Below are positions 1 to 64,000 of a DNA stretch of 64,000 nucleotides, piece by piece. Both the position numbers and the translations under genes were made by a program. Under the pieces are notes generated by a model that ran no database searches, had not been told where the DNA came from, and saw nothing but the letters and a program-made list of their open reading frames with translations. How positions within the stretch are numbered: position 1 is the first letter of the stretch; every line of letters begins with the position of its first letter. Origin of the DNA: Acidovorax sp. A1169 (lineage in GTDB: Bacteria; Pseudomonadota; Gammaproteobacteria; Burkholderiales; Burkholderiaceae_C); NCBI RefSeq assembly GCF_030704685.1, contig NZ_JAUZDX010000001.1, positions 620,001 through 684,000 of the forward strand, written 5' to 3'.

Positions 1-618
1 GCCGTAGCCTATTCCAAGACCGAGGTGCTGCAGGTCGCGCTGTTCTCGGCCGTGCTGTTGCAGGAGTTGCCGGGCCCGCTGGCCTTTGGCGCCATGGCCG
101 TCGCCACGCTGGGCGTGGTGCTGCTCTCGCTGCCTGCGGGCGGCTGGCGCACGCTGCGCGCCGGTGAGGGCGGCAGCAGCAAGCTGGTCGTCTACGGCCT
201 GGCCTCGGGCGCATGCTTTGCGCTCGCCAGCGTGGGCTTTCGCGGGGCGTCACTGGCGCTGGGCGAGGGCGTGGCACCCTGGGTGGCTGGGGCCTGGGGC
301 GTGTTCTGGGCGCAGCTGCTGCAAAGCGTGGTGCTGGGCGGCTGGCTGCTGGTGCGCCAGCCCGGCGTGGCCGGGGCGATTGCGCGCGCCTGGCGGTTGT
401 CGGTGGTGGCGGGCTCCATGGGGGCGTTGGCCTCCATTGCCTGGTTCACGGCCTACGCCATGCGCCTGGCGTCGGACGTGCGCACGCTGGGCCTCGTCGA
501 GGTGCTGTTCAGCTACCTGGTGTCGCGCCGCATGTTCCGCGAAAGCCTGTCGCGCAGCGAAGGCATCGGCCTGGCCCTGGTGCTGGCGGGGTTGGTGGGC
601 ATCTGCGCCCAGTGGTAG
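1..618 (+). CDS. EamA/DMT family transporter, C-terminal part (5' end outside window)
   Basis: The frame is open from the first base and ends at a stop after 205 visible residues, so the start lies upstream. The fragment is a chain of hydrophobic helices separated by short basic loops. It ends in a long apolar helix (IGLALVLAGLVGICAQW), and the early segment YSKTEVLQVALF resembles the second EamA repeat of drug/metabolite exporters. Family members are ten-helix inner-membrane exporters of amino acids or small metabolites. No substrate can be read from the sequence. The next gene is convergent, with its stop 12 bp away. Confidence 0.8.
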   Translation, partial: AVAYSKTEVLQVALFSAVLLQELPGPLAFGAMAVATLGVVLLSLPAGGWRTLRAGEGGSSKLVVYGLASGACFALASVGFRGASLALGEGVAPWVAGAWGVFWAQLLQSVVLGGWLLVRQPGVAGAIARAWRLSVVAGSMGALASIAWFTAYAMRLASDVRTLGLVEVLFSYLVSRRMFRESLSRSEGIGLALVLAGLVGICAQW

Positions 619-630
619 CAGGGCGCCGTA

Positions 631-1029
631 TCAGGGGGCAGGCGCGGCCGTCAGCCGCCTGAGCGTGGCGAGGTAGGCCACCACATCTTCGCGCTCCTGC
701 GCGTCGTCCAGGCTGTAGTCCATGGCCTGGCCCGGGATCAGGGCCTCGGGGTCGGTGAGCCAGGCCTTGAGTGTGGCCCGCGTCCACAGCAGCTTGCTGC
801 TCTGCAGGGCGGGTGAATACTCGTAGTCCTTGAGGGCACCGGCCCGGCGTCCCACCACGCCCCGGTGGGCCGGGCCCTCGCGGTGCGCGTCCACGCTGTG
901 GCAGCCCGCGCAGTGCTCCCTGTAGACTGCCCGCCCGCGCTCCACCGATTGGGCGGATGCGCTGGCGCTGGCCATCCACAGCACGCTGGCGGCCAAAGCC
1001 GCGATCACCCCTTTCGCATCACGCCGCAT
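631..1029 (-). CDS. Class I c-type cytochrome, single haem, periplasmic
   Basis: This encodes 132 residues with a Sec signal peptide of about 26 residues ending ASASA. One haem-binding motif CAGCH has Cys40, Cys43 and His44. Met103 in PGQAMDYS is the likely axial ligand. Size and layout match small electron-transfer cytochromes of the cytochrome c550/c2 type (c2-like GRAVYREHCAGCH start). It is divergent from the ECF sigma gene, and a matching ECF-type promoter (1172-1201, minus strand) points at it. I infer that it belongs to the same regulon as the downstream cupredoxin and globin. Its electron donor and acceptor are unknown. Confidence 0.88.
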   Translation of the reverse strand: MRRDAKGVIAALAASVLWMASASASAQSVERGRAVYREHCAGCHSVDAHREGPAHRGVVGRRAGALKDYEYSPALQSSKLLWTRATLKAWLTDPEALIPGQAMDYSLDDAQEREDVVAYLATLRRLTAAPAP

Positions 1030-1171
1030 GGCTGCGTCCCTGCCAGATGCCGGGGTATGGCGTGATGGGGGCGTGGGAGTTCGGTGGGATGCTGTTGTTC
1101 ATGAGGCCAAGCGGATCGAATGGAGAGAAGGGGGCGGCGGCTGCAAGGCTCCGCCCTTTGCCTTGCCCGCT

Positions 1172-1201
1172 CTATACGCAACAGGCCTCCCTTTGGATGC
1201 A
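1172..1201 (-). promoter_or_regulatory. Candidate ECF-type promoter toward the cytochrome c gene
   Basis: Read on the minus strand there is TGCATCC (1195-1201), a 16-bp spacer and CGTATAG (1172-1178). The same hexamer-like pair with the same spacing occurs before the sigma gene and before the DUF3034 gene. A start near 1166 would leave a leader of roughly 135 nt before the cytochrome ATG. Together with the site at 1258-1287 it accounts for most visible structure in the 316-bp gap 1030-1345. I see no small gene there. Confidence 0.5.
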
Positions 1202-1257
1202 GCCAGAGTGCGCTGTTCGCATGGTGGCGCTTTTGCGGGGGCGCAAAGGCCCGCCAG

Positions 1258-1287
1258 TGCATCCAGACGCCGGTTTGTGGCGTATCC
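1258..1287 (+). promoter_or_regulatory. Candidate autoregulatory ECF-type promoter of the sigma gene
   Basis: TGCATCC (1258-1264), a 16-bp spacer and CGTATCC (1281-1287) lie about 58 bp upstream of the ECF sigma ATG. The element matches the one before the DUF3034 gene in both boxes and spacing. ECF sigma genes commonly transcribe themselves, which fits this position. Function is inferred from the repeated pattern. Confidence 0.55.
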
Positions 1288-1345
1288 ACAGCAGACCACC
1301 TGGAACTTCCTCCGTGACTTCGGGCCTTTCCCACACAATCGGCGC

Positions 1346-1921
1346 ATGAGCACCCTCACCCCAGACAGTGAACTGATGTACCTCCTTGACCGCATCGCCG
1401 CGCAGGACGACTCCGCGCTGAAAGCCTTGTACGAGAGCACCTCGTCCAAGCTGTTCGGCCTGGCGTTGCGCATCGTGCGCCACCGCGACGTGGCGGAAGA
1501 TGTGCTGCAGGAAGCATTTTTGAGCATCTGGCGCGGGGCGGGCAACTACCGCGCATCGCTGAGCCCGCCCATGGCCTGGATGGGGCTGATCGTGCGCAGC
1601 CGGGCCCTGGACGCCCTGCGCAAGCGCAGCTCCGAGCGCAGCGACCTCACCAATGAGTTCGACGACGAGATGGAGCAGACCCTGGAAGGCGATTCGCCCA
1701 ACCCCATGGACGTGACTCAGGCCAGCGAGCAAGCCTTTGCACTGCACCAGTGCCTGGGCAAGCTCGAACACAAGCAGCGCGAGGTGGTGAGCCTGGCCTA
1801 TCTGCGCGACCAGAGCCACAGCGAACTGGCCGAGCAGCTGCAACTGCCCCTGGGCACTGTGAAGAGCTGGATCCGGCGTGGCCTGGAGCAGTTGCGCCAG
1901 TGCATGTCCCGTTACATCTGA
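1346..1921 (+). CDS. ECF-family RNA polymerase sigma factor (SigK/RskA-partner type)
   Basis: The 191-residue protein has the two ECF domains. Region 2 is around residues 25-95 (DVAEDVLQEAFLSIWRGAGNY). Region 4 is around 130-188 (QREVVSLAYLRDQSHSELA and the helix GTVKSWIRRGLEQLR). The frame is open further upstream, but the ATG at 1346 gives the usual family length and keeps the upstream promoter-like site outside the gene. The anti-sigma gene follows after 9 bp, so the pair is co-transcribed. By family, it directs RNA polymerase to a small envelope-stress or redox regulon and is held inactive by its membrane partner. Confidence 0.9.
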   Translation: MSTLTPDSELMYLLDRIAAQDDSALKALYESTSSKLFGLALRIVRHRDVAEDVLQEAFLSIWRGAGNYRASLSPPMAWMGLIVRSRALDALRKRSSERSDLTNEFDDEMEQTLEGDSPNPMDVTQASEQAFALHQCLGKLEHKQREVVSLAYLRDQSHSELAEQLQLPLGTVKSWIRRGLEQLRQCMSRYI

Positions 1922-1930
1922 GGGGGCACC

Positions 1931-2740
1931 ATGAACATTACCCAACACCCCGAACTGCTCGACCGCCTGGCGGCCAGCTACGCTCTCGGCACCCTGCGCG
2001 GCGGCGCACGCCGCCGCTTCGAAACCCTGGCCCGCGAGCACGCGGCGGTGCGTGCCGCCGCCCTGGTGTGGCAGACCCATTGGTCGGGCCTGGCCGAACT
2101 GCAGGAGCTGGCCCAGCCCGATGCAGCCGTCTGGAAACGCATCGACAACCTGGTGCAGGCCGACCGGCAGGCCCAGGCCATGCAGGCCGCGCGCCTGGCG
2201 GGCCAGGAGCCGGCCCTGCCTGGAGCTGCTGCGCCCGGCGGCTGGCTGCGCAGCCTCTTGCTGTGGCGGGGCGCCGCAGCAGCGGGGGCTCTTGCCACGC
2301 TGGCGGCCGTGGTGGTCGGCGTGCAGGTCAATGGCGGGCTGCGTGCCAGCAGCGGTACCCAGATTGCCGAGCTGCGCCAGCAACTGCAGGCCGCGCCGCA
2401 GATCCAGTACGTGGCCGTGCTGGCCGATGACAAGGCCGCCGCCTCCATGCTGGTGACCTTCGACCCCAAGAACAACCAACTGGTGCTGCAGCGCGTGGGC
2501 GGCTTCCAGGAGGGGTCGGACAAGTCGCTGCAGCTGTGGGCGCTGCCGCCAGCGGGTGGCCCGCGCTCGCTGGGTGTGCTGGGTCAGGAAAAGCTGCTCA
2601 ACCTGACGGCAGGCGAAGCCGACGTGCGCCAGGTGCCGGCCCTGGCCATCAGCCTGGAGCCGCGCGGAGGCGTGCCCAGCGCGGGCGGCCCCACAGGGCC
2701 TGTGCTGTTCAAGGGCGAGCTGATCCAGCGCATGCTCTGA
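1931..2740 (+). CDS. Membrane anti-sigma factor, RskA-like
   Basis: This encodes 269 residues. An N-terminal helical sigma-binding region (LLDRLAASYALGTLRGGARRR) lacks the HxxxCxxC zinc motif of ZAS-type factors. One membrane span lies at about residues 110-135 (AAAAGALATLAAVVVGVQV). A C-terminal RskA-type domain follows, with ALPPAGGPRSLGVL and a GPTGPVLFKGEL ending. It should sequester the preceding ECF factor at the inner membrane and release it on a periplasmic signal. The start has a G-rich ribosome site (agggggcacc) directly upstream. Which stress it senses cannot be read here; the neighbouring redox proteins suggest an oxidative or haem-linked cue. Confidence 0.88.
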   Translation: MNITQHPELLDRLAASYALGTLRGGARRRFETLAREHAAVRAAALVWQTHWSGLAELQELAQPDAAVWKRIDNLVQADRQAQAMQAARLAGQEPALPGAAAPGGWLRSLLLWRGAAAAGALATLAAVVVGVQVNGGLRASSGTQIAELRQQLQAAPQIQYVAVLADDKAAASMLVTFDPKNNQLVLQRVGGFQEGSDKSLQLWALPPAGGPRSLGVLGQEKLLNLTAGEADVRQVPALAISLEPRGGVPSAGGPTGPVLFKGELIQRML

Positions 2741-2787
2741 AACCGCGCCTGTCCCTTTTCGGAGGCGGAAAAAATATCTGTGGTTTT

Positions 2788-2817
2788 TGAATCCGTAGCG
2801 CACCCGTTTGCGTAAGT
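2788..2817 (+). promoter_or_regulatory. Candidate ECF-type promoter of the DUF3034-globin-cupredoxin operon
   Basis: TGAATCC (2788-2794), a 16-bp spacer and CGTAAGT (2811-2817) lie about 45 bp before the DUF3034 start. This is the third copy of the pattern seen at 1172-1201 and 1258-1287, with one base different in the upstream box. The leader would be about 40 nt. Confidence 0.55.
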
Positions 2818-2861
2818 AGGGTGCAACATCCTCTTACATTGCTTTCGTACTGGAGCCCCCG

Positions 2862-3794
2862 ATGAACCACAGGCGTCCTTTCACCGTGTTCGCGGCCTTG
2901 GCCATGGCGGCCGGGCTGGCACATGCCGATACCGGCAAGCTGCTGCTCACCGGTGGCGTCAACACCATCGCCGGCTCGGCCGGTGGTGGCCTCACCCCCT
3001 GGGCCGTGATCGGCAGCAACGCCACCGAGGGCGAGGTCGGTTTCAGCGGCTACGCCACGCGCGCCGGCACACAGGACTATGGGCTGACCGGCTACGGCGT
3101 GGCGATAGGCTTGTACGACCGGGTCGAACTCTCACTGGCACGGCAGGATTTCGATGCCTCGCCAGCACTCGCGCTCAATGGGGTCGCCGCCTTCGGCGTC
3201 ATGCCGGGCCAGCACATCAAGATGGACGTGGTGGGCCTGAAGGTCAAGGTTGCCGGCGACGCCGTGCTCGACGCCGATACCTGGATGCCGCAGATCGCGG
3301 TGGGCATCGAGCACAAGCGGGCCAGCCCCGGCTCCATCCAGTCGGTCTACAACTTCCTGGGCGTGAAAGACAGAGGCACCGATCTGTACGTGAGCGCCAC
3401 CAAGCTGTTCCTGGCCCAGAGCCTGCTGGTCAATGCCACGCTGCGCTCCACCAATGCCAACCAGAACGGGCTTTTGGGCTTCGGCTCTGCCGCGCCCGGA
3501 AAGAACGGCCGCAGTCTGCAGCCCGAGTTTTCGGTGGCGTACCTGGTGAGCAAGAACGTCGCCGTAGGGGCTGAATACCGCTTCAAGCCGAACAACCTGC
3601 AGGCGCTGGGCGCTGCTGCCGGCCTGGGTGCAGGGCTGCGCGAGGACGACTGGAAGGATCTCTTCGTGGCCTGGGCCCCGAGCAAGCACCTGTCGCTCAC
3701 CCTGGCCTACGTGGACCTGGGCCGCATCGTTCCCGGCGTGACCCAGGGCCGGCGCCAGACGGGTTATTACCTGTCGGCCCAGGCCGCGTTCTGA
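2862..3794 (+). CDS. DUF3034 family exported protein
   Basis: The protein has 310 residues with a signal peptide of about 22 residues (ending LAHA). The mature part opens with GKLLLTGGVNTIAGSAGGGLTP. It then has alternating short polar and apolar strands and a terminal aromatic ending (YYLSAQAAF), which suggests an outer-membrane beta-barrel-like protein. Recognition of DUF3034 is from the N-terminal block; the biochemical role is not known. It starts an operon with the exported globin (24 bp later) and the cupredoxin, directly after the ECF sigma/anti-sigma pair, and has its own ECF-type promoter. Confidence 0.8.
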   Translation: MNHRRPFTVFAALAMAAGLAHADTGKLLLTGGVNTIAGSAGGGLTPWAVIGSNATEGEVGFSGYATRAGTQDYGLTGYGVAIGLYDRVELSLARQDFDASPALALNGVAAFGVMPGQHIKMDVVGLKVKVAGDAVLDADTWMPQIAVGIEHKRASPGSIQSVYNFLGVKDRGTDLYVSATKLFLAQSLLVNATLRSTNANQNGLLGFGSAAPGKNGRSLQPEFSVAYLVSKNVAVGAEYRFKPNNLQALGAAAGLGAGLREDDWKDLFVAWAPSKHLSLTLAYVDLGRIVPGVTQGRRQTGYYLSAQAAF

Positions 3795-3818
3795 CCCCTG
3801 GCACTTTTGGAGACAGCC

Positions 3819-4256
3819 ATGAAAAAGACCCTGATGGCCTTTGGCCTTGCCTTTGCCAGCCTGATGGCAGCCCCCGCCCTGGCCCAGTCCGCAGCCCCCG
3901 CTGGCCTGTACCAGGCGCTGGGCGAAAAGCCCGGCATCACCCGGCTGGTGGATGACTTCGTGAACCGTGCCGTGAAGGACCCGCGCATCGGTGCCCACTT
4001 CAAGGACGTCAAGCCCGCTGCGCTCAAGGAGAGCCTGGCCGACCAGTTCTGCCAGCTCAGCGGCGGGCCTTGCAAATACGAAGGTGCCGATATGAAATCG
4101 GCCCATGCCGACATGCAGATCAACAAGGGCCACTTCCATGCACTCGTCGAGGTGCTTCAAAGCGCCATGGACGCGCAGGGCATCCCCTTTGCCCAGCAGA
4201 ACCGCCTGCTGGCCCTGCTGGCCCCCATGCACCGCGACGTGATCACCGTTCACTGA
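3819..4256 (+). CDS. Group I-like truncated haemoglobin with signal peptide
   Basis: This encodes 145 residues. ATG 3819 is chosen because GGAGA lies 7 bp upstream and a clean signal peptide follows (MKKTLMAFGL..ALAQS, about 23 residues). The mature part looks like a truncated globin: YQALGEKPGITRLVDDFV at the B helix, His96 in MKSAHADMQI as the likely proximal haem ligand, then HFHALVEVL. Cys78 and Cys85 may form a disulfide, as expected outside the cytoplasm. Group I globins bind O2 or NO; an exported one points to periplasmic ligand sensing, NO chemistry or haem handling, which is inference. Confidence 0.85.
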   Translation: MKKTLMAFGLAFASLMAAPALAQSAAPAGLYQALGEKPGITRLVDDFVNRAVKDPRIGAHFKDVKPAALKESLADQFCQLSGGPCKYEGADMKSAHADMQINKGHFHALVEVLQSAMDAQGIPFAQQNRLLALLAPMHRDVITVH

Positions 4257-4278
4257 CTTCAGAGAGGGAACCTTGCCC

Positions 4279-5016
4279 ATGCAACACACGCTCATCGCCA
4301 TCGCCGCCGGTATTGCTGCCAGCCTCCTTGCCCTGGGGGCCCATGCTGGCAACGTACAGATCCAGGTGCTCGACAAGGACGGCAAGCCCGTTCCAGATGC
4401 CGTGGTGGTGGTCTACCCGCCCGCAGGCGGCGCTACGGCACCCACCCTGGTGGCGCCCAGCCCTGTGATCGAGCAGGAAAAGATGCGTTTCGTGCCCGCC
4501 GTGACGGTGGTGGTGCCGGGCACCACGGTGCGCTTCACCAACCAGGACCGCTGGGACCACCATGTGCGCGGCAATGCCGCCACACCTGCCGCCAGCGCGG
4601 CGCCCGGCGCCGGCGGCTTCGAATTGCGGCTGGCCGGCAAGGCCGATGGCAAGCCCTCGAATTTCGCCGACGTGAAGCTCGACACCGCCGGCGTGGTGCT
4701 GCTCGGCTGTCACCTGCACGGCTCCATGCGCGGCCATGTGTTCGTGACCGATTCGGCCTGGACCCTCAAGACCGACGACAATGGCATCGCCCGCTTTGCC
4801 AGCGTGCCCGAGGGCGCGGCCCAGGTGCGCGTCTGGCATGCCGAGCAACTGGTGGACCTGCCGCGCAAGGCCGTGCAGGTGCTGGCTACGCCGGTGCTCG
4901 ACACGGTGCAACTGAGCGTGGTGCCGCGCGTGCGCCGCGCTCCCCCATCCACCGCACCGGGTGGCCCGATGGGTTCGTACAGCCAGGCGCAGCCGCCGGG
5001 TCAGCACACGCACTGA
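4279..5016 (+). CDS. Exported plastocyanin-like (cupredoxin) protein, methylamine-utilization-protein type
   Basis: The 245-residue protein has a signal peptide ending near AHAG (residue 24). A cupredoxin fold is indicated by TTVRFTNQDRWDHHV (His94/His95) and the copper loop GCHLHGSM with Cys144, His147 and Met150, the C-x2-H-x2-M pattern of type 1 copper. A carboxypeptidase-regulatory-like section and a Pro/Gly-rich tail follow. ATG 4279 has a GAGAGGGA ribosome site; an in-frame TTG two codons earlier is less likely. As last gene of the DUF3034-globin operon it probably carries electrons in the periplasm. The convergent neighbour is a dihaem cytochrome. Confidence 0.83.
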   Translation: MQHTLIAIAAGIAASLLALGAHAGNVQIQVLDKDGKPVPDAVVVVYPPAGGATAPTLVAPSPVIEQEKMRFVPAVTVVVPGTTVRFTNQDRWDHHVRGNAATPAASAAPGAGGFELRLAGKADGKPSNFADVKLDTAGVVLLGCHLHGSMRGHVFVTDSAWTLKTDDNGIARFASVPEGAAQVRVWHAEQLVDLPRKAVQVLATPVLDTVQLSVVPRVRRAPPSTAPGGPMGSYSQAQPPGQHTH

Positions 5017-5026
5017 CTGGATCCAT

Positions 5027-5953
5027 TCATCGGTTCAAGGCCACCTCGGCTGCGGGCGGTGGGGGCATGCTGCCATCGGCGGGCAGGGCCTGCAGGTAGG
5101 CATACAGGGCGCGCGCATCCACATCGCTGAGCTGGCCCAACGACTCGAAGGGCATGACCTGGATCGGCGTGCCATCGGGCCGCTTGCCGTTGCGCAGCAT
5201 GGCCACGAAGCTCTCTGCCGTCGGGTAGCGCGCCATCGCGCTGTCCTTGCCGGGGCGGATGTCGGCGGCGGCCGGCCAGTCCGGCGGGCCGCCGGGGATC
5301 TTGCCGCCTGCCAGGCTGGCGCCATGGCAGCCGATGCACATGTTCGCCACGTACTGGCCGTTGGCCACCGTCACGCCTGCGGGCACGGGGCGCGAGGGAG
5401 CCTGGTTGTGGTCGATGCGCGAGGCCGCGTCGGGAATCATGCCCAGGCCGTACAGCACCCAGGCCGGGCGTGGCAGCTCAATGGCGGCAGGAGTGCCTTC
5501 CCTGGCTGGCAACTGGCGGATATAGGAGACCAGTGCGTTCAGGTCGTCGTTGGTCAGTCGGTTGTAGTCTTCGCTGGGCATCACCAGCAGCGGGCGGCCA
5601 TTGGGCTTGACACCATGGCGGATGGCGCTGTTCCAGTCCTCGGGCTGGTAGCGCGCCACCACACCGGCCGGCGTGATGTTGGGGCCGGCCAGCCGGGTGC
5701 CCTTGCCATCGTTGACGAACTCGCGGCCGGTGCCCTGCGCGCCGTGGCAGTCGGTGCAGCCGCGCGAGGTGAACAGGTAGCGCCCGCGCTCGATGGCCTG
5801 CGCCTCGGTGGTGTAGGCCACGGGGCGCGGCTTGATGTCGATGTAGCGGTTGCGCTTTTGCTCGGCCAGGTACAGGCCGGTGGCGGCCGTGGCGGCAACC
5901 AGCACGCCCAGTGCCAGGGCGCTGCCAGCCGTCCATTTCATCCAGCGTTTCAT
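5027..5953 (-). CDS. Dihaem c-type cytochrome, membrane-anchored
   Basis: This encodes 308 residues with an uncleaved-looking N-terminal anchor (residues 5-30) and two cytochrome c domains. Haem motifs are CTDCH (Cys66, Cys69, His70) and CIGCH (Cys206, Cys209, His210). Candidate axial methionines sit in LLVMPSEDY and IQVMPFES. The layout resembles dihaem electron-transfer subunits of periplasmic dehydrogenases (alcohol or aldehyde dehydrogenase type), but no catalytic subunit is adjacent. It converges on the cupredoxin gene with 10 bp between stops. A GTGA-N6-TCAC palindrome lies about 106 bp upstream. Confidence 0.88.
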   Translation of the reverse strand: MKRWMKWTAGSALALGVLVAATAATGLYLAEQKRNRYIDIKPRPVAYTTEAQAIERGRYLFTSRGCTDCHGAQGTGREFVNDGKGTRLAGPNITPAGVVARYQPEDWNSAIRHGVKPNGRPLLVMPSEDYNRLTNDDLNALVSYIRQLPAREGTPAAIELPRPAWVLYGLGMIPDAASRIDHNQAPSRPVPAGVTVANGQYVANMCIGCHGASLAGGKIPGGPPDWPAAADIRPGKDSAMARYPTAESFVAMLRNGKRPDGTPIQVMPFESLGQLSDVDARALYAYLQALPADGSMPPPPAAEVALNR

Positions 5954-6058
5954 GGTGGGGAAGCCTTGTGGGAATGAAGTCAGAAACTCGATGGAGCGGA
6001 TTCTGAAGTGCCGCAGGCGCTTTTGGCGCAGGGCGCGCGCAAGGCACGGGCGGCCCCG

Positions 6059-6072
6059 GTGACATATGTCAC
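6059..6072. promoter_or_regulatory. Perfect 14-bp palindrome, CRP/FNR-family-like site
   Basis: GTGACATATGTCAC is a perfect inverted repeat with GTGA and TCAC half-sites six bases apart, the core geometry of CRP-type operators. It lies in the 185-bp gap upstream of the dihaem cytochrome and downstream of the solute-binding-protein gene stop, so control of the cytochrome is the natural reading. No binding has been shown. Confidence 0.45.
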
Positions 6073-6138
6073 GGATAGCCTGCCCGCGCGGCCCACCAGG
6101 TCGCTGCGGGGCAGTCCATCCCCTGCCGCGCAGGCCGA

Positions 6139-7206
6139 TCAGCGCTCGACGGTCTTGTTCCAGCGCGCGTTCCAGGCGGGGCGGTTGGCGTTCACGGAGT
6201 CCCAGTCCAGCGTCACGGCGTTCTTCATCCACTGGCTGATCTGCGCCACCTGGGCAGCGCCCTCGCCCACGGCCGGGGCCTTGGGGTTGGTGGGGATCTG
6301 CGCGCCGAACTGCAGCACGTTGGCCTGGGCCAGCGGGCTCAGCAGGAACTCGGCGAGCTTTTGCGCCAGCTCGGGTTCGCTGTTGTTGGCGATCACGCAC
6401 TGGCCCACCATCAGCACCACCGAGCCTTCCTTGGGCTGCGCGTACTCCACCGGGATGCCCTTGGACTTGAGCGCGGCCACGGCCGTGGGGGTCAGCGGGA
6501 ACATCGCGGCCTCGCCGGTCTGCACCATCTCGGAGATCTTGGCCGAGCTCGGGATGTACTCCAGCACGTTCGGGCCGATGGTCTTGGCCCAGTTGTTGAA
6601 GCCCGGCTCCACGTTCTTGTCGTTGCCGCCCTGGATGCGGTTGAACATCAAAAAGCCATGCAGTCCGAAGGACGAGGAGGGCATGGACTGGAACACCACC
6701 TTGCCCTTGTACTTGGGATCGGCGAAGTCCATCCACGAGGTCGGTGGCGCCCAGCCCTTCTCGGTGAACATCTTGGTGTTGTAGGCGATGCCCGTCATGC
6801 CCAGGCTCACACCGCTGGCCAGGTCGTCCTTGAAGCGGGCGGCGGGGTAGATTTCATTGAGGTGCGGGTTGGGTCGCTGCTTCTGGCACAGGCCCATGCC
6901 CATGGCGCGCACCATGATGCCGTCGTCAAGGAACATCACGTGCATCTGCGGCCTGTCCTTGTTGGCCTGCGCCTTGGCCAGGATGTCCGAAGAGGTGCCC
7001 GGAACCACCACCACCTTGGCGCCATGCAGCTTCTCGAACGCTGGGAAGACGTACTGCGTGTACGCCTTCTCCATCGTGCCGCCGTTCATGCCGATGTAGA
7101 TCGTTTTCGTCTGGGCACCGGCCATGCCGCTGGCGGCCAGCGCCGCCGCCGCGGCTGTGGTCAGCAGCGCACGGCGCACAAAAGAGGTCTGGCGAGAAGA
7201 GGTCAT
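6139..7206 (-). CDS. Periplasmic solute-binding protein of a PotD-type ABC importer
   Basis: The protein has 355 residues. The signal sequence begins SSRQTSFVRRALL, with a twin arginine, and ends near SGMAGAQ (residue 31). The mature part has features of family 1 solute-binding proteins: FPAFEKLHGAKVVVVPGTSS, then GVSLGMTGIAYNTKMF, and the C-terminal LLSPLAQANVLQFGAQIPTN block. It is the last gene of a minus-strand operon with two permeases, an ATPase and three dehydrogenase subunits; 51 bp separate it from the oxidase gene. The likely cargo is a cationic amine, opine or amino acid that the dehydrogenase then oxidises. This is inference from context. Confidence 0.88.
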   Translation of the reverse strand: MTSSRQTSFVRRALLTTAAAAALAASGMAGAQTKTIYIGMNGGTMEKAYTQYVFPAFEKLHGAKVVVVPGTSSDILAKAQANKDRPQMHVMFLDDGIMVRAMGMGLCQKQRPNPHLNEIYPAARFKDDLASGVSLGMTGIAYNTKMFTEKGWAPPTSWMDFADPKYKGKVVFQSMPSSSFGLHGFLMFNRIQGGNDKNVEPGFNNWAKTIGPNVLEYIPSSAKISEMVQTGEAAMFPLTPTAVAALKSKGIPVEYAQPKEGSVVLMVGQCVIANNSEPELAQKLAEFLLSPLAQANVLQFGAQIPTNPKAPAVGEGAAQVAQISQWMKNAVTLDWDSVNANRPAWNARWNKTVER

Positions 7207-7257
7207 GGGGTCTTTCCTTTCAGGGTGTTGGAAGGGTAGCGGTCAGGGGATCGAAAC

Positions 7258-8430
7258 TCAATGGGCAGCGGCCGCCGCCGGGGCGCTGGCAGGGAAAAAA
7301 CGCCCGATGGAAAAGGCGTCGGTGGGTGTGCTGCTGCGGCCGTCGCGGGCCAGGTCTGCCAGCACTTCACCGGCAGCTGGGCCGATCTGAAAGCCCGCCC
7401 CCGCAAAGCCGAAGCCGTGCAGCAGGCCGGGCGTGGTGCGGCTCTTGCCGAGCACGGGCTGGCGGTCGGGCAGGTAGCCCTCGGTGCCGCTCCAGGTGCG
7501 GATGAAATGCGCGTGCTTGAGCACCGGCAGCAGCTCGATGGCCTGCACCGCCAGCGCCGCGATGGCACTTCGTTCCGAGCGTGCACGGTCCGCATCCAGG
7601 CCAATGCCCGAACCGCCGCCCAGCACCAGGTTGCCGCGTGCCACCTGGCGGCAGTAGATGCTGCCGCCCTCCACACCCAAGCTCCAGTGCATGAAGAAGG
7701 GCAGGGGCTCGGTCACGGCCATGGCCGGGTGGCCCGACTGCAGCGGCACGGCCTCGCCGAACTGGGTGGCCAGCGGCCCCGACCATGCGCCTGCACAGTT
7801 GATGAGCACGGGCGCACGCACCGTGAGCGCCGTGCCCGAGCGCAGCACGAACTGCCGGCCGTCGTGCTCCACCTCGGTCAAGGGCGTGCGCTCGAAGATG
7901 TGGGCGCCCGCGCGCCGGGCGGCCAGGGCGAACGCGGGGGACACCAGGCGTGGGTTGGCCTGCCCGTCCTCACGGCAGAGCGATCCACCCACGGCCTTGC
8001 CACCCAGCCAGGGGCAGCGCTCGCGCAGCCGCTGGCCCGAGAGCAGCTCGATACCGAGGCCGTAGTCGCGGCTCATGGCCTCGTAGCGCTCCAGCGCAGC
8101 CAGGTCGTCCTCGCTGCGCGCGATCTTGAAATGGCCGGTGCGCTGGTACTCGCCATCGGTGCCCAGCAGTTCGGGCAGCCGGCCCCAGATCTCGTGGGCA
8201 CGCTGCGCCAGCGGCAGCTGGCTCAGGGGGCGGCCCTGGCGGCGCACGCCGCCGTAGTTCACGCCGCTGGAGCGCGAGCCGCACAGGTCGCGTTCGAGCA
8301 GCACCACGTTCACACCCCGGCGGCGCAGCGCGAGCGCCGCCGAGGCGCCCACGATGCCGCCGCCGACGATGGCCACGTCGGTGTCCATCAGGCGCGGGTT
8401 GCTGGTCAGGTGGGGTGCGGCGGCGCTCAT
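7258..8430 (-). CDS. FAD-dependent oxidoreductase, DAO fold; catalytic subunit of a heterotrimeric amine/amino-acid dehydrogenase
   Basis: This encodes 390 residues. The dinucleotide motif GGGIVG is at residues 23-28, followed by the glycine/sarcosine-oxidase-like layout: SGVNYGGVRRQGR flavin loop, VLINCAGAWSG, and a C-terminal GLLHGFGFAGAGFQIGPAAGEVLADL flavin-binding block. It overlaps the next upstream gene by 4 bp (ATGA), so the two are translationally coupled. With the NAD(P)/FAD protein and the small ferredoxin-like protein it forms the trio seen in opine oxidases, HcnABC-like enzymes and D-hydroxyproline dehydrogenase. The true substrate is unknown. Confidence 0.85.
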   Translation of the reverse strand: MSAAAPHLTSNPRLMDTDVAIVGGGIVGASAALALRRRGVNVVLLERDLCGSRSSGVNYGGVRRQGRPLSQLPLAQRAHEIWGRLPELLGTDGEYQRTGHFKIARSEDDLAALERYEAMSRDYGLGIELLSGQRLRERCPWLGGKAVGGSLCREDGQANPRLVSPAFALAARRAGAHIFERTPLTEVEHDGRQFVLRSGTALTVRAPVLINCAGAWSGPLATQFGEAVPLQSGHPAMAVTEPLPFFMHWSLGVEGGSIYCRQVARGNLVLGGGSGIGLDADRARSERSAIAALAVQAIELLPVLKHAHFIRTWSGTEGYLPDRQPVLGKSRTTPGLLHGFGFAGAGFQIGPAAGEVLADLARDGRSSTPTDAFSIGRFFPASAPAAAAAH

Positions 8431-9824
8431 GCAGCGGATCCGGTGTGCTGGCTGGCGGCCTGCAGATGGATGGGAATGGGTTTGATCGGCGCCTGGCCAC
8501 GCAGCCGGCCCACCAGTTCCACCGGCTTGCCGGTGGCGTGGGCCAGGATCTCCGCCGCCGCCACGCCGCAGCTGCGGCCCTGGCAGCGCCCCATGCCCAC
8601 GCGGGTCAACGCCTTCAGGCGGTTCATCTCGTCGGCGCCAGTTTCACTCACGGTGTCGCGCAACTGGCCGGCTGTGACATTCTCGCAGCGGCATACCACC
8701 AGCTCGTCGGGCGCCTGCGCGGCCCAATCGGTGGGGAAGGGAAAGGCCCGCTCCAGCCCTTCGCGAAAGCGCTCCAGGTGCGTGAGTTTGCCTTCGAGTT
8801 CCTGGGCACGGGCTGCATCCACGGACACCCCCTGGTCGGCCAGCAAGGCCAGGGCGGCACGCTCGCCGGCCCACTCGGCCGCATCGGCACCCATGATGCC
8901 CGCGCCGTCGCCCGCCAGGTAGACCCCCGCCACGCTGGTGCGTCCGGCGGCATCGCGCTCGGGCAAATGGGCTCGCTGCAGGGGCGCCCAGGCAAAGCGG
9001 CAGCCCAGCAGGTCGGCCAGCTGGGTTTCGGAGCGCAGTGCGTAGCCCAGGCCCACGGCGTCGCAGGCCAGGGTGTGTTCGCGCGTGCCGTCGCTCCACA
9101 CCACGCCATCCACGCGTTCGTCACCCAGCACGCGCACGGGGCGCACGCCGGTATGGATGGGCACGCCATGCGCGCGCAGCCAGCCCACGTAGTACACGCC
9201 CTTGGCGAACACGGCGGGCTGGGTCAGCATGGCCGGCACGGCGGCCACCTGGTCGGCCAGGCGCGCAGTGTCGAGCACGGCCGCCACGGTGGTGCCGGCA
9301 CGTGCGTACTGGTAGGCCACCAGGTAGAGCAAGGGCCCGTTGCCCATCAGCACCACCCGGCTGCCGATGGTGCAGCCCTGGAACTTGAGCGCCACCTGCG
9401 CGCCGCCCAGGCTGTACACGCCGGGCAGGGTCCAGCCCGGCACGGGCAGCACCCGGTCGGCCGCGCCGCTGGCCACGATGAGCTGGCCGTAGGGCACGGT
9501 GCGCGTGGTCTGCGTGGGGCCATGCAGCACGTCGAGCAGGTCGCCCTGGGCGTTCCAGACCAGGCTGTCGGGCCGGTAGTCGATGCGCTCGGCGATGCCA
9601 TCGAGGGCCGCATGCACGGCCGTGGCGCGCGCGGCCTCGGTGCCGTACAGCGCCGATGCCGGTCGCTGAAAATGCGCAGGCGGGCGCCGGTAGATCTGGC
9701 CGCCGCCGCGCGCCGATTCGTCGAGCAGCACGGGGCGCACGCCATGCGCGGCCAGGGTCTGCGCGGCGCGTATGCCGGCGGGGCCCGCGCCCACGATCAC
9801 GGCTTGCAGGGTCTTGTCGCTCAT
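8427..9824 (-). CDS. FAD/NAD(P)-binding oxidoreductase with BFD-like [2Fe-2S] tail, dehydrogenase alpha-type subunit
   Basis: The protein has 465 residues from the ATG at 9824; the open frame extends further but this start makes a 4-bp ATGA overlap with the [2Fe-2S] gene. GAGPAG (residues 12-17) binds FAD, and a second nucleotide motif follows near GNGPLLYLVAYQYARAG. The C-terminal segment has Cys378, Cys380, Cys414 and Cys419 in CRCEN and GRCQGRSCG, a BFD-type iron-sulfur site. Orthologous subunits in opine oxidase and hydroxyproline dehydrogenase relay electrons from the DAO subunit. It most likely acts at the cytoplasmic face of the membrane. Confidence 0.86.
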   Translation of the reverse strand: MSDKTLQAVIVGAGPAGIRAAQTLAAHGVRPVLLDESARGGGQIYRRPPAHFQRPASALYGTEAARATAVHAALDGIAERIDYRPDSLVWNAQGDLLDVLHGPTQTTRTVPYGQLIVASGAADRVLPVPGWTLPGVYSLGGAQVALKFQGCTIGSRVVLMGNGPLLYLVAYQYARAGTTVAAVLDTARLADQVAAVPAMLTQPAVFAKGVYYVGWLRAHGVPIHTGVRPVRVLGDERVDGVVWSDGTREHTLACDAVGLGYALRSETQLADLLGCRFAWAPLQRAHLPERDAAGRTSVAGVYLAGDGAGIMGADAAEWAGERAALALLADQGVSVDAARAQELEGKLTHLERFREGLERAFPFPTDWAAQAPDELVVCRCENVTAGQLRDTVSETGADEMNRLKALTRVGMGRCQGRSCGVAAAEILAHATGKPVELVGRLRGQAPIKPIPIHLQAASQHTGSAA

Positions 9825-10132
9825 GCGGCGCCCTCGCCGGTGCGCAGGGCCATGCCCGGCGCGATGAAGGTGGCGCAGGCGCGCAGGCGCTCGCCGCTGT
9901 CGGTCTGCACCCAGCAGTCCTGGCAGGCGCCCATCATGCAAAAGCCGGCGCGCGGCTCCTGGCTGAACTCGTTGTGGCGCAGCCGCGCCTGCAGGGTGAG
10001 GATGGCGGTGAGCACGGTGTCGCCTTCGAGCGCGCTGGCCGGCTGGCCATCCAGCACAAAGGGCACGGCCTTGCGCGTGGTCTCGGCCACGCGGCGCAGC
10101 AGCGGCAATGCAGGGGAGGTCGTCGTGGCCAT
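9821..10132 (-). CDS. Small [2Fe-2S] ferredoxin-like subunit of the dehydrogenase
   Basis: This encodes 103 residues with the cysteine pattern Cys65, Cys70, Cys73 and Cys86 (GFCMMGACQDCWV, then RACATF), the layout of molybdopterin-enzyme and HcnA-type [2Fe-2S] subunits. The N-terminal segment FVLDGQPASALEGDTVLTAIL is the usual beta-grasp start. It lies 4 bp after the permease gene and overlaps the flavoprotein gene by 4 bp. The three dehydrogenase genes are therefore embedded between transporter genes in one operon. Confidence 0.87.
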   Translation of the reverse strand: MATTTSPALPLLRRVAETTRKAVPFVLDGQPASALEGDTVLTAILTLQARLRHNEFSQEPRAGFCMMGACQDCWVQTDSGERLRACATFIAPGMALRTGEGAA

Positions 10133-10136
10133 GGGC

Positions 10137-10931
10137 TTACTTGCGCCCCACCAGCACCCGGTCCAGGCCGTACACGCGGTCCAGCAGCACCATGGCGAAG
10201 GCCGTCACGGCCACCATCAGGGCCGACACGGCAGCCATCAACGGGTCGATGGACTCGGTGGCGTACATGTACATGCGCACCGGCAGCGTCACCGTGCTCG
10301 GCGAGGTGACGAAGATCGACATGGTCACCTCGTCGAAGCTGTTGATGAAGGCCAGCAGCCACCCGCCGGTGACGCCCGGCAGGATCATGGGCAGCGTGAT
10401 GCGCGTGAACACCGTGGCCTGGCTGGCACCGAGCGAGAGCGCCGCATGCTCTGCACTGCGGTCGAACCCGACCAGCGCTGCCACCACCAGGCGCAGCGTG
10501 TAGGGCGTGACGATGAGCGCATGTGCCAGCACCAGCCAGCCGAAGCTGCCCGTACCGCCCACCAGCGCGAACAGGCGCAGCAGGGCCACGCCCAGCACCA
10601 GGTGCGGAATGATCAGCGGCGAGAGGAACAGGCCGTTGAGAAAGCCGCGCCCGGGAAAGTCGTAGCGCGTGATGGCAATGCCTGCGGGCACGGCCAGCAC
10701 CGTGGCCAGCGTGGCCGACGCCAGCGCCAGCCACAGGCTGTTCCAGAACGACTGCGCGAAGTCGGGGTGTTCGAACACCGCCCTGAACCAGCGCAGCGAG
10801 AACTCGGTGGTCGGCAGGGTCAGCGTGTTCTCGGGCGTGAAGGCCACCACGCACACGACCACCAGGGGCGCGAGCATGAAGGCAATGACGAGGGCGTTGA
10901 ACGCCAGGGCGAGGGGGCCGTTCTTGTGCAT
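10137..10931 (-). CDS. ABC transporter permease, PotC type
   Basis: The protein has 264 residues with about six membrane spans. The EAA-type cytoplasmic loop (AALSLGASQATVFTRITLPMILPGV) marks it as a binding-protein-dependent permease that contacts the ATPase. The first span is VIAFMLAPLVVVCVVAF, a typical PotC/YdcV-like start. The gene is 28 bp downstream of the PotB-like permease and 4 bp upstream of the ferredoxin-like gene. Confidence 0.9.
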   Translation of the reverse strand: MHKNGPLALAFNALVIAFMLAPLVVVCVVAFTPENTLTLPTTEFSLRWFRAVFEHPDFAQSFWNSLWLALASATLATVLAVPAGIAITRYDFPGRGFLNGLFLSPLIIPHLVLGVALLRLFALVGGTGSFGWLVLAHALIVTPYTLRLVVAALVGFDRSAEHAALSLGASQATVFTRITLPMILPGVTGGWLLAFINSFDEVTMSIFVTSPSTVTLPVRMYMYATESIDPLMAAVSALMVAVTAFAMVLLDRVYGLDRVLVGRK

Positions 10932-10959
10932 GGTCAGATTTCCTGCGGGATCGTCATGG

Positions 10960-11820
10960 TCATCCCAGCGCCTTTTTGTAGCGGCCTTCGACCAGCCGGT
11001 TGTAGCTCAGCATCACCACCAGGTTGGCCACCAGCAGGGTCAGGGCCACGGCCGCGCCCAGCGGCCAGTTCAGTTCGTGCAGGTACTCGTCGTAGACCAC
11101 GGTGGCCACCATCTTCAGGCGCCGCCCACCCAGCAGGCCGGGGATGGCGAAGGAGCTGGCCGCCAGGCCGAACACGATCAGGCTGCCCGAGAGGATGCCC
11201 GGCAGCACCTGCGGCAGCACGATGCGGCGCAGCGTGGTGAAGGGCGATGCCTTGAGCGAGAGGGCCGCGTTCTGCACCCCGGGGTCGAGCTTCTGCAGCG
11301 AGGTCCACACGGGGATCACCATGAAGGGCAGCATCACGTGCACCAGCGCCACGATGACGGCGATCTCTGTGTAGAGCATCTTCACCGGGCCGATGCCGAT
11401 GAGCTTGAGCGTGCCGTTGACCAGGCCCTCGGGCCCGAGCAGCATGCTCCAGCCGAAGGCCCGCACCACCACCGAGACCAGCAGCGGCGCCAGCACCACC
11501 AGGAGCAGCACCGATCGCCAGGGGTTGCCCATGCGGCTCAGGATGTAGGCCTCGGGCGCGCCGATGGCGACGCAGATCACGGTGACCAGCGCCGAGATCC
11601 AGAAGGTGCGCCAGAAGATGGCGTGGTAGTACGAGTCGGTGAACACGTGGGCGTAGTGCTCCAGCGTGAACTCGTCGGCCTTCACGCCCGTCATCGGGTC
11701 GAAGGCATTGAACGACAGCACGGCCGTGAGCGCCAGCGGCACCAGCAGCAGGCAGGTGAACAGCACCAGCGCCGGGGCCGACAGCCACCAGGGCACGGCC
11801 TTTCGGGTGGCGCTGCTCAT
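10960..11820 (-). CDS. ABC transporter permease, PotB type
   Basis: This encodes 286 residues with six predicted spans. The first is LVLFTCLLLVPLALTAVL. The EAA loop is NAALSLKASPFTTLRRIVLPQVLPGI. The start overlaps the ATPase gene by 4 bp. It pairs with the PotC-type permease to form the membrane channel of a spermidine/putrescine-family importer. Substrate specificity in this family lies mainly in the binding protein and cannot be read from the permease. Confidence 0.9.
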   Translation of the reverse strand: MSSATRKAVPWWLSAPALVLFTCLLLVPLALTAVLSFNAFDPMTGVKADEFTLEHYAHVFTDSYYHAIFWRTFWISALVTVICVAIGAPEAYILSRMGNPWRSVLLLVVLAPLLVSVVVRAFGWSMLLGPEGLVNGTLKLIGIGPVKMLYTEIAVIVALVHVMLPFMVIPVWTSLQKLDPGVQNAALSLKASPFTTLRRIVLPQVLPGILSGSLIVFGLAASSFAIPGLLGGRRLKMVATVVYDEYLHELNWPLGAAVALTLLVANLVVMLSYNRLVEGRYKKALG

Positions 11821-12911
11821 GGGGCCACCTCGGCCTCGGGTTCGGCCACGGCGGTTTCGTCGGCGGGCAGCAGGCGCATGCAGTGGTCAGGCCAGTCCAC
11901 ACCGGTGCGGTCACCCTCGTCGAGCGCGTTGCGGCCGTCATTGGGCACCAGCACCATCAGTTCGCCCACGGGGGTGGCCACACGGTACAGCCACTGGCTG
12001 CCCAGGAAGAAGCGTTCGCCCACCTCGCCGTCGAGCCGGCCCTGCACGGCGGGTACCAGCTGCAGCTTCTCGGGCCGCACGCTGAGCAGCACGGCGGCGC
12101 CGGGCCGAAATTCCGGGCCCTCGACCTGCACGGCCAGCGAACCCACGGCCACATGGGTGCGTGCCGCACCGCTGGCCGTGACCTTGCCGGGCAGCAGGTT
12201 GGCCTTGCCCACGAAGGTGGAAATGAAGCGCGTGCGCGGGTGCTCGTATACGCGGTGCGGGTGGTCTATCTGCGTGGCGCGGCCGGCCTCCATCACCACC
12301 ACGCGGTCGCTGATGGACATGGCCTCGCTCTGGTCGTGCGTGACCATCACCGTGGTGGTGCCCACCTTGCGCTGGATCTGGCGCAGCTCGAACTGCATTT
12401 CCTCGCGCAGCTTGGCATCGAGGTTGGACAGGGGTTCGTCGAGCAGCAGCACGGGTGGCTCGATCACCAGCGCGCGTGCCAGTGCCACGCGCTGGCGCTG
12501 GCCGCCCGAGAGTTCGCGCGGGTAGCGTGTGGCGTGGGCTTCCAGGTGCACCAGCCCCAGCGCCTGGGCCACGCGCTCCTTGCGCTCGGCCTTGGGCATC
12601 TTGCGCATCTCCAGACCGAAGCTCACGTTGTCGGCCACCGTCATGTGCGGAAACAGCGCATAGCTCTGGAACACGATCCCCAGGCCGCGTGTATTGGCCT
12701 TGGCGTGCGTGATGTCGCGGCCATCGAGTTCGATGCGGCCATTGGTCACCGCCTCGAAGCCCGCCACCATCTGCAAGGTGGTGGTCTTGCCGCAGCCAGA
12801 GGGGCCCAGCAGCGAGACGAACTCGCCTTTTTCCACCGAGAGGTTCATGGCCTGCACCGCGCAGGTGCCGCCATAGAACTTGGTCACGTCAGTGAGTTGA
12901 AGGAAGGACAT
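11817..12911 (-). CDS. ABC transporter ATP-binding protein, PotA type
   Basis: The protein has 364 residues. Walker A GPSGCGKT is at 36-43, the Q-loop lies near FQSYALFPHM, the signature LSGGQ at 134-138, and Walker B LLLDEP follows with the D-loop SNLD. The C-terminal 120 residues form a TOBE-type regulatory domain (SVRPEKLQL). It is the first gene of the importer/dehydrogenase operon, 250 bp from the divergent IclR regulator, so its promoter should lie between 12912 and about 13070, next to the two palindromic operator-like sites. Confidence 0.93.
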   Translation of the reverse strand: MSFLQLTDVTKFYGGTCAVQAMNLSVEKGEFVSLLGPSGCGKTTTLQMVAGFEAVTNGRIELDGRDITHAKANTRGLGIVFQSYALFPHMTVADNVSFGLEMRKMPKAERKERVAQALGLVHLEAHATRYPRELSGGQRQRVALARALVIEPPVLLLDEPLSNLDAKLREEMQFELRQIQRKVGTTTVMVTHDQSEAMSISDRVVVMEAGRATQIDHPHRVYEHPRTRFISTFVGKANLLPGKVTASGAARTHVAVGSLAVQVEGPEFRPGAAVLLSVRPEKLQLVPAVQGRLDGEVGERFFLGSQWLYRVATPVGELMVLVPNDGRNALDEGDRTGVDWPDHCMRLLPADETAVAEPEAEVAP

Positions 12912-13070
12912 GCACGGGCCTTTCTGGTCGCTGTTTCATCGCCGCGCCATGGCGGCCTCTGGGGTGCTTGCTCCCTGTCTGCACCGGTGCGGTGCGGGTT
13001 TCGGCATTCCGTGGACTGTCTTGCGCTTTCGATTCAATGTATTGCAGTAATCGGGCCAGATCGCATCGGG

Positions 13071-13089
13071 TATTCCATTAATCAGAATA
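13071..13089. promoter_or_regulatory. Operator-like palindrome 1 (IclR candidate)
   Basis: TATTCCATTAATCAGAATA is an imperfect inverted repeat with TATTC/GAATA ends. It sits 30 bp upstream of a near-identical site, an offset of about three helical turns, in an AT-rich stretch between the divergent importer and regulator genes. Confidence 0.5.
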
Positions 13090-13100
13090 TTTATTGAATT

Positions 13101-13119
13101 TATTCCATTTAATGGAATA
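13101..13119. promoter_or_regulatory. Operator-like palindrome 2 (IclR candidate)
   Basis: TATTCCATTTAATGGAATA is an inverted repeat with perfect arms of nine bases around a central T. It is the better of the two sites and ends 42 bp before the regulator ATG. A further half-site, TATTCCA, lies at 13143-13149. The arrangement fits autoregulation and control of the divergent importer operon. Confidence 0.6.
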
Positions 13120-13161
13120 TGATCATGACCGAAAATGCCATCTATTCCACAGGAGCAGTGC

Positions 13162-14022
13162 ATGGAACCAGCGTCCCCCTCCACGGGCGGAGTGCCCCGC
13201 ATGTTTGCCGTCATCCGGGCCCTGGCCGAGGTGCAGGCCGAAGGTGGGCGAGTCACCCAATTGGCGCGTGCCGTGGGCCTGACCCAGGGCACGACGCACC
13301 GTTTGCTGCAATCGCTGGTGGCCGAGGGCATGGCCGAGCAGGACGAGCGCAGCAAGCTCTACCGGCTGTCCATCGATTTCTTTGCACTGGCGGCCAAGGC
13401 CGGCAACCCCGGGGACCTGCGCAGCCTGTGCCGGCCCGCGCTGCTGCGCCTGAGCGCCAGCCTGGGCGACAGCATCTTTCTCCTGGTGCGCAGCGGCTTC
13501 GACGCGATCTGCCTGGACCGCAGCGAGGGGCCGTTCCCCATCCGCTCCTTCACCGGCGACATCGGCGGGCGTGTGGCGCTGGGGGTGGGGCAGGGCGCCT
13601 TGTCGATCCTGGCCTTTCTGCCCGAGGCCGAGCGCGAGGAGGTGATCCGCTTCAATCTCTCGCGGGTGCGCGAGTACGGCGTGTACGACGAGGTCTACCT
13701 GCGCACCGAGATCGAGCGCGTGCGCCAGACGGGCTATGCTGCCCGCAACACGGGCCTGCTCGAAGGCATGGCCGGCGTGGGCGTGCCCGTGCTCGACCGC
13801 GAAGGCCGGGCGGTGGCTGCCTTGAGCGTGGGCACCATCGCTGCGCGCCTCAACGAGGACCGCCTGCCCACCGTGGTGGAGTTGCTCAAGCGTGAGGCAG
13901 CGGCCATCGGCCCGCGCATCCACCCCTTCGATGCCACCTTGCGCCGCCCCACGCAAAGTCTGGCGGGCCAGCAGCCGGAGCAGCGCCTGGTGCCTGGCGG
14001 CACGCCGGTCACACCCCACTGA
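13162..14022 (+). CDS. IclR-family transcriptional regulator
   Basis: This encodes 286 residues from the ATG at 13162, which has AGGAG six bases upstream; in-frame codons further upstream lack a ribosome site. A winged helix-turn-helix spans about residues 10-70 (VTQLARAVGLTQGTTHRLLQSLVAEG). The IclR effector domain follows (GDSIFLLVRSGFDAICLDRSEG ... VAALSVGTIAARL). It is divergent from the importer/dehydrogenase operon and probably senses the imported substrate or its oxidation product. Confidence 0.9.
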   Translation: MEPASPSTGGVPRMFAVIRALAEVQAEGGRVTQLARAVGLTQGTTHRLLQSLVAEGMAEQDERSKLYRLSIDFFALAAKAGNPGDLRSLCRPALLRLSASLGDSIFLLVRSGFDAICLDRSEGPFPIRSFTGDIGGRVALGVGQGALSILAFLPEAEREEVIRFNLSRVREYGVYDEVYLRTEIERVRQTGYAARNTGLLEGMAGVGVPVLDREGRAVAALSVGTIAARLNEDRLPTVVELLKREAAAIGPRIHPFDATLRRPTQSLAGQQPEQRLVPGGTPVTPH

Positions 14023-14106
14023 GCTTGCTGCCAGCGGCGTATGCTGCGGGTTCCTGCCGCACCGGGTTCCAGGGATGCGGCGCTTTCCACCCCCTTGCCA
14101 GCTGCC

Positions 14107-14502
14107 ATGAACCCCATCCTCACCCTCGTCGTGTACTTTGCCATCATCACCTGGCTGCTGGTGGTCGTGGCCAGCCTGATCCGAGCCCGCGCCTGGACGC
14201 CCTCGGGCCTGCTGCTGGCCTTCGGCAACCGCGACCATCTGGCCGATCCGGGGGCCTTTGCCGGCCGCGCCGAGCGCACTGCGCGCAACAGCTTCGACAA
14301 CCTCGTGTTCTTTGCCATCCTGGGCCTGGCGGCCACTGCCAGCAACCGCACCGGCAGCCAGGTGGTGCTAGGTGCCCAGGTTTTCTTCTGGGCGCGCATG
14401 GTGTACATCCCGGTGTACTACATCGGCATTCCGTATGTCCGCACGGCGAGCTGGGCCGTGAGCATTGCCGGGCTGGCGATGATGGCGGCGGCCTTGCTGT
14501 AG
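14107..14502 (+). CDS. MAPEG-family membrane protein
   Basis: The protein has 131 residues and four predicted spans. The segments GNRDHLADPGAFAGRAERTARNSF and ARMVYIPVYYIGIPYVRTASW match the MAPEG (eicosanoid/glutathione metabolism) fold, in which Arg and Asn residues near the first loop bind glutathione. Bacterial members are mostly uncharacterised. The ATG at 14107 starts directly at the first hydrophobic helix; no strong ribosome site is visible. It stands alone between the IclR gene and the next small gene. Confidence 0.8.
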   Translation: MNPILTLVVYFAIITWLLVVVASLIRARAWTPSGLLLAFGNRDHLADPGAFAGRAERTARNSFDNLVFFAILGLAATASNRTGSQVVLGAQVFFWARMVYIPVYYIGIPYVRTASWAVSIAGLAMMAAALL

Positions 14503-14637
14503 TTCGCCCGCAACGTGCGCGGTGCGAATGGTGGGCGGTGGTGATGCCGGGCACAGCGGGTGGTATGGGCCTGCCACTGCGGCACGGGGCACGACCTACA
14601 GTCGGTGCTCATTCCTCTACGGCCAAGTGCCGCACCC

Positions 14638-15024
14638 ATGACCACACTGCACGACGCCAGCCCCGAATACCTCCAACAATGCCGCAACGCGCAGGCTGCC
14701 GAACAAGCCGCCTCGCTGGCAGCAACCAACCAGTGGGCCCATGTCCACAAGGCCCGGGCGCACCAGGACTTCCAGCGCTTCTACGAGGAGCTGGCGCCGC
14801 TGATCGACAGCACCGAGCCTTCCTCGCCGGCCATTCAGGCCCTCATGGCGCAGCACCATGCCATTGCGTCGCGCTTTTATGCGCCGTCACGCGAGGCCTA
14901 TATCGGCACGGCACTGTTCTATGCCGACAACCCCGACATGAAGGCCTTTCACAATGCCTACCACCCGCGCATGGTGGAGTTTTTGGGCGAAGCCATCCAC
15001 GCCTACGCACACAGTCATCTATAG
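14638..15024 (+). CDS. Stand-alone TipAS-like helical protein, hypothetical
   Basis: This encodes 128 residues, all helical in appearance. The middle-to-end part (QALMAQHHAIASRFYAPSREAYIGTALFYADNPDMKAFH) resembles the TipAS antibiotic-recognition domain, which normally follows a MerR DNA-binding domain. Here no such domain is present, so a ligand-binding role is only a suggestion. The ATG at 14638 is the first that keeps the family-like length. Its stop and that of the convergent LysR gene share the palindrome CTATAG at 15019-15024. Confidence 0.6.
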   Translation: MTTLHDASPEYLQQCRNAQAAEQAASLAATNQWAHVHKARAHQDFQRFYEELAPLIDSTEPSSPAIQALMAQHHAIASRFYAPSREAYIGTALFYADNPDMKAFHNAYHPRMVEFLGEAIHAYAHSHL

Positions 15025-15939
15025 GGTGGAGTGGGCGGCAGTGGCGATGCCTGCACACTGCGCCAGCAGCCAGTCCCTGAAGGCCTTGACCAGCGGCGTC
15101 TGCGCGCGCGCCTCAGGGTAGACGAGGTAGTAGGCCTCGCTGCTGGTGAGCACGTCGGTGGACAGGGCCACCAGTGCCCCCGAGGCGAGTTCGCCTTCGA
15201 TGAGAAAGCGCGGCAGCAGCGCCGCGCCCAGACCCGACACCGCCGCCTGAGCGATCATCGAGAACTGCTCATAGCGCGGGCCGCGCAGCGCCTGCGGGGT
15301 GGGGGCGCCCAGGCGCTCGAACCATTCCGTCCATTGCGTGGGCCGGGTGTTCTGCTGAAGCAGCACGGCGCCTGCCAGGTCGGCCGGCGTGCGCAGGCCC
15401 TGCTGGGCGCGGTAGTGGGGACTGCACACCGGCAGCACCTCTTCGTGCATCAGGTACTCGCACACGGCGCCGGCCCAGTGCGGTGCGCCGAAGTGGATGG
15501 CCGCGTCCATCGGCTCCTGCGCAAAGTCGAAGGGCTCGGAGCGGGCCGAGAAGTTCACCGTGGCATCGGGGTACAGCGCCATGAAGCCCGGCAGCCGCGG
15601 AATCAGCCAGCGTGTGCCCAGGGTGGGCAGCACCGCCAGGTTGAGCAGGCCGCCCGCGCTCGAAAACGCCATGGCCTTCTGGGTGGCGGCCGACAGCTGC
15701 TGCAGGAGGGCGCGCACGTCGGCGGCATACACCCGCCCGGCATCGGTCAGCACCACGCGCTGGCGCACGCGGTGGAACAGGGCCATGCCCAGCTGTTCTT
15801 CCAGCTGGCGTATCTGGCGCGACACGGCGCTTTGCGTGAGGTGCAGTTCCTCCGCTGCGCGCGAGACGCTGGTGTGGCGTGCCGCCGCCTCGAAGGCGAG
15901 CAGGTCGCCCACGGGCGGCAGGAAGGTCTTGCGAAACAT
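15019..15939 (-). CDS. LysR-family transcriptional regulator, GcvA-like
   Basis: The protein has 306 residues. A helix-turn-helix lies at about 20-60 (TSVSRAAEELHLTQSAVSRQIRQLEEQLG). A substrate-binding domain follows, with GGLLNLAVLPTLGTRWLIPRLPGF, typical of GcvA-type regulators. It is divergent from the aldehyde dehydrogenase gene; an ATTC-N7-GAAT inverted repeat lies between them. It most likely activates the catabolic run 16137-22827 in response to an amino-acid-derived inducer. Confidence 0.9.
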   Translation of the reverse strand: MFRKTFLPPVGDLLAFEAAARHTSVSRAAEELHLTQSAVSRQIRQLEEQLGMALFHRVRQRVVLTDAGRVYAADVRALLQQLSAATQKAMAFSSAGGLLNLAVLPTLGTRWLIPRLPGFMALYPDATVNFSARSEPFDFAQEPMDAAIHFGAPHWAGAVCEYLMHEEVLPVCSPHYRAQQGLRTPADLAGAVLLQQNTRPTQWTEWFERLGAPTPQALRGPRYEQFSMIAQAAVSGLGAALLPRFLIEGELASGALVALSTDVLTSSEAYYLVYPEARAQTPLVKAFRDWLLAQCAGIATAAHSTL

Positions 15940-16040
15940 GGCTATTCATGCCCGTCAGGAATGACTCTCAGGGTTTACACCGCTGGCGCACCGCTGTGGT
16001 GCCTGCCTCATCCCCGAAATGGGCACAGGTGTTGACGTGA

Positions 16041-16063
16041 CTTGATTCTATTTGCGAATCAAG
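16041..16063. promoter_or_regulatory. LysR-type operator candidate
   Basis: CTTGATTC (16041-16048) and GAATCAAG (16056-16063) are perfect 8-bp arms around a 7-bp AT-rich spacer; inside this is the T-N11-A motif typical of LysR regulators. It is centred about 85 bp before the dehydrogenase ATG and about 110 bp before the divergent lysR-type start, the usual geometry of an activator site that also controls its own gene. Confidence 0.65.
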
Positions 16064-16136
16064 TTGTTCCAATTTTTTGCTATCCGCCACCCGGCGATTG
16101 GGCGATATTGGGTGCATTGATTTTTGGAATGCCGCC

Positions 16137-17672
16137 ATGTCCGCACCCTCTGCTGTCTCCCACTCCCTCGTGACCGATGTCGATGCGCTGCTGCAGCGCC
16201 TGGGCGTGCCGCGCGCCGCCTACACCGGCGGCGACCTGCCGGTGCGTTCGCCCATCACCGGCGAGGCCATCGGTGCCGTGCACGAGGTCTCGGCGACCGC
16301 CGCCACTGCCGCCATCGCCCGCGCTCAGACGGCCTTCCAGGCCTGGCGCAACGTACCGGCCCCGCGCCGCGGCGAGCTCGTGCGCCTGCTGGGCGAGGAA
16401 CTGCGCGCCGCCAAGGACGACCTGGGCCTGTTGGTGACCCTGGAGGCCGGCAAGATCCCGTCCGAAGGCCTGGGCGAGGTGCAGGAAATGATCGACATCT
16501 GCGACTTCGCGGTCGGCCTGTCGCGCCAGCTCTACGGCCTGACCATCGCCACCGAGCGCCCGGGACACCGCATGATGGAAACCTGGCACCCGCTGGGCGT
16601 GTGCGGCGTGATCTCAGCCTTCAACTTCCCCGTGGCCGTGTGGTCGTGGAATGCCGCCCTGGCACTGGTCTGCGGCGACTCGGTGGTCTGGAAGCCGTCC
16701 GAGAAGACGCCCCTCACCGCCCTGGCCACGCACGCCATCGCCCAGCGCGCGCTGGCCCGCTTTGGCGATGCGCCCGAGGGCCTGCTGGAGCTGCTGATCG
16801 GCCAGCGCGCCATCGGTGAGGTGCTGGTGGACGATGCCCGCGTGGCCGTGCTCTCGGCCACCGGCTCCACGGCCATGGGCCGTGCCGTCGGCCCGCGCCT
16901 GGCAGCGCGCTTTGCCCGCGCCATCCTGGAGCTCGGTGGCAACAACGCCGCCATCGTCGCGCCCTCGGCCGACCTGGACCTGGCGCTGCGCGGCATCGCC
17001 TTCGCCGCCATGGGCACGGCCGGCCAGCGCTGCACCACGCTGCGCCGCCTGTTCGTGCACGACAGCATCTACGACACGCTGGTGCCGCAGCTCACCAAGG
17101 TGTACGGCAACGTGCAGGTGGGCGACCCGCGCGCCGCCGGCACCCTGGTCGGCCCGTTGATCGACCGCGCCGCGTTCGACGGCATGCAGAAGGCCCTGGA
17201 CGAAGCCCGTACCCTGGGCGCCACGGTGCATGGCGGCGACCGTGTGCAGGGCGTGGCTGGCAGCGACGCGTACCATGTGCGCCCCGCGCTGGTCGAGCTC
17301 TCAAAGCACGAGGGCCCGGCCCTGCACGAAACCTTCGCGCCCATCCTCTACGTGGTGCGTTACGGCACGTTCGACGAGGCCATCGCCTGGAACAACGCCG
17401 TGGGCGCCGGGCTGTCGTCCTCGATCTTCACGCTCAACGTGCGCGAGGCCGAGCAGTTCATGTCGGCGGCCGGGTCGGACTGCGGCATCGCCAACGTCAA
17501 CATCGGCCCGAGCGGTGCCGAGATCGGTGGCGCCTTCGGCGGCGAGAAGGAAACCGGTGGTGGCCGCGAAGCCGGCTCCGACAGCTGGAAGGCCTATATG
17601 CGCCGCGCCACCAACACCGTCAACTACTCCACCGCGCTGCCGCTGGCGCAAGGTGTGAAGTTCGACGTCTGA
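16137..17672 (+). CDS. Aldehyde dehydrogenase, ALDH7 type (piperidine-6-carboxylate / aminoadipate-semialdehyde dehydrogenase-like)
   Basis: This encodes 511 residues from the ATG at 16137. Catalytic Glu265 lies in LELGGNN and the nucleophile Cys299 in GTAGQRCTT. The segments YGLTIATERPGHRMMETWHPLGV and GAEIGGAFGGEKETGGGREAGSD are characteristic of the ALDH7/AmaB group. That group oxidises alpha-aminoadipate semialdehyde to aminoadipate with NAD in lysine and pipecolate breakdown. It is followed 29 bp later by an FAD amine oxidase, an order that recalls amaB/amaA of pseudomonads. The exact substrate here remains an inference. Confidence 0.87.
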   Translation: MSAPSAVSHSLVTDVDALLQRLGVPRAAYTGGDLPVRSPITGEAIGAVHEVSATAATAAIARAQTAFQAWRNVPAPRRGELVRLLGEELRAAKDDLGLLVTLEAGKIPSEGLGEVQEMIDICDFAVGLSRQLYGLTIATERPGHRMMETWHPLGVCGVISAFNFPVAVWSWNAALALVCGDSVVWKPSEKTPLTALATHAIAQRALARFGDAPEGLLELLIGQRAIGEVLVDDARVAVLSATGSTAMGRAVGPRLAARFARAILELGGNNAAIVAPSADLDLALRGIAFAAMGTAGQRCTTLRRLFVHDSIYDTLVPQLTKVYGNVQVGDPRAAGTLVGPLIDRAAFDGMQKALDEARTLGATVHGGDRVQGVAGSDAYHVRPALVELSKHEGPALHETFAPILYVVRYGTFDEAIAWNNAVGAGLSSSIFTLNVREAEQFMSAAGSDCGIANVNIGPSGAEIGGAFGGEKETGGGREAGSDSWKAYMRRATNTVNYSTALPLAQGVKFDV

Positions 17673-17701
17673 GCACTGCGCCAAATTCCGGGAGTACCAG
17701 C

Positions 17702-18877
17702 ATGCCCATCGTGATCATCGGCGGCGGCGTGATCGGCAGTGCCATCGCGTACTTCCTCACGCAGCAGCAGCCGGGCTGCGAGGTCGTGGTGGTGGAGCGG
17801 GATCCGACGTACGCACGCGCCTCGTCGGCGTTGTCGGCCAGCTCCATCCGCCAGCAGTTCTCCACCGACATCAACGTGCAGATCTCGGCCTATGGCATCG
17901 GCTTTCTGCGCAATGTGGGCACGCTGCTGGCTTGCAATGGCGACGTGCCCGACGTCGGCCTGCACGAGGGCGGCTACCTGTACCTGGCCACTGCGGCTGG
18001 CGAAGCCACGCTGCGCGACAACCATGTGCTGCAAAAGCGCCATGGCGCCGACGTGGCGCTGCTCGGCCCGGATGAACTGGCCGAGCGCTTCCCCTGGCTG
18101 GCGCTGCAGGACGTGGTGCTGGGCTCGCTCGGCCTGTCGGGCGAAGGCTGGTTCGACGGCTACCTGCTGCTGACCGCGCTGCGCAAGAAGGCCCAGAGCC
18201 AGGGCGTGCGCTACATCGCCGACGAGGCCGTGGGCTTTGCCATGGCCGCCAGCGACGGCGTGCAGCACGTGACCGCCGTCCAGCTGAAAAGCGGTGCCTC
18301 ACTACCCTGCAGCCATGCCGTCAATGCAGGCGGTCCCTGGGCTGCCGCCATCGCAGGCTGGGCGGGCATTGCCTTGCCCGTGGTGGGCAAGCGCCGCACC
18401 GTGTTCCATCTCTCCAGCCCGGCCCAGTTGCCACGCTGCCCGCTGCTCATCGACACCAGCGGCATCTGGCTGCGGCCCGAGGGCCAGGGCTTCATTGCCG
18501 GGTTTGCACCGCCCGCCGACCAGGATGAAGACTTCGCCCCGCTGGAGCCCGAATACCACGCCTTCGAAGAGCATGTCTGGCCCCTGCTTGCCGAGCGCAT
18601 CCCGGGCTTCGAAGCACTGCGCATGCAGGGCGCCTGGGCCGGCTACTACGAGATGAACACCTTCGACCACAACGCCATCGTGGGCCTCTCTCCTGCCAGC
18701 GACAACCTGGTGTTCGCCAATGGCTTCTCGGGCCACGGCCTGCAGCAGTGCCCTGCCGTGGGGCGGGGCGTGGCCGAGCTGTTGCTCACAGGCGGCTACC
18801 AGAGCCTGGACCTGTCGCCCCTGTCCATCACGCGCATCGCCGAGAACCGGCCGCTGCTGGAGAAGAACGTCATCTGA
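17702..18877 (+). CDS. FAD-dependent amine/imino-acid oxidoreductase (DAO, FOXRED1-like)
   Basis: The protein has 391 residues. GGGVIG at 7-12 binds FAD, ERDPTYARASSALSASSIRQQFS is the flavin-attachment region, and the C-terminal block YYEMNTFDHNAIVG..NGFSGHGLQQCPAVGRGVAEL is typical of FOXRED1-like oxidoreductases. With the preceding ALDH7-type enzyme it could oxidise a cyclic amino acid such as pipecolate to the imine whose hydrolysis product the dehydrogenase uses. A ribosome site (GGGAG) precedes the ATG. Confidence 0.85.
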   Translation: MPIVIIGGGVIGSAIAYFLTQQQPGCEVVVVERDPTYARASSALSASSIRQQFSTDINVQISAYGIGFLRNVGTLLACNGDVPDVGLHEGGYLYLATAAGEATLRDNHVLQKRHGADVALLGPDELAERFPWLALQDVVLGSLGLSGEGWFDGYLLLTALRKKAQSQGVRYIADEAVGFAMAASDGVQHVTAVQLKSGASLPCSHAVNAGGPWAAAIAGWAGIALPVVGKRRTVFHLSSPAQLPRCPLLIDTSGIWLRPEGQGFIAGFAPPADQDEDFAPLEPEYHAFEEHVWPLLAERIPGFEALRMQGAWAGYYEMNTFDHNAIVGLSPASDNLVFANGFSGHGLQQCPAVGRGVAELLLTGGYQSLDLSPLSITRIAENRPLLEKNVI

Positions 18878-18956
18878 ATCGCAGCAACGCCGCATTCGTG
18901 TGGCGCGCCCCACCGCTTTCCCAACGCCATCCACAACAACCATCGGAGACAACGAC

Positions 18957-19856
18957 ATGGCTTTTTCCCCCAACCGCAAGATGATGACTGTGGCCCTGGC
19001 CGCACTGCTGTGCGCAGCAGGCGCCAGCGCCCAGACCACGCTCGAGAAGATCAAGGCCAGCGGCAAGGTCGTGCTCGGGGTGCGCGAGACCTCGCCCCCT
19101 ATGGCCTATGCGCTGGGCGCCAACGAAAAATACGTGGGCTACCACGTCGAGCTGTGCGAGCGCGTGCTCAAGGAGATCGTGCCCGATGCCAAGCTCGAGT
19201 ACATGGCCGTGACGGCGCAGAACACGCTGCCGCTGGTGCAGAACGGCACGCTCGACATCGGCTGCGGCCCGACCACCAACAACACCGCGCGCCAGCAGCA
19301 GGTGGCCTTCGCGGTGACCACCTATGTGAGCGAAGTGCGCATGGCGGTGCGCAAGGATTCGGACCTCAAGTCGGTCAGCCAGCTCGCGGGCCGCACCATT
19401 GCGGCGTCCACCGGCACCACGGCCGTGCAGTTGCTGCGCAAGCAGGAACGCGCCTTGGGCGGTGCGTCCGTCAAGACCGTGCTGGGCAAGGACCACCACG
19501 AAAGTTTCCTGTTGCTCGAATCCGGCCGCGCCGATGCCTTCGTGCTCGACGACAACCTGCTGGCCGGGATGATTGCCAACGCCAAGGACCCGTCGGCCTA
19601 CCGCATCGTGGGCGAGCCGCTGGGCGCCGAGCCGATTGCGCTGCTGTTCCGCAAGGACGACCCCAGCTTCAAGGCCGCCGTGGACGGTGTGCTCACCAGG
19701 CTCATGCGGAGCGGTGAGATGGAAAAGATCTACACCAAGTGGTTCATGAACCCCATCCCGCCCAAGAACGTGGCCCTGAACCTGCCGCTGGGCACCACAC
19801 TGCGCCAGCTGTTCGCCGCCCCCAACGACAAGCCCCTGGAGTCCTACCAGCAATGA
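18957..19856 (+). CDS. Amino-acid ABC transporter substrate-binding protein (family 3), orphan
   Basis: This encodes 299 residues with a signal peptide ending AGASAQ (residue 23). The family 3 features are KIKASGKVVLGVRETSPPMAY, DIGCGPTTNNTARQQQVAFA and AGRTIAASTGTTAVQLLRK, as in glutamate/aspartate binders. GGAGA lies seven bases before the ATG at 18957. No permease or ATPase gene accompanies it, so it must use a transporter encoded elsewhere or act as a receptor. Its stop overlaps the aminotransferase start by 4 bp. Confidence 0.88.
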   Translation: MAFSPNRKMMTVALAALLCAAGASAQTTLEKIKASGKVVLGVRETSPPMAYALGANEKYVGYHVELCERVLKEIVPDAKLEYMAVTAQNTLPLVQNGTLDIGCGPTTNNTARQQQVAFAVTTYVSEVRMAVRKDSDLKSVSQLAGRTIAASTGTTAVQLLRKQERALGGASVKTVLGKDHHESFLLLESGRADAFVLDDNLLAGMIANAKDPSAYRIVGEPLGAEPIALLFRKDDPSFKAAVDGVLTRLMRSGEMEKIYTKWFMNPIPPKNVALNLPLGTTLRQLFAAPNDKPLESYQQ

Positions 19857-21079
19857 ACGCCGCCATCCCCGCCACGGCTTTTCGCGCGGCCGACCGCATC
19901 AGCGCCATCGGCGTGTCGGACATCGTGCGCATCACCCAGGCCGCCAACGAGCTCAAGCGCCAGGGCCAGCCCGTGATCGTGCTGGGACTGGGCGAGCCGG
20001 ACTTCGAGACGCCCCTCCACATCCAGGAAGCCGCGCAGCAGGCCATGGCGCGGGGCGAAACGCACTACACGGTGCTGGACGGCACACCCGCACTCAAGGC
20101 AGCCATCGCGCTCAAGTTCCGCCGCGACAACGGCCTGGAGTTCGCAGCCAACGAGATCACGGTGGGCGCGGGTGCCAAGCAGGTCATCTACAACGCGCTG
20201 ATGGCCAGTCTGAACCCTGGCGACGAGGTGATCCTGGCCGCGCCGTACTGGACCTCGTACGCCGACATGGTGCTGATCGCGGGTGGCGTGCCCGTGGTGG
20301 TGCCGTGCAGCGAGGCCAATGGCTTTCGCCTCACGGCCGGGCAGCTCGACGCTGCCATCACGCAGCGCACCCGCTGGGTGTTCATCAACTCCCCTTCCAA
20401 CCCCAGTGGCACGGCCTACAGCACCGAGCAACTGCGGCCCATCCTGGAGGTGGTGCTGCGCCACCCGCAGGTCTGGGTGCTGGCGGACGACATCTACGAG
20501 CACATCCTGTACGACGGCCATGCGTTCGCCACGCCGGCCGTGGTGATGCCCGCGCTGCGCGAGCGCACGCTCACGGTGAACGGCGTCTCCAAGTCGTACG
20601 CCATGACGGGTTGGCGCATCGGCTACGGCGCGGGCCCGCGTGCACTGATCGCGGCCATGGCGGTGGTGCAGAGCCAGGCCACCTCGTGCGCGTCGTCCAT
20701 CAGCCAGGCTGCGGCCGTGGCGGCGCTGACCGGACCACAGGACATCGTGGCCGAGCGCTGCCGCGAGTTCCAGGCACGGCGCGACCTGGTGGTGGCCTCG
20801 CTCAACGCGTCGCCCGGGCTGCGCTGCCGCGTGCCCGAAGGCGCGTTCTACACCTTCGCCAGCTGCGAAGGCGTGCTGGGCCGCACCACGCCGGGCGGTG
20901 CCATGCTGCGCACCGATGCGGATTTTTGCGACTACCTGCTGCGCGAGTTCCATGTGGCTGTGGTCCCCGGCAGCGTGCTGGGGCTGGCGCCGTACTTCCG
21001 GATCTCGTACGCTGCGTCCATGGCCGACCTGCAGGAAGCCTGCGCGCGCATCCGCCGTGCGTGCGAGGCGCTGCACTGA
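19853..21079 (+). CDS. PLP-dependent class I aminotransferase (aspartate-aminotransferase-like)
   Basis: The protein has 408 residues. The fold-type I features are INSPSNPSGTAY, ADDIYEHILYDG and the Schiff-base lysine Lys247 in NGVSKSYAMTGWRIGYGAG. The Arg in PYFRISYA near the C-terminus should bind the substrate carboxylate. The ATG overlaps the preceding stop by 4 bp (ATGA), so the gene is coupled to the binding protein. The acceptor and donor are not identifiable; in this cluster a product such as aminoadipate would be a reasonable donor. Confidence 0.9.
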   Translation: MNAAIPATAFRAADRISAIGVSDIVRITQAANELKRQGQPVIVLGLGEPDFETPLHIQEAAQQAMARGETHYTVLDGTPALKAAIALKFRRDNGLEFAANEITVGAGAKQVIYNALMASLNPGDEVILAAPYWTSYADMVLIAGGVPVVVPCSEANGFRLTAGQLDAAITQRTRWVFINSPSNPSGTAYSTEQLRPILEVVLRHPQVWVLADDIYEHILYDGHAFATPAVVMPALRERTLTVNGVSKSYAMTGWRIGYGAGPRALIAAMAVVQSQATSCASSISQAAAVAALTGPQDIVAERCREFQARRDLVVASLNASPGLRCRVPEGAFYTFASCEGVLGRTTPGGAMLRTDADFCDYLLREFHVAVVPGSVLGLAPYFRISYAASMADLQEACARIRRACEALH

Positions 21080-21129
21080 CGGTTTGCTGATTCCTTTTTT
21101 GTTTGTTTCTCTCGTTCCGGAACCCTGAC

Positions 21130-22827
21130 ATGACCACGCCTTCCACCCCCAGCAACGCCGCCAGCCGCACGGGCGGCCAGATCCTGGTCCAGCAGCTCAT
21201 CACCCATGGTGTGAAGCAGCTGTTCTGCGTGCCCGGTGAAAGCTACCTGGCTGTGCTGGATGCGCTGCACGACGCCGACATCGCCGTCACTGTCTGCCGC
21301 CAGGAAGGCGGCGCGGCCATGATGGCCGAGGCCCAGGGCAAGCTCACGGGCCAGCCCGGCATCTGCTTCGTCACGCGCGGGCCGGGCGCCACCAATGCCT
21401 CGGCGGGCGTGCACATCGCGCACCAGGACTCGACTCCGATGATCCTGTTCGTGGGTCAGGTGGCGCGCGGTGCGCTGGGGCGCGAGGCCTTCCAGGAGCT
21501 CGACTACGGCGCCGTCTTCGGCACCATGGCCAAGTGGGTGGTGCAGATCGACGACCCGGCGCGCGTGCCCGAGCTGATTTCGCGCGCCTTCCACGTTGCC
21601 ACCTCGGGCCGGCCCGGCCCCGTGGTGGTGGCCCTGCCCGAAGACATGCTGACCGAGGCCGCCACCGTGGCCGATGCGCTGCCCTACCAGGTGGCCGAGA
21701 CCCACCCCGGCGCCGCGCAGATGGCTGAGCTGGCCGAGCGCCTGGGCAAGGCCAAGCAGCCCGTGGCCATTCTGGGCGGTAGCCGCTGGTCCGAGCAGGC
21801 CGTGCGCGAGTTCACGGCCTTTGCCGAGGCCTGGTCGCTGCCCGTGTACTGCTCGTTCCGCCGGCAGATGCTGTTCCCGGCCAACCACGCCTGCTACGGC
21901 GGCGACCTGGGCCTGGGGGTGAACCCCAAGCTGCTGGCGCGCATCCGCGCGTCGGACCTGGTGCTGGTGGTCGGTGGGCGCCTGTCCGAGGTGCCGTCGC
22001 AGGGCTATGAACTGTTCGCCATTCCCAACCCCGTGCAGCCCATCGTGCACGTGCTCGCCGATGCCGACGAACTGGGCAAGCTCTACCGGCCCGCACAACC
22101 GATCCATGCCACGCCCCAGGCCTTCGCGGCTGCATTGGCGGCGGTGCGCCCTGCGGCTATCGTGCCCTGGAAGGCCCACGCAGAGGCAGCCCATGCCGAG
22201 TACCTGGCCTGGAGCGACACGGCACCCATCCGCATCCCCGGCGACCTGCAGATGGGCCAGGTGATGCAGCACCTCAAGGACGTGCTGCCGGCAGACACCA
22301 TCTTCTGCAATGGCGCAGGCAACTTCGCTACCTGGATCCACCGCTTCTGGCCCTTCACCACCTTTGCCAGCCAGCTGGCACCCACCAGCGGCTCCATGGG
22401 CTATGGCCTGCCGGCCGGCGTGGGCGGCAAGCGCCTGTGGCCGCAGCGCGAGGTGGTGGTCTTCGCCGGCGACGGCGACTTCCTGATGCACGGCCAGGAG
22501 TTCGCCACCGCCGTGCAGTACGGCCTGCCCATCATCGTGGTGCTGCTGGACAATGCCATGTACGGCACCATCCGCATGCACCAGGAGCGCGAGTACCCGG
22601 GCCGCGTGAGCGCCACCGCGCTCAAGAACCCTGACTTCAAGGCCTACGCTGCGGCCTTTGGTGGCCATGGCGAGCGTGTCACCACCACCGAGGAATTCGC
22701 CCCGGCCCTGGCCCGTGCGCGCGCCAGTGGCCTGCCCAGCGTGCTGCACTGCCTTATCGATCCCGAGGCGATCACGCCCACGGGCACACTCCAAGGCCTG
22801 CGCACCGCCGCACTCGCCAAGAAGTAA
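21130..22827 (+). CDS. Thiamine-diphosphate-dependent enzyme, acetolactate-synthase-like
   Basis: This encodes 565 residues with the three ThDP-enzyme domains. Glu37 in CVPGESYLAVLDAL activates the cofactor. The GDG motif begins at about residue 447 (AGDGDFLMHGQEF) and continues to LLDNAMYGTIRMHQ, the ThDP/Mg2+ site. It resembles the biosynthetic acetolactate synthase large subunit, but no ilvH-type small subunit follows. The catabolic context suggests a 2-oxo-acid decarboxylase or carboligase. A T-rich stretch (21091-21115) before it has no hairpin. Confidence 0.82.
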   Translation: MTTPSTPSNAASRTGGQILVQQLITHGVKQLFCVPGESYLAVLDALHDADIAVTVCRQEGGAAMMAEAQGKLTGQPGICFVTRGPGATNASAGVHIAHQDSTPMILFVGQVARGALGREAFQELDYGAVFGTMAKWVVQIDDPARVPELISRAFHVATSGRPGPVVVALPEDMLTEAATVADALPYQVAETHPGAAQMAELAERLGKAKQPVAILGGSRWSEQAVREFTAFAEAWSLPVYCSFRRQMLFPANHACYGGDLGLGVNPKLLARIRASDLVLVVGGRLSEVPSQGYELFAIPNPVQPIVHVLADADELGKLYRPAQPIHATPQAFAAALAAVRPAAIVPWKAHAEAAHAEYLAWSDTAPIRIPGDLQMGQVMQHLKDVLPADTIFCNGAGNFATWIHRFWPFTTFASQLAPTSGSMGYGLPAGVGGKRLWPQREVVVFAGDGDFLMHGQEFATAVQYGLPIIVVLLDNAMYGTIRMHQEREYPGRVSATALKNPDFKAYAAAFGGHGERVTTTEEFAPALARARASGLPSVLHCLIDPEAITPTGTLQGLRTAALAKK

Positions 22828-22862
22828 CCTGGCGGCCCTGCCCAAACCCTGTGATCAGCCGG

Positions 22863-24167
22863 ATGGCTGACAGCAGGGTGTCTGCGCTTTTGCGCACAAT
22901 GGAGGCCGTGACCTCCGTACCGCCCGACGAGCCTTCCGCGCTGCGCCTGCGCCGCATCGCGCACCTGGACATGGATGCCTTCTTCGCCTCCGTGGAGCTG
23001 CTGCGCTACCCGCAGCTCAAGGGCCTGGCGGTGGTGATCGGCGGCGGGCGGCGCAAGGTGGACGAACTGCTGCACCAGACCCCCGACGGCACGGGCCTGC
23101 GCGAGCCGCATTTCATCCCGGTGGCCGACTTTCCCCTGCTCAAGGACTATGTGGGTCGCGGCGTCATCACCACCGCCACCTACGCGGCGCGGCAGTTCGG
23201 CGTGGGCTCGGCCATGGGCATGATGAAGGCCGCCAGGCTCTGCCCCCAGGCCATCGTACTGCCCGTGGATTTCGACGAGGTGCGCCGCTTCTCGCGCCTG
23301 TTCAAGAGCACCATCACCGACATCGCGCCCGTGATGCAGGACCGGGGCGTGGACGAGGTCTACATCGACTTCACCGATGTGCCCGGCGGCCAGCGTGAGG
23401 GCGGACGGGTGCTGGCGCGGCTGATCCAGAAGAGCATCTTCGATGTCACGGGCCTGACCTGCTCCATCGGCGTGGCGCCCAACCGGCTGCTGGCCAAGAT
23501 GGCCAGCGAGTTCAACAAGCCCAACGGCATCTCCATCGTCTACGAGGACGAGCTTGAAACGAAGATCTGGCCGCTCAACGTGCGCAAGATCAACGGCATC
23601 GGCCCCAAGGCGGGGGAGAAGCTCGCTACCCTGGGCATACAGACCATCGGCGAGCTGGCGGCGCAGGATCTGCAATGGCTCATCGAGCGTTTCGGCAAAT
23701 CGAGCGGCGCCTGGATGCACCGCGTGGCCTGGGGCCGCGACGACAGCCCCGTGGTGACCGAGAGCGAGCCCGTGAGCATGAGCCGCGAGACCACCTTCGA
23801 CCGCGACCTGCACGCCGTGCGCGACAAGGCCGAGCTCGGCCGCATCTTCACCGACCTGTGCGAGCGCGTGGCCGGAGACCTACAGCGCAAGGGCTATGTG
23901 GGCAAGACCATCGGCATCAAGCTGCGCTACGACGATTTCCGGATCGCCACGCGCGATCAGACGCTGGACCGCTACATCCAGGATGCGGCCACCATCCGCC
24001 GCACGGCCGGCCTGTGCCTCAAGCGGGTGCCGCTGGACCAGAAGCTGCGCTTGCTGGGCGTGCGCGTGGGTACGCTGGAGCGGGTAGGCGATGTGCCTGA
24101 CGGCCCGCCAGAGCTGCGTGCGCCCAGGGCGCGCGAAGCCGACCCACATACCCGCCCTCTTTTTTGA
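22863..24167 (+). CDS. dinB: DNA polymerase IV (Y family, translesion)
   Basis: The protein has 434 residues from ATG 22863; GTG 22851 and ATG 22899 are other in-frame starts and none has a clear ribosome site. The catalytic core carries HLDMDAFFASVEL (metal-binding Asp pair), the acidic VDEVYIDFTD, and SIGVAPNRLLAKMASEF. A helix-hairpin-helix region (KINGIGPKAGEKLATLGI) and a little-finger domain follow. It copies past DNA damage with low fidelity. No LexA-type box is visible directly upstream. Confidence 0.92.
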   Translation: MADSRVSALLRTMEAVTSVPPDEPSALRLRRIAHLDMDAFFASVELLRYPQLKGLAVVIGGGRRKVDELLHQTPDGTGLREPHFIPVADFPLLKDYVGRGVITTATYAARQFGVGSAMGMMKAARLCPQAIVLPVDFDEVRRFSRLFKSTITDIAPVMQDRGVDEVYIDFTDVPGGQREGGRVLARLIQKSIFDVTGLTCSIGVAPNRLLAKMASEFNKPNGISIVYEDELETKIWPLNVRKINGIGPKAGEKLATLGIQTIGELAAQDLQWLIERFGKSSGAWMHRVAWGRDDSPVVTESEPVSMSRETTFDRDLHAVRDKAELGRIFTDLCERVAGDLQRKGYVGKTIGIKLRYDDFRIATRDQTLDRYIQDAATIRRTAGLCLKRVPLDQKLRLLGVRVGTLERVGDVPDGPPELRAPRAREADPHTRPLF

Positions 24168-24201
24168 GGGCCGCCGGCTGGCCTGCTGTCGTGCAGGGGG
24201 C

Positions 24202-24230
24202 TTGACGAAATCTTACGTAAAACTTACATT
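24202..24230 (+). promoter_or_regulatory. Sigma-70-type promoter for the small membrane protein gene
   Basis: TTGACG (24202-24207), a 17-bp spacer and TACATT (24225-24230) are close to the consensus. The start would be near 24237, about 20 nt before the ATG at 24257. The spacer includes the self-complementary TTACGTAA. Confidence 0.6.
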
Positions 24231-24256
24231 GATTATTCCTCTGGCGGGAGATGGTC

Positions 24257-24532
24257 ATGACGCTCAACGAGCTCCAGCGCATCAAGCAGTGGCATGTGGA
24301 CCACAGGGTGGAGCATCCGCTGGAATACCACCTGTGGGATCTGGTGCTCACGCTCTGGGTCATGGGCTGGGTGGGCTGGCTGCCCGCTTGTGCGTTTGGG
24401 GAAGCCTGGGCTGCGCCCCTGTGTTTTGCCGGAACCCTGTTGCCCAGCCTGTATGTGGCCTGGCGCACCCGTGCGCACCGCCTGCACCAATTGCGATGCG
24501 ACTGGTTGGGCAAGCAAATCGGTCCCTCCTGA
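24257..24532 (+). CDS. Small two-span membrane protein, hypothetical
   Basis: This encodes 91 residues. ATG 24257 is preferred to ATG 24251 because the ribosome site GGGAG ends at 24250, giving normal spacing. A polar start (LNELQRIKQWHVDHRVEHPLEYHLWDL) is followed by two hydrophobic segments (LVLTLWVMGWVGWLPACAF and LCFAGTLLPSLYVAW) and a basic tail. The layout suggests an inner-membrane protein; no function is recognised. It has its own good promoter and is convergent with queF; the gap holds an inverted repeat at 24557-24578 without a T run. Confidence 0.65.
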   Translation: MTLNELQRIKQWHVDHRVEHPLEYHLWDLVLTLWVMGWVGWLPACAFGEAWAAPLCFAGTLLPSLYVAWRTRAHRLHQLRCDWLGKQIGPS

Positions 24533-24587
24533 ATCCCCCAGGCCTTGGAACCTGTTCACGATCCCCTGCGAGATCGTGGGCTGATTC

Positions 24588-25439
24588 TCACTGCCGTGCC
24601 GTGCGCACGTTGCCCGGCAGGGCCTGCGGGTGGCTGGTGCGCAGCGGGTTGATGTCCAGACCGCCGCGGCGCGTATAGCGTGCGTAGACCGTGAGCTTGA
24701 GCGGCTTGCAGCGCGTCCACAGGTCCATGAAGATGCGCTCCACGCACTGCTCGTGGAACTCGTTGTGGTTGCGAAAGCTCACCAGGTACTGCAGCAGGCC
24801 TTCCTGGTCGATGGGTGCGCCGGTGTAGCGGATCTGCACGCTGCCCCAGTCGGGCTGGCCGGTCACCAGGCAGTTGCTCTTGAGCAGGTTGCTGGTGAGC
24901 ACTTCGGTGACGGCGGGTTCGTCGTGCGCGGCATGTAGCAGCTCGGGTGCGGGCTGGTACTGCGTGCACTCCACGTCCAGGCGATCCAGGCTCAGGCCGT
25001 CGAGCTCGTGCACGGGTTCCTGGTCAAACAGTTCTGGCAGCAGCAGCCGCACGCCCACGGTGGCCGGGTGTTCGGCACCGCGCCACACGGCTTCGCTCAC
25101 GTCGGCACGGATGCGCGCCTGCACCTCGGAGACATCGGCAAAGCGCGTGTTGTTGAAGCTGTTCAGGTAGAGCTTGAACGACTTGCTCTCGACGATGTTC
25201 GGCGTCTCGCACGGAATGGTGATGTGCGCCAGCGCCACCTGCGGCTTGCCGCGCTGGTTGAGCCAGGACAGCTCGAACGCCGTCCACAGGTCGGCACCGA
25301 AAAAAGGCGGGGCGGCGGTGATGCCGATCTCGGCGCGCTTGCCCGCGCGCGCAATCGGAAACAGCAGCGAGGCATCGTACTGGTCCACATAGGCCGAGGC
25401 CTTGCCCAACTGGGATTGTTCGGGGGTGTTGTCGTTCAT
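24588..25439 (-). CDS. queF: NADPH-dependent 7-cyano-7-deazaguanine reductase, two-domain QueF
   Basis: The protein has 283 residues, the length of the E. coli type. The ESKS NADPH motif is at 84-87; catalytic Cys190 lies in [12 protein letters not shown] with Asp197; the [11 protein letters not shown] block follows with Glu230. The enzyme reduces preQ0 to preQ1 in queuosine tRNA modification. No preQ1 riboswitch is visible in the 60-bp gap before it, and the rest of the queuosine genes are not in this window. Confidence 0.95.
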
Positions 25440-25499
25440 GGAGGGATCCCTTGGTTGCGAGCCTGCGGCGGGCCCGCAGGACTGGCGGCAGGCCTTTGG

Positions 25500-26399
25500 T
25501 TACTTGAATTCGCGTTCGCGCAGCCACTTGGTGGCAATCCACTTCTCGCCGGCGATCACGGGCGCGCCGCCGTGCAGGGTGCGGGTGGAGGGCGCTGCGC
25601 GCTCGTAGCTGAAGAACACGGCATTGCCGCGCTGCGGACCGACTTCGACATGCACGTCGGGGAAGGTGGTGCCGCCGCCTTTTTCGGGCGTGTTGAGGTA
25701 CATCACCAGGGTGCCCACGCGCTGGCCGCCGCGCTTGAGGATGGTTGCCGTACCGGGCTCGCCCGGGTCGAAGTAGTCGTAGTGCGGCTTGTACTCGGCG
25801 CCGGGGCGGTAGTGCAGCACCTGCAGGCCCTCGCCATTCTCGATCGGCCAGTCCAGCAGGCGGGCGATGCGCTCCTCGATGCGCTGCACCACGGGATTTT
25901 CGCCGCGCTGGAAGAACATGCCGTCGCTGGTGCGGTCGTCGTTGACTTCCTCGCCGCCGGTCTTGGTGGCCACCGTGAGCGAGCGCGCCATGCGCGGCTC
26001 GGCAGCGGCGATCAGGGCATCGCATTCCTCGGGGGAGAGCAGGTTGCCGAAGACCACGATGCGCGGCTTGGCCATGGCCAGCAGAATGCTCACCATGCGG
26101 CCGCCGGCATCGATCTGGGCGGGCGATTCACCCATCAGGGGCTCGGGCACCTTCACGGCGGACGGCTGGCCTTGCTGCTCGGCCAGCGCGTTGAGGTGGT
26201 CCTGCAGCGTGATTTCCAGCGCTTCGGCGGCTGTGTCCTCGTTCCAGCCGGCATCGCGCATGGACTGCAGCACCACGGGGGCGGCAAAGCCGGCCTCGGC
26301 CTGCTCGATGATCCAGCGGCGCAGCTCGGGCGTGATGGCCTGGCGTGCCGCTGAGGCGGTGGTTGCGGTGGATGGCGACTGTTCGGAAGACGATGCCAT
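25500..26399 (-). CDS. 2-oxoglutarate/Fe(II) prolyl-4-hydroxylase-like oxygenase with N-terminal helical domain
   Basis: This encodes 299 residues from the start at 26399 (MASSSEQ). The C-terminal dioxygenase domain (about 105-298) binds iron through His206, Asp208 (KPHYDYF) and His276 (RTLHGG); Lys286 should hold 2-oxoglutarate. The N-terminal 20-75 segment (RRWIIEQAEAGFAAPVVLQSMRDAGWNEDTAAEAL) looks like a UBA-type three-helix bundle, not needed for catalysis. Substrates of bacterial members are mostly unknown; protein prolines are possible. Confidence 0.83.
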   Translation of the reverse strand: MASSSEQSPSTATTASAARQAITPELRRWIIEQAEAGFAAPVVLQSMRDAGWNEDTAAEALEITLQDHLNALAEQQGQPSAVKVPEPLMGESPAQIDAGGRMVSILLAMAKPRIVVFGNLLSPEECDALIAAAEPRMARSLTVATKTGGEEVNDDRTSDGMFFQRGENPVVQRIEERIARLLDWPIENGEGLQVLHYRPGAEYKPHYDYFDPGEPGTATILKRGGQRVGTLVMYLNTPEKGGGTTFPDVHVEVGPQRGNAVFFSYERAAPSTRTLHGGAPVIAGEKWIATKWLREREFK

Positions 26400-26407
26400 G
26401 GCAGATC

Positions 26408-27187
26408 TCACTCGTTGGTCTTGCGCCGGAACACCAGGCGCTCGGATTCTGAGGCGGCGGGAGCAAAAGTGTAGCCCTCCAGGTCAAAGCCCTGGAGGGC
26501 GTGCGGGGTCGCCAGCCGGTGGGTGACCGCGTAGCGCGCCATCAGCCCGCGTGCCCGCTTGGCGTGGAAGCTGATGATCTTGTAGGTGCCACCCTTCCAG
26601 TCCTCGAACACGCATTCGACCACGCGCGCCTTGAGGGCCTTGGTGTCCACCACCTTGAAATACTCCTGCGAGGCGAGGTTCACCACCACCGGCGTGGTGT
26701 CGGCCCGCAAGCGCTTGTTCAGGTGCTCCGCGATGCGGCTGCCCCAGAACTGGTAGAGGTTGCTGCCGGCATCGGTGGCCAGGCGCGTACCCATTTCCAG
26801 GCGGTAGGGCTGCATCCGGTCCAGCGGGCGCAGCATGCCGTACAGGCCGCTCAGGATGCACACATGGTCCTGCGCCCATTGCAGGTCTTCGGGTTCCAGC
26901 GTGCGGGCGGCCAGGCCTTCGTAGACATCGCCGTTGAAGGCCAGCAGGGCCTGGCGCGAGTTGGCGGCGGTGAAGCGCGGCCTGAAGGTCTGGTAGCGCG
27001 CCACATTCAGGGCCGCGAGCGGGTCGCTCAGCGACATCAGGGAGGCGATGTCCTGGTGCGACTTCTCGCGCAGCACCTTGATCAGGGCCGTGGATTGGGG
27101 CACGAACTGCGGCAGCGTGTGCGGCAGGTCCGGCGGCAGCGGGGTTTCATAGTCCAGCGATTTGGCGGGAGACAGCAGGAACAACAT
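26408..27187 (-). CDS. yaaA: Peroxide-stress protein YaaA (DUF328/UPF0246)
   Basis: The protein has 259 residues. The start MLFLLSPAKSLDYETPLP, then ARYQTFRP, GDVYEGLAA, LSGLYGMLRPLD, and the late block EYFKVVD..KIISFHAKRARG match the YaaA family throughout. In E. coli it lowers free iron during peroxide stress and has DNA-binding features. It lies 8 bp from the oxygenase gene on the same strand, so the two probably share a transcript. The longer upstream frame has no plausible start. Confidence 0.93.
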   Translation of the reverse strand: MLFLLSPAKSLDYETPLPPDLPHTLPQFVPQSTALIKVLREKSHQDIASLMSLSDPLAALNVARYQTFRPRFTAANSRQALLAFNGDVYEGLAARTLEPEDLQWAQDHVCILSGLYGMLRPLDRMQPYRLEMGTRLATDAGSNLYQFWGSRIAEHLNKRLRADTTPVVVNLASQEYFKVVDTKALKARVVECVFEDWKGGTYKIISFHAKRARGLMARYAVTHRLATPHALQGFDLEGYTFAPAASESERLVFRRKTNE

Positions 27188-27293
27188 GGAGGCGTGGTGG
27201 TTCGTCGAGGTCGAACAGAAGAAAAGTGAGACACCGAGGTCGTGGCCGCAAGGATACCGGCATCGGCCGTGCGCCAGTGCAAAGGCGGGGCCC

Positions 27294-27330
27294 AAAAAGC
27301 AAGAAGGCGGCCGAGGCCGCCTTCTTGCTT
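27294..27330 (-). terminator. Intrinsic terminator of rne
   Basis: AAGCAAGAAGGCGGCC (27297-27312) and its exact complement (27315-27330) form a 16-bp stem with only GA between the arms. Reading on the minus strand the stem ends in CTTTTTGG. It lies just after the rne stop at 27341. Confidence 0.8.
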
Positions 27331-27340
27331 GCTCACCGCA

Positions 27341-30300
27341 TCAAGCCGCTGGAGGCTGCTCGAACGGGAGTTTCATTGCCGAGAGGTCGCGGCGGGTTTC
27401 CACCAGCACCAGCGGGCCCTCATCGGCCACCACCACCTGCGGACGCTCGCGCGGCACATGGATGGGCTTGGGTTCCGCCGCGATTGCGGCCTGCACGGCA
27501 GCGATCTTTGCGGCATCGGAGTTCACCCACTGCAGGCCCGACGATTCGGCGACCTGCTGCAGCGCATCCAGCGGCAGCGTGAACGCCTGCACACGGGGTA
27601 GACCCGCTGCGGGGGCCGGCGCTGCCGCGGGGGCGGCGGCTGCAGGCGCAGGGGTCGCTACAGGTGCTGCCACAGGTGCTGCCACAGGTGCTGCTACAGG
27701 GACGGGGGCCTGTACCACCGGAGCAGGGGCTGCCACGACCGGTGCAGCAGCAGGAGCCGGGGCCGGTGCGACGGGAGCGACGGCCACAGGGGCCGGGGCG
27801 CTCTCTTGCACTGGAGCCGCGACAGGTGCCGCCACGGGCGCTGCGGCTTCGGTGGCTGCAGCAGGGGCTGCTGCGCTGAAGTAGCTGCGGCGTGGTGGCT
27901 CGTCCTGGGGCTCGGCCGTTGCTGCGGCCGGGACATTCGAGGTATCGAAGTCCAGCAGGGGGGCTGCCGGTGCTGCGGCAGCTTCGGCGCCATCGCGTGG
28001 ACCGCGCTCACCGCGTTCACGGCGGTCACGGCCATAGCGGTCGCGCGAGCGGCGCTCACGGCGCTGCTCTTCAGTGCCTGCGGCTGCGGACTCGTTGCCC
28101 GTCAGGTCCAGATCGGGCAGCAGCGCCAGCGGCGAGGTGTCGGCAAAGTCGCCTGCCGGTGCAGCGGCTTCCGTGCCCTCGGCGTTGCGGGGCGCACGCT
28201 CGCCACGTTCGCGGCGGCCGGAGCCGTCGCCGCGCTCGCGGCGGGGGCCGCGCTCGCCACGGTCATTGCGTGGTGCCTGGCCGGCGGTGGCGTCGGCGCC
28301 ACTGCCGATCGGGTCTTCCACCTGGGCACCGGCGACTGCCGCTGCCTGCTCCCCATTCAGGGCGGCGCCGTTGGCCTGGTTGCGGCCTTCGCCGTCGTTG
28401 CGGCCACCACGACCGTTGCGGCCGCCGCGTCCTTCACGTCCCTCGCGGCCTTCACCCTCGGGGCGGCGCTCGCCGCCTTCGCGCGGTGGGCGGCTTCCCT
28501 GGACTTCGGCATCGCGGGGTGCACGGCCTTCGGCCGGGCGTTCGCCACGGCGGCCACGTCCTTCTGCGGCGCCATCGCGGTTGCCGCCTTCACGGCCGCC
28601 ACCTTCGCGCTGGCCGTCGCTGCGGCCGGGCGCGTCGCGGTTGCTGCGGCGTCCGCCACGGCCTTCGCCGCGGCCATCACGGCGGGGTTCGCGGGCGGTG
28701 GTTTCCGCTGCGGGTGCGGCTGCTGGTGCAGGGGCCGCTACCGGTGCAGGTGCTGCCGCCGGTGCGCCACCGAAGCCGAACAAGCCCTTGATGAAGGCAA
28801 GAATCCCTTGCTCCTGGGGGGCGGCAGGCGCTGCCGCAGCGGGTGCCGGTGCGGGCGTGGGCGCCGCAGCTGGCGTGGCCGCAGGGCGCTGGCCCTGGCC
28901 GGCGCGCGGTGGGCGGGCCGCGCCTTCGGGGCGGGGCTCGACCTGCGGTGCCGGTGCGTCGGGCAGCACGCCCTTGATCACCGGGGTCTGCTTGTTGGTG
29001 GGCTCTTGCGAGCGGCGCGTCACGGCCGTGGGGTCTTCCACTTCTTCGGCGAGCTTGTAGCTGGCTTCGATGTGGTCCAGGCGCGGGTCGTCGTGCTTCA
29101 GGCGTTCCAGGCGGTAGTTGGGGGTTTCCAGCGTCTTGTTGGGAACCATCAGCACAGCCACGCGCTGCTTGAGCTCGATCTTGGCGATTTCGGTGCGCTT
29201 TTCGTTCAGCAGGAACGAGGCCACTTCCACCGGCACCTGGCAGTGCACGGCGGCCGTGTTGTCCTTCATCGACTCTTCCTGGATGATGCGCAGGATCTGC
29301 AGCGCCGAGGACTCGGTGTCGCGGATATGGCCCGAGCCGCCGCAGCGTGGGCAGGGGATGGACGAGCCTTCGGACAGCGCGGGTTTCAAGCGCTGGCGGC
29401 TCATTTCCATGAGGCCGAACTTGCTGATGGTGCCGAACTGCACGCGGGCGCGGTCCTGGCGCAGCGCGTCGCGCAGGCGGTTTTCCACTTCGCGGCGGTT
29501 CTTGCTCTCCTCCATGTCGATGAAGTCGATCACGATCAGGCCGCCCAGGTCGCGCAGGCGCATCTGGCGGGCCACTTCGTCGGCGGCTTCCAGGTTGGTG
29601 CGGGTGGCGGTTTCCTCGATGTCGCCGCCCTTGATGGCGCGGGCCGAGTTCACGTCCACGCTGACCAGCGCTTCGGTGTGGTCGATCACGATGGCGCCGC
29701 CCGAGGGCAGTTGCACGGTGCGGGCGTAGGCCGATTCGATCTGGTGCTCGATCTGGAAGCGGCTGAACAGGGCGGCGTCGTCGCGGTAGCGCTTTACGCG
29801 GGCGGCATGCTCGGGCATGACGTGTGCCATGAACTGCTGCGCCTGTTCGTAGATGTCGTCGGTATCGATGAGGATGTCACCGATATCGTTGTTGAAATAG
29901 TCGCGGATCGCGCGGATGACGAGGCTCGATTCCTGGTAGATCAGGAAGGCGCCCTTGCCACCCTTGGCAGCGCCGTCGATGGCGTTCCACAGCTTGAGCA
30001 GGTAGTTCAGATCCCACTGCAGCTCGGGCGCGGTGCGGCCGATGCCGGCGGTGCGCGCGATGATGGACATGCCATTGGGGTACTCCAGCTGGTCCATCGC
30101 CTCCTTGAGCTCGGCGCGGTCCTCGCCCTCGATGCGGCGCGATACGCCACCGCCGCGGGGGTTGTTGGGCATCAGCACCACGTAGCGGCCGGCCAGCGAG
30201 ACGAAGGTGGTCAGGGCCGCGCCCTTGTTGCCGCGCTCTTCCTTCTCGACCTGGACCAGCAGTTCCTGGCCTTCGCGGATCACTTCATTGATGCGCGCCT

Positions 30301-30556
30301 GGCTGGGCGAGACGCCCGGGGCGAAGTAGCTGCGCGAGATTTCCTTGAACGGCAGGAAGCCGTGGCGGTCTTCGCCGTAGTCGACGAAGCAGGCTTCCAG
30401 CGAGGGCTCGACGCGTGTGACGACGGCTTTGTAGATGTTGCCCTTGCGCTGTTCGCGCCCTTCGATCTCGATCTCGTAGTCGAGGAGCTTTTGTCCGTCG
30501 ACGATGGCCAGGCGCCGCTCTTCGGGCTGTGTGGCATTGATGAGCATCCGCTTCAT
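27341..30556 (-). CDS. rne: Ribonuclease E
   Basis: This encodes 1071 residues, the full RNase E length. The N-terminal catalytic half has an S1 domain (about 36-120), a 5'-sensor region, catalytic Asp301 and Asp344 ([13 protein letters not shown] and [12 protein letters not shown]) and the zinc-link CPRC (Cys402, Cys405). The C-terminal half from about 520 is low complexity: Arg/Gly/Glu-rich RNA-binding segments, then an Ala/Pro/Val-rich region. It should be the degradosome scaffold. It is divergent from rluC as in E. coli and has a long leader. Confidence 0.96.
27661..27696 (-). repeat. Three 12-bp tandem repeats in the rne C-terminal coding region
   Basis: CAGGTGCTGCCA occurs twice exactly and once with one change, at a 12-bp period. 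On the coding strand it reads as Val-Ala-Ala-Pro units in the Ala/Pro-rich tail. Such units can change copy number by slippage without breaking the frame. Confidence 0.75.
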
Positions 30557-31141
30557 GATGCGTTTCCTTCTTGTGTTTCGCGGAGGGCAGCGGCGCAGCC
30601 AACAGGGCTCTCGCGGGCTGCCACCCGCAGTTCCAAAACAATGAACAAGCTCTACAGGAGCTGTGAATGCCTGGACTGACGCATCGAAACGAAGGGAATT
30701 GCCGGGGATGCCGAAAGCCTGCCGCGCGTTAGCGCGGCAGCGAAAGGCAGGGGCGCATGGAAGGGGGCGAGTGGGAGAGGCGCAGTTTTGCCACGAACAA
30801 GGTGGCTGGTTGCGCTGGCCGGACGGATGTTGCAGGCAATTGCGCGCGCATGGCCAGGGGCATGCGCCACCGCCACAAGGTCACAATCCAAGCCATCAAC
30901 AACCACATGCTCGCTTCGATCCGCTGACAGACCCTGCCCTGGTGGGGCGCATCTGCCAGCTTGGGGGATTCCGTATCAGTGTTTCAATCTGTCAGCCCGC
31001 CGGCTGGCGCCCAGGCCATTGCAGGCATCTGGCCTGCAATCTGCGTGGGCGACACCCGCTGGCATCGACCTGCCTGCGCCCGTGTTGTGATCGCGTGGAC
31101 TAAACTCCAGACAAATCAACCACTTACACAGCAACGCGCAG
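30557..31141 (-). promoter_or_regulatory. Long structured 5' leader of rne, 585-bp intergenic region
   Basis: No gene is supported here. On the rne side there is a perfect 9-bp stem with a four-base loop at 30719-30740 (CTGCCGCGC / GCGCGGCAG). Near the rluC side another perfect 9-bp stem lies at 31018-31040 (ATTGCAGGC / GCCTGCAAT, loop ATCTG). In E. coli the rne leader is long and its stem-loops let RNase E tune its own mRNA; the same arrangement is inferred here. Confidence 0.5.
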
Positions 31142-32152
31142 GTGAAACACATTATAGGGGGCAAACCGCCGTCCGGCCCCGCCCCGGCTTCCAACCCGCC
31201 CGCCGCCCGGCTCGTCGAGGTCGATGAGGACTCTGCAGGCCAGCGCCTCGATAACTTTTTGATACGCCACCTCAAGGGCGTACCCAAGACGCATGTCTAC
31301 CGCATCATCCGCAGCGGCGAGGTGCGCATCAACAAGGGCCGCGCCAGCGCCGATACCCGCGTGGAGGCGGGCGATCTGGTGCGCCTGCCGCCCGTGCGCA
31401 TCTCCGAGAAGGTGGCCGAGAAGGCCGAGCGGCCTGCGCCCGCGCGCGAATTCCCCGTCCTGCTCGAAGATGAGCACGTGATCGCAATCGACAAGCCCGC
31501 AGGTGTGGCCGTGCATGGCGGAAGCGGGGTGAGCTTTGGCGTGATCGAGCAGTTGCGCCAGGCGCGACCCGCCGCGAAGTTCCTGGAGCTGGTGCACCGG
31601 CTGGACCGGGACACCTCGGGCATTTTGCTGGTGGCCAAGAAGCGCTCGGCGCTCACCCACCTGCAGGACCAGTTCCGCGAGCGCGAAACCGGCAAGACCT
31701 ACCTGGCGCTGGTCACCGGGGTGTGGACTGCCAGCAACAAGGTCATCGACCTGCCGCTGCACAAGTATTTGCAGGCCGATGGCGAGCGCCGCGTGCGCGT
31801 GACCACGGCCGACGACCCTGACGGCATGCGCTCCATCACCCTGGTCAAGGTGCGCCAGGCCGTGGCGGCGCGCCAGCAGCAGGGCCTGCCGGCCATGACG
31901 CTGCTGGAGGTGACCATCAAGACCGGGCGCACGCACCAGATCCGGGTGCACCTGGCGAGCCAAGGCCATGCCATCGTGGGGGACGACAAGTACGGCGATT
32001 TCGAGTTGAACAAACGCTTGCAGAAGCTGGGCATGCGGCGCATGTTCCTGCACGCGTGGAGGTTACAGTTCAACCACCCGGCCAGTGGTGAGCGCGTGGC
32101 GCTCAACGCCCAACTGCCGCACGAGCTGGCCGATTTCGTTCCCTCTGCCTGA
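31142..32152 (+). CDS. rluC: 23S rRNA pseudouridine synthase RluC
   Basis: The protein has 336 residues with a GTG start; no other start exists before the conserved S4-like domain (AGQRLDNFLIRHLKGVPKTHVYRIIRSGEVRINK, about 32-66). Catalytic Asp155 lies in HRLDRDTSG, and KTGRTHQIRVHLA..GDDKYG is the RluA-family C-terminal motif. E. coli RluC modifies 23S U955, U2504 and U2580. Divergence from rne is the ancestral arrangement. It is followed 12 bp later by a HAD phosphatase. Confidence 0.93.
   Translation: MKHIIGGKPPSGPAPASNPPAARLVEVDEDSAGQRLDNFLIRHLKGVPKTHVYRIIRSGEVRINKGRASADTRVEAGDLVRLPPVRISEKVAEKAERPAPAREFPVLLEDEHVIAIDKPAGVAVHGGSGVSFGVIEQLRQARPAAKFLELVHRLDRDTSGILLVAKKRSALTHLQDQFRERETGKTYLALVTGVWTASNKVIDLPLHKYLQADGERRVRVTTADDPDGMRSITLVKVRQAVAARQQQGLPAMTLLEVTIKTGRTHQIRVHLASQGHAIVGDDKYGDFELNKRLQKLGMRRMFLHAWRLQFNHPASGERVALNAQLPHELADFVPSA
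31151..31156 (-). promoter_or_regulatory. Consensus -10 element of the probable rne promoter
   Basis: On the minus strand TATAAT reads exactly at 31156-31151, inside the first codons of rluC. A start near 31144 gives an rne leader of about 587 nt. No good -35 box is visible at 16-18 bp, so the call rests on the -10 alone. Confidence 0.4.
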
Positions 32153-32164
32153 GTGCCTTGTCCC

Positions 32165-32836
32165 ATGCGTCCCACGTCCCGTCCCCGCCGTTTCGACCTG
32201 ATTGCCTTTGACTGGGATGGCACCCTGTTCGACTCCACGCAGATCATCGTGCGCTGCATCCAGGCGGCCGTGAAGGACGTGGGCGGCACCGTGCCCACGG
32301 ACGAGGCGGCCTCGTACGTGATCGGCATGGCCCTGATGCAGGCGCTGGCCCATGCCGCGCCCGACGTGCCGCCCGAAAAGTACCCTGAGCTGGCCAACCG
32401 CTACCGTTTTCACTATGTGCAACACCAGGACGATCTGAGCCTGTTCGAAGGCGTGCTGCCCATGCTGGCCGACCTGCGCGATGCCGGGCACCTGATCACG
32501 GTGGCCACGGGCAAGAGCCGGCGCGGCCTGGACGATGTGCTGCATTCCAAGGACCTCAAGGGTGTGTTCGATGGTTCGCGCACCGCCGACCAGACGGCCG
32601 GCAAGCCCCACCCGCTGATGCTGCAGGAGCTGATGGCCGAGTTCGACGTGCTGCCCGAGCGCGTGCTCATGATCGGCGACACCACGCACGACCTGCAGAT
32701 GGCGCTCAACGCCGGCTGTGCCAGCGTGGGCGTGAGCTATGGGGCGCACGAGCCCGACGCCTTCCACGTGCTGCAGCCGCTGGCCGTGGCGCATTCGGTG
32801 CGCGAGCTGCACGACTGGCTGCGGGCCAACGGATAG
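32165..32836 (+). CDS. HAD-family hydrolase, phosphoglycolate-phosphatase-like
   Basis: This encodes 223 residues from ATG 32165; an in-frame GTG lies four codons earlier. HAD motifs are DWDGTLFDS (Asp16 nucleophile, Asp18), VATGKS for motif II, Lys in AGKPHP, and MIGDTTHDLQMALNAG for motif IV. The alpha-helical cap sits between motifs I and II, as in Gph-type enzymes. Co-transcription with rluC and the Rieske protein gene is suggested by spacing (12 and 47 bp). The natural phosphate ester is not known. Confidence 0.88.
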   Translation: MRPTSRPRRFDLIAFDWDGTLFDSTQIIVRCIQAAVKDVGGTVPTDEAASYVIGMALMQALAHAAPDVPPEKYPELANRYRFHYVQHQDDLSLFEGVLPMLADLRDAGHLITVATGKSRRGLDDVLHSKDLKGVFDGSRTADQTAGKPHPLMLQELMAEFDVLPERVLMIGDTTHDLQMALNAGCASVGVSYGAHEPDAFHVLQPLAVAHSVRELHDWLRANG

Positions 32837-32883
32837 CCTCTTCATCGGTCACTTTCTTCATTTGCCACAGCCGTTGTCGTCCC

Positions 32884-33261
32884 ATGAGCACTGCCGAGCC
32901 TGCCTCCATTCCCTTGTGCAACAGCGCCGATCTGGTGGATGGCGGGCTGGCAGTGCCCTTTGATGTGAAATACGCGGGCCAGACCTGTCGGGCCTTTGCC
33001 ATCCGCTACCGCGGGGCGCCGCATGCCTACCTCAACCGCTGCACGCATGTGGCCATGGAAATGGACTACCAGCCCGACCGGTTTTTCGACGACTCCGGCA
33101 ACTGGCTGCTGTGCGCCACGCATGGAGCGGCCTACCTGCCCGACACGGGCCAGTGCGCGGGCGGGCCGTGCCGGGGCGGGCTGGTGAAGATAGCCCTGTC
33201 GGAGTCCGATGGTGCAGTGCACTGGCATACTGCATACAACCTCCAGCCCGTCGAGTTTTAG
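32884..33261 (+). CDS. Small Rieske [2Fe-2S] protein
   Basis: The protein has 125 residues. Cluster ligands are Cys53 and His55 (CTH) and Cys77 and His80 (CATH), the C-x-H ... C-x2-H Rieske pattern. No signal peptide or membrane span is seen, so it is a soluble cytoplasmic ferredoxin-type Rieske. The reversed local spacing (MEMDYQPDRFFDDSG between pairs) matches a conserved Burkholderiales family of unknown partner. It lies in the rluC-HAD run. Confidence 0.85.
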   Translation: MSTAEPASIPLCNSADLVDGGLAVPFDVKYAGQTCRAFAIRYRGAPHAYLNRCTHVAMEMDYQPDRFFDDSGNWLLCATHGAAYLPDTGQCAGGPCRGGLVKIALSESDGAVHWHTAYNLQPVEF

Positions 33262-33348
33262 GGGTGTTCCCTGACTCGTCCTGTTTTTGCATATTTGCCT
33301 GTGGCGGCCTGCCCGCCAAGGGCCGCATGGTGTCTCAAAAGGCCTGAA

Positions 33349-34389
33349 ATGACCGATCCCCAACAGCCTGGAATCCCGGGTTCCGACAAGAATTTCCCCC
33401 CGTCGCAGGACCTGTGGTCGCAATCGGCCGCCCCGTCCGGCGCCCGCGCGGCTGTGCAGGAGCCTGGGTGGGAGCGCGCCACGCTGGAGAAGCTGGCCTT
33501 TGCGGCCCTCAGCGAGCAGCGCTCGGCCCGCCGCTGGAAGATCTTTTTCCGCTTTGCCTGGTTGTTCCTGATCCTCGCGCTGGCCTGGGGCGCCATGCGC
33601 CAGGCATCGACCGGCGCAAGCAAGAGCACGCCGCACACGGCGGTGGTGGACATCAAGGGTGAAATCGCTTCGGGTGCCGAGGCCAGTGCCGAGTTTGTGG
33701 TGGCCGCCATGCGCAGCGCCTTCGAGGACGAGGGCTCTCAGGCCGTGGTGCTGCTGATCAACTCGCCGGGCGGCAGCCCGGTGCAGGCCGGCATCATCAA
33801 CGACGAGATCGTGCGCCTGAAGGCCAAGTACAACAAGCCGGTGTATGCCGTGGTCGAGGAGACCTGTGCCTCGGCTGCCTATTACATCGCTGCGGCGGCG
33901 GATGAAATCTTCGTGGACAAGGCCAGCATCGTGGGCAGCATCGGCGTGCTGATGGATGGCTTTGGCTTCACCGGCATCATGGAAAAGCTCGGTGTCGAGC
34001 GCCGCCTGCTCACGGCGGGCGAGAACAAGGGTTTCCTCGATCCTTTCAGTCCCCAGACCGAAAAGCAGCGCGAATACGCGCAGGCCATGCTCAACCAGAT
34101 CCACCAGCAGTTCATCGGCGTGGTGAAGGCGGGTCGGGGCGACCGGCTCAAGGTCACGCCCGAAACTTTCAGCGGCCTGTTCTGGACCGGCCAGCAGGCT
34201 GTGGAGATGGGCCTGGCCGACAAGCTCGGCAACCTCGACTACGTTGCGCGCGAGGTGGTCAAGGCCGAGGAGATCATCGACTACACGCGCCGTGACAACG
34301 TGGCCGAGCGCCTGGCCAAGCGCTTTGGCGCGGCCATGGGCATCGGCGCCGCCAAGGCGATGATGTCTGCCGGGCCGCAGCTGCGCTGA
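33349..34389 (+). CDS. Inner-membrane S49 (SppA-like) signal peptide peptidase
   Basis: This encodes 346 residues from ATG 33349. One membrane span is at about 65-83. The protease domain has NSPGGSP, nucleophile Ser175 (ETCASAAYY) and general base Lys227 (AGENKGF); the 52-residue spacing equals that of short SppA enzymes. The family cuts remnant signal peptides in the membrane. Length corresponds to the single-domain type, not the double-size E. coli SppA. Confidence 0.9.
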   Translation: MTDPQQPGIPGSDKNFPPSQDLWSQSAAPSGARAAVQEPGWERATLEKLAFAALSEQRSARRWKIFFRFAWLFLILALAWGAMRQASTGASKSTPHTAVVDIKGEIASGAEASAEFVVAAMRSAFEDEGSQAVVLLINSPGGSPVQAGIINDEIVRLKAKYNKPVYAVVEETCASAAYYIAAAADEIFVDKASIVGSIGVLMDGFGFTGIMEKLGVERRLLTAGENKGFLDPFSPQTEKQREYAQAMLNQIHQQFIGVVKAGRGDRLKVTPETFSGLFWTGQQAVEMGLADKLGNLDYVAREVVKAEEIIDYTRRDNVAERLAKRFGAAMGIGAAKAMMSAGPQLR

Positions 34390-35574
34390 TCAGGAATCCA
34401 GTCCGCCAGCCTTGCGCTGGCGCGATCCGTCTTCGAGGATGGTGTCGTCGGCCATCAGCTTGCCTGACTCGTCCCACTGCCTGCGCGCCTCCAGCCGGGT
34501 GCGGCCCCGGGCATAGGGCGCTGTGTAGCGGTCTTCCTGGGCCATGCGACCATTGGCATGGAACTGCTGCTGCGCACCGGTGGGAAACTGCTCGGCGGTT
34601 AGCAGCTCCCGGCGCCTGAGCCGACCTTCGTCGTCGCGCAGTTCGCGCTGGATGCGCGTGGCTTCTCCGTTGCCCGTCATCGTTGAGCGTTCACGTGCCG
34701 CCCCGTTGAGGTACCAGCGCTCGAGCAACACTTCGCGGCCGTTGGCATAGCCATGCTGTTCGATCAATTGGCCCGTGCTGCCAAATCGGCGCAGGCTGTG
34801 CAGTGGCCCACGGGTGTCGCGCAGGAAGCGCTGGGGCTCATCGGGGGCAAAGATACGTTCCTCGCGCAGCACGCTCTTGCCGCCCTCGGTGAAAAAGCTG
34901 CGGTGCACGCGCCGGCCTTCCTCGTAAAGCATCTGCTGCGCCACCACGCCGTCGCTCGTCCACTCGGTGGACAGCAGCAGTCGACCCTGGTCGTAGCGCA
35001 CCTGGCCGGCCCTGGTGCCAGCACCCGTATACAGCAGGGTGTCCGCAGCGCCTTCCAAACCGCAGGGCTTGCGGTCTTCGGGCAGGACGCTGGCGCGCGG
35101 GCATTGCAGCCGCGTGGGCTGGCCAGCGGCGTTGTATTCGATGGCGAATTGCTCCTGCCCTGCGGCATGGAAGGAAAGGCGCTCGGGTCGGCCATTGGCA
35201 TCGAAGCGGCGCACGGCCCCGACCGTGCCGCCGTTTTCGGCGAATTCCTCGCGCTTAAGTTGACCATTGGGCCAGAACTCGGCCACGCGGCCCTGGCTGT
35301 TGCCGCGCTCGTTCACGCTGCGCTCGCGCGTGAGCTTGCCCTCGCGGTCGAAAAAGCGCTCCCGGCCCAGGTACTTGCCGTCCTTGAGCTCCTGCTCGCG
35401 CTGCAACTGGCCGGTGTTTTCGTCGCGGCAGCGCAGCAAGCCGGTCAGCCCCGCGGTTTCGGCGCCGTTGGACGGGTTGACGCTCTTGCCGTTGAATTCG
35501 CAGCGGATGTTGGCGTGTGCGCCCGTGGCACAGGTGCCCAGGGCAAGGAGCAGAAGGGCGGAGAGGCGTTGCAT
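34390..35574 (-). CDS. Exported YwqK/MORN-repeat-like protein
   Basis: The protein has 394 residues from the ATG at 35574, with a signal peptide of about 22 residues (LSALLLLALGTCATGAHA). The mature part is a run of about ten beta-hairpin repeats of the form xGxLxREExFxxNG, such as FDREGKLTRERSVNERGNSQG and WPNGQLKREEFAENG, typical of the YwqK antitoxin-like family. Despite the family name no toxin gene is adjacent. The role is not known; an envelope scaffold is possible. Confidence 0.78.
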   Translation of the reverse strand: MQRLSALLLLALGTCATGAHANIRCEFNGKSVNPSNGAETAGLTGLLRCRDENTGQLQREQELKDGKYLGRERFFDREGKLTRERSVNERGNSQGRVAEFWPNGQLKREEFAENGGTVGAVRRFDANGRPERLSFHAAGQEQFAIEYNAAGQPTRLQCPRASVLPEDRKPCGLEGAADTLLYTGAGTRAGQVRYDQGRLLLSTEWTSDGVVAQQMLYEEGRRVHRSFFTEGGKSVLREERIFAPDEPQRFLRDTRGPLHSLRRFGSTGQLIEQHGYANGREVLLERWYLNGAARERSTMTGNGEATRIQRELRDDEGRLRRRELLTAEQFPTGAQQQFHANGRMAQEDRYTAPYARGRTRLEARRQWDESGKLMADDTILEDGSRQRKAGGLDS

Positions 35575-35588
35575 GGCATGGAGCGGGC

Positions 35589-36404
35589 TCAGCGGCCCAG
35601 GGCAAACACGATGGGGGTGCGGTTGCTGGGTACCAGGGGCTGGGCACGCCACTGGCGCACGAGCTGGCTGCGGATCTGGGCGCTGGGCAGCGTCAGGCCG
35701 CTGGCCAGTGCCAGGCGGGTGTGGGGCTGAAGGGTCTGCACCAGGGCCTGCCAGAGCGCGGGGTTGCGGTAGGGCGTCTCAATGAACAGCTGGGTCTGGC
35801 CGGTCTTGAGGGCCAGGGATTCGAGCTCGCGGATGCGCTGCGTGCGTTCCTGTCCATCCTGTGGCAGGTAGCCGGCAAAGGCAAAGCTCTGGCCATTCAG
35901 GCCGCTGGCGGCCAGGGCCAATAGCAGCGAGACAGGGCCGACCAGTGGCACCACGGGAATGCCCAGGTCATGCGCGGCGCGCACCACGGACGAGCCTGGG
36001 TCGGCGACGGCAGGCATGCCGGCCTCGCTGACCAGGCCCATGGCGTGCCCGGCAAGTGCCGGGGCCAGCAAGGGCTTGGCGTCGAACGTGGCGGAGCCCT
36101 TGTCTCCGTGGTCGCCCTTCTTGTGCACCTCGCGCGGCAGCTCGGTGATCTGTTGCTGCTGCACAGGCGTTGCCAGTGGGTGCAGGGCATCGATGCGCTT
36201 CAGGTAGGCACGGGTGCTCTTGGCGTTCTCGCAGATCCAATGGGTGAGTTGCGCGGCCTGCTGCAGGGTGCCTGCGGGCAGGGCGTCCTGCAGCGGCGCC
36301 TCCACGTCGCAGCCGAAGTCGAGGGGGGCGGGCACCAGGTACAGCGTGCCGCTGGCGGCGGCGCCGGATGGTGCATCCGTGGGGGTGGCGGGGCGGGTGC
36401 TCAT
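35589..36404 (-). CDS. SAM-dependent methyltransferase, tetrapyrrole-methylase fold (RsmI-like paralogue)
   Basis: This encodes 271 residues. The SAM site is marked by EAGMPAVADPGSSVVRAAHDLGIPVVPLVGPVSLLLALAASG, and the later FAFAGYLPQDGQERTQRIRELE and QLFIETPYRN blocks match RsmI/YraL relatives. The usual SDAGTP signature is replaced by SEAGMP, and an N-terminal extension is present, so it is a paralogue and not the standard 16S rRNA C1402 enzyme. It overlaps the maf gene by 4 bp. Confidence 0.8.
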   Translation of the reverse strand: MSTRPATPTDAPSGAAASGTLYLVPAPLDFGCDVEAPLQDALPAGTLQQAAQLTHWICENAKSTRAYLKRIDALHPLATPVQQQQITELPREVHKKGDHGDKGSATFDAKPLLAPALAGHAMGLVSEAGMPAVADPGSSVVRAAHDLGIPVVPLVGPVSLLLALAASGLNGQSFAFAGYLPQDGQERTQRIRELESLALKTGQTQLFIETPYRNPALWQALVQTLQPHTRLALASGLTLPSAQIRSQLVRQWRAQPLVPSNRTPIVFALGR

Positions 36405-37000
36405 GGCAGAACCACCCCGGCAGCGCGCAGCATGCGGCAGGTGCGGATCAGCGGCAGGCCGATGAGGGCCGTGGGGTCGTCGCTGTGGATGGCCTCCAGC
36501 AGGGCGATGCCCAGGCCTTCGCTTTTGGCGCTGCCGGCGCAGTCGTAGGGCTGCTCGGCGCGCAGGTAGCGCTCGATTTCATCGTCCGACAGGTCGCGAA
36601 AGCGCACTTCCACGGGGGCGATGTCCACCTGCTCGAAGCCGCTGGCCTGGCACACGGTGGCCACGGCGGTCTGGAAGATGACGGTCTGCCCGCGCATCTG
36701 GCGCAGCTGCTGCACGGCGCGCTCGTGGGTGCCTGGCTTGCCCAGCGGCTGGCCGGCCAGGTCGGCGACCTGGTCGGAGCCGATGACCACGGCCTCGGGA
36801 TAAAGGCGTGCCACGGCCCGGGCCTTGGCCAAAGCCAGGCGCAAAGCCAGATCGCGCGGTGCCTCGCCCGGGCCGGGGGTTTCGTCCACCTCCGGCGAGG
36901 CGACCTCGAAAGGCAGGTTCAGGCGCGAGAGCAGTTCGCGGCGGTAGCGGGAGGTGGAGCCCAATACCACAGGGCGTTGCAGGGCAGGGGATTGATGCAT
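36401..37000 (-). CDS. Maf-family nucleotide pyrophosphatase (YceF-like)
   Basis: The protein has 199 residues. LGSTSRYRRELLSRL is the Maf P-loop-like start, VASPEVDETPGPGE and VIGSDQVADLAGQPLGKPG complete the active site. By family it hydrolyses modified nucleoside triphosphates such as m7GTP. Its position next to yceD-rpmF-plsX supports YceF over the YhdE type. The start lies on a promoter-like element for the divergent yceD operon. Confidence 0.88.
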   Translation of the reverse strand: MHQSPALQRPVVLGSTSRYRRELLSRLNLPFEVASPEVDETPGPGEAPRDLALRLALAKARAVARLYPEAVVIGSDQVADLAGQPLGKPGTHERAVQQLRQMRGQTVIFQTAVATVCQASGFEQVDIAPVEVRFRDLSDDEIERYLRAEQPYDCAGSAKSEGLGIALLEAIHSDDPTALIGLPLIRTCRMLRAAGVVLP

Positions 37001-37019
37001 TCGCTGATTCTCTTACACT
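36992..37019 (+). promoter_or_regulatory. Promoter of yceD, possibly leaderless
   Basis: TTGATG (36992-36997), a 16-bp spacer and TACACT (37014-37019) sit so close that the expected start, seven bases downstream, falls at the A of the yceD ATG. There is no ribosome site before that ATG, which fits a leaderless mRNA. Confidence 0.45.
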
Positions 37020-37025
37020 GCCGCC

Positions 37026-37577
37026 ATGACCAAGGAATTCTCAGTGGACCGGCTCGACGTCAAAGCGTTTGCTTTGGCCGGCGCGCGCCTGGCCGGCCAT
37101 GATTCCCTTTTGAAGTATGAGCGCCTGGCCCAGGAGGCCCGGGGGCTGCACCCCGACCTGCTGGTGGACTGGCAGGCGCAGGGAGAAGTGCGCACGGCGC
37201 TCGGTGGCGCGGGCCAGGTGTGGCTGGTGCTCAAGGTGCGTGCGTCCTTTCCCATGGAATGCCAGCGCTGCCTCACGCCGGTGGATGTGCCGCTGGAGGT
37301 GGACCGCGCGTTTCGCTTCGTGGCCGACGAGGCTACCGCCGAAGCCCTGGACGACGAGAGCGAAGAGGACTTGCTGGCAATGACCCGTGAGTTCGACCTG
37401 CACGAGTTGATCGAGGACGAGTTGCTCATGGCGCTGCCAGTGGTGCCCAAGCATGACGAGTGCCCGACGGCTGTGCCGTTGGCATCGACGGACGATGATT
37501 TCGAGGCGGCAAGCGCCGACAAGCCCAATCCTTTTGCAGCGTTGGCAGGCCTCAAAAAAGACCGCAAGGGACACTGA
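37026..37577 (+). CDS. yceD: YceD/DUF177 family protein (23S rRNA accumulation protein)
   Basis: This encodes 183 residues with the family core FPMECQRCLTPVDVPLEVDRAFRFV and an acidic stretch DDESEEDLL. A CxxC pair sits in CQRC. It normally precedes rpmF; in E. coli the YceD product affects 23S rRNA levels. The C-terminal end (NPFAALAGLKKDRKGH) is conserved. It is the first gene of the rpmF-plsX-fab block. Confidence 0.92.
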   Translation: MTKEFSVDRLDVKAFALAGARLAGHDSLLKYERLAQEARGLHPDLLVDWQAQGEVRTALGGAGQVWLVLKVRASFPMECQRCLTPVDVPLEVDRAFRFVADEATAEALDDESEEDLLAMTREFDLHELIEDELLMALPVVPKHDECPTAVPLASTDDDFEAASADKPNPFAALAGLKKDRKGH

Positions 37578-37589
37578 ATCCATTTGGGA

Positions 37590-37595
37590 TATAAT
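37590..37595 (+). promoter_or_regulatory. Consensus -10 element before rpmF
   Basis: TATAAT lies 80 bp before the rpmF start and 12 bp after the yceD stop. A good -35 box is not evident. It would give rpmF its own transcript besides readthrough from yceD. Confidence 0.4.
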
Positions 37596-37675
37596 CGAGG
37601 GCTTCGCGCGAATCCCCTCGTGTCTTCTATGGGCTCATCGCGTATTTACCAACCTATTTAAGACCAGGAGCCATC

Positions 37676-37858
37676 ATGGCCGTTCAGCAAAACAAAAAGT
37701 CCCCTTCCAAGCGCGGTATGCACCGCTCGCACAATGCCCTGAATGTGCCAGGCATTGCGGTGGAACCCACCACCGGCGAAACCCATCTGCGCCACCACAT
37801 CAGCCCCAACGGTTTCTACCGCGGCCGCCAGGTGCTCAAAAACAAGTCTGAAGCCTGA
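37676..37858 (+). CDS. rpmF: Ribosomal protein bL32
   Basis: The protein has 60 residues: [21 protein letters not shown] at the start, then [22 protein letters not shown]. This is the typical bL32 sequence without zinc cysteines. A ribosome site AGGAG lies nine bases upstream. It is followed by a terminator-like hairpin before plsX. Confidence 0.98.
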
Positions 37859-37873
37859 CCTTCAGTACCCTTC

Positions 37874-37916
37874 AAAGGCCCGTAGCTACGGATTCTGTAG
37901 CGCGGGCCTTTGTTTT
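37874..37916 (+). terminator. Terminator or attenuator between rpmF and plsX
   Basis: AAAGGCCCG (37874-37882) pairs with CGGGCCTTT (37903-37911); inside, GCTAC pairs with GTAGC. TTTGTTTT follows. This can limit readthrough from the ribosomal protein gene into lipid synthesis. Confidence 0.7.
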
Positions 37917-37966
37917 GACCGTTGTATCCATCTTCCGGCCAGCGCAGTTGGCCGGACAAGTCGCCC

Positions 37967-39022
37967 ATGATCACACTGGCTGTTGACTGCATGGGGGGCG
38001 ATCACGGCCCCCGCGTCACGCTCGCGGCGTGCCGTCAGTTCCTTGGCAATCACCCGGATGCCCGCTTGCTGCTGGTCGGCCTGGCGGACAGCCTGAAGGA
38101 TTTCTCCCACGACCGCGCCACCATCGTCCCTGCCACCGAGGTGGTGGCCATGGACGATCCGGTCGAGGTGGCCCTGCGCCGCAAAAAAGACTCTTCCATG
38201 CGCGTGGCCATTCAGCAGGTCAAGGATGGCACTGCGGGGGCGGCGGTTTCTGCCGGCAATACCGGCGCCCTGATGGCCATTGCGCGCTACCTGCTCAAGA
38301 CCCTGGACGGCATCGACCGGCCTGCCATCGCCACCCAATTGCCCAACAACCAGGGGCGCGCCACCACGGTGCTCGATCTGGGTGCCAATGTGGACTGCTC
38401 GGCAGAGCATCTGCTGCAGTTTGCGGTGATGGGTTCGGCCCTGGTGTCGGCCCTGCGCGATGATGGCGGCGAGCCCACCGTCGGGCTGCTCAATATTGGT
38501 GAAGAGATCATCAAAGGCAGCGAAGTCATCAAAAAAGCGGGTGAACTGCTGCGATCTGCTGCCGAAGCGGGTGATCTCAACTTCTACGGCAATGTTGAAG
38601 GCAATGACATTTTCAAGGGCACGGTGGACATCGTGGTCTGTGACGGCTTTGTCGGCAACGTGGCGCTCAAGGCCAGCGAAGGGGTGGCTGCAATGGTGAT
38701 AGGGGGGCTCAAAAATGAGTTCTCCCGCAATATCTTCACAAAAGCTGCTGCCATCGTCGCTTATCCGGTGCTAAAGGCGCTCATGATTCGCATGGATTAC
38801 CGACGCTACAACGGCGCGGCGCTTTTGGGGCTGCGTGGACTGGTGTTCAAGAGCCATGGCTCGGCCGATGCCATGGCCTTCGAGCAGGCCTTGAACCGGG
38901 CGTATGATGCAGCCCGCAACAACCTGCTCGACCGTGTCCGGACCCGGATTGCGCACGCGGCGCCGCTCCTGGCCCCTGCCGATGCCCAGCCCAGGCCTGC
39001 TGCGGCGACGACGACACATTAA
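37967..39022 (+). CDS. plsX: Phosphate acyltransferase PlsX
   Basis: This encodes 351 residues starting [14 protein letters not shown]. Family blocks include [32 protein letters not shown] and [17 protein letters not shown]. PlsX converts acyl-ACP to acyl-phosphate, the first step toward phosphatidic acid with PlsY. Its TAA overlaps the fabH ATG by one base. Confidence 0.96.
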
Positions 39023-39999
39023 TGAGACGCTATTCCCGCATCACCGGCACTGGCAGCTATCTGCCACCGCGCCGGCTCACGAATGCCGACCTCGTGGCCG
39101 AGCTGGCCCGCGATGGCATCGAAACCTCGGACGAGTGGATCGTTGAGCGCACGGGGATCCGGGCGCGGCATTTCGCCGCCCCTGATGTGACGGCCAGCGA
39201 CCTGGGTCTCGAAGCTGCTCGCAACGCCTTGCAGGCTGCGGGCCTGCAAGCGCAGGACATCGACCTGATCATCGTCGCCACGTCCACGCCGGACATGGTG
39301 TTTCCCTCGGTCGCTTGCATCCTGCAGCACAAGCTGGGTGCCAATGGTTGCCCGGCGTTCGATGTGCAGGCCGTGTGCAGCGGTTTTGTCTATGCATTGG
39401 CCGTGGCCGATTCGATGATCCAGACCGGCGCGGCGAACCGTGCCCTGGTGATTGGCGCCGAAGTCTTCAGCCGCATCCTGGATTTCAAGGACCGGACCAC
39501 CTGCGTGCTGTTCGGTGATGGTGCCGGTGCCGTGGTGCTGGAGGCGTCCGAGACGCCCGGCATCCTGTCGAGTGACCTGCATGCCGATGGCAAGCATGTG
39601 GGCATCCTGTGCGTGCCGGGCAATGTCTCGGGTGGCCAGGTGCTGGGCGACCCGGTGCTCAAGATGGACGGCCAGGCCGTGTTCAAGCTGGCCGTGGGCG
39701 TGCTGGAAAAGGCCGCCCATGCCGCGCTGGCCAAGGCTGGCATGACCGAAGCCGATGTGGACTGGCTGATCCCCCATCAGGCCAACATCCGCATCATGCA
39801 GGGCACGGCCCGCAAGCTCAAGCTGTCGATGGACAAGGTGGTGGTCACGGTGGACCAGCATGGCAACACCTCGGCTGCATCGATTCCCCTGGCGCTCGAC
39901 CATGCGGTGCGCAGCGGGCAGGTCAAGAAGGGTGAAACGCTGCTGCTCGAAGGCGTGGGCGGTGGGTTCACCTGGGGTGCCGTGCTCCTGAAGCTGTAG
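39022..39999 (+). CDS. fabH: Beta-ketoacyl-ACP synthase III
   Basis: The protein has 325 residues. The active-site triad consists of Cys119 (AVCSGF), His in [10 protein letters not shown] and Asn in [12 protein letters not shown]. The acidic start [14 protein letters not shown] is typical. It condenses acetyl-CoA with malonyl-ACP to initiate fatty-acid synthesis. A CCGCCC-TT-GGGCGG hairpin follows in the 56-bp gap before fabD. Confidence 0.97.
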
Positions 40000-40055
40000 C
40001 CTGCCGCCCTTGGGCGGTCTGCAGAACCCGATTCCTTTTATCTACCTGTGCTGGC

Positions 40056-41006
40056 ATGAAGTCATTTGCATTTGTTTTTCCCGGGCAGGGCTCGCAGTCG
40101 GTCGGCATGCTCGACGGTTGGGGTGACCACCCTGCGGTTGCCGAGACCCTGCGCGAAGCCTCGGATGCGCTGGGCGAGGACATTGCCCTCCTGATCAAGG
40201 AAGGCCCCAAAGAGGCGCTGGCCCTGACCACCAACACCCAGCCCGTGATGCTGGCCGCCGGTGTGGCGGCATGGCGCGTGTGGCGTGCCGAAGGTGGCGC
40301 TCTGCCAGTGGCCCTTGCCGGGCACTCGCTGGGCGAGTATTCGGCGCTGGTTGCTGCAGGCGTGCTGACGCTGTCGCAGGCTGCGCCCCTGGTGCGCCTG
40401 CGTGCTGCCGCCATGCAGGAGGCGGTGCCTGTGGGGACCGGTGCCATGGCGGCCATCCTGGGCATGGAGGCTTCCAGGGTCATCGCCGGGTGCGCCGAGG
40501 CTGCGGCCACGTTCGGTGCGGGCAGCGCCGAGGTGGTGGAGGCTGTGAACTTCAATGACCCGATCCAGACTGTGATTGCGGGCACCAAGGCGGCGGTGGA
40601 CAAGGCCTGCGAGGTGCTCAAGGCCGGCGGCGCCAAGCGTGCGCTCCTGCTGCCGGTGTCGGCGCCTTTCCATTCGAGCCTGATGAAGCCCGCAGCCGAC
40701 AAGCTGCGAGAGGCTCTGGCTGCGGTGGTGCTGGCGGCGCCCGCCATTCCCGTGGTCAACAACGTGGATGTGGCGGTGCATAGCGATGCCGACGCGATCC
40801 GTGATGCCCTGGTGCGCCAGGCCTTTGGTGCCGTGCGCTGGGTGGAGTGCGTGCAGGCGCTCAAGGCGCGCGGCGTGACGCACATTGTGGAGTGTGGCCC
40901 CGGCAAGGTGTTGGCGGGCCTGACCAAGCGCATCGACCCCGAACTGGTCGGTGCCGCAGTATTTGACACGGCCTCGCTGGCCGAAGCACGGGAGTTGCTG
41001 GCATGA
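40056..41006 (+). CDS. fabD: Malonyl-CoA:ACP transacylase
   Basis: This encodes 316 residues. FPGQGSQSVGM starts it; nucleophile Ser91 lies in GHSLGEYSAL; the His in APFHSSLM is the partner base. It loads malonyl groups onto ACP. Its stop overlaps fabG by 4 bp, so the two are coupled. Confidence 0.97.
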   Translation: MKSFAFVFPGQGSQSVGMLDGWGDHPAVAETLREASDALGEDIALLIKEGPKEALALTTNTQPVMLAAGVAAWRVWRAEGGALPVALAGHSLGEYSALVAAGVLTLSQAAPLVRLRAAAMQEAVPVGTGAMAAILGMEASRVIAGCAEAAATFGAGSAEVVEAVNFNDPIQTVIAGTKAAVDKACEVLKAGGAKRALLLPVSAPFHSSLMKPAADKLREALAAVVLAAPAIPVVNNVDVAVHSDADAIRDALVRQAFGAVRWVECVQALKARGVTHIVECGPGKVLAGLTKRIDPELVGAAVFDTASLAEARELLA

Positions 41007-41749
41007 CGGAAACTGTTCAAATCGCCCAGGTGGCCCTGGTCACTGGCGCATCGCGCGGCATCGGTGCGGCGATCGCACTGGAACTGGCCGTGCGCGGCTA
41101 CCAGGTGGTCGGCACGGCCACTACCGATGACGGCGCTGCCCGCATCTCGGCGGCCCTGGCGGCCTACCCGGGCTCCAAGGGGGTCAATCTCAACGTGAAC
41201 GACGGTGCGGCCATCGAGGCCACCATCGACGCCATCGTGAAACAGCAGGGCGGCCTGCATGTGCTGGTGAACAACGCCGGCATCACGCGCGACACCCTGG
41301 CCATGCGCATGAAGGATGACGACTGGGATGCGGTGCTGGACACCAACCTCAAGGCGGTCTTTCGCGTGAGCCGCGCCGCCATCCGTCCCATGATGAAGCA
41401 GCGCTTCGGGCGCATCATCAGCATCACCAGCGTGGTCGGTGCATCGGGCAATCCAGGCCAGGCCAACTACGCTGCTGCCAAGGCCGGTGTGGCCGGCATG
41501 GCGCGCGCACTGGCGCGTGAGTTGGGCAGCCGCAGCATCACCGTGAACTGCGTGGCCCCTGGATTCATCGAGACCGACATGACCGCAGGCCTGCCCGAAG
41601 AGCAGCAAAAAGCGCTGCGTACGCAGATCGCTTTGGGCCATCTGGGCAAGCCCGAGGACATCGCACATGCGGTCGCCTACCTTGCATCTCGCGAAGCGGG
41701 CTATGTGACCGGGCAGGAGTTGCATGTCAATGGCGGCATGTACATGTAA
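41003..41749 (+). CDS. fabG: 3-oxoacyl-ACP reductase
   Basis: The protein has 248 residues of the short-chain dehydrogenase fold. NADPH motif GASRGIG is at 15-21, NNAG near 90, and catalytic Tyr156 and Lys160 in NYAAAKAG. It reduces beta-ketoacyl-ACP in each elongation cycle. A TAGAAT element (41814-41819) in the gap after it may give acpP extra transcription. Confidence 0.97.
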   Translation: MTETVQIAQVALVTGASRGIGAAIALELAVRGYQVVGTATTDDGAARISAALAAYPGSKGVNLNVNDGAAIEATIDAIVKQQGGLHVLVNNAGITRDTLAMRMKDDDWDAVLDTNLKAVFRVSRAAIRPMMKQRFGRIISITSVVGASGNPGQANYAAAKAGVAGMARALARELGSRSITVNCVAPGFIETDMTAGLPEEQQKALRTQIALGHLGKPEDIAHAVAYLASREAGYVTGQELHVNGGMYM

Positions 41750-41816
41750 TTGTTGAAAGATAACGCCGGTTCATCCGGACGGCGGGCTGCTGAGGGGCTT
41801 CTCCTTAAGCGGCTAG

Positions 41817-42092
<276 letters not shown>

Positions 42093-42140
42093 GCCGGCGC
42101 ACTGCGCCTGACTTGAGCGATCAGCAGAAGGTTTTTACGC

Positions 42141-43385
42141 ATGAGCCGTCGTCGCGTTGTCGTGACCGGCCTGGGTTGCGTCAGCCCCGTGGGAAACACG
42201 GTGGCCGATGCCTGGGCCAATGTCCTCGCTGGAAATTCCGGCATTGACCTCATCACCAAGTTCGATGCGTCGAACTTTTCCTGCAAGATCGCAGGGGAGG
42301 TCAAGGGGCTTGACCTGGAGTCGTACATCAGCGCCAAGGATGCGCGCGCGATGGACGCCTTCATCCATTTCGGCATTGTCGCGGCAGCGCAGGCCATACA
42401 GGATGCGGGGCTGCCCACCGGAGAGGCGCTGGACGACGAGTTCGCCACGCGCATCGCCTGCGTGATCGGATCCGGAATCGGCGGCCTGCCGCTGATCGAG
42501 GACACCCATGCCGAGCTGACCAACCGCGGACCACGGCGCATCACGCCGTTCTTCGTGCCGGCATCCATCATCAACATGGTGGCGGGCCATGTGTCCATGC
42601 GTTTTGGCTTCAAGGGCCCGAACCTGGCGGTGGTGACGGCCTGCACGACTGGCCTGCACTGCATTGGCGAAGGCGGCCGCATGATCGAGTACGGCGATGC
42701 CGATGTCGTGATTGCCGGCGGTACGGAATCCACGGTGTCGCCGTTGGGCATTGGTGGCTTTGCCGCGATGCGTGCGTTGTCCACCCGCAACGATGACCCC
42801 AAGACGGCGTCGCGTCCCTGGGACAAGGACCGTGATGGCTTCGTGCTGGGTGAGGGTGCTGGCGTGCTGGTGCTCGAAGAGTACGAACACGCCAAGGCCC
42901 GTGGCGCCAAGATCTATGCCGAGCTCAGCGGCTTTGGCATGAGTGCCGATGCCGGGCACATGACCGCGCCGAACATGGACGGCCCGCGCCGTGCCATGAT
43001 CAGCGCCATGCGCAATGCCGGCATCAATCCCGGCGATGTGGGTTACCTGAACGCGCACGGAACCTCCACGCCCCTGGGCGACCTCAACGAGACCAATGCC
43101 ATCAAGGCGGCCCTCGGCGAAGCCGCCTACAAGACGGTGATCAGTTCCACCAAGTCGATGACGGGCCACCTGCTCGGCGGGGCGGGCGGGATCGAAAGCG
43201 TGTTCACCGTACTGGCGTTGCACCACCAGAAGGTGCCGCCGACCATCAACCTGTTCAACCAGGACCCTGAGTGCGATCTCGATTACTGCGCCAACACGGC
43301 CCGTGATGTGAAGATGGACTATGCGCTCAAGAACAACTTCGGCTTCGGTGGGACCAACGGTTCCCTGGTGTTCAAGCGGGTCTGA
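42141..43385 (+). CDS. fabF: Beta-ketoacyl-ACP synthase II
   Basis: The protein has 414 residues. Nucleophile Cys168 is in [15 protein letters not shown]; the two His lie in [11 protein letters not shown] and [10 protein letters not shown]. It elongates acyl-ACP chains and controls temperature-dependent unsaturation. A terminator-like hairpin follows the stop, so it ends the fab operon. Confidence 0.97.
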
Positions 43386-43392
43386 CGGCTTG

Positions 43393-43420
43393 ATGCCAGT
43401 GCCCTTGCGGGCGCTGGCAT
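43393..43420 (+). terminator. Terminator-like hairpin after fabF
   Basis: ATGCCAGTGCCC and GGGCGCTGGCAT form a 12-bp stem (one G-T pair) with loop TTGC. Only a short T run (GCTGTTTGC) follows, so termination may be partial. Confidence 0.5.
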
Positions 43421-43474
43421 GCTGTTTGCGGCAAACTGCAGGACGATGATGCACCTGCATTCCCCCTCCTTTCC

Positions 43475-43978
43475 ATGAATTCCATGGCGCGCCAGGCCCC
43501 TGCCGTGCACTTGCCCGTGCGGCGCAGCCGCGCCGTGGGCGCTGTGCTGGCCGCCGTGGCGCTGGCGGGTGCTGCGGTGCTGTATGCCTGGTGGCTGCTG
43601 GGGGCTGGGCAGGGGGTGATCCCTGCACTGGCCGGCTCGAGCGCCTGGCTGGCCGCAGTGGCAGGTGCCTGGCACTGGTGGCTGGGCCAGTTTTGCGGAG
43701 AGTTGCACTGGGACGGCCAGCAGTGGTGGCTGGATGCGCTGCTTCCAGGCCGCTCGCCGGTGATGCTGCAAGGCGCTCCGGAGGTGCAGTGGGACCTGCA
43801 AGGCCACTTGTGGGTATGCGTCCAGGAGGCGCAAGGCCGCCAGCGCTTCTGGCTATGGCTGGAGAGCCGCCAGCAGCCCGAGCGGTGGGCCGATCTGCGG
43901 CGTGCGGTATATTCGCGCGCCGGAACGGGCACTGTGAGTGCCGGAGAGTTCGCGCCGATCCACAGCCGACAGGCGTGA
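43475..43978 (+). CDS. Hypothetical two-span membrane protein before rpoE
   Basis: This encodes 167 residues. Two hydrophobic spans at about 20-45 and 50-65 (AVGAVLAAVALAGAAVLYAWWLL; AWLAAVAGAWHWWLG) precede a Trp-rich soluble domain (LHWDGQQWWLDALLPG, VQWDLQGHLWVCVQE). No family is recognised. The gene lies between fabF and rpoE, 14 bp before the latter, so it may share the stress operon. A TATATT at 43908 near its end may serve rpoE. Confidence 0.6.
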   Translation: MNSMARQAPAVHLPVRRSRAVGAVLAAVALAGAAVLYAWWLLGAGQGVIPALAGSSAWLAAVAGAWHWWLGQFCGELHWDGQQWWLDALLPGRSPVMLQGAPEVQWDLQGHLWVCVQEAQGRQRFWLWLESRQQPERWADLRRAVYSRAGTGTVSAGEFAPIHSRQA

Positions 43979-43991
43979 ACCCAGAGATTCG

Positions 43992-44621
43992 ATGACAGTC
44001 CAAACGCCGCCTCCCACACCCGACAACAGCGATCTTCTCCTGGTGGAGCGCGCGGTGGCGGGCGATCAGCGGGCGTTCGAGCTGCTGGTCATCAAGTACC
44101 AGCGCCGCATTGAGCGCCTGATCGGCCGCATGGTGCGCGACACCGACATCATCCCGGACATCGCGCAGGAAACCTTCATCCGCGCCTACCGGGCCCTGCA
44201 CCAGTTCCGGGGCGACGCCCAGTTCTATACCTGGCTGTACCGGATTGCCGTCAATACCGCCAAGAAGGCGCTGATGGACATGAAGCGCAACCCGGTGATT
44301 TCAGAAAACGCCTTGAGGGGTGTCGACGATGAAGATGAAACTTCTCGTGTCGGGCATGAACTAACCAGCGACGAAACACCTGAAACGGTGCTGGCTGCCC
44401 AGGAAATCGCCCAGGCGGTGAATGCTGCCATGGAGGCGCTGCCCGAGGATTTGCGCCAGGCGGTGACGCTGCGCGAGATCGAGGGGCTCAGTTACGAAGA
44501 GATCGCTGCTGCCATGGGCTGCCCAATCGGCACGGTGCGGTCGCGTATTTTCCGCGCGCGGGAGGCGATTTCGGCCCGCGTGCGCCCGATGCTGGAAAAC
44601 CAGACGGGCAAACGGTGGTGA
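43992..44621 (+). CDS. rpoE: Envelope-stress sigma factor RpoE
   Basis: The protein has 209 residues from ATG 43992. Region 2 reads FELLVIKYQRRIERLIGRMV..IAQETFIRAYRALHQFRG; region 4 is LREIEGLSYEEIAAAMGCPIGTVRSRIFRAREA. This is the standard RpoE/AlgU sequence. It is followed by anti-sigma rseA, rseB and the mucD protease in canonical order. It should respond to misfolded outer-membrane proteins. Confidence 0.95.
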   Translation: MTVQTPPPTPDNSDLLLVERAVAGDQRAFELLVIKYQRRIERLIGRMVRDTDIIPDIAQETFIRAYRALHQFRGDAQFYTWLYRIAVNTAKKALMDMKRNPVISENALRGVDDEDETSRVGHELTSDETPETVLAAQEIAQAVNAAMEALPEDLRQAVTLREIEGLSYEEIAAAMGCPIGTVRSRIFRAREAISARVRPMLENQTGKRW

Positions 44622-44679
44622 TGGTGCGGTGTACGGCAAGGGTAAAGCAGTGTCTGGTGACGGATATGCAGGTGAGACC

Positions 44680-45336
44680 ATGAACAATGATGTGATGACG
44701 ACGAAGCGCGAACAGATTTCGGCGTTGGCCGACGGCCAGTTGCATGGCGATGCGTTTGCGGATGCCATCGCCTGTACAGGCGATGACGAAGGGCTGGCCA
44801 CATGGCAGATCTACCACCTGGTGGGTGATGTGCTGCGCTCGAACGAGCTGGCACGTGCCGACAGTGGCAACGTGCTGCTCTCGCGCCTGCGCGAACAGAT
44901 GGCCCAGGAGGCGCCGGTGCGGAGCCCGGCCGCGTTGGCACCCGAACCGGCCCTGGGCGTGGTGGCGCAGGCCCGGTTGCCTGCTGCCAATGCCTCGGTG
45001 TTCCGCTGGAAGATGGTGGCGGGGGTGGCCTCGCTGGCGGCCGTGGCGGCCATCGGGTGGTCTTCCGTCGGCATGCTGCAGGGTGGCCGCGGGGTTTCGG
45101 GGGCGCAGATGGCTTCTGTGGGAGCGCCTGTGATCCAGGCTGCCCCGGCACCGCAGGGTGTCATGCAGCCGGGCTCCATGATCGCCGTGGCCGAGAACGA
45201 GGGCCAGCAGGTGATGATCCGGGATCCGCGCCTGGACGAGCTCCTGGCGGCCCACAAGCAGTTTGGCAGCACCTCTGCGCTGCAGATGCCGGCCGGCTTC
45301 CTGCGCAACGCCACCTTTGCCACGCCCAGCCGCTGA
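44680..45336 (+). CDS. rseA: Anti-sigma-E factor RseA
   Basis: This encodes 218 residues from ATG 44680; ATG 44695 is possible. The N-terminal domain (REQISALADGQLHGDAFADAI, then WQIYHLVGDVLRS) binds sigma E; one span lies near 123-145 (VAGVASLAAVAAIGWSSVGML); the rest is periplasmic. Regulated proteolysis of this protein would free RpoE. The gene lies 58 bp after rpoE. Confidence 0.9.
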   Translation: MNNDVMTTKREQISALADGQLHGDAFADAIACTGDDEGLATWQIYHLVGDVLRSNELARADSGNVLLSRLREQMAQEAPVRSPAALAPEPALGVVAQARLPAANASVFRWKMVAGVASLAAVAAIGWSSVGMLQGGRGVSGAQMASVGAPVIQAAPAPQGVMQPGSMIAVAENEGQQVMIRDPRLDELLAAHKQFGSTSALQMPAGFLRNATFATPSR

Positions 45337-45360
45337 ATTTGCCTGACCTGACGCGCCACA

Positions 45361-46455
45361 ATGGGATGGATCTCTGACTTTGCCATGGCGCATGCCGCCG
45401 CACGGGTGTGGCGGCGCGCTGTGACCGCTGGCGTGGCCTTGTGGCTGTGCGCTGGTTTGTGGCCTGCAGCATTGCATGCGCAGGCGGTGCCGGGGCCTGC
45501 GGTGTCCGCTTTGCCGCCCCTGTCTCCGGTGATCCCGGTGCGCGACATTGGCCAGTGGATAGAGCGCATGCACCAGGCGCCCCGCAATCGCCCCTACGTC
45601 GGTACCTTCGTGGTGCTGTCCTCCTCGGGCGCGATGTTCAGCTCGCGCATCTGGAATGCCTGCGACGGCAAGCAGCAACTGGAGCGGGTGGATGGCCTGA
45701 GCGGCACGCCGCGCAAGGTGTTCCGGCGTGACGGCGAAGTGCGCACCTTCTTGCCAGAGGAGCGCACGGTGCGCACCGAGCGTGGGGACGCGCGCGGGCT
45801 GTTCCCGCAGTTGCCGTCGGTGCAGGGCACGTCCCTGGCCAGGCACTACGAGGCGCAGGTGCTGGGCCAGGAGCGCGTGGCCGGCCTGGATGCGGACGTG
45901 GTCTGGTTCAAGCCGCTGGATCCCCTGCGTTTCGGCTACCGCATCTGGAGCGAAAAGGAGTCGGGCCTGGTGGTCAAGTTGCAGACCCTGGCGACCGACG
46001 GCCGCGTGCTGGAGCAGGCGGCCTTCTCTGAGCTCGACCTCAACGCCACCGTGCCCTTGGACAAGCTTTCGCGCATGATGGATGACGTCTCGGGCTACAA
46101 GGTGATCGCCCCTGCGGCGGTGAAGACCACGGCACTGGAGGAGGGCTGGCGCATGCGCCAGCCGGTGGCCGGCTTTGTGCCGCAAAGCTGCCACAAGAGG
46201 GCGGCGGCTGCGGGGTCTGCAGAAGCTCCGCCACCGGTGCTGCAGTGCCTGTACTCCGATGGCCTGGCGACCGTGTCGCTGTTCATTGAGCCTTTCGATG
46301 CCAGGCGCCATGGCGCGCAAGGCCAGTTGGGCAGTGTGGGCGCCACGCAGATGCTGGGCCAGCGCATGGCCTCCGATGCCTGGGTGACGGCCGTCGGTGA
46401 GGTGCCGATGCAGACGCTGCGCCTTTTCGTCGGTGCACTGGAGCGCGCGCGCTGA
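45361..46455 (+). CDS. rseB: Periplasmic sigma-E regulator RseB/MucB
   Basis: The protein has 364 residues from 45361, or 356 if translation begins at ATG 45385. A signal peptide ends near ALHAQA. The MucB/RseB domains are seen in YVGTFVVLSSSGAMFSSRI, GDVVRTF-like DGEVRTFLPEER, and RFGYRIWSEKESGLVVKLQTL. It binds RseA and shields it from cleavage until lipoproteins or lipid signals displace it. Confidence 0.92.
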   Translation: MGWISDFAMAHAAARVWRRAVTAGVALWLCAGLWPAALHAQAVPGPAVSALPPLSPVIPVRDIGQWIERMHQAPRNRPYVGTFVVLSSSGAMFSSRIWNACDGKQQLERVDGLSGTPRKVFRRDGEVRTFLPEERTVRTERGDARGLFPQLPSVQGTSLARHYEAQVLGQERVAGLDADVVWFKPLDPLRFGYRIWSEKESGLVVKLQTLATDGRVLEQAAFSELDLNATVPLDKLSRMMDDVSGYKVIAPAAVKTTALEEGWRMRQPVAGFVPQSCHKRAAAAGSAEAPPPVLQCLYSDGLATVSLFIEPFDARRHGAQGQLGSVGATQMLGQRMASDAWVTAVGEVPMQTLRLFVGALERAR

Positions 46456-46492
46456 CCTGGCGCGGCGAACAGCCCTGGTACTGCGTGGTTTT

Positions 46493-46518
46493 CGGGAACC
46501 AAATGCCGGCCCGCCTCT
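46493..46518 (+). promoter_or_regulatory. Possible sigma-E-type promoter of mucD
   Basis: GGAACC (46493-46498), a 15-bp spacer and TCTTC (46514-46518) approximate the GGAACTT/TCTGA pattern of RpoE promoters. A start near 46524 is 45 nt before mucD. The match is incomplete. Confidence 0.3.
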
Positions 46519-46567
46519 TCACAGGCTGTGACACTCTTTTTCGCGTTCCCCACAATTTGAAAGGTCG

Positions 46568-48040
46568 ATGATGCCCAAGTTTGATTGGAGTATGCTGCGC
46601 GCCCTCGCCGTTTCGGGCGTGGTGGCGACGGTGGCCAGCGTGGCGGTGCTGCCCCAGGGCGTGGCCATGGCGCAGTCCGCCGTGGTCCGGGGCTTGCCGG
46701 ACTTCACTGACCTGGTGGACCAGGTTGGTCCGTCAGTGGTGAACATCCGAACGCGCGAGAAGGCGTCCGAGCGTTCGGGCGCCAACGGCATGGACGAGGA
46801 GATGGCAGAGTTCTTCCGCCGCTTCGGCGTGCCGATTCCCAACGTGCCGCGCCAGCAGCGCCCCCAGCGTCCCCAGCAGGATGAGGAGGCGCAGCCGCGC
46901 GGCGTGGGCTCGGGCTTCATCCTCACGGCCGACGGCTTCGTGATGACGAATGCGCATGTGGTCGAGGGGGCCGAGGAAGTCATCGTCACGCTCACCGACA
47001 AGCGCGAATACAAGGCGCGCATCGTGGGTGCCGACAAGCGCACCGACGTGGCCGTGGTCAAGATCGAGGCCACCGGGCTGCCAGCGGTGAAGGTGGGCGA
47101 TGTGAGCCGCCTCAAGGTGGGTGAGTGGGTTATGGCCATCGGCTCGCCTTTCGGCCTGGAGAACAGCGTGACTGCCGGCATCGTGAGCGCCAAGCAGCGC
47201 GACACGGGCGACTACCTGCCTTTCATCCAGACCGACGTGGCCATCAACCCCGGCAATTCCGGTGGCCCGCTGATCAACATGCGCGGCGAGGTGGTGGGGA
47301 TCAACAGCCAGATCTACTCGCGCTCGGGCGGCTTCATGGGTATCTCGTTCGCGATTCCGATGGACGAAGCGATCCGCGTCAGCGAGCAGTTGCGCTCGTC
47401 GGGCCGCGTGACGCGTGGCCGCATTGGCGTGCAGATTGGCGCGGTGAGCAAGGACGTGGCCGAATCGATCGGCCTGGGCAAGTCGCAGGGCGCGATGGTG
47501 ACAGGGGTGGAGTCGGGCTCGCCGGCCGACAAGGCGGGGGTCGAGGCAGGGGACATCATCACCCGCTTCGACGGCAAGCCCATCGAGAAGGTGGCCGACC
47601 TGCCGCGCCTGGTGGGCAACACCAAGCCCGGCACCAAGAGTGCCATCACGGTGTTCCGCCGCGGCAGCGCGCGCGACCTGTCCATCACCATCGCCGAAAT
47701 CGAACCCGACAAGCCGGTGGCCAAGGCGGTGGAGCGCGAGGAAAAGCCCAAGGCGTCGGCGGCAGCCCAGCAGCTCGGCCTGTCCGTGCTCGAACTCACC
47801 GATGCACAGAAGAAGGAGCTCAAGCTCAAGGGCGGCGTGGCCGTGGCATCGGCCACCGATGCCGCTGCGCGGGCGGGCCTGCGTGAAGGTGATGTGATCC
47901 TGTCCGTCGCCAACACGGAGATCGCGGGCCTCAAGGACTTCGAGGCGGTCGTGTCCAAGGCGGACAAGAGCAAGCCCTTGAGCCTGCTCTATCGCCGCGG
48001 CGAGTGGGCCCAGTATGCGGTGATCCGCCCTCTGCGCTGA
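46568..48040 (+). CDS. mucD: Periplasmic serine protease/chaperone MucD (DegP/HtrA)
   Basis: This encodes 490 residues. A signal peptide ends near VAMAQSA. The trypsin-like domain has His130 (TNAHVVEG), Asp160 (RTDVAVVKI) and Ser231 (NPGNSGGP). Two PDZ domains follow (about 275-370 and 390-485). Between residues 65 and 112 there is a Q/R/P-rich loop (LA-loop region). It degrades misfolded envelope proteins and completes the rpoE operon. Confidence 0.95.
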   Translation: MMPKFDWSMLRALAVSGVVATVASVAVLPQGVAMAQSAVVRGLPDFTDLVDQVGPSVVNIRTREKASERSGANGMDEEMAEFFRRFGVPIPNVPRQQRPQRPQQDEEAQPRGVGSGFILTADGFVMTNAHVVEGAEEVIVTLTDKREYKARIVGADKRTDVAVVKIEATGLPAVKVGDVSRLKVGEWVMAIGSPFGLENSVTAGIVSAKQRDTGDYLPFIQTDVAINPGNSGGPLINMRGEVVGINSQIYSRSGGFMGISFAIPMDEAIRVSEQLRSSGRVTRGRIGVQIGAVSKDVAESIGLGKSQGAMVTGVESGSPADKAGVEAGDIITRFDGKPIEKVADLPRLVGNTKPGTKSAITVFRRGSARDLSITIAEIEPDKPVAKAVEREEKPKASAAAQQLGLSVLELTDAQKKELKLKGGVAVASATDAAARAGLREGDVILSVANTEIAGLKDFEAVVSKADKSKPLSLLYRRGEWAQYAVIRPLR

Positions 48041-48171
48041 AGGAGGAGGTGCCCGGATTCAGAGGGGCAAAGGGGTGGTTCCCGCGGGCTATTCCCTCTG
48101 TATTTGATGGGGTTTTCCCAAAAAACTCCCCGGAAACGGGCGGTCTCTTGGGCCCTGAAAAAAACTTAGAG

Positions 48172-48191
48172 GTTAGCTTTCGCTAACTTTT
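48172..48191 (+). terminator. Weak hairpin terminator after mucD
   Basis: GTTAGC-TTTC-GCTAAC forms a 6-bp stem followed by TTTT, preceded by A-rich sequence. On the opposite strand the loop reads GAAA, a stable tetraloop. It lies 131 bp after the mucD stop. The bases 48041-48171 hold no gene I can support. Confidence 0.4.
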
Positions 48192-48291
48192 GCTGCGGGG
48201 CATCAACCAGTTTCGATAGAATGCAGGGGTCTGTTCAACCGTTATGTGCATATTGAACGACTCCTGCCCCACCATGCGGGATGCATCGTGT

Positions 48292-48370
48292 TCATGCACA
48301 GCTGATCCACAGCTCACCCACAAGTTGTTCATCATCGTGCGGGCTGGATCTGTGAATAAACTGTGTATAA
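48292..48370. repeat. Five DnaA-box-like 9-mers in two opposed 11-bp-phased arrays
   Basis: On the plus strand TCATGCACA (48292), TGATCCACA (48303) and TCACCCACA (48314) each end in CACA and are separated by exactly 2 bp (GC both times). On the minus strand TTATTCACA (48351-48359) and TTATACACA (48362-48370), again 2 bp apart, match the TTATNCACA consensus perfectly. The two sets face each other across 28 bp. The 2-bp, same-direction spacing is that of DnaA sites in the E. coli oriC oligomerisation region. Confidence 0.6.
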
Positions 48371-48440
48371 AATCCCTGTTGCAGTCAGGCAACGACCCTT
48401 TTCGTGCCAGTGCCGGGCTGCTCCCGACCCGCTTTTTGCC

Positions 48441-48517
48441 TACAATGAAGATCCAACTATCGCAGTTGCCAATGATTGTTGGTTCAGGGCGCGTCGCCAC
48501 TCGACGCGCCCTTTTTT
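48441..48517 (+). ncRNA. Candidate small RNA or lepA leader attenuator
   Basis: A -10-like TACAAT (48441-48446) precedes about 65 nt that can fold into CAACT/AGTTG (48454-48468), CCAA/TTGG (48469-48482) and the strong terminator stem (48487-48511) with T6. Nothing coding is convincing: a 34-codon frame from 48445 lacks a ribosome site. No clear -35 box is present. It could be a free sRNA or an attenuated leader of lepA. Confidence 0.4.
48487..48517 (+). terminator. Strong intrinsic terminator upstream of lepA
   Basis: GGGCGCGTCG and CGACGCGCCC form a perfect 10-bp stem with loop CCACT, then TTTTTT. It ends only 44 bp before the lepA ATG and about 450 bp after mucD, so it terminates a transcript that begins in the gap. 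Confidence 0.88.
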
Positions 48518-48561
48518 CTTGTGCGCGCCGTTTTAATTCAATTACTTGACGCTTCCCGTTG

Positions 48562-50370
48562 ATGAACCACATCAGAAATTTTTCCATCATTGCGCACATC
48601 GACCATGGCAAGTCGACGTTGGCCGACCGCTTGATCCAGCGATGCGGCGGCCTTGCGGACCGCGATATGGAGGCCCAGGTTCTGGACTCGATGGACATCG
48701 AGAAAGAGCGTGGGATAACCATCAAGGCGCAGACCGCTGCGCTGCAGTACAAGGCCCAGGATGGGCAGGTCTACAACCTCAATCTGATCGACACTCCGGG
48801 TCACGTTGACTTCTCGTACGAGGTGAGCCGTTCGCTGTCAGCATGCGAAGGCGCGCTGCTCGTCGTCGATGCCTCGCAGGGTGTCGAAGCACAGACCGTG
48901 GCCAATTGCTATACCGCGCTGGACCTCGGTGTGGAAGTGGTGCCGGTGCTCAACAAGATGGATCTGCCCAATGCCGATCCGGAGAATGCGAAGGCCGAGA
49001 TCGAGGACGTGATCGGCATCGATGCTGAGCATGCGATCCCTTGCTCGGCCAAGACCGGCATGGGAATCGACGAGATCCTCGAAGCCATCGTGGCCAAGGT
49101 GCCTGCGCCGCGCGGCAATGCAGACGGTCCGCTGCGCGCGATGATCGTCGACAGCTGGTTCGACAGCTATGTAGGCGTGGTGATGCTTGTGCGCGTGGTC
49201 GATGGCCGCCTGCTCAAGGGCGAGCGCATCAAGATGATGGCCAGCGAAGCGGTGTACAACGCGGACAATCTGGGTGTGTTCACCCCCGCCAACGAGCCGC
49301 GCAACTCGCTCGACGCGGGCCAGGTGGGCTACATCATCGCCGGCATCAAGGAGTTGCAGGCCGCCAAGGTGGGTGACACCATCACCCTCGAAAAGAAGCT
49401 GCCCAACAATGCCGGCCCAGCCACTGAAGCGCTGCCGGGTTTCAAGGAAATCCAGCCCCAGGTGTTTGCGGGCCTGTACCCGACGGAAGCCAGCGAGTAC
49501 GACTCGCTGCGCGATGCGCTGGAAAAGCTCAAGCTCAACGACGCTTCGCTGCACTACGAGCCAGAGGTTAGCCAGGCGCTGGGTTTCGGTTTTCGCTGCG
49601 GCTTCCTGGGCCTGTTGCACATGGAGATCGTGCAGGAGCGCCTGGAGCGAGAATTCGACCAGGACCTGATCACCACCGCGCCCAGCGTGGTCTACCAGGT
49701 GGTCCGCGCCGATGGCGAGACCGTCATGGTCGAGAACCCCTCCAAGATGCCCGACCAAGGCCGTATGGAAGAGGTGCGCGAGCCCATCGTCACCGTGCAC
49801 CTGTACATGCCCCAGGACTACGTGGGCCCGGTGATGACGCTGGCCAACCAGAAGCGCGGTGTGCAGATCAACATGGCCTACCATGGCCGCCAGGTCATGC
49901 TGACCTATGAGATGCCACTGGGCGAGATCGTCCTGGACTTCTTCGACAAGCTCAAGTCCGTTTCGCGCGGCTATGCGTCGATGGACTACGAGTTCAAGGA
50001 GTACCGCGCATCCGATGTGGTCAAGGTGGACATCCTGCTCAACGGCGAGAAGGTCGATGCGCTGTCCATCATCGTGCACCGTTCGCAGTCGCAGTACCGC
50101 GGCCGGGCCGTGGTGGGCAAGATGCGCGAGATCATCAGCCGCCAGATGTATGACGTGGCCATCCAGGCCGCCATCGGCGCCAACATCATCGCGCGCGAGA
50201 CCATCAAGGCCCTGCGCAAGAACGTGCTGGCCAAGTGCTATGGCGGGGATATTTCCCGCAAGCGCAAGCTTCTGGAAAAGCAGAAGGCGGGCAAGAAGCG
50301 GATGAAGCAGATCGGTTCGGTCGAGGTGCCCCAGGAGGCCTTCCTCGCCATTTTGCAGGTGGAAGATTGA
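48562..50370 (+). CDS. lepA: Elongation factor 4 (LepA) back-translocase GTPase
   Basis: The protein has 602 residues from ATG 48562 ([18 protein letters not shown]). GTPase motifs are [17 protein letters not shown] and NKMDLP. The EF-G-like domains and the unique C-terminal domain ([15 protein letters not shown]-like [19 protein letters not shown]) are complete. It binds ribosomes and helps translation under ionic stress. Its stop overlaps the lepB ATG by one base. Confidence 0.97.
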
Positions 50371-51338
50371 TGCAGTTCATGCAAATTCTGACGGCCGCCA
50401 TCCTGGCCGCCTTTCTTGGCTACGTGGGTTCCTGGTACTTTGGCCTCATCGAGGGCAATTTTGCGCTGCTGCTGTTCCTGGCCACGGTGGTCACGGGCGC
50501 TTTCTGGCTGGCCGAGCGGCTGTACTTCCTGCCCCAGCGCCGCCGTGCAGCCCAGGCGATTGAAGACGCTGCCGTGCAGCGCCGGGCCGAACTGGACCGC
50601 ATGGGCATCCAGAAGGTGGATCTGGATGTGCAGGAAGCCCAGGGGCGCCTGCTCATGCAGCCCTGGTGGCTGGACTGGACGGCCGGGCTGTTCCCGGTGA
50701 TCGCAGCGGTGTTCGTGCTGCGCTCCTTTCTGTTCGAGCCGTTCAAGATTCCCTCCGGCTCGATGATCCCGACCTTGTTGGTAGGCGACCTGATCCTGGT
50801 GAACAAATTCACCTATGGCGTGCGCCTGCCGGTGATCAACACCAAGATCATCGAGGGCAACAAGCCCGCGCGCGGCGATGTCATGGTGTTCCGCTACCCG
50901 CCGCAGCCCAGTCTGGACTACATCAAGCGCGTGATCGGCGTGCCGGGCGACGAAGTGGCGTACCTGAACAAGCGCCTCACCATCAACGGGCAGGTGGTAC
51001 CCACCACGGCCGTCCCGGATTTTCTGGACGAAGTGAAGTACTACCCGCAACTCGAAGAGCAATTCGATGGCAAGGCACATCGGTTGCTGAACTATCCGGA
51101 TGCTCCGGCCTTCATCCAGGGCGCGACCAGTTTTGCGTATCGTGACAACTGCCGCTACAGTGTTGAAGGCGTGGTGTGCAAAGTGCCGGAAGGCCACTAT
51201 TTCATGATGGGAGACAACCGCGACAATTCGCTGGATTCTCGCTATTGGGGCTTTGTGCCCGACGCCAACATCGTGGGCAAGGCCTTTTTCGTCTGGATGA
51301 ACTTCAGCAATCCCAGGCGCATTGGGTCTTTTCAATGA
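50370..51338 (+). CDS. lepB: Signal peptidase I
   Basis: This encodes 322 residues. Two N-terminal membrane spans (about 5-25 and 32-50) and a third segment near 105-120 precede the catalytic domain. Nucleophile Ser131 is in IPSGSMIPTL and general base Lys186 in YIKRVIGVPGDEV; the GDNRDNSLDSRYWG box closes the site. It cleaves Sec/Tat signal peptides outside the inner membrane. Confidence 0.97.
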   Translation: MQFMQILTAAILAAFLGYVGSWYFGLIEGNFALLLFLATVVTGAFWLAERLYFLPQRRRAAQAIEDAAVQRRAELDRMGIQKVDLDVQEAQGRLLMQPWWLDWTAGLFPVIAAVFVLRSFLFEPFKIPSGSMIPTLLVGDLILVNKFTYGVRLPVINTKIIEGNKPARGDVMVFRYPPQPSLDYIKRVIGVPGDEVAYLNKRLTINGQVVPTTAVPDFLDEVKYYPQLEEQFDGKAHRLLNYPDAPAFIQGATSFAYRDNCRYSVEGVVCKVPEGHYFMMGDNRDNSLDSRYWGFVPDANIVGKAFFVWMNFSNPRRIGSFQ

Positions 51339-51380
51339 TCCATGGCCTGTTTTAATCAGTAAGTACGGAGAGGGGAGAGT

Positions 51381-51746
51381 ATGTATTCCAACCGTTTTGC
51401 CAGCCGTTCGCGCCAGCGTGGTCTGTCTTTCATTGGCGTGATTTTCATCGGGCTGATCTGCGTGGCGGCGTTTGCCATCGGCGGGCAGTCTGTGCCTATC
51501 TTTTTGGAGTACCAGGCCATCAACAAGGCGGCCACCAAGGCCGCCAGGGAAGAGACCACAGTTGGAGGAATACGCGGTGCCTTTGATCGTGCGGGTACTA
51601 TCGATGACATCAGTTCCGTCAAGGGGAAGGACCTGGAGATTACGAAGCGCGGCGATAAAAATGTGGTGAGCTTCAAGTATTCACGCGAGATTCCCCTCGC
51701 TGGTCCGGCTTATCTCGTCTACCGCTTCGAGGGACAGACCAAGTAG
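51381..51746 (+). CDS. DUF4845 single-span membrane protein
   Basis: The protein has 121 residues. A basic start ([28 protein letters not shown]) resembles a type IV pilin-like leader and membrane span, followed by a small periplasmic domain with [20 protein letters not shown]. It is a conserved lepB-rnc neighbour in Betaproteobacteria. Function is unknown. Its stop overlaps the rnc GTG start. Confidence 0.88.
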
Positions 51747-52429
51747 TGTCCCCCAGTCTTCTTGCGCTGCAGGACCGCCTGCAGCACCTCTTTTCCGATC
51801 CCTCGCTGCTGCAACGTGCCATCACGCACCGCAGCTTTTCGGCCGACCACAATGAGCGGTTGGAGTTCCTGGGGGACTCCGTCCTGAACCTTGCGGTTGC
51901 GAGCCTGCTGTACCAGCGCCTGGGGTCCCTGCCTGAAGGTGATCTCTCGCGTGTGCGGGCCAACCTGGTCAAGCAGGACACCCTGCACCAGTTGGCCCTG
52001 CGCCTGCGTGTGTCCGAGGTGTTGAGACTCGGTGAGGGTGAATCCAAATCCGGTGGCCACCAGCGCCCTTCGATCCTTGCCGATGCGCTGGAGGCGCTGA
52101 TCGGCGCGGTCTACCTCGACGCCGGTTACATCCAGGCCGAAGCCCTGGTGCACCGCCTGTTCCAGGCCATGGAGATCAACCCGCAGATGCAGGCCGCGTC
52201 CAAGGACCCGAAGACCGCGTTGCAGGAGTGGCTCCAGGGCCGCAAAATGAAGCTTCCGCAGTATGCCGTCGTGGCCACCGTGGGGGCGGCGCACCGCCAG
52301 ACCTTCGATGTCGAGTGCGATATTCCCGAACTGGGCCTGATAGAGCGTGGCATTGGCGGCTCCCGCCGTGCCGGTGAGCAGGCTGCGGCAGCGGCCATGC
52401 TTGCCACACTGAAAGCAAAGAATCTATGA
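51746..52429 (+). CDS. rnc: Ribonuclease III
   Basis: This encodes 227 residues with a GTG start that overlaps the previous stop (TAGTG). The catalytic signature is [17 protein letters not shown]; a second acidic block is [16 protein letters not shown]; the double-stranded RNA-binding domain occupies about 155-226. It cuts rRNA precursors and structured mRNAs. It is coupled to era by a 4-bp overlap. Confidence 0.97.
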
Positions 52430-53442
52430 ACGACGACAACGCCACCAACGACACGGCGGGCGATGCCGGTACCCCTGCAGACCATCCCCAAACCCCGGGG
52501 GATCTGGATGCCATGCTGGCGGCTGCAGGTGCGCCTGCGGCCGTGCCGGGCCAGCGCTGCGGCGTGATCGCCATTGTCGGCAAGCCCAACGTGGGCAAGT
52601 CCACCCTGCTCAATGCACTGGTGGGGCAAAAGATCAGCATCACCTCGCGCAAGGCGCAGACCACGCGCCACCGCATCACGGGCATCCGCACGCGCGAGCA
52701 GACCCAGTTCGTCTTTGTCGACACCCCGGGTTTTCAGACCCGGCATGCCACGGCCCTGAACAAGTCGCTCAACAAGACGGTGATGGGTGCCATCGGCGAC
52801 GTGGACCTGATCCTCTTCGTCGTGGAGGCGGGCAATTTCACGCTGGCCGACGCCAAGGTGCTGTCGCTGTTCAAGCCCGGCATTCCTACCTTGCTGATCG
52901 CCAACAAGCTCGACATGGTCAACCGCCGTGCCGAACTGGCGCCCTGGCTCAAGAGCATGCAGGAGCGCCACCCGTTCGCTGAATTCGTGCCCATGTCGGC
53001 CAAGAACAAGGGCGACATCGAGCGCCTCTTCGGCATCTGCGCCAAGTACCTGCCCGAGCAGGCTTGGTGGTACGGCGAGGACGAACTCACCGACCGCAGC
53101 GAGAAATTCCTGGCCGGCGAAACCGTGCGCGAAAAGCTGTTCCGCTTCACGGGTGACGAGTTGCCTTACACCTCCACTGTGGTCATCGACAAGTTCGAGG
53201 AAGAGGCGAGCAAGCAGCACAAGCGCCTCGTGAAGATCGCCGCCACCATCGTGGTCGAGCGCGACAACCACAAGATGATGGTCATCGGGGACAAGGGCGA
53301 ACGCCTGAAGCGCATCGGCACCGAAGCCCGCCAGGAGCTCGAAAAGCTCATGGATGCCAAGGTGTTCCTGGAGCTGTGGGTCAAGGTGCGCTCGGGCTGG
53401 GCCGATGACGAGGCGCGCGTGCGCTCCTTCGGCTACGAGTGA
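52426..53442 (+). CDS. era: GTPase Era
   Basis: The protein has 338 residues, about 40 longer than E. coli Era because of a poorly conserved, acidic/Ala-rich N-terminal extension. G motifs are GKPNVGKST (52-60), DTPGF and NKLD; a KH domain near the C-terminus ([16 protein letters not shown]) binds 16S rRNA. It is required for 30S assembly. An earlier start is fixed by the ATGA overlap. Confidence 0.96.
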
Positions 53443-53510
53443 GGATGGCCGCTTCGGTGCTCATCCGTGCAGAGGCGCCTTGGTGCCTGTGGCGTGGCTG
53501 AAAGCCGCCC

Positions 53511-54278
53511 ATGGCCGTTGCCAAGCGCATTTCCGATGAACCGGCCTTCGTGCTGCACAGCTACGACTGGAGCGAGTCGAGCCTGATCCTGGAGGTATTC
53601 TGCCGCCGCCAGGGTCGTGTGGCCCTGGTCGCCAAGGGTGCCAAGAAGCCCACCTCCAACTTTCGCCCTGTGCTGCTGCCCCTGCAGCCGCTCCTGCTCA
53701 CTTACACCCTGTCGGGCGATGGCTCAGCCGACATCCACACGCTCAAGGGCGCAGAGTGGGTGGGCGGGCATGTCATGCCGACGGGTGACGCCTTGTTGTC
53801 GGGCATGTACCTCAACGAATTGCTGCTGCGCCTGCTGGCGCGGGCCGATGCACACACTGCGCTGTTCGATGACTATGCCGGCGTGGTGCGCGTGCTGGCC
53901 AGCGAGCATGGCGACGCGCTCGAACCCGTGCTGCGCAGCTTCGAGCTACTGCTGCTGCGCGAGATCGGGCTTTTGCCCAGCCTGGATGCGCAGACCATGA
54001 CCCTGGAGCCCTTGCACCCCGGCACGCGCTACACGCTGGTGGCCGAAGGGGGGTTGCGTACGGCCTCATCTGGCGATCGCGTCGCGCTGCCCGGCAGCCA
54101 GTGGCAGGCCCTGCAGGCGGCACTGGACAGCAATGCATCCAGCTACACCGCCACCTTGCGCGCCTGCGCTCCGGTGGCCGCCGAGCTCAAGCCCCAGTTG
54201 CGGGCGCTCTTGCAATACCATTGCGGCAGTCCCACGCTGCGCACGCGCCAGCTCATGATGGATCTGCAGTCTCTCTGA
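53511..54278 (+). CDS. recO: DNA repair protein RecO
   Basis: This encodes 255 residues. An OB-fold start ([37 protein letters not shown]) and a helical C-terminal domain with [14 protein letters not shown] and the [18 protein letters not shown] block match RecO. The zinc cysteines found in some homologues are absent. It loads RecA on SSB-coated DNA with RecR. Confidence 0.94.
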
Positions 54279-54292
54279 CCCCTACATACCGC

Positions 54293-55051
54293 ATGCCACA
54301 CCCCACGCCGCACCGTACCGCCCTGTCGGTCAACGTCAACAAGGTCGCCCTGGTGCGCAACACGCGCCACCTGGGCATTCCCAGCGTCACGCGTGCGGCC
54401 CAGCTGTGCCTTGAAGCCGGCGCGCGGGGCATCACCGTGCATCCCCGTCCGGACGAACGCCACATCCGCAGCCATGACGTGTTCGAGCTGGCCGAGCTGA
54501 TGAAGGCTTGGCCCGATCGGGAATACAACATCGAGGGCAACCCCTCGCAGAACCTCATGGACTTTATCCGCCAAGTGCGCCCGCACCAGGCCACCTTCGT
54601 GCCCGACAGCGAAGACCAGTTCACCAGCGACCATGGGTGGGGCTTCCCGCAGGATGCCGAGCGCCTGGCGCCTCTGATTGCAGAGTGCAAGGCCCTGGGT
54701 GTTCGCGTGAGCCTGTTCATGGACCCGGCGCCCGAGGCCATGGCCGCCGCCAAGGCCGTGGGGGCTGATCGCGTCGAGCTTTACACCGAGCCTTATGCCG
54801 CCGCCTGGGGAACCTCCGGGCAGGCCTTGCAGTTGGAGCGCTACCGCGCTGCCGCCCAGGCCGCGCTCGATGCCGGGCTGGGCGTCAATGCCGGGCACGA
54901 CCTGAACCGCGACAACCTCACCGCCTTTGTGCGCGAGGTGCCGGGTGTGCTGGAGGTGTCCATCGGCCACGCGCTGATCGCCGATGCATTGGAGCTGGGC
55001 TATGCCGCCACCGTGCAGGCCTACAACGCCTGCATCGCCGCAGCAGGCTGA
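54293..55051 (+). CDS. pdxJ: Pyridoxine 5'-phosphate synthase
   Basis: The protein has 252 residues from ATG 54293. [50 protein letters not shown] and [13 protein letters not shown] mark the PdxJ barrel. It joins 3-amino-1-hydroxyacetone phosphate and deoxyxylulose phosphate to make vitamin B6. It lies 14 bp after recO. Confidence 0.96.
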
Positions 55052-55061
55052 GCGCCTTGCC

Positions 55062-55457
55062 ATGATCTACGGCATCGGAACCGATATCTGCGACGTGCGC
55101 CGTATCCAGGCCAGCCTGGAACGCCATGGCGACCGCTTCGCCGAGAAGGTACTGTCCCAGGGCGAACTCGCCACCTGGCGTGCGCGCACGGCCCGCTGGC
55201 CGGACCGGGGCCTGCGCTACCTGGCCACCCGCTTTTCTGCCAAGGAGGCTTTCAGCAAGGCCATTGGCCTTGGAATGCGCATGCCCATGACCTGGCGCCA
55301 CTGCGAGGTGGCCAAGCTGCCCTCGGGTCAGCCTGTGATCGTGCTGCATGGCGCGCTCAAGGAATGGTTCGATGAGCGCGGCCTGCAGGCCCACCTGAGC
55401 GTCACGGACGAGACGGACTACGCGGCCAGCTTCTGCGTGGTTGAAAAAGCCCCCTGA
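55062..55457 (+). CDS. acpS: Holo-ACP synthase
   Basis: This encodes 131 residues. [16 protein letters not shown] holds the Mg-binding Asp; [16 protein letters not shown] carries the catalytic Glu-Lys pair. It transfers phosphopantetheine to Ser37 of the AcpP encoded in this window. It starts 10 bp after pdxJ, the usual order. Confidence 0.95.
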
Positions 55458-55522
55458 TTTCCGTCGGCAGTCAGCTCTCAGCGTGGCCGCCCAGTTTCCA
55501 TCCCTTCTGATTTCACAAGCCC

Positions 55523-56632
55523 ATGACCGAACACGCACCCGTCATCCTCGATGTGGCCGGCACCGCGCTCAGCGCCGACGACCGCCGCCGCCTGGCCCAC
55601 CCGCTCACCGGCGGCGTGATCCTGTTCGCCCGCAACTGGGAAAACCGGGCCCAGTTGCTGGCCCTGACCAGTGCGATCAAGGCTGTGCGCGATGATCTGC
55701 TGGTCTGCGTGGACCATGAAGGCGGGCGCGTGCAGCGCTTTCGCACCGATGGCTTCACCCACCTGCCGCCCATGCGCGCCCTGGGCGAGATGTGGATGGA
55801 CGATGGCAAGGGCGCCAAAGCGGTTGCCGGCAGCGGCGCCCTGCGCGCCACCAATGCCGCCACCGCCGCAGGCTATGTGCTGGGCACTGAACTGCGCGCC
55901 TGCGGCGTGGATTTTTCGTTCACACCAGTCCTTGACCTCGACTGGCAGGACGAAGGCGCCGGCTCGCGCAGTGGCGTGATTGGCGACCGCTCCTTCCACC
56001 GCGATCCGCGCGTCGTGGCCCTGCTCGCCAAGAGCCTCATGCACGGACTGCTGCAGGCCGGCATGGCCAATTGCGGCAAGCATTTCCCTGGCCATGGTTT
56101 CGTCAAGGCCGACTCGCACACCGAGGTGCCGGTGGACACGCGCAGCCTCAAGGCCATCCTGGCCGACGATGCGGCCCCCTACCCCTGGCTCAGCAGCACG
56201 CTCACCAGCGTGATGCCGGCCCACGTGATCTACCCCAAGGTGGACAGCCGCCCCGCCGGGTTCTCCCAACGCTGGCTGCAGGACATCCTGCGCCGCGAGA
56301 TGCGCTTTGATGGCGCAATCTTCAGTGACGACCTGAGCATGGAAGGGGCGCGCCGCCTCGATGGCCAACTGGTCAGCTACACCGATGGTGCCCTGGCCGC
56401 GCTGGGGGCTGGCTGCGATCTGGTGCTGCTGTGCAACCAGAGCGTGGGCGATGGCAAGGCCGTGGACGAACTGCTGGGCGGCCTGGCGGATGCGCAGGCC
56501 CGGGGCCGCTGGCAGCCCAGTGTGGACAGCGAGTCGCGCCGCATCGCCCTGCTGCCCGAGACCCTTCCCCAGGCCTGGGACGACCTGATGTACCAGCCGG
56601 CCTACCTGCAGGCGCTGGACTTGCTGCCCTGA
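55523..56632 (+). CDS. nagZ: Beta-N-acetylhexosaminidase NagZ
   Basis: The protein has 369 residues of the GH3 barrel. DHEGGRVQRF is at 64-73, KHFPGHG at 186-192, the catalytic loop D-S-H at 197-199, and SDDLSM at 268-273 with the nucleophile Asp. It removes GlcNAc from cytoplasmic anhydromuropeptides in cell-wall recycling. An 8-bp hairpin (56635-56656) spans the convergent junction with the next gene. Confidence 0.95.
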   Translation: MTEHAPVILDVAGTALSADDRRRLAHPLTGGVILFARNWENRAQLLALTSAIKAVRDDLLVCVDHEGGRVQRFRTDGFTHLPPMRALGEMWMDDGKGAKAVAGSGALRATNAATAAGYVLGTELRACGVDFSFTPVLDLDWQDEGAGSRSGVIGDRSFHRDPRVVALLAKSLMHGLLQAGMANCGKHFPGHGFVKADSHTEVPVDTRSLKAILADDAAPYPWLSSTLTSVMPAHVIYPKVDSRPAGFSQRWLQDILRREMRFDGAIFSDDLSMEGARRLDGQLVSYTDGALAALGAGCDLVLLCNQSVGDGKAVDELLGGLADAQARGRWQPSVDSESRRIALLPETLPQAWDDLMYQPAYLQALDLLP

Positions 56633-56647
56633 GCGCGCCCTGGTGGT

Positions 56648-57319
56648 TCAGGGCGCAGGCGTAGCGGGCTGAGGTTCCTGCGCCGGGGCGGATGTTCCGG
56701 GCAGCGTTGGCGCTGCCGGCGCGGCGGGCTCCACCGCCGCAGGTGGTGGCCCTCTCCAGCGCCGTATCACGCGCTGGAAGATCAGGGCATTGGGTATCTG
56801 CAGCCAGGTGCCATCCGGGCCCGCGTGGAGGTGGTCTTCGAGCGTGGTGTACAGCAGGTTGATGTCCACCACCCGGCCTTTGGCGCCGGGCTTCTCTGCT
56901 GTGTCCAGCACCTCGATGTAGTCGCCCACGCGGAATGGCCGCACCGTGAAGATCAGCAGCGCGCAGAACAGGTTGGAGAGCACGCTCCACGCCGCGAAAA
57001 AAGCCACGGCGCCCACGGTGGCAAAGCCCGTGAGGGCCGTCCACAGCACCGTGGCCGAAACCCCCATGCGTTCGAGCACCAGCAGGAAGGCGCTGGCCAC
57101 GATAGTCCAGCGTATCAATCCCTTGATGGGTACCAGCAGCTCGTCGGGCAACTGGTAGTGGGCGGCGGCACGCGCCACCAGGCGCCGCAGAAGGCGCTGC
57201 AGCATCCAGGCCACAAAAACGACCAGCAGGATCTGCAGGCCGGGCACGATCACATCGAGCCAGTCCTGCACCCAGTCCGGGAGCCGCGTCTTCAAAGCAT
57301 GCAGACCGTTGGTGGCCAT
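56648..57319 (-). CDS. Small MscS-type mechanosensitive channel
   Basis: This encodes 223 residues. Three membrane segments occur in the first 110 residues; the pore-lining helix is followed by the MscS core (VGDYIEVLDTAEKPGAKGRVVDINLLYTTLEDHL). A Pro/Ala-rich tail replaces the larger cytoplasmic cage, so it is a minimal type. It should release solutes on hypo-osmotic shock. Confidence 0.88.
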   Translation of the reverse strand: MATNGLHALKTRLPDWVQDWLDVIVPGLQILLVVFVAWMLQRLLRRLVARAAAHYQLPDELLVPIKGLIRWTIVASAFLLVLERMGVSATVLWTALTGFATVGAVAFFAAWSVLSNLFCALLIFTVRPFRVGDYIEVLDTAEKPGAKGRVVDINLLYTTLEDHLHAGPDGTWLQIPNALIFQRVIRRWRGPPPAAVEPAAPAAPTLPGTSAPAQEPQPATPAP

Positions 57320-57365
57320 GGGAAAAGGGCGCGCTCGGGCGCGCAGAAAACGGAAAAGATCGCCA

Positions 57366-58403
57366 TCAGCTGCGCAACTGCTCCACGGTGTCCATCTGCA
57401 TCTCGAAACTGAAGAAGCGGTTGCGGCCCTGGGCCTTGGCCGCGTACAGGGCCTGGTCGGCGCGCATGATCATGCTCTCGGCATTGGTGCTGTCGTCGGG
57501 CACGCAGGTGGTGATGCCGCCCGACAGCGTGAGTGCATCGCCCAGGGGGGAGTCGGGGTGGGCAATGCCGCGCACCTTGAGCAACTGGCCCAGGGCCCTT
57601 GCAAAGGTCATGGCGCCCGAACGGGGGGTGTTGGGCAGGATCAGCGCGAACTCTTCGCCGCCATAGCGCGAAGCCACGTCGCGCGGCCGCACGCACACCT
57701 CGCGCAGCAGCCGACCCACCTCTTTCAGGCAGGCGTCTCCCTGCACGTGGCCGCTGGCATCGTTGAACAGTTTGAAATGGTCCAGGTCGCAGAGCATCAG
57801 CGTGAGCGGCGTGCCATCGCGCCGGGCCGACAGTATCTCGCTGTGCAGCATCCGGTCGAAGCCCCGGCGGTTCACCAGGCCGGTCAGCGAGTCCACCTCC
57901 ACCATCTCGTTGAGGCGCTGGTTGGCCAGATGCAGCTCAGCCGATAGCGACACCAGCCGCCGGCGCATGTCCAGGAGGCGCTGCATGGCGCGCAGCTTGG
58001 CCATCAGCACGATGGGCTTGACGGGCTTGACCAGGTAGTCGTCGCCCCCCACCTCGATGCCGCGCCATACGTCGAGTTCATTGTCCAGGCCCGAGAGGAA
58101 GATGATCGGCGTCCAGTCGCCCGCCTCGCTCTCGCGCATCTGCTGGGCCACCCAGTAGCCGTCCTTGCCGGGTAGCCGGATGTCCAGCAGCACCAGGTCC
58201 GGCCGATGTGTCTTGAACAGCTGCAGTGCCGCCGCACCTTCGGGGGCCTCGAAGATCTCCGAAACCCCTGCGTGCCGCAGCTCGGCCACGAGCGCAGCCC
58301 TCACCGAATTCTGGTCCTCCACCACCAGTACCGAAAAACTGTTGCGGGAGGACGCTGATGCGGGCGCTGAAGGGTAGGGCGCGCTGCTGGGGGTGAAGGG
58401 CAT
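57366..58403 (-). CDS. Response regulator with GGDEF (diguanylate cyclase) domain
   Basis: The protein has 345 residues. A receiver domain (about 23-140) has phospho-acceptor Asp74 (VLLDIRLPG) and Lys126 in VKPVKP. The GGDEF domain (about 170-335) has RYGGEEF at 246-252 and an inhibitory RxxD site (Arg239, Asp242). It should make cyclic-di-GMP when phosphorylated. No sensor kinase is adjacent, so its partner is elsewhere. The nearby exopolysaccharide genes are a plausible, unproven target. Confidence 0.92.
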   Translation of the reverse strand: MPFTPSSAPYPSAPASASSRNSFSVLVVEDQNSVRAALVAELRHAGVSEIFEAPEGAAALQLFKTHRPDLVLLDIRLPGKDGYWVAQQMRESEAGDWTPIIFLSGLDNELDVWRGIEVGGDDYLVKPVKPIVLMAKLRAMQRLLDMRRRLVSLSAELHLANQRLNEMVEVDSLTGLVNRRGFDRMLHSEILSARRDGTPLTLMLCDLDHFKLFNDASGHVQGDACLKEVGRLLREVCVRPRDVASRYGGEEFALILPNTPRSGAMTFARALGQLLKVRGIAHPDSPLGDALTLSGGITTCVPDDSTNAESMIMRADQALYAAKAQGRNRFFSFEMQMDTVEQLRS

Positions 58404-58445
58404 GGTAGCGGCTCCTTGAGGCGAAGGGCGTTGCGCGGCAGCCGC

Positions 58446-59990
58446 TCAGGACTCCCGCCGCAATGCGGGGAACAGTATCACGTCGCGGATGCTCGGGCTA
58501 TCGGTCAACAGCATCATCAGGCGGTCGATGCCGATGCCGCAGCCGCCCGTGGGGGGCATGCCGTACTCCAGCGCGCGAACGAAGTCATGGTCGTAGAACA
58601 TGGCCTCGTCGTCACCGCTGTCCTTGGCGGCCACCTGGGCGTGGAAACGCGCGGCCTGGTCCTCGGCGTCGTTGAGTTCGCTGAAGCCGTTGCCGAACTC
58701 GCGCCCTGTGATGTACAGCTCGAAGCGCTCGGTCACCTCGGGGCGGGTGTCGTTGGCGCGCGCCAGTGGCGAGATTTCCGTCGGATGCTCCATGATGAAC
58801 GTGGGCAGCCACAGCTTGTCTTCTACCGTCTCTTCGAAGTAGAGCACCTGCAGGCTGGCCAGCGAACGCGTGGACAGCTTGTTCTTTTCTTCGTTCAGGC
58901 CCAGCTTCTTGAGTGCACTGATCAGCCACGCGGCGTCGTCCACATGGGCGCCTGCCTCGGTGTACTGGAAGATGGCTTCGCGGATCGTCAGGCGCGCAAA
59001 CGGCTGCGACAGGTCCACCGCGCGGCCCTGGTAGGTCAGCTGCAGCGAGCCCGTGGCCTTGAGCGCCACTTCGCGGATCAGCGTCTCGGTGAAGTCCATC
59101 AGATCCAGGTAGTTCCAGTACGCCGCGTAGAACTCCATCATGGTGAACTCGGGGTTGTGGCGCACCGAGATGCCTTCGTTGCGGTAGCTGCGGTTGATCT
59201 CGAACACGCGCTCGAACCCGCCCACGATCAGGCGCTTGAGGTACAGCTCCGGCGCGATGCGCAGGTACATCTCCTGCTCAAGCGCGTTGTGGTGCGTCAC
59301 GAAGGGCTTGGCATTGGCACCGCCCGGAATCGGGTGCAGCATCGGCGTCTCGACCTCCAGGAAGCCGTGGTCCACCATGAACTCGCGCAGGCCGCTTACG
59401 GCCTTGCTGCGCGCGATGAAGCGCCTGCGCGCCTGCTCGTCGGTGATCAGGTCCACATAGCGCTGGCGGTACTTCTGCTCCTGGTCGGCCATGCCGTGGA
59501 ACTTGTCGGGCAGCGGGCGCAGGCTCTTGGTCAACAGGCGCAGGCGCGTGACCTTGATCGACAGCTCGCCGGTCTTGGTCTTGAACGTGGTGCCCTCGGC
59601 GCCCACGATGTCGCCCAGGTCCCAGTGCTTGAAGGCCGCATAGGCCTCTTCACCCAGCGCATCGCGGGTCACGTACAGCTGGATCTGACCGCCGGTGTCG
59701 CCCAGGGATCCGTCCTGCACGGTGGCAAAGCTGGCCTTGCCCATCACCCGCTTGAGCATCATGCGGCCAGCCACGCTCACCGTGGCCGGATTGGCCTCCA
59801 GGGCCTCGGCATCGAGTGGGCCATAGGTCACATGCAACTCAGCCGCCTTGTTCGCCGGCTTGAAATTGTTGGGGAAGGCCACGGCGCCGCCCTGGGCCTG
59901 GACTTCGCGCAGCGCGCGGAGCTTTTCGCGGCGCTCGGCCATGAGCTTGTTGTCGTCCGGGGGCACTGGTGGGGTGTTCTGTTCAGACAT
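58446..59990 (-). CDS. lysS: Lysyl-tRNA synthetase, class II
   Basis: This encodes 514 residues from the start at 59990. An OB-fold anticodon-binding domain (about 60-165) precedes class II motifs: motif 2 [26 protein letters not shown], motif 3 [24 protein letters not shown]-type LysRS signature is present. It charges tRNA-Lys. The 169-bp upstream gap has an AT-rich TAAAAT on the minus strand but no clear -35. Confidence 0.97.
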
Positions 59991-60159
59991 AGGTGCTGTC
60001 AATGCGGTGCGAGCGTGGTGCGTCGAAAATAAGGGGCTGTCAGGGAGTCTGCGGCAGCCAACCCTTGATTTTATCGGCTTGGCGGGCACAACCCGGTTTT
60101 TTACCCGTGCAGTGCCGGTTTTTAGGCGCTCGGTGGCCTTGCGCGGACGCTGCGGTGGC

Positions 60160-60792
60160 TCAGCGCGGCGTATCCTGGCCCGGCGACGCATCCGGGCGCA
60201 GCACGGCGTGCACCGTCCGTGCCAGGATCCGCAGGTCCTGCCACACGCTGTGGTTGCGCGCATAGCGCGCGGCATAGTCCAGCTTCACGGGCAGAATTTC
60301 TTGCACGTAGGTGCGCTCGGGGTCGGCGCTCTGCGCCAGCAGCGCGCTTTCGTTGCGAAAGGCGATGGACGCCAGGTCGGTGATGCCCGGGCGCACGCTC
60401 AGCACGATGGCTCTGAGCTCGGCCGGGTACATCGCCACATAGCGCGGCACCTCGGGCCGCGGGCCCACCAGGCTCATGTCGCCCTTGAGCACGTTGAGCA
60501 GCTGCGGCAGTTCGTCGAGCTTGCTGTGGCGCAGCCAATGCCCGGCGCGGGTGATGCGCGCGTCCTCCCCCACTGTGATGGCCGGGCCCGCCCGCTCGGC
60601 CCCGGTGTGCATGGAGCGGAACTTGTAGATGTGAAAGCTGCGCCCGTGCCGACCCACCCGCTCCTGGCGAAACAACGCCCCGCCTGCCGAATCCCAGCGC
60701 ACCCACAGCGCGATGGCAAGCAGAACCGGGCTGAGCGCCAGCAGGGCGCCGCCCGAGACCACGATGTCCATCAGGCGCTTGAGCATCCTCAT
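60160..60792 (-). CDS. Short (monotopic) bacterial sugar transferase, initiating glycosyl-1-phosphate transferase
   Basis: The protein has 210 residues. One N-terminal membrane helix ([20 protein letters not shown]) precedes the catalytic domain with [32 protein letters not shown] and [10 protein letters not shown]. It is the PglC/WcaJ-C-terminal type without the large multi-span domain. It starts polysaccharide or glycan synthesis on undecaprenyl phosphate. It overlaps the aminotransferase gene by 4 bp. Confidence 0.9.
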
Positions 60793-61961
60793 CCCAGCAG
60801 GGTCTGCAGGGCCGCGATCACGCGGTCCTGGTCGGCGACGGTCATGGCCGTGAACAGCGGGATGCTCACCATGGCCTGGTAGGCCGCATCGGCTTGGGGA
60901 AACATCTCGGGCGTGAGCTGGTAGCGGTCGCGCCAGTAGGGGTGGCGGTGCAACGGCACATAGTGCACGCTGGTGCCGATCCCCAGGTCCGACAGGCCCT
61001 GCACCAGCACGTCGCGCGACAGGCGTGCACCCGGAGCCAGTCGTATCACATACAGGTGCCAGGCATGCATGTCGCCTGCCGGTGCCTCGGCCGGCAGCAC
61101 CAGCGGCAAGCCTGCCAGAGCCGCGTGGTAGCGCTGTGCCAGGTACTGGCGCCGCTGCACGAAGGCCGGCAGGCGCGCCAGTTGCTGCACGCCCATGGCC
61201 GCAGCCACGTCGGTCATGTTGTACTTGAAGCCCGGGGCCACTACCTCGTAGTACCAGGCGGGCGTCTTGGACGTGAAGCGGTCGAAGGCATCGCGGTTCA
61301 TGCCGTGCAGGCGCATCACGCGCATGCGCTTGGCGAGATCCGGGTCGCGTGTCACGGCCATGCCGCCTTCGCCGGTGGTGATGGTCTTGTTCGCGTAGAA
61401 GCTGAACACGGTGACATCCGAGGCCAGTTGGCCCACCAGCGTCCCTCTCCAGGTCGTGGGCAGGGCGTGGGCGGCGTCTTCCACGACCTTGAGTCCGTAC
61501 TCCTGGGCGATGGCCAGAATCGCATCCATGTCGCAGGCCAGGCCGCCGTAATGCACCGGCATGATGGCTTTGGTGCGCGGCGTGATCGCAGCGCGCACCA
61601 GGGCCGGGTCCATGTTCAGCGTCACCGGGTCCACATCCACCAACACCGGGTCGGCGCCCAGGTAGCGCACCACCTCGGTCGTGGCCGTGAAGGTCAGCGT
61701 GGGGGCAATCACCTCGTCGCCCGGGCCGATGCCCAGGGCTTCCAGGGCCAGGTGCAGGCCGGCCGTGGCCGAGTTCACGGCCAGGCTGTCCACGCCGCCG
61801 CCCAGGTAGTCGGTGAAGGCCTGCTCGAAAGCCCGGGTCTGCGGGCCGGTGGTGACCCAGCCCGAGCGCATGGCCTCGGCAACGGCGTTCACCTCGGCAT
61901 CGCCGATGTCGGGGCGGGCGAAGGGGAGAAAGGGCAGGGCGGCGGTTTCAGCGTTCGACAT
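60789..61961 (-). CDS. DegT/DnrJ/EryC1/StrS-family sugar aminotransferase
   Basis: This encodes 390 residues from the start at 61961. [34 protein letters not shown]-like [12 protein letters not shown], and PLP lysine Lys192 in [15 protein letters not shown] mark the family. It should add an amino group to a UDP- or dTDP-4-keto sugar. It overlaps the preceding UDP-glucose dehydrogenase gene by 14 bp and the sugar transferase by 4 bp. Sugar identity is unknown. Confidence 0.92.
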
Positions 61962-63312
61962 GGTCAGGTGGCAATGGGGTGGACGGGGCTGCACCACGGC
62001 CGATGGCGTGGTACTCCAGCCCCGCAGCGCGCAGCTCGGCTGGCTCGAAAAGATTGCGGCCGTCGAACACCATGCGTTCGCGTAGCGTGGCGGCCAGGTG
62101 GGCGAAGTCCGGGCTGCGGAACTCCTTCCACTCGGTGGCGATGATGAGCGCGTCCGCGCCCTGCAGCGCCGTATTGGCGAGCTGCACGAAAGAAAGGCCT
62201 GTGCGTTCGCCAAGGGCCTGGCGCGCCTGGTCCATGGCCTGTGGGTCGTAGGCAACCACTTCGGCGCCCAGGGCCAGCAGCCGTTCGATGATGGCCAGGC
62301 TCGGTGCCTCGCGCATGTCGTCGGTGCCGGGCTTGAAGGCCAGGCCCCAGAGCGCGAAGCGCCGGCCCGTGAGGTCGGCGCCAAACCGCGCGACGATCTT
62401 GTCGGTCAGCACCTGCTTCTGGTGGTCGTTCACGGCTTTCACTGCCTGCAGGATCTGCAGGTCCTGCCCGGCATCCTGCGCCGTCCGGATCAGCGCCTTT
62501 ACATCCTTGGGGAAGCACGATCCGCCATAGCCCGTTCCTGCGTAGAGGAAATGCGTGCCGATGCGCGGGTCCATGCCGATGCCGGTGCGCACGTTCTCGA
62601 TGTCGGCGCCCAGCCTCTCGGCCAGCAGCGCCAGCTCGTTCATGAAGCTGATGCGCGTGGCCAGCATGGCGTTGGCCGCGTACTTGGTGAACTCGGCGCT
62701 GCGCACGTCCATCACCACCAGGCGGTCGCGGTTGCGCATGAAGGGTGCATACACCGCACGCATGAGTTCGGTGGCGCGCTCATCCTGGGTGCCCACGATC
62801 ACGCGGTCCGGCCGCATGAAATCCTGCACCGCGCTGCCTTCCTTGAGGAATTCGGGGTTCGATACCACCGCAAATTCCGGCGGCAGACCGCGGGAGGACA
62901 GCACGGCGGCCACAGCGTCGCGCACCTGGTCGGCTGTCCCTACGGGCACCGTGCTCTTGTTGACGATCAGTTTGTAGCCCGCCATGCGCTCGGCAATGGA
63001 TCGCGCGGCGGCCAGCACATGCTGCAGGTCGGCCGAGCCGTCTTCGCTCGGGGGCGTGCCCACGGCGATGAACTGCAGCAGGCCATGCGCCACGGCGTGG
63101 TCGATATCGGTGGTGAACTCCAGGCGGCCGCTGCGCGCATTGCGCAGCACCACGTCCGGCAGGCCGGGTTCATGGATAGGCATCTGCCCCTGGTTCAGCC
63201 CATCGATACGGCGAGCGTCCAGGTCCAGGCACACCACGTGGTTGCCCATTTCCGAGAGACAGGCCCCGGTGACAAGGCCCACATAGCCGGTGCCGATGAC
63301 GGTGATTTTCAT
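61948..63312 (-). CDS. UDP-glucose 6-dehydrogenase
   Basis: The protein has 454 residues. NAD site [10 protein letters not shown] is at 7-16; [17 protein letters not shown] holds the catalytic Lys210; nucleophile Cys266 lies in [10 protein letters not shown]. It oxidises UDP-glucose to UDP-glucuronate for capsule or exopolysaccharide. The start MKITVIG at 63312 is the family start. A methyltransferase gene precedes it. Confidence 0.94.
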
Positions 63313-63348
63313 GGAGCGTGATTCAGTGCGGAACGGGGATGCCAACGG

Positions 63349-64000
63349 TCAGGCCGGCTTGGCCAGCCAGGTCAGGCGGTGGGTGCGCAGCGGGTAGAGC
63401 AGTGCGGATGCGGGCGAGAGGCAGGCGGCAGGCAACCGGCGCGCAATCGGGGGCGCCAGCGTGATCCGCCGCGACTGCACCTGCGCCTTGGGGAACAGGC
63501 GGCGCAACTCGGCCAGGGGCACGCCGCGCACATCGGGGTTGCGGGGATTGTCCACGATGAAGTCATAGACCAGCACGCCGCCGCCTGGGGCCGTCCAGCG
63601 CCACAGAACATCGGCCATGCGCTGGCGGAACGCCGGGTCCAGCAACGAGCTGAACAGGGTGAAGGCCAGCACCGCGTGCTGGCTGCCATCGGCCACGGGC
63701 GCCAGCGTGGCATCGCCTTCGGTGATGCGCACGGCGCTGGGCAAGCTGCCGCGCGCCTGCGCGGCACGTTCGCCGATCAGCTCCAGCCCCTGCAGGCGTG
63801 CGGGGCTGGCACCCAGGCGCAACAGGTCCTGCAGGTTGCCTCCGCTGCCACAGCCCACCTCGGTGATGGATTTGTCCGCGAGGTCCGTCCAGCCATGCGC
63901 ACTCCACAAACGCACCATGGCGCGCAGGCGCTCCTGCTGCGCCTGCAGGGCCGAGGGGCTGGTCAGCAGCCGGTAGTGCCGCGCGTCCTGCGCGGCATCG
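63349..64000 (-). CDS. Class I SAM-dependent methyltransferase, partial (start outside window)
   Basis: The frame is open to the window edge; 216 residues are visible. SAM motif I is EVGCGSGGNLQDLLRLGA, followed by LQGLELIGERAAQAR and an acidic loop. The segment HYRLLTSPSALQAQQERLRAMVRLW precedes it, a common start of glycan-locus methyltransferases. It ends 36 bp before the UDP-glucose dehydrogenase start. It may methylate a sugar or lipid carrier. Confidence 0.8.
   Translation of the reverse strand, partial: DAAQDARHYRLLTSPSALQAQQERLRAMVRLWSAHGWTDLADKSITEVGCGSGGNLQDLLRLGASPARLQGLELIGERAAQARGSLPSAVRITEGDATLAPVADGSQHAVLAFTLFSSLLDPAFRQRMADVLWRWTAPGGGVLVYDFIVDNPRNPDVRGVPLAELRRLFPKAQVQSRRITLAPPIARRLPAACLSPASALLYPLRTHRLTWLAKPA

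Follow-up and report, generated by a model that had tools for sequence, protein, structure and literature searches.

A conserved DnaA-box-like array and a putative small RNA upstream of lepA, with predicted pairing to nucleoid-protein start codons

Known DnaA sites and a histone-silencing RNA

DnaA is the protein that starts chromosome copying, and promoters that it regulates, for example those of dnaA and nrdAB, carry DnaA boxes near the promoter. Other sites act on DnaA itself: ATP-DnaA is hydrolysed in an IHF-dependent manner at datA, and core boxes I-III of DARS promote nucleotide exchange on ADP-DnaA. According to excerpts of PMC4285127, E. coli oriC holds two opposed arrays of low-affinity boxes. 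Excerpts of PMC10380432 describe datA, DARS1 and DARS2 of E. coli as DnaA-box clusters in non-coding DNA outside oriC that act on the nucleotide state of DnaA with IHF and Fis. In Chlamydia, the RNA IhtA acts in trans, setting a loop over the start codon of the histone-like hctA mRNA and acting on a second target, by way of a short G/C clamp of which AUGGC is part (excerpts of PMC4355289 and PMC3469542); its loop 1 occludes the hctA AUG (excerpt of PMC4355289).

Here we describe a locus upstream of lepA in Acidovorax sp. A1169, studied within a 64,000-nucleotide stretch of DNA (the window, G000:C1:620001-684000) and across related genomes. Like datA and DARS1/2, it includes a non-coding cluster of DnaA-box-like motifs off oriC, but this cluster is coupled in position to an RNA gene. 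Its two opposed arrays resemble those of E. coli oriC, whereas dnaA lies elsewhere and a sampled relative has no skew switch at the array. Compared with the dnaA and nrdAB promoters, the regulated product here would be a small RNA; a search of the open-access literature found no paper on a DnaA-regulated promoter of a small RNA. The RNA differs from IhtA in belonging to another phylum, in its three target types, its 10-nt near-invariant loop and its lepA-linked locus, and in the DnaA-like array. In silico, it pairs over the AUG of histone-like mRNAs as IhtA does, and our best reading is that it would work like the chlamydial RNA, a likeness proposed for its mode of action.

A phased array conserved in the family

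An initial annotation of this DNA had pointed to five DnaA-box-like 9-mers in opposed arrays. Reading the sequence again, we found all five in place, with the mismatches to TTATNCACA that had been reported and with steps of exactly 11 bp (9-mer plus 2 bp) in each array (Table 1). The same 2-bp gap had been ascribed to the boxes of E. coli oriC, in agreement with excerpts of PMC4285127. Several 9-mers near TTATNCACA thus stand in regular phase, with C or A at position 6 in relatives; at a possible weak fourth plus-strand box, GTTGTTCA is fairly well conserved in a 77-row alignment. Sites within one mismatch of TTATNCACA are not enriched across the window as a whole (7 observed, 11.3 expected), and five of the seven are packed into 126 bp (48245-48370; Poisson ~4e-11, with local AT content ignored). 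In the 6.8-Mb genome that holds the window, the tandem pattern TTATNCACANNTTATNCACA with up to three mismatches gave four matches, three of them the array locus and one a 3-mismatch match elsewhere, and its reversed control gave three. A search for copies on plasmids found none.

Table 1 Features of the locus (positions in the window)
Feature	Position	Strand	Remark
Upstream neighbour gene	46568..48040	+	presumably a mucD/degP-type serine protease, named from its translation
DnaA-box-like 9-mer 1, TCATGCACA	48292..48300	+	1 mismatch to TTATNCACA; weakly kept in relatives
DnaA-box-like 9-mer 2, TGATCCACA	48303..48311	+	1 mismatch to TTATNCACA
DnaA-box-like 9-mer 3, TCACCCACA	48314..48322	+	2 mismatches to TTATNCACA
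Possible weak fourth box, TTGTTCATC	48325..48333	+	3 mismatches; same 11-bp phase as plus array
DnaA-box-like 9-mer TTATTCACA, first of conserved tandem pair	48351..48359	-	0 mismatches to TTATNCACA
DnaA-box-like 9-mer TTATACACA, second of conserved tandem pair	48362..48370	-	0 mismatches to TTATNCACA
Conserved dyad TGTTGC-N6-GCAACG, in the interval between boxes and promoter	48377..48394	.	from alignment
-10-like hexamer TACAAT of the RNA gene	48441..48446	+	identified by eye
Putative small RNA gene, about 65 nt	48453..48517	+	predicted 5' end 7 nt past TACAAT; conserved, with a predicted fold
Near-invariant loop GCAGUUGCCA, predicted seed	48462..48471	+	complementary to UGGCAACUGC
Intrinsic terminator of the RNA	48486..48517	+	11-bp stem, 5-nt loop, U run
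Downstream neighbour gene	48562..50370	+	taken to be lepA, the name also used in the initial annotation

Conservation was assessed on 80 fetched lepA loci, of which four with short upstream DNA were left out and 76 were aligned with the window. Among the records fetched, those of Acidovorax come closest to the lepA of the window's genome. This comparison of mucD-lepA gaps in Comamonadaceae, which the initial annotation had proposed as a check, found the motifs conserved: the minus-strand pair scores at least 13/16 at one fixed place in 66 of 68 distinct lepA-fetched relatives that carry the RNA, and three control windows do so in 0/68. The pair also reaches at least 13/16 in 38/38 distinct RNA-fetched loci. 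One of the two exceptions among the 68 is a Delftia locus (L059) with the RNA and without the pair. The other (L064) was scored from a seed-like stretch of its own terminator, and separate inspection puts its array at the usual place. Across a set of 116 loci, shuffled sequences reached the pair score in none, and other box steps reached it in 7 (9 bp), 2 (10 bp), 0 (12 bp) and 28 (13 bp). As the array pattern had served to fetch 26 of the 116, a recount was made on the lepA-fetched and RNA-fetched loci, which excludes those 26; it keeps every contrast, and our confidence is therefore unchanged.

The paired boxes follow TTATNCACA closely, with T1, T2, A3, T4, A7, C8 and A9 kept in at least 105 of the 116 loci (26 of them array-fetched). 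Position 5 varies freely (C45 A32 T24 G15 in the second box), and position 6 holds C or A; the A, which occurs in 50/116 and 42/116 of paired boxes, departs from the E. coli consensus. Conservation is lower in the plus array, whose best box lies upstream of the pair by 47-48 bp in 72/116 loci. With at most one mismatch, the degenerate pair TTATNMACANNTTATNMACA occurs in 95 of 150 family genomes, as a single match in most of them, and the reversed form in four (five matches). Among 29 loci fetched from these matches, 26 are upstream of lepA, two (L105, L110) have no lepA and the flank of one (L124) runs out. An extra tandem pair in one genome (G321) is not at lepA.

The array had been described as lying away from dnaA, correctly so: in its own genome dnaA is on another contig, and in ten single-contig relatives the two are 0.15-0.47 genome lengths apart (0.15-0.28 in eight, ~0.41 in G312 and ~0.47 in G314). 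In one complete, single-contig relative (G093), GC skew is +0.070 and +0.080 on either side of the array. There the skew changes sign between a sample at 1-20 kb (-0.059, with dnaA at base 40) and one at 205-225 kb, and again near 2.05 Mb. We excluded oriC as an identity for the array on the location of dnaA and the lack of a skew switch in this relative. A coding frame through the region (101 aa, 48244-48549) was likewise rejected, as frames stay open over 240 nt in only 20, 5 and 0 of the 116 loci. In 30 family loci, the regions upstream of dnaA hold 49 near-boxes (at most one mismatch), none of which has A at position 6. Those regions (L005, L176-L204) carry a minus-strand TTATCCACA and a plus-strand [ACT]TATCCACA, 49-50 bp apart in 16/30.

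The array and a putative small RNA gene

From the array towards lepA, relatives present a nearly constant block: a -10-like TACAAT, a CCAAC-loop-GTTGG hairpin, a G+C-rich stem and a U run. Such a conserved short unit with an intrinsic terminator has the makeup expected of a base-pairing sRNA, and we hold with high confidence that the 65-nt element is an RNA gene, its transcription being predicted from these signals. Folding of the 65-nt stretch gave a z-score of -5.5, and four relatives gave -4.4 to -5.2. Fifty-six positions are identical across 38 RNA sequences that had been selected by an expression requiring CTACAAT and parts of the terminator; without that selection, TACAAT precedes the loop in 67/68 lepA-fetched and 38/38 RNA-fetched loci. 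A promoter scan returned no sigma-70 promoter for the RNA gene. The loop reads GCAGUUGCCA in 66/68 lepA-fetched and 38/38 RNA-fetched loci, with a C-to-U change in L016 and L111 and a changed last base in L120. Hairpin covariation is almost absent because the hairpin hardly varies. Divergent lineages are typified by a short form, CCAACAA-GCAGTTGCCATACG-TTTTGTTGG.

Of 200 family genomes, 180 carry the RNA according to a covariance model (E<=0.001), and only seven of them have two matches. Twelve of the 180 have E above 1e-6; since E values down to 1.3e-5 also arise from unrelated terminators in other families, the safe count is 168/200 genomes (E<1e-6). An order-level search of 399 genomes matched 14 of the window's family and, weakly, 13 from other families. 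We rejected these 13 loci as occurrences outside the family: they lack the lepA motif, and those inspected by eye mostly resemble chance terminators. Three Rfam matches in the region all fall under gathering scores, and no known RNA family was assigned. In listings from one open-access library, we found no earlier report of this RNA or of a DnaA array at lepA, and a text search of PMC3110155 finds neither lepA nor mucD.

The array keeps its distance to the RNA. From array start to loop, we measured 110-112 bp in 66/68 lepA-fetched loci and 109-112 bp in 38/38 RNA-fetched loci. The gap from RNA to lepA varies among relatives, and hence the fixed-distance neighbour of the array is the RNA gene, not lepA. 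Array and RNA have mostly been lost together: the loop is missing from eight of the 76 relatives (L015, L020, L052, L069, L075, L080, L084, L085), and so is the pair. Among 136 genomes searched for both, the tandem pair is present in 84/122 with the RNA versus 1/14 without it, that one not at lepA (Fisher about 1e-5, phylogeny ignored). Within the interval between boxes and promoter, the dyad core GTTG..CAAC is present in 106/116 loci at offsets of 26-29 and is a possible site for a second regulator.

Two observations concern lepA itself. In L102 (minus strand), the U run of the terminator abuts the lepA ATG, so that lepA there has to be either read through or translated without a leader of the usual kind. 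In L069, L075 and L080, the seed hairpin is gone and a G+C-rich terminator before lepA is retained.

Nucleoid-protein starts as predicted targets

The loop GCAGUUGCCA is complementary to AUGGCAACUGC, with which mRNAs of H1-like, SWIB and HU-type nucleoid proteins start. Its complement TGGCAACTGC occurs at 84 sites in three whole genomes (RNA genes included) versus 36 for the reversed pattern. Seven of the 84 are near a start preceded by a Shine-Dalgarno (SD) sequence with an open frame of at least 90 aa, and five of these seven are ATGGCAACTGCNAARAAR, belonging to nucleoid-type proteins that begin MATAKK. The window's own genome has one target per type (H1-like L289, SWIB L302, HU-type L314). 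The targets are lysine/alanine-rich and come as H1-like, H1-tail+SWIB and H1-tail+HU architectures, with the domains HC2 (L262), SWIB (L302, L267) and Bac_DNA_binding (L314, L281, L313). Two others, L289 and L277, have no Pfam match; the one NCBIfam match of L289, H1-like, is below threshold.

MATAKK starts, searched for with a degenerate pattern, occur in 193 of 200 family genomes. Among the first 150 matches listed, RNA-bearing genomes have exact ATGGCAACTGC at 131/142 MATAKK starts and in 66/66 genomes. The seed pairs with codons 2-3, and there the wobble bases are near-fixed; further on they vary, the third base of codon 4 being G, A or T and both AAA and AAG serving as codons 5-6 among the matches listed. 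Near gene starts, GCA serves 15/65 Ala and ACT 7/35 Thr codons. At 28 loci of RNA-bearing genomes not chosen by seed, typed by a simple script and leaving out six typed target genes that had been seed-fetched, ATGGCAACTGC is present in 26/26 nucleoid types and 0/2 others.

The 20 genomes lacking the RNA present a mixed picture. In these, ATGGCAACTGC is found in 12/28 rows, or in nine of the 18 genomes that have a MATAKK gene. By type (22 of the 28 rows fetched), it is kept in 4/13 SWIB, 4/5 H1-like and 1/4 other genes, so that decay of the seed match without the RNA is seen above all in SWIB genes. In some RNA-lacking genomes with a seed match, the strict filter may have missed an RNA that has diverged. 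Outside the family, 34 genomes searched gave ATGGCAACTGC in 3/9 rows.

Full-length duplex energies are only moderately special (3-45 of 300 shuffles equally low), but the terminator pairs with G+C-rich stretches, which makes this test unhelpful, and the hairpin alone was therefore used. For each of seven targets, no more than 1-3 of 178 background gene starts pair equally well with the hairpin, and the best-pairing background start is itself a MATAKK gene. A conserved seed with co-conserved target sites, save in the RNA-lacking exceptions, is what a base-pairing sRNA would present. In silico, the case for the RNA and its targets is strong, and we consider seed-target regulation of nucleoid-protein mRNAs likely.

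A proposed mechanism and its alternatives

We propose that the opposed 9-mer arrays form a DnaA-binding control region 83-161 bp upstream of the predicted RNA start. The RNA would consist of a 5' hairpin exposing the GCAGUUGCCA loop followed by the terminator, and would act in trans: pairing of the loop with AUGGCAACUGC over the AUG is predicted to block translation of nucleoid proteins. DnaA bound to the array would set the amount of RNA and so link the supply of proteins that pack the chromosome to the initiator of replication. Should DnaA act as an activator, the RNA would keep histone-like proteins low in growth and free them when active DnaA drops; that DnaA activates during growth is a guess. 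The DnaA lead of the initial annotation looks plausible from the motifs. We think DnaA is probably the protein that binds the array, and boxes 83-161 bp upstream, a distance fit for an activator or for looping, favour it as the promoter's regulator, a role we rate as slightly better than an even bet. Taken whole, a DnaA-controlled sRNA that blocks nucleoid-protein starts has, in our view, an even chance of being right. Parts of this mechanism face contrary findings in the position-6 departures, the negative promoter scan and the seed matches that stay intact in RNA-lacking genomes.

Position 6 bears on what binds the array. C or A there departs from the DnaA consensus, and the absence of A in all 49 near-boxes upstream of family dnaA genes would suit a different regulator, one recognising TTATNMACA repeats in tandem and driving the RNA gene. 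We find this doubtful, since the remaining box positions agree with the DnaA consensus; moreover, excerpts of PMC4285127 list TTATCCACA and TGATCCACA, the latter the Caulobacter G-box, as high-affinity DnaA boxes, and an excerpt of PMC4674748 lists TTATCAACA as a predicted DnaA box in Cyanothece. DnaA might also bind the array for a different end, with the array titrating, inactivating or reactivating it as a datA/DARS-like site and the RNA gene a mere neighbour. Opposed, 11-bp-spaced weak boxes recall the oriC/datA design, most matching genomes have one match, and in eight of the ten single-contig relatives the array and dnaA are 0.15-0.28 genome lengths apart. A free-standing titration site would not be expected to be rigidly spaced to the RNA or to be lost together with it, and we judge this explanation unlikely.

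The RNA and its apparent targets can also be read apart from each other. As a lepA leader, the hairpin and terminator would attenuate the lepA operon under DnaA control; the RNA precedes a motif-found lepA in all 45 RNA-fetched loci, and the abutting U run of L102 and the terminators that persist in L069, L075 and L080 despite the lost seed hairpin fit this account. Because it leaves the match between the loop and distant nucleoid-protein starts unexplained, we think it very unlikely. DnaA control of the lepA operon, one of the options in the initial annotation, leaves out of account that an RNA gene with its own terminator intervenes and that the array is spaced to the RNA; read-through into lepA may occur. 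On the target side, ATGGCAACTGC might be conserved through common descent of MATAKK tails or as a translation enhancer, with no RNA pairing. Its retention in half of the RNA-lacking genomes and in three of nine outgroup rows, and the ordinary frequency of GCA and ACT at codons 2-4, speak for this; its sharing by three domain types, the wobble bases near-fixed in codons 2-3 and free in codons 4-6, and its absence from both unrelated MATAKK genes of RNA-bearing genomes speak against it, making it decidedly unlikely.

In its broadest form, our preferred reading of a DnaA-controlled RNA would have a family-wide circuit in which DnaA, through a tiny RNA, turns off an H1-like/SWIB/HU-type regulon, so that nucleoid packing follows the DnaA cycle, and in which a chlamydia-like histone-silencing RNA has arisen independently in free-living bacteria. 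We offer this tentatively, as something short of an even chance. If true, it would make a testable family-wide link from DnaA to nucleoid-protein synthesis, and an RNA clamp on histone-like start codons would not be peculiar to Chlamydia. The RNA, which has no Rfam match at threshold, comes with a defined target set and, it seems, a record of the pairing in the codons of these targets. It could serve as a readout of DnaA activity in these bacteria, on whose DnaA cycle we know of little work.

Upstream of the arrays, a second -10-like TAGAAT (48217-48222) and a ATGCGGGATG element (48274-48283) are conserved in the alignment; the array may be flanked by two promoters. Elsewhere in the window's own genome, perfect TTATNCACA sites form further local clusters (G000:C12:427111-427518, L371; G000:C82:27483-28532, L368) that have no 11-bp phase. 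A 137-bp tandem repeat of 2.8 copies in the same genome (L370:873-1254) has a consensus that contains TTATCCACA.
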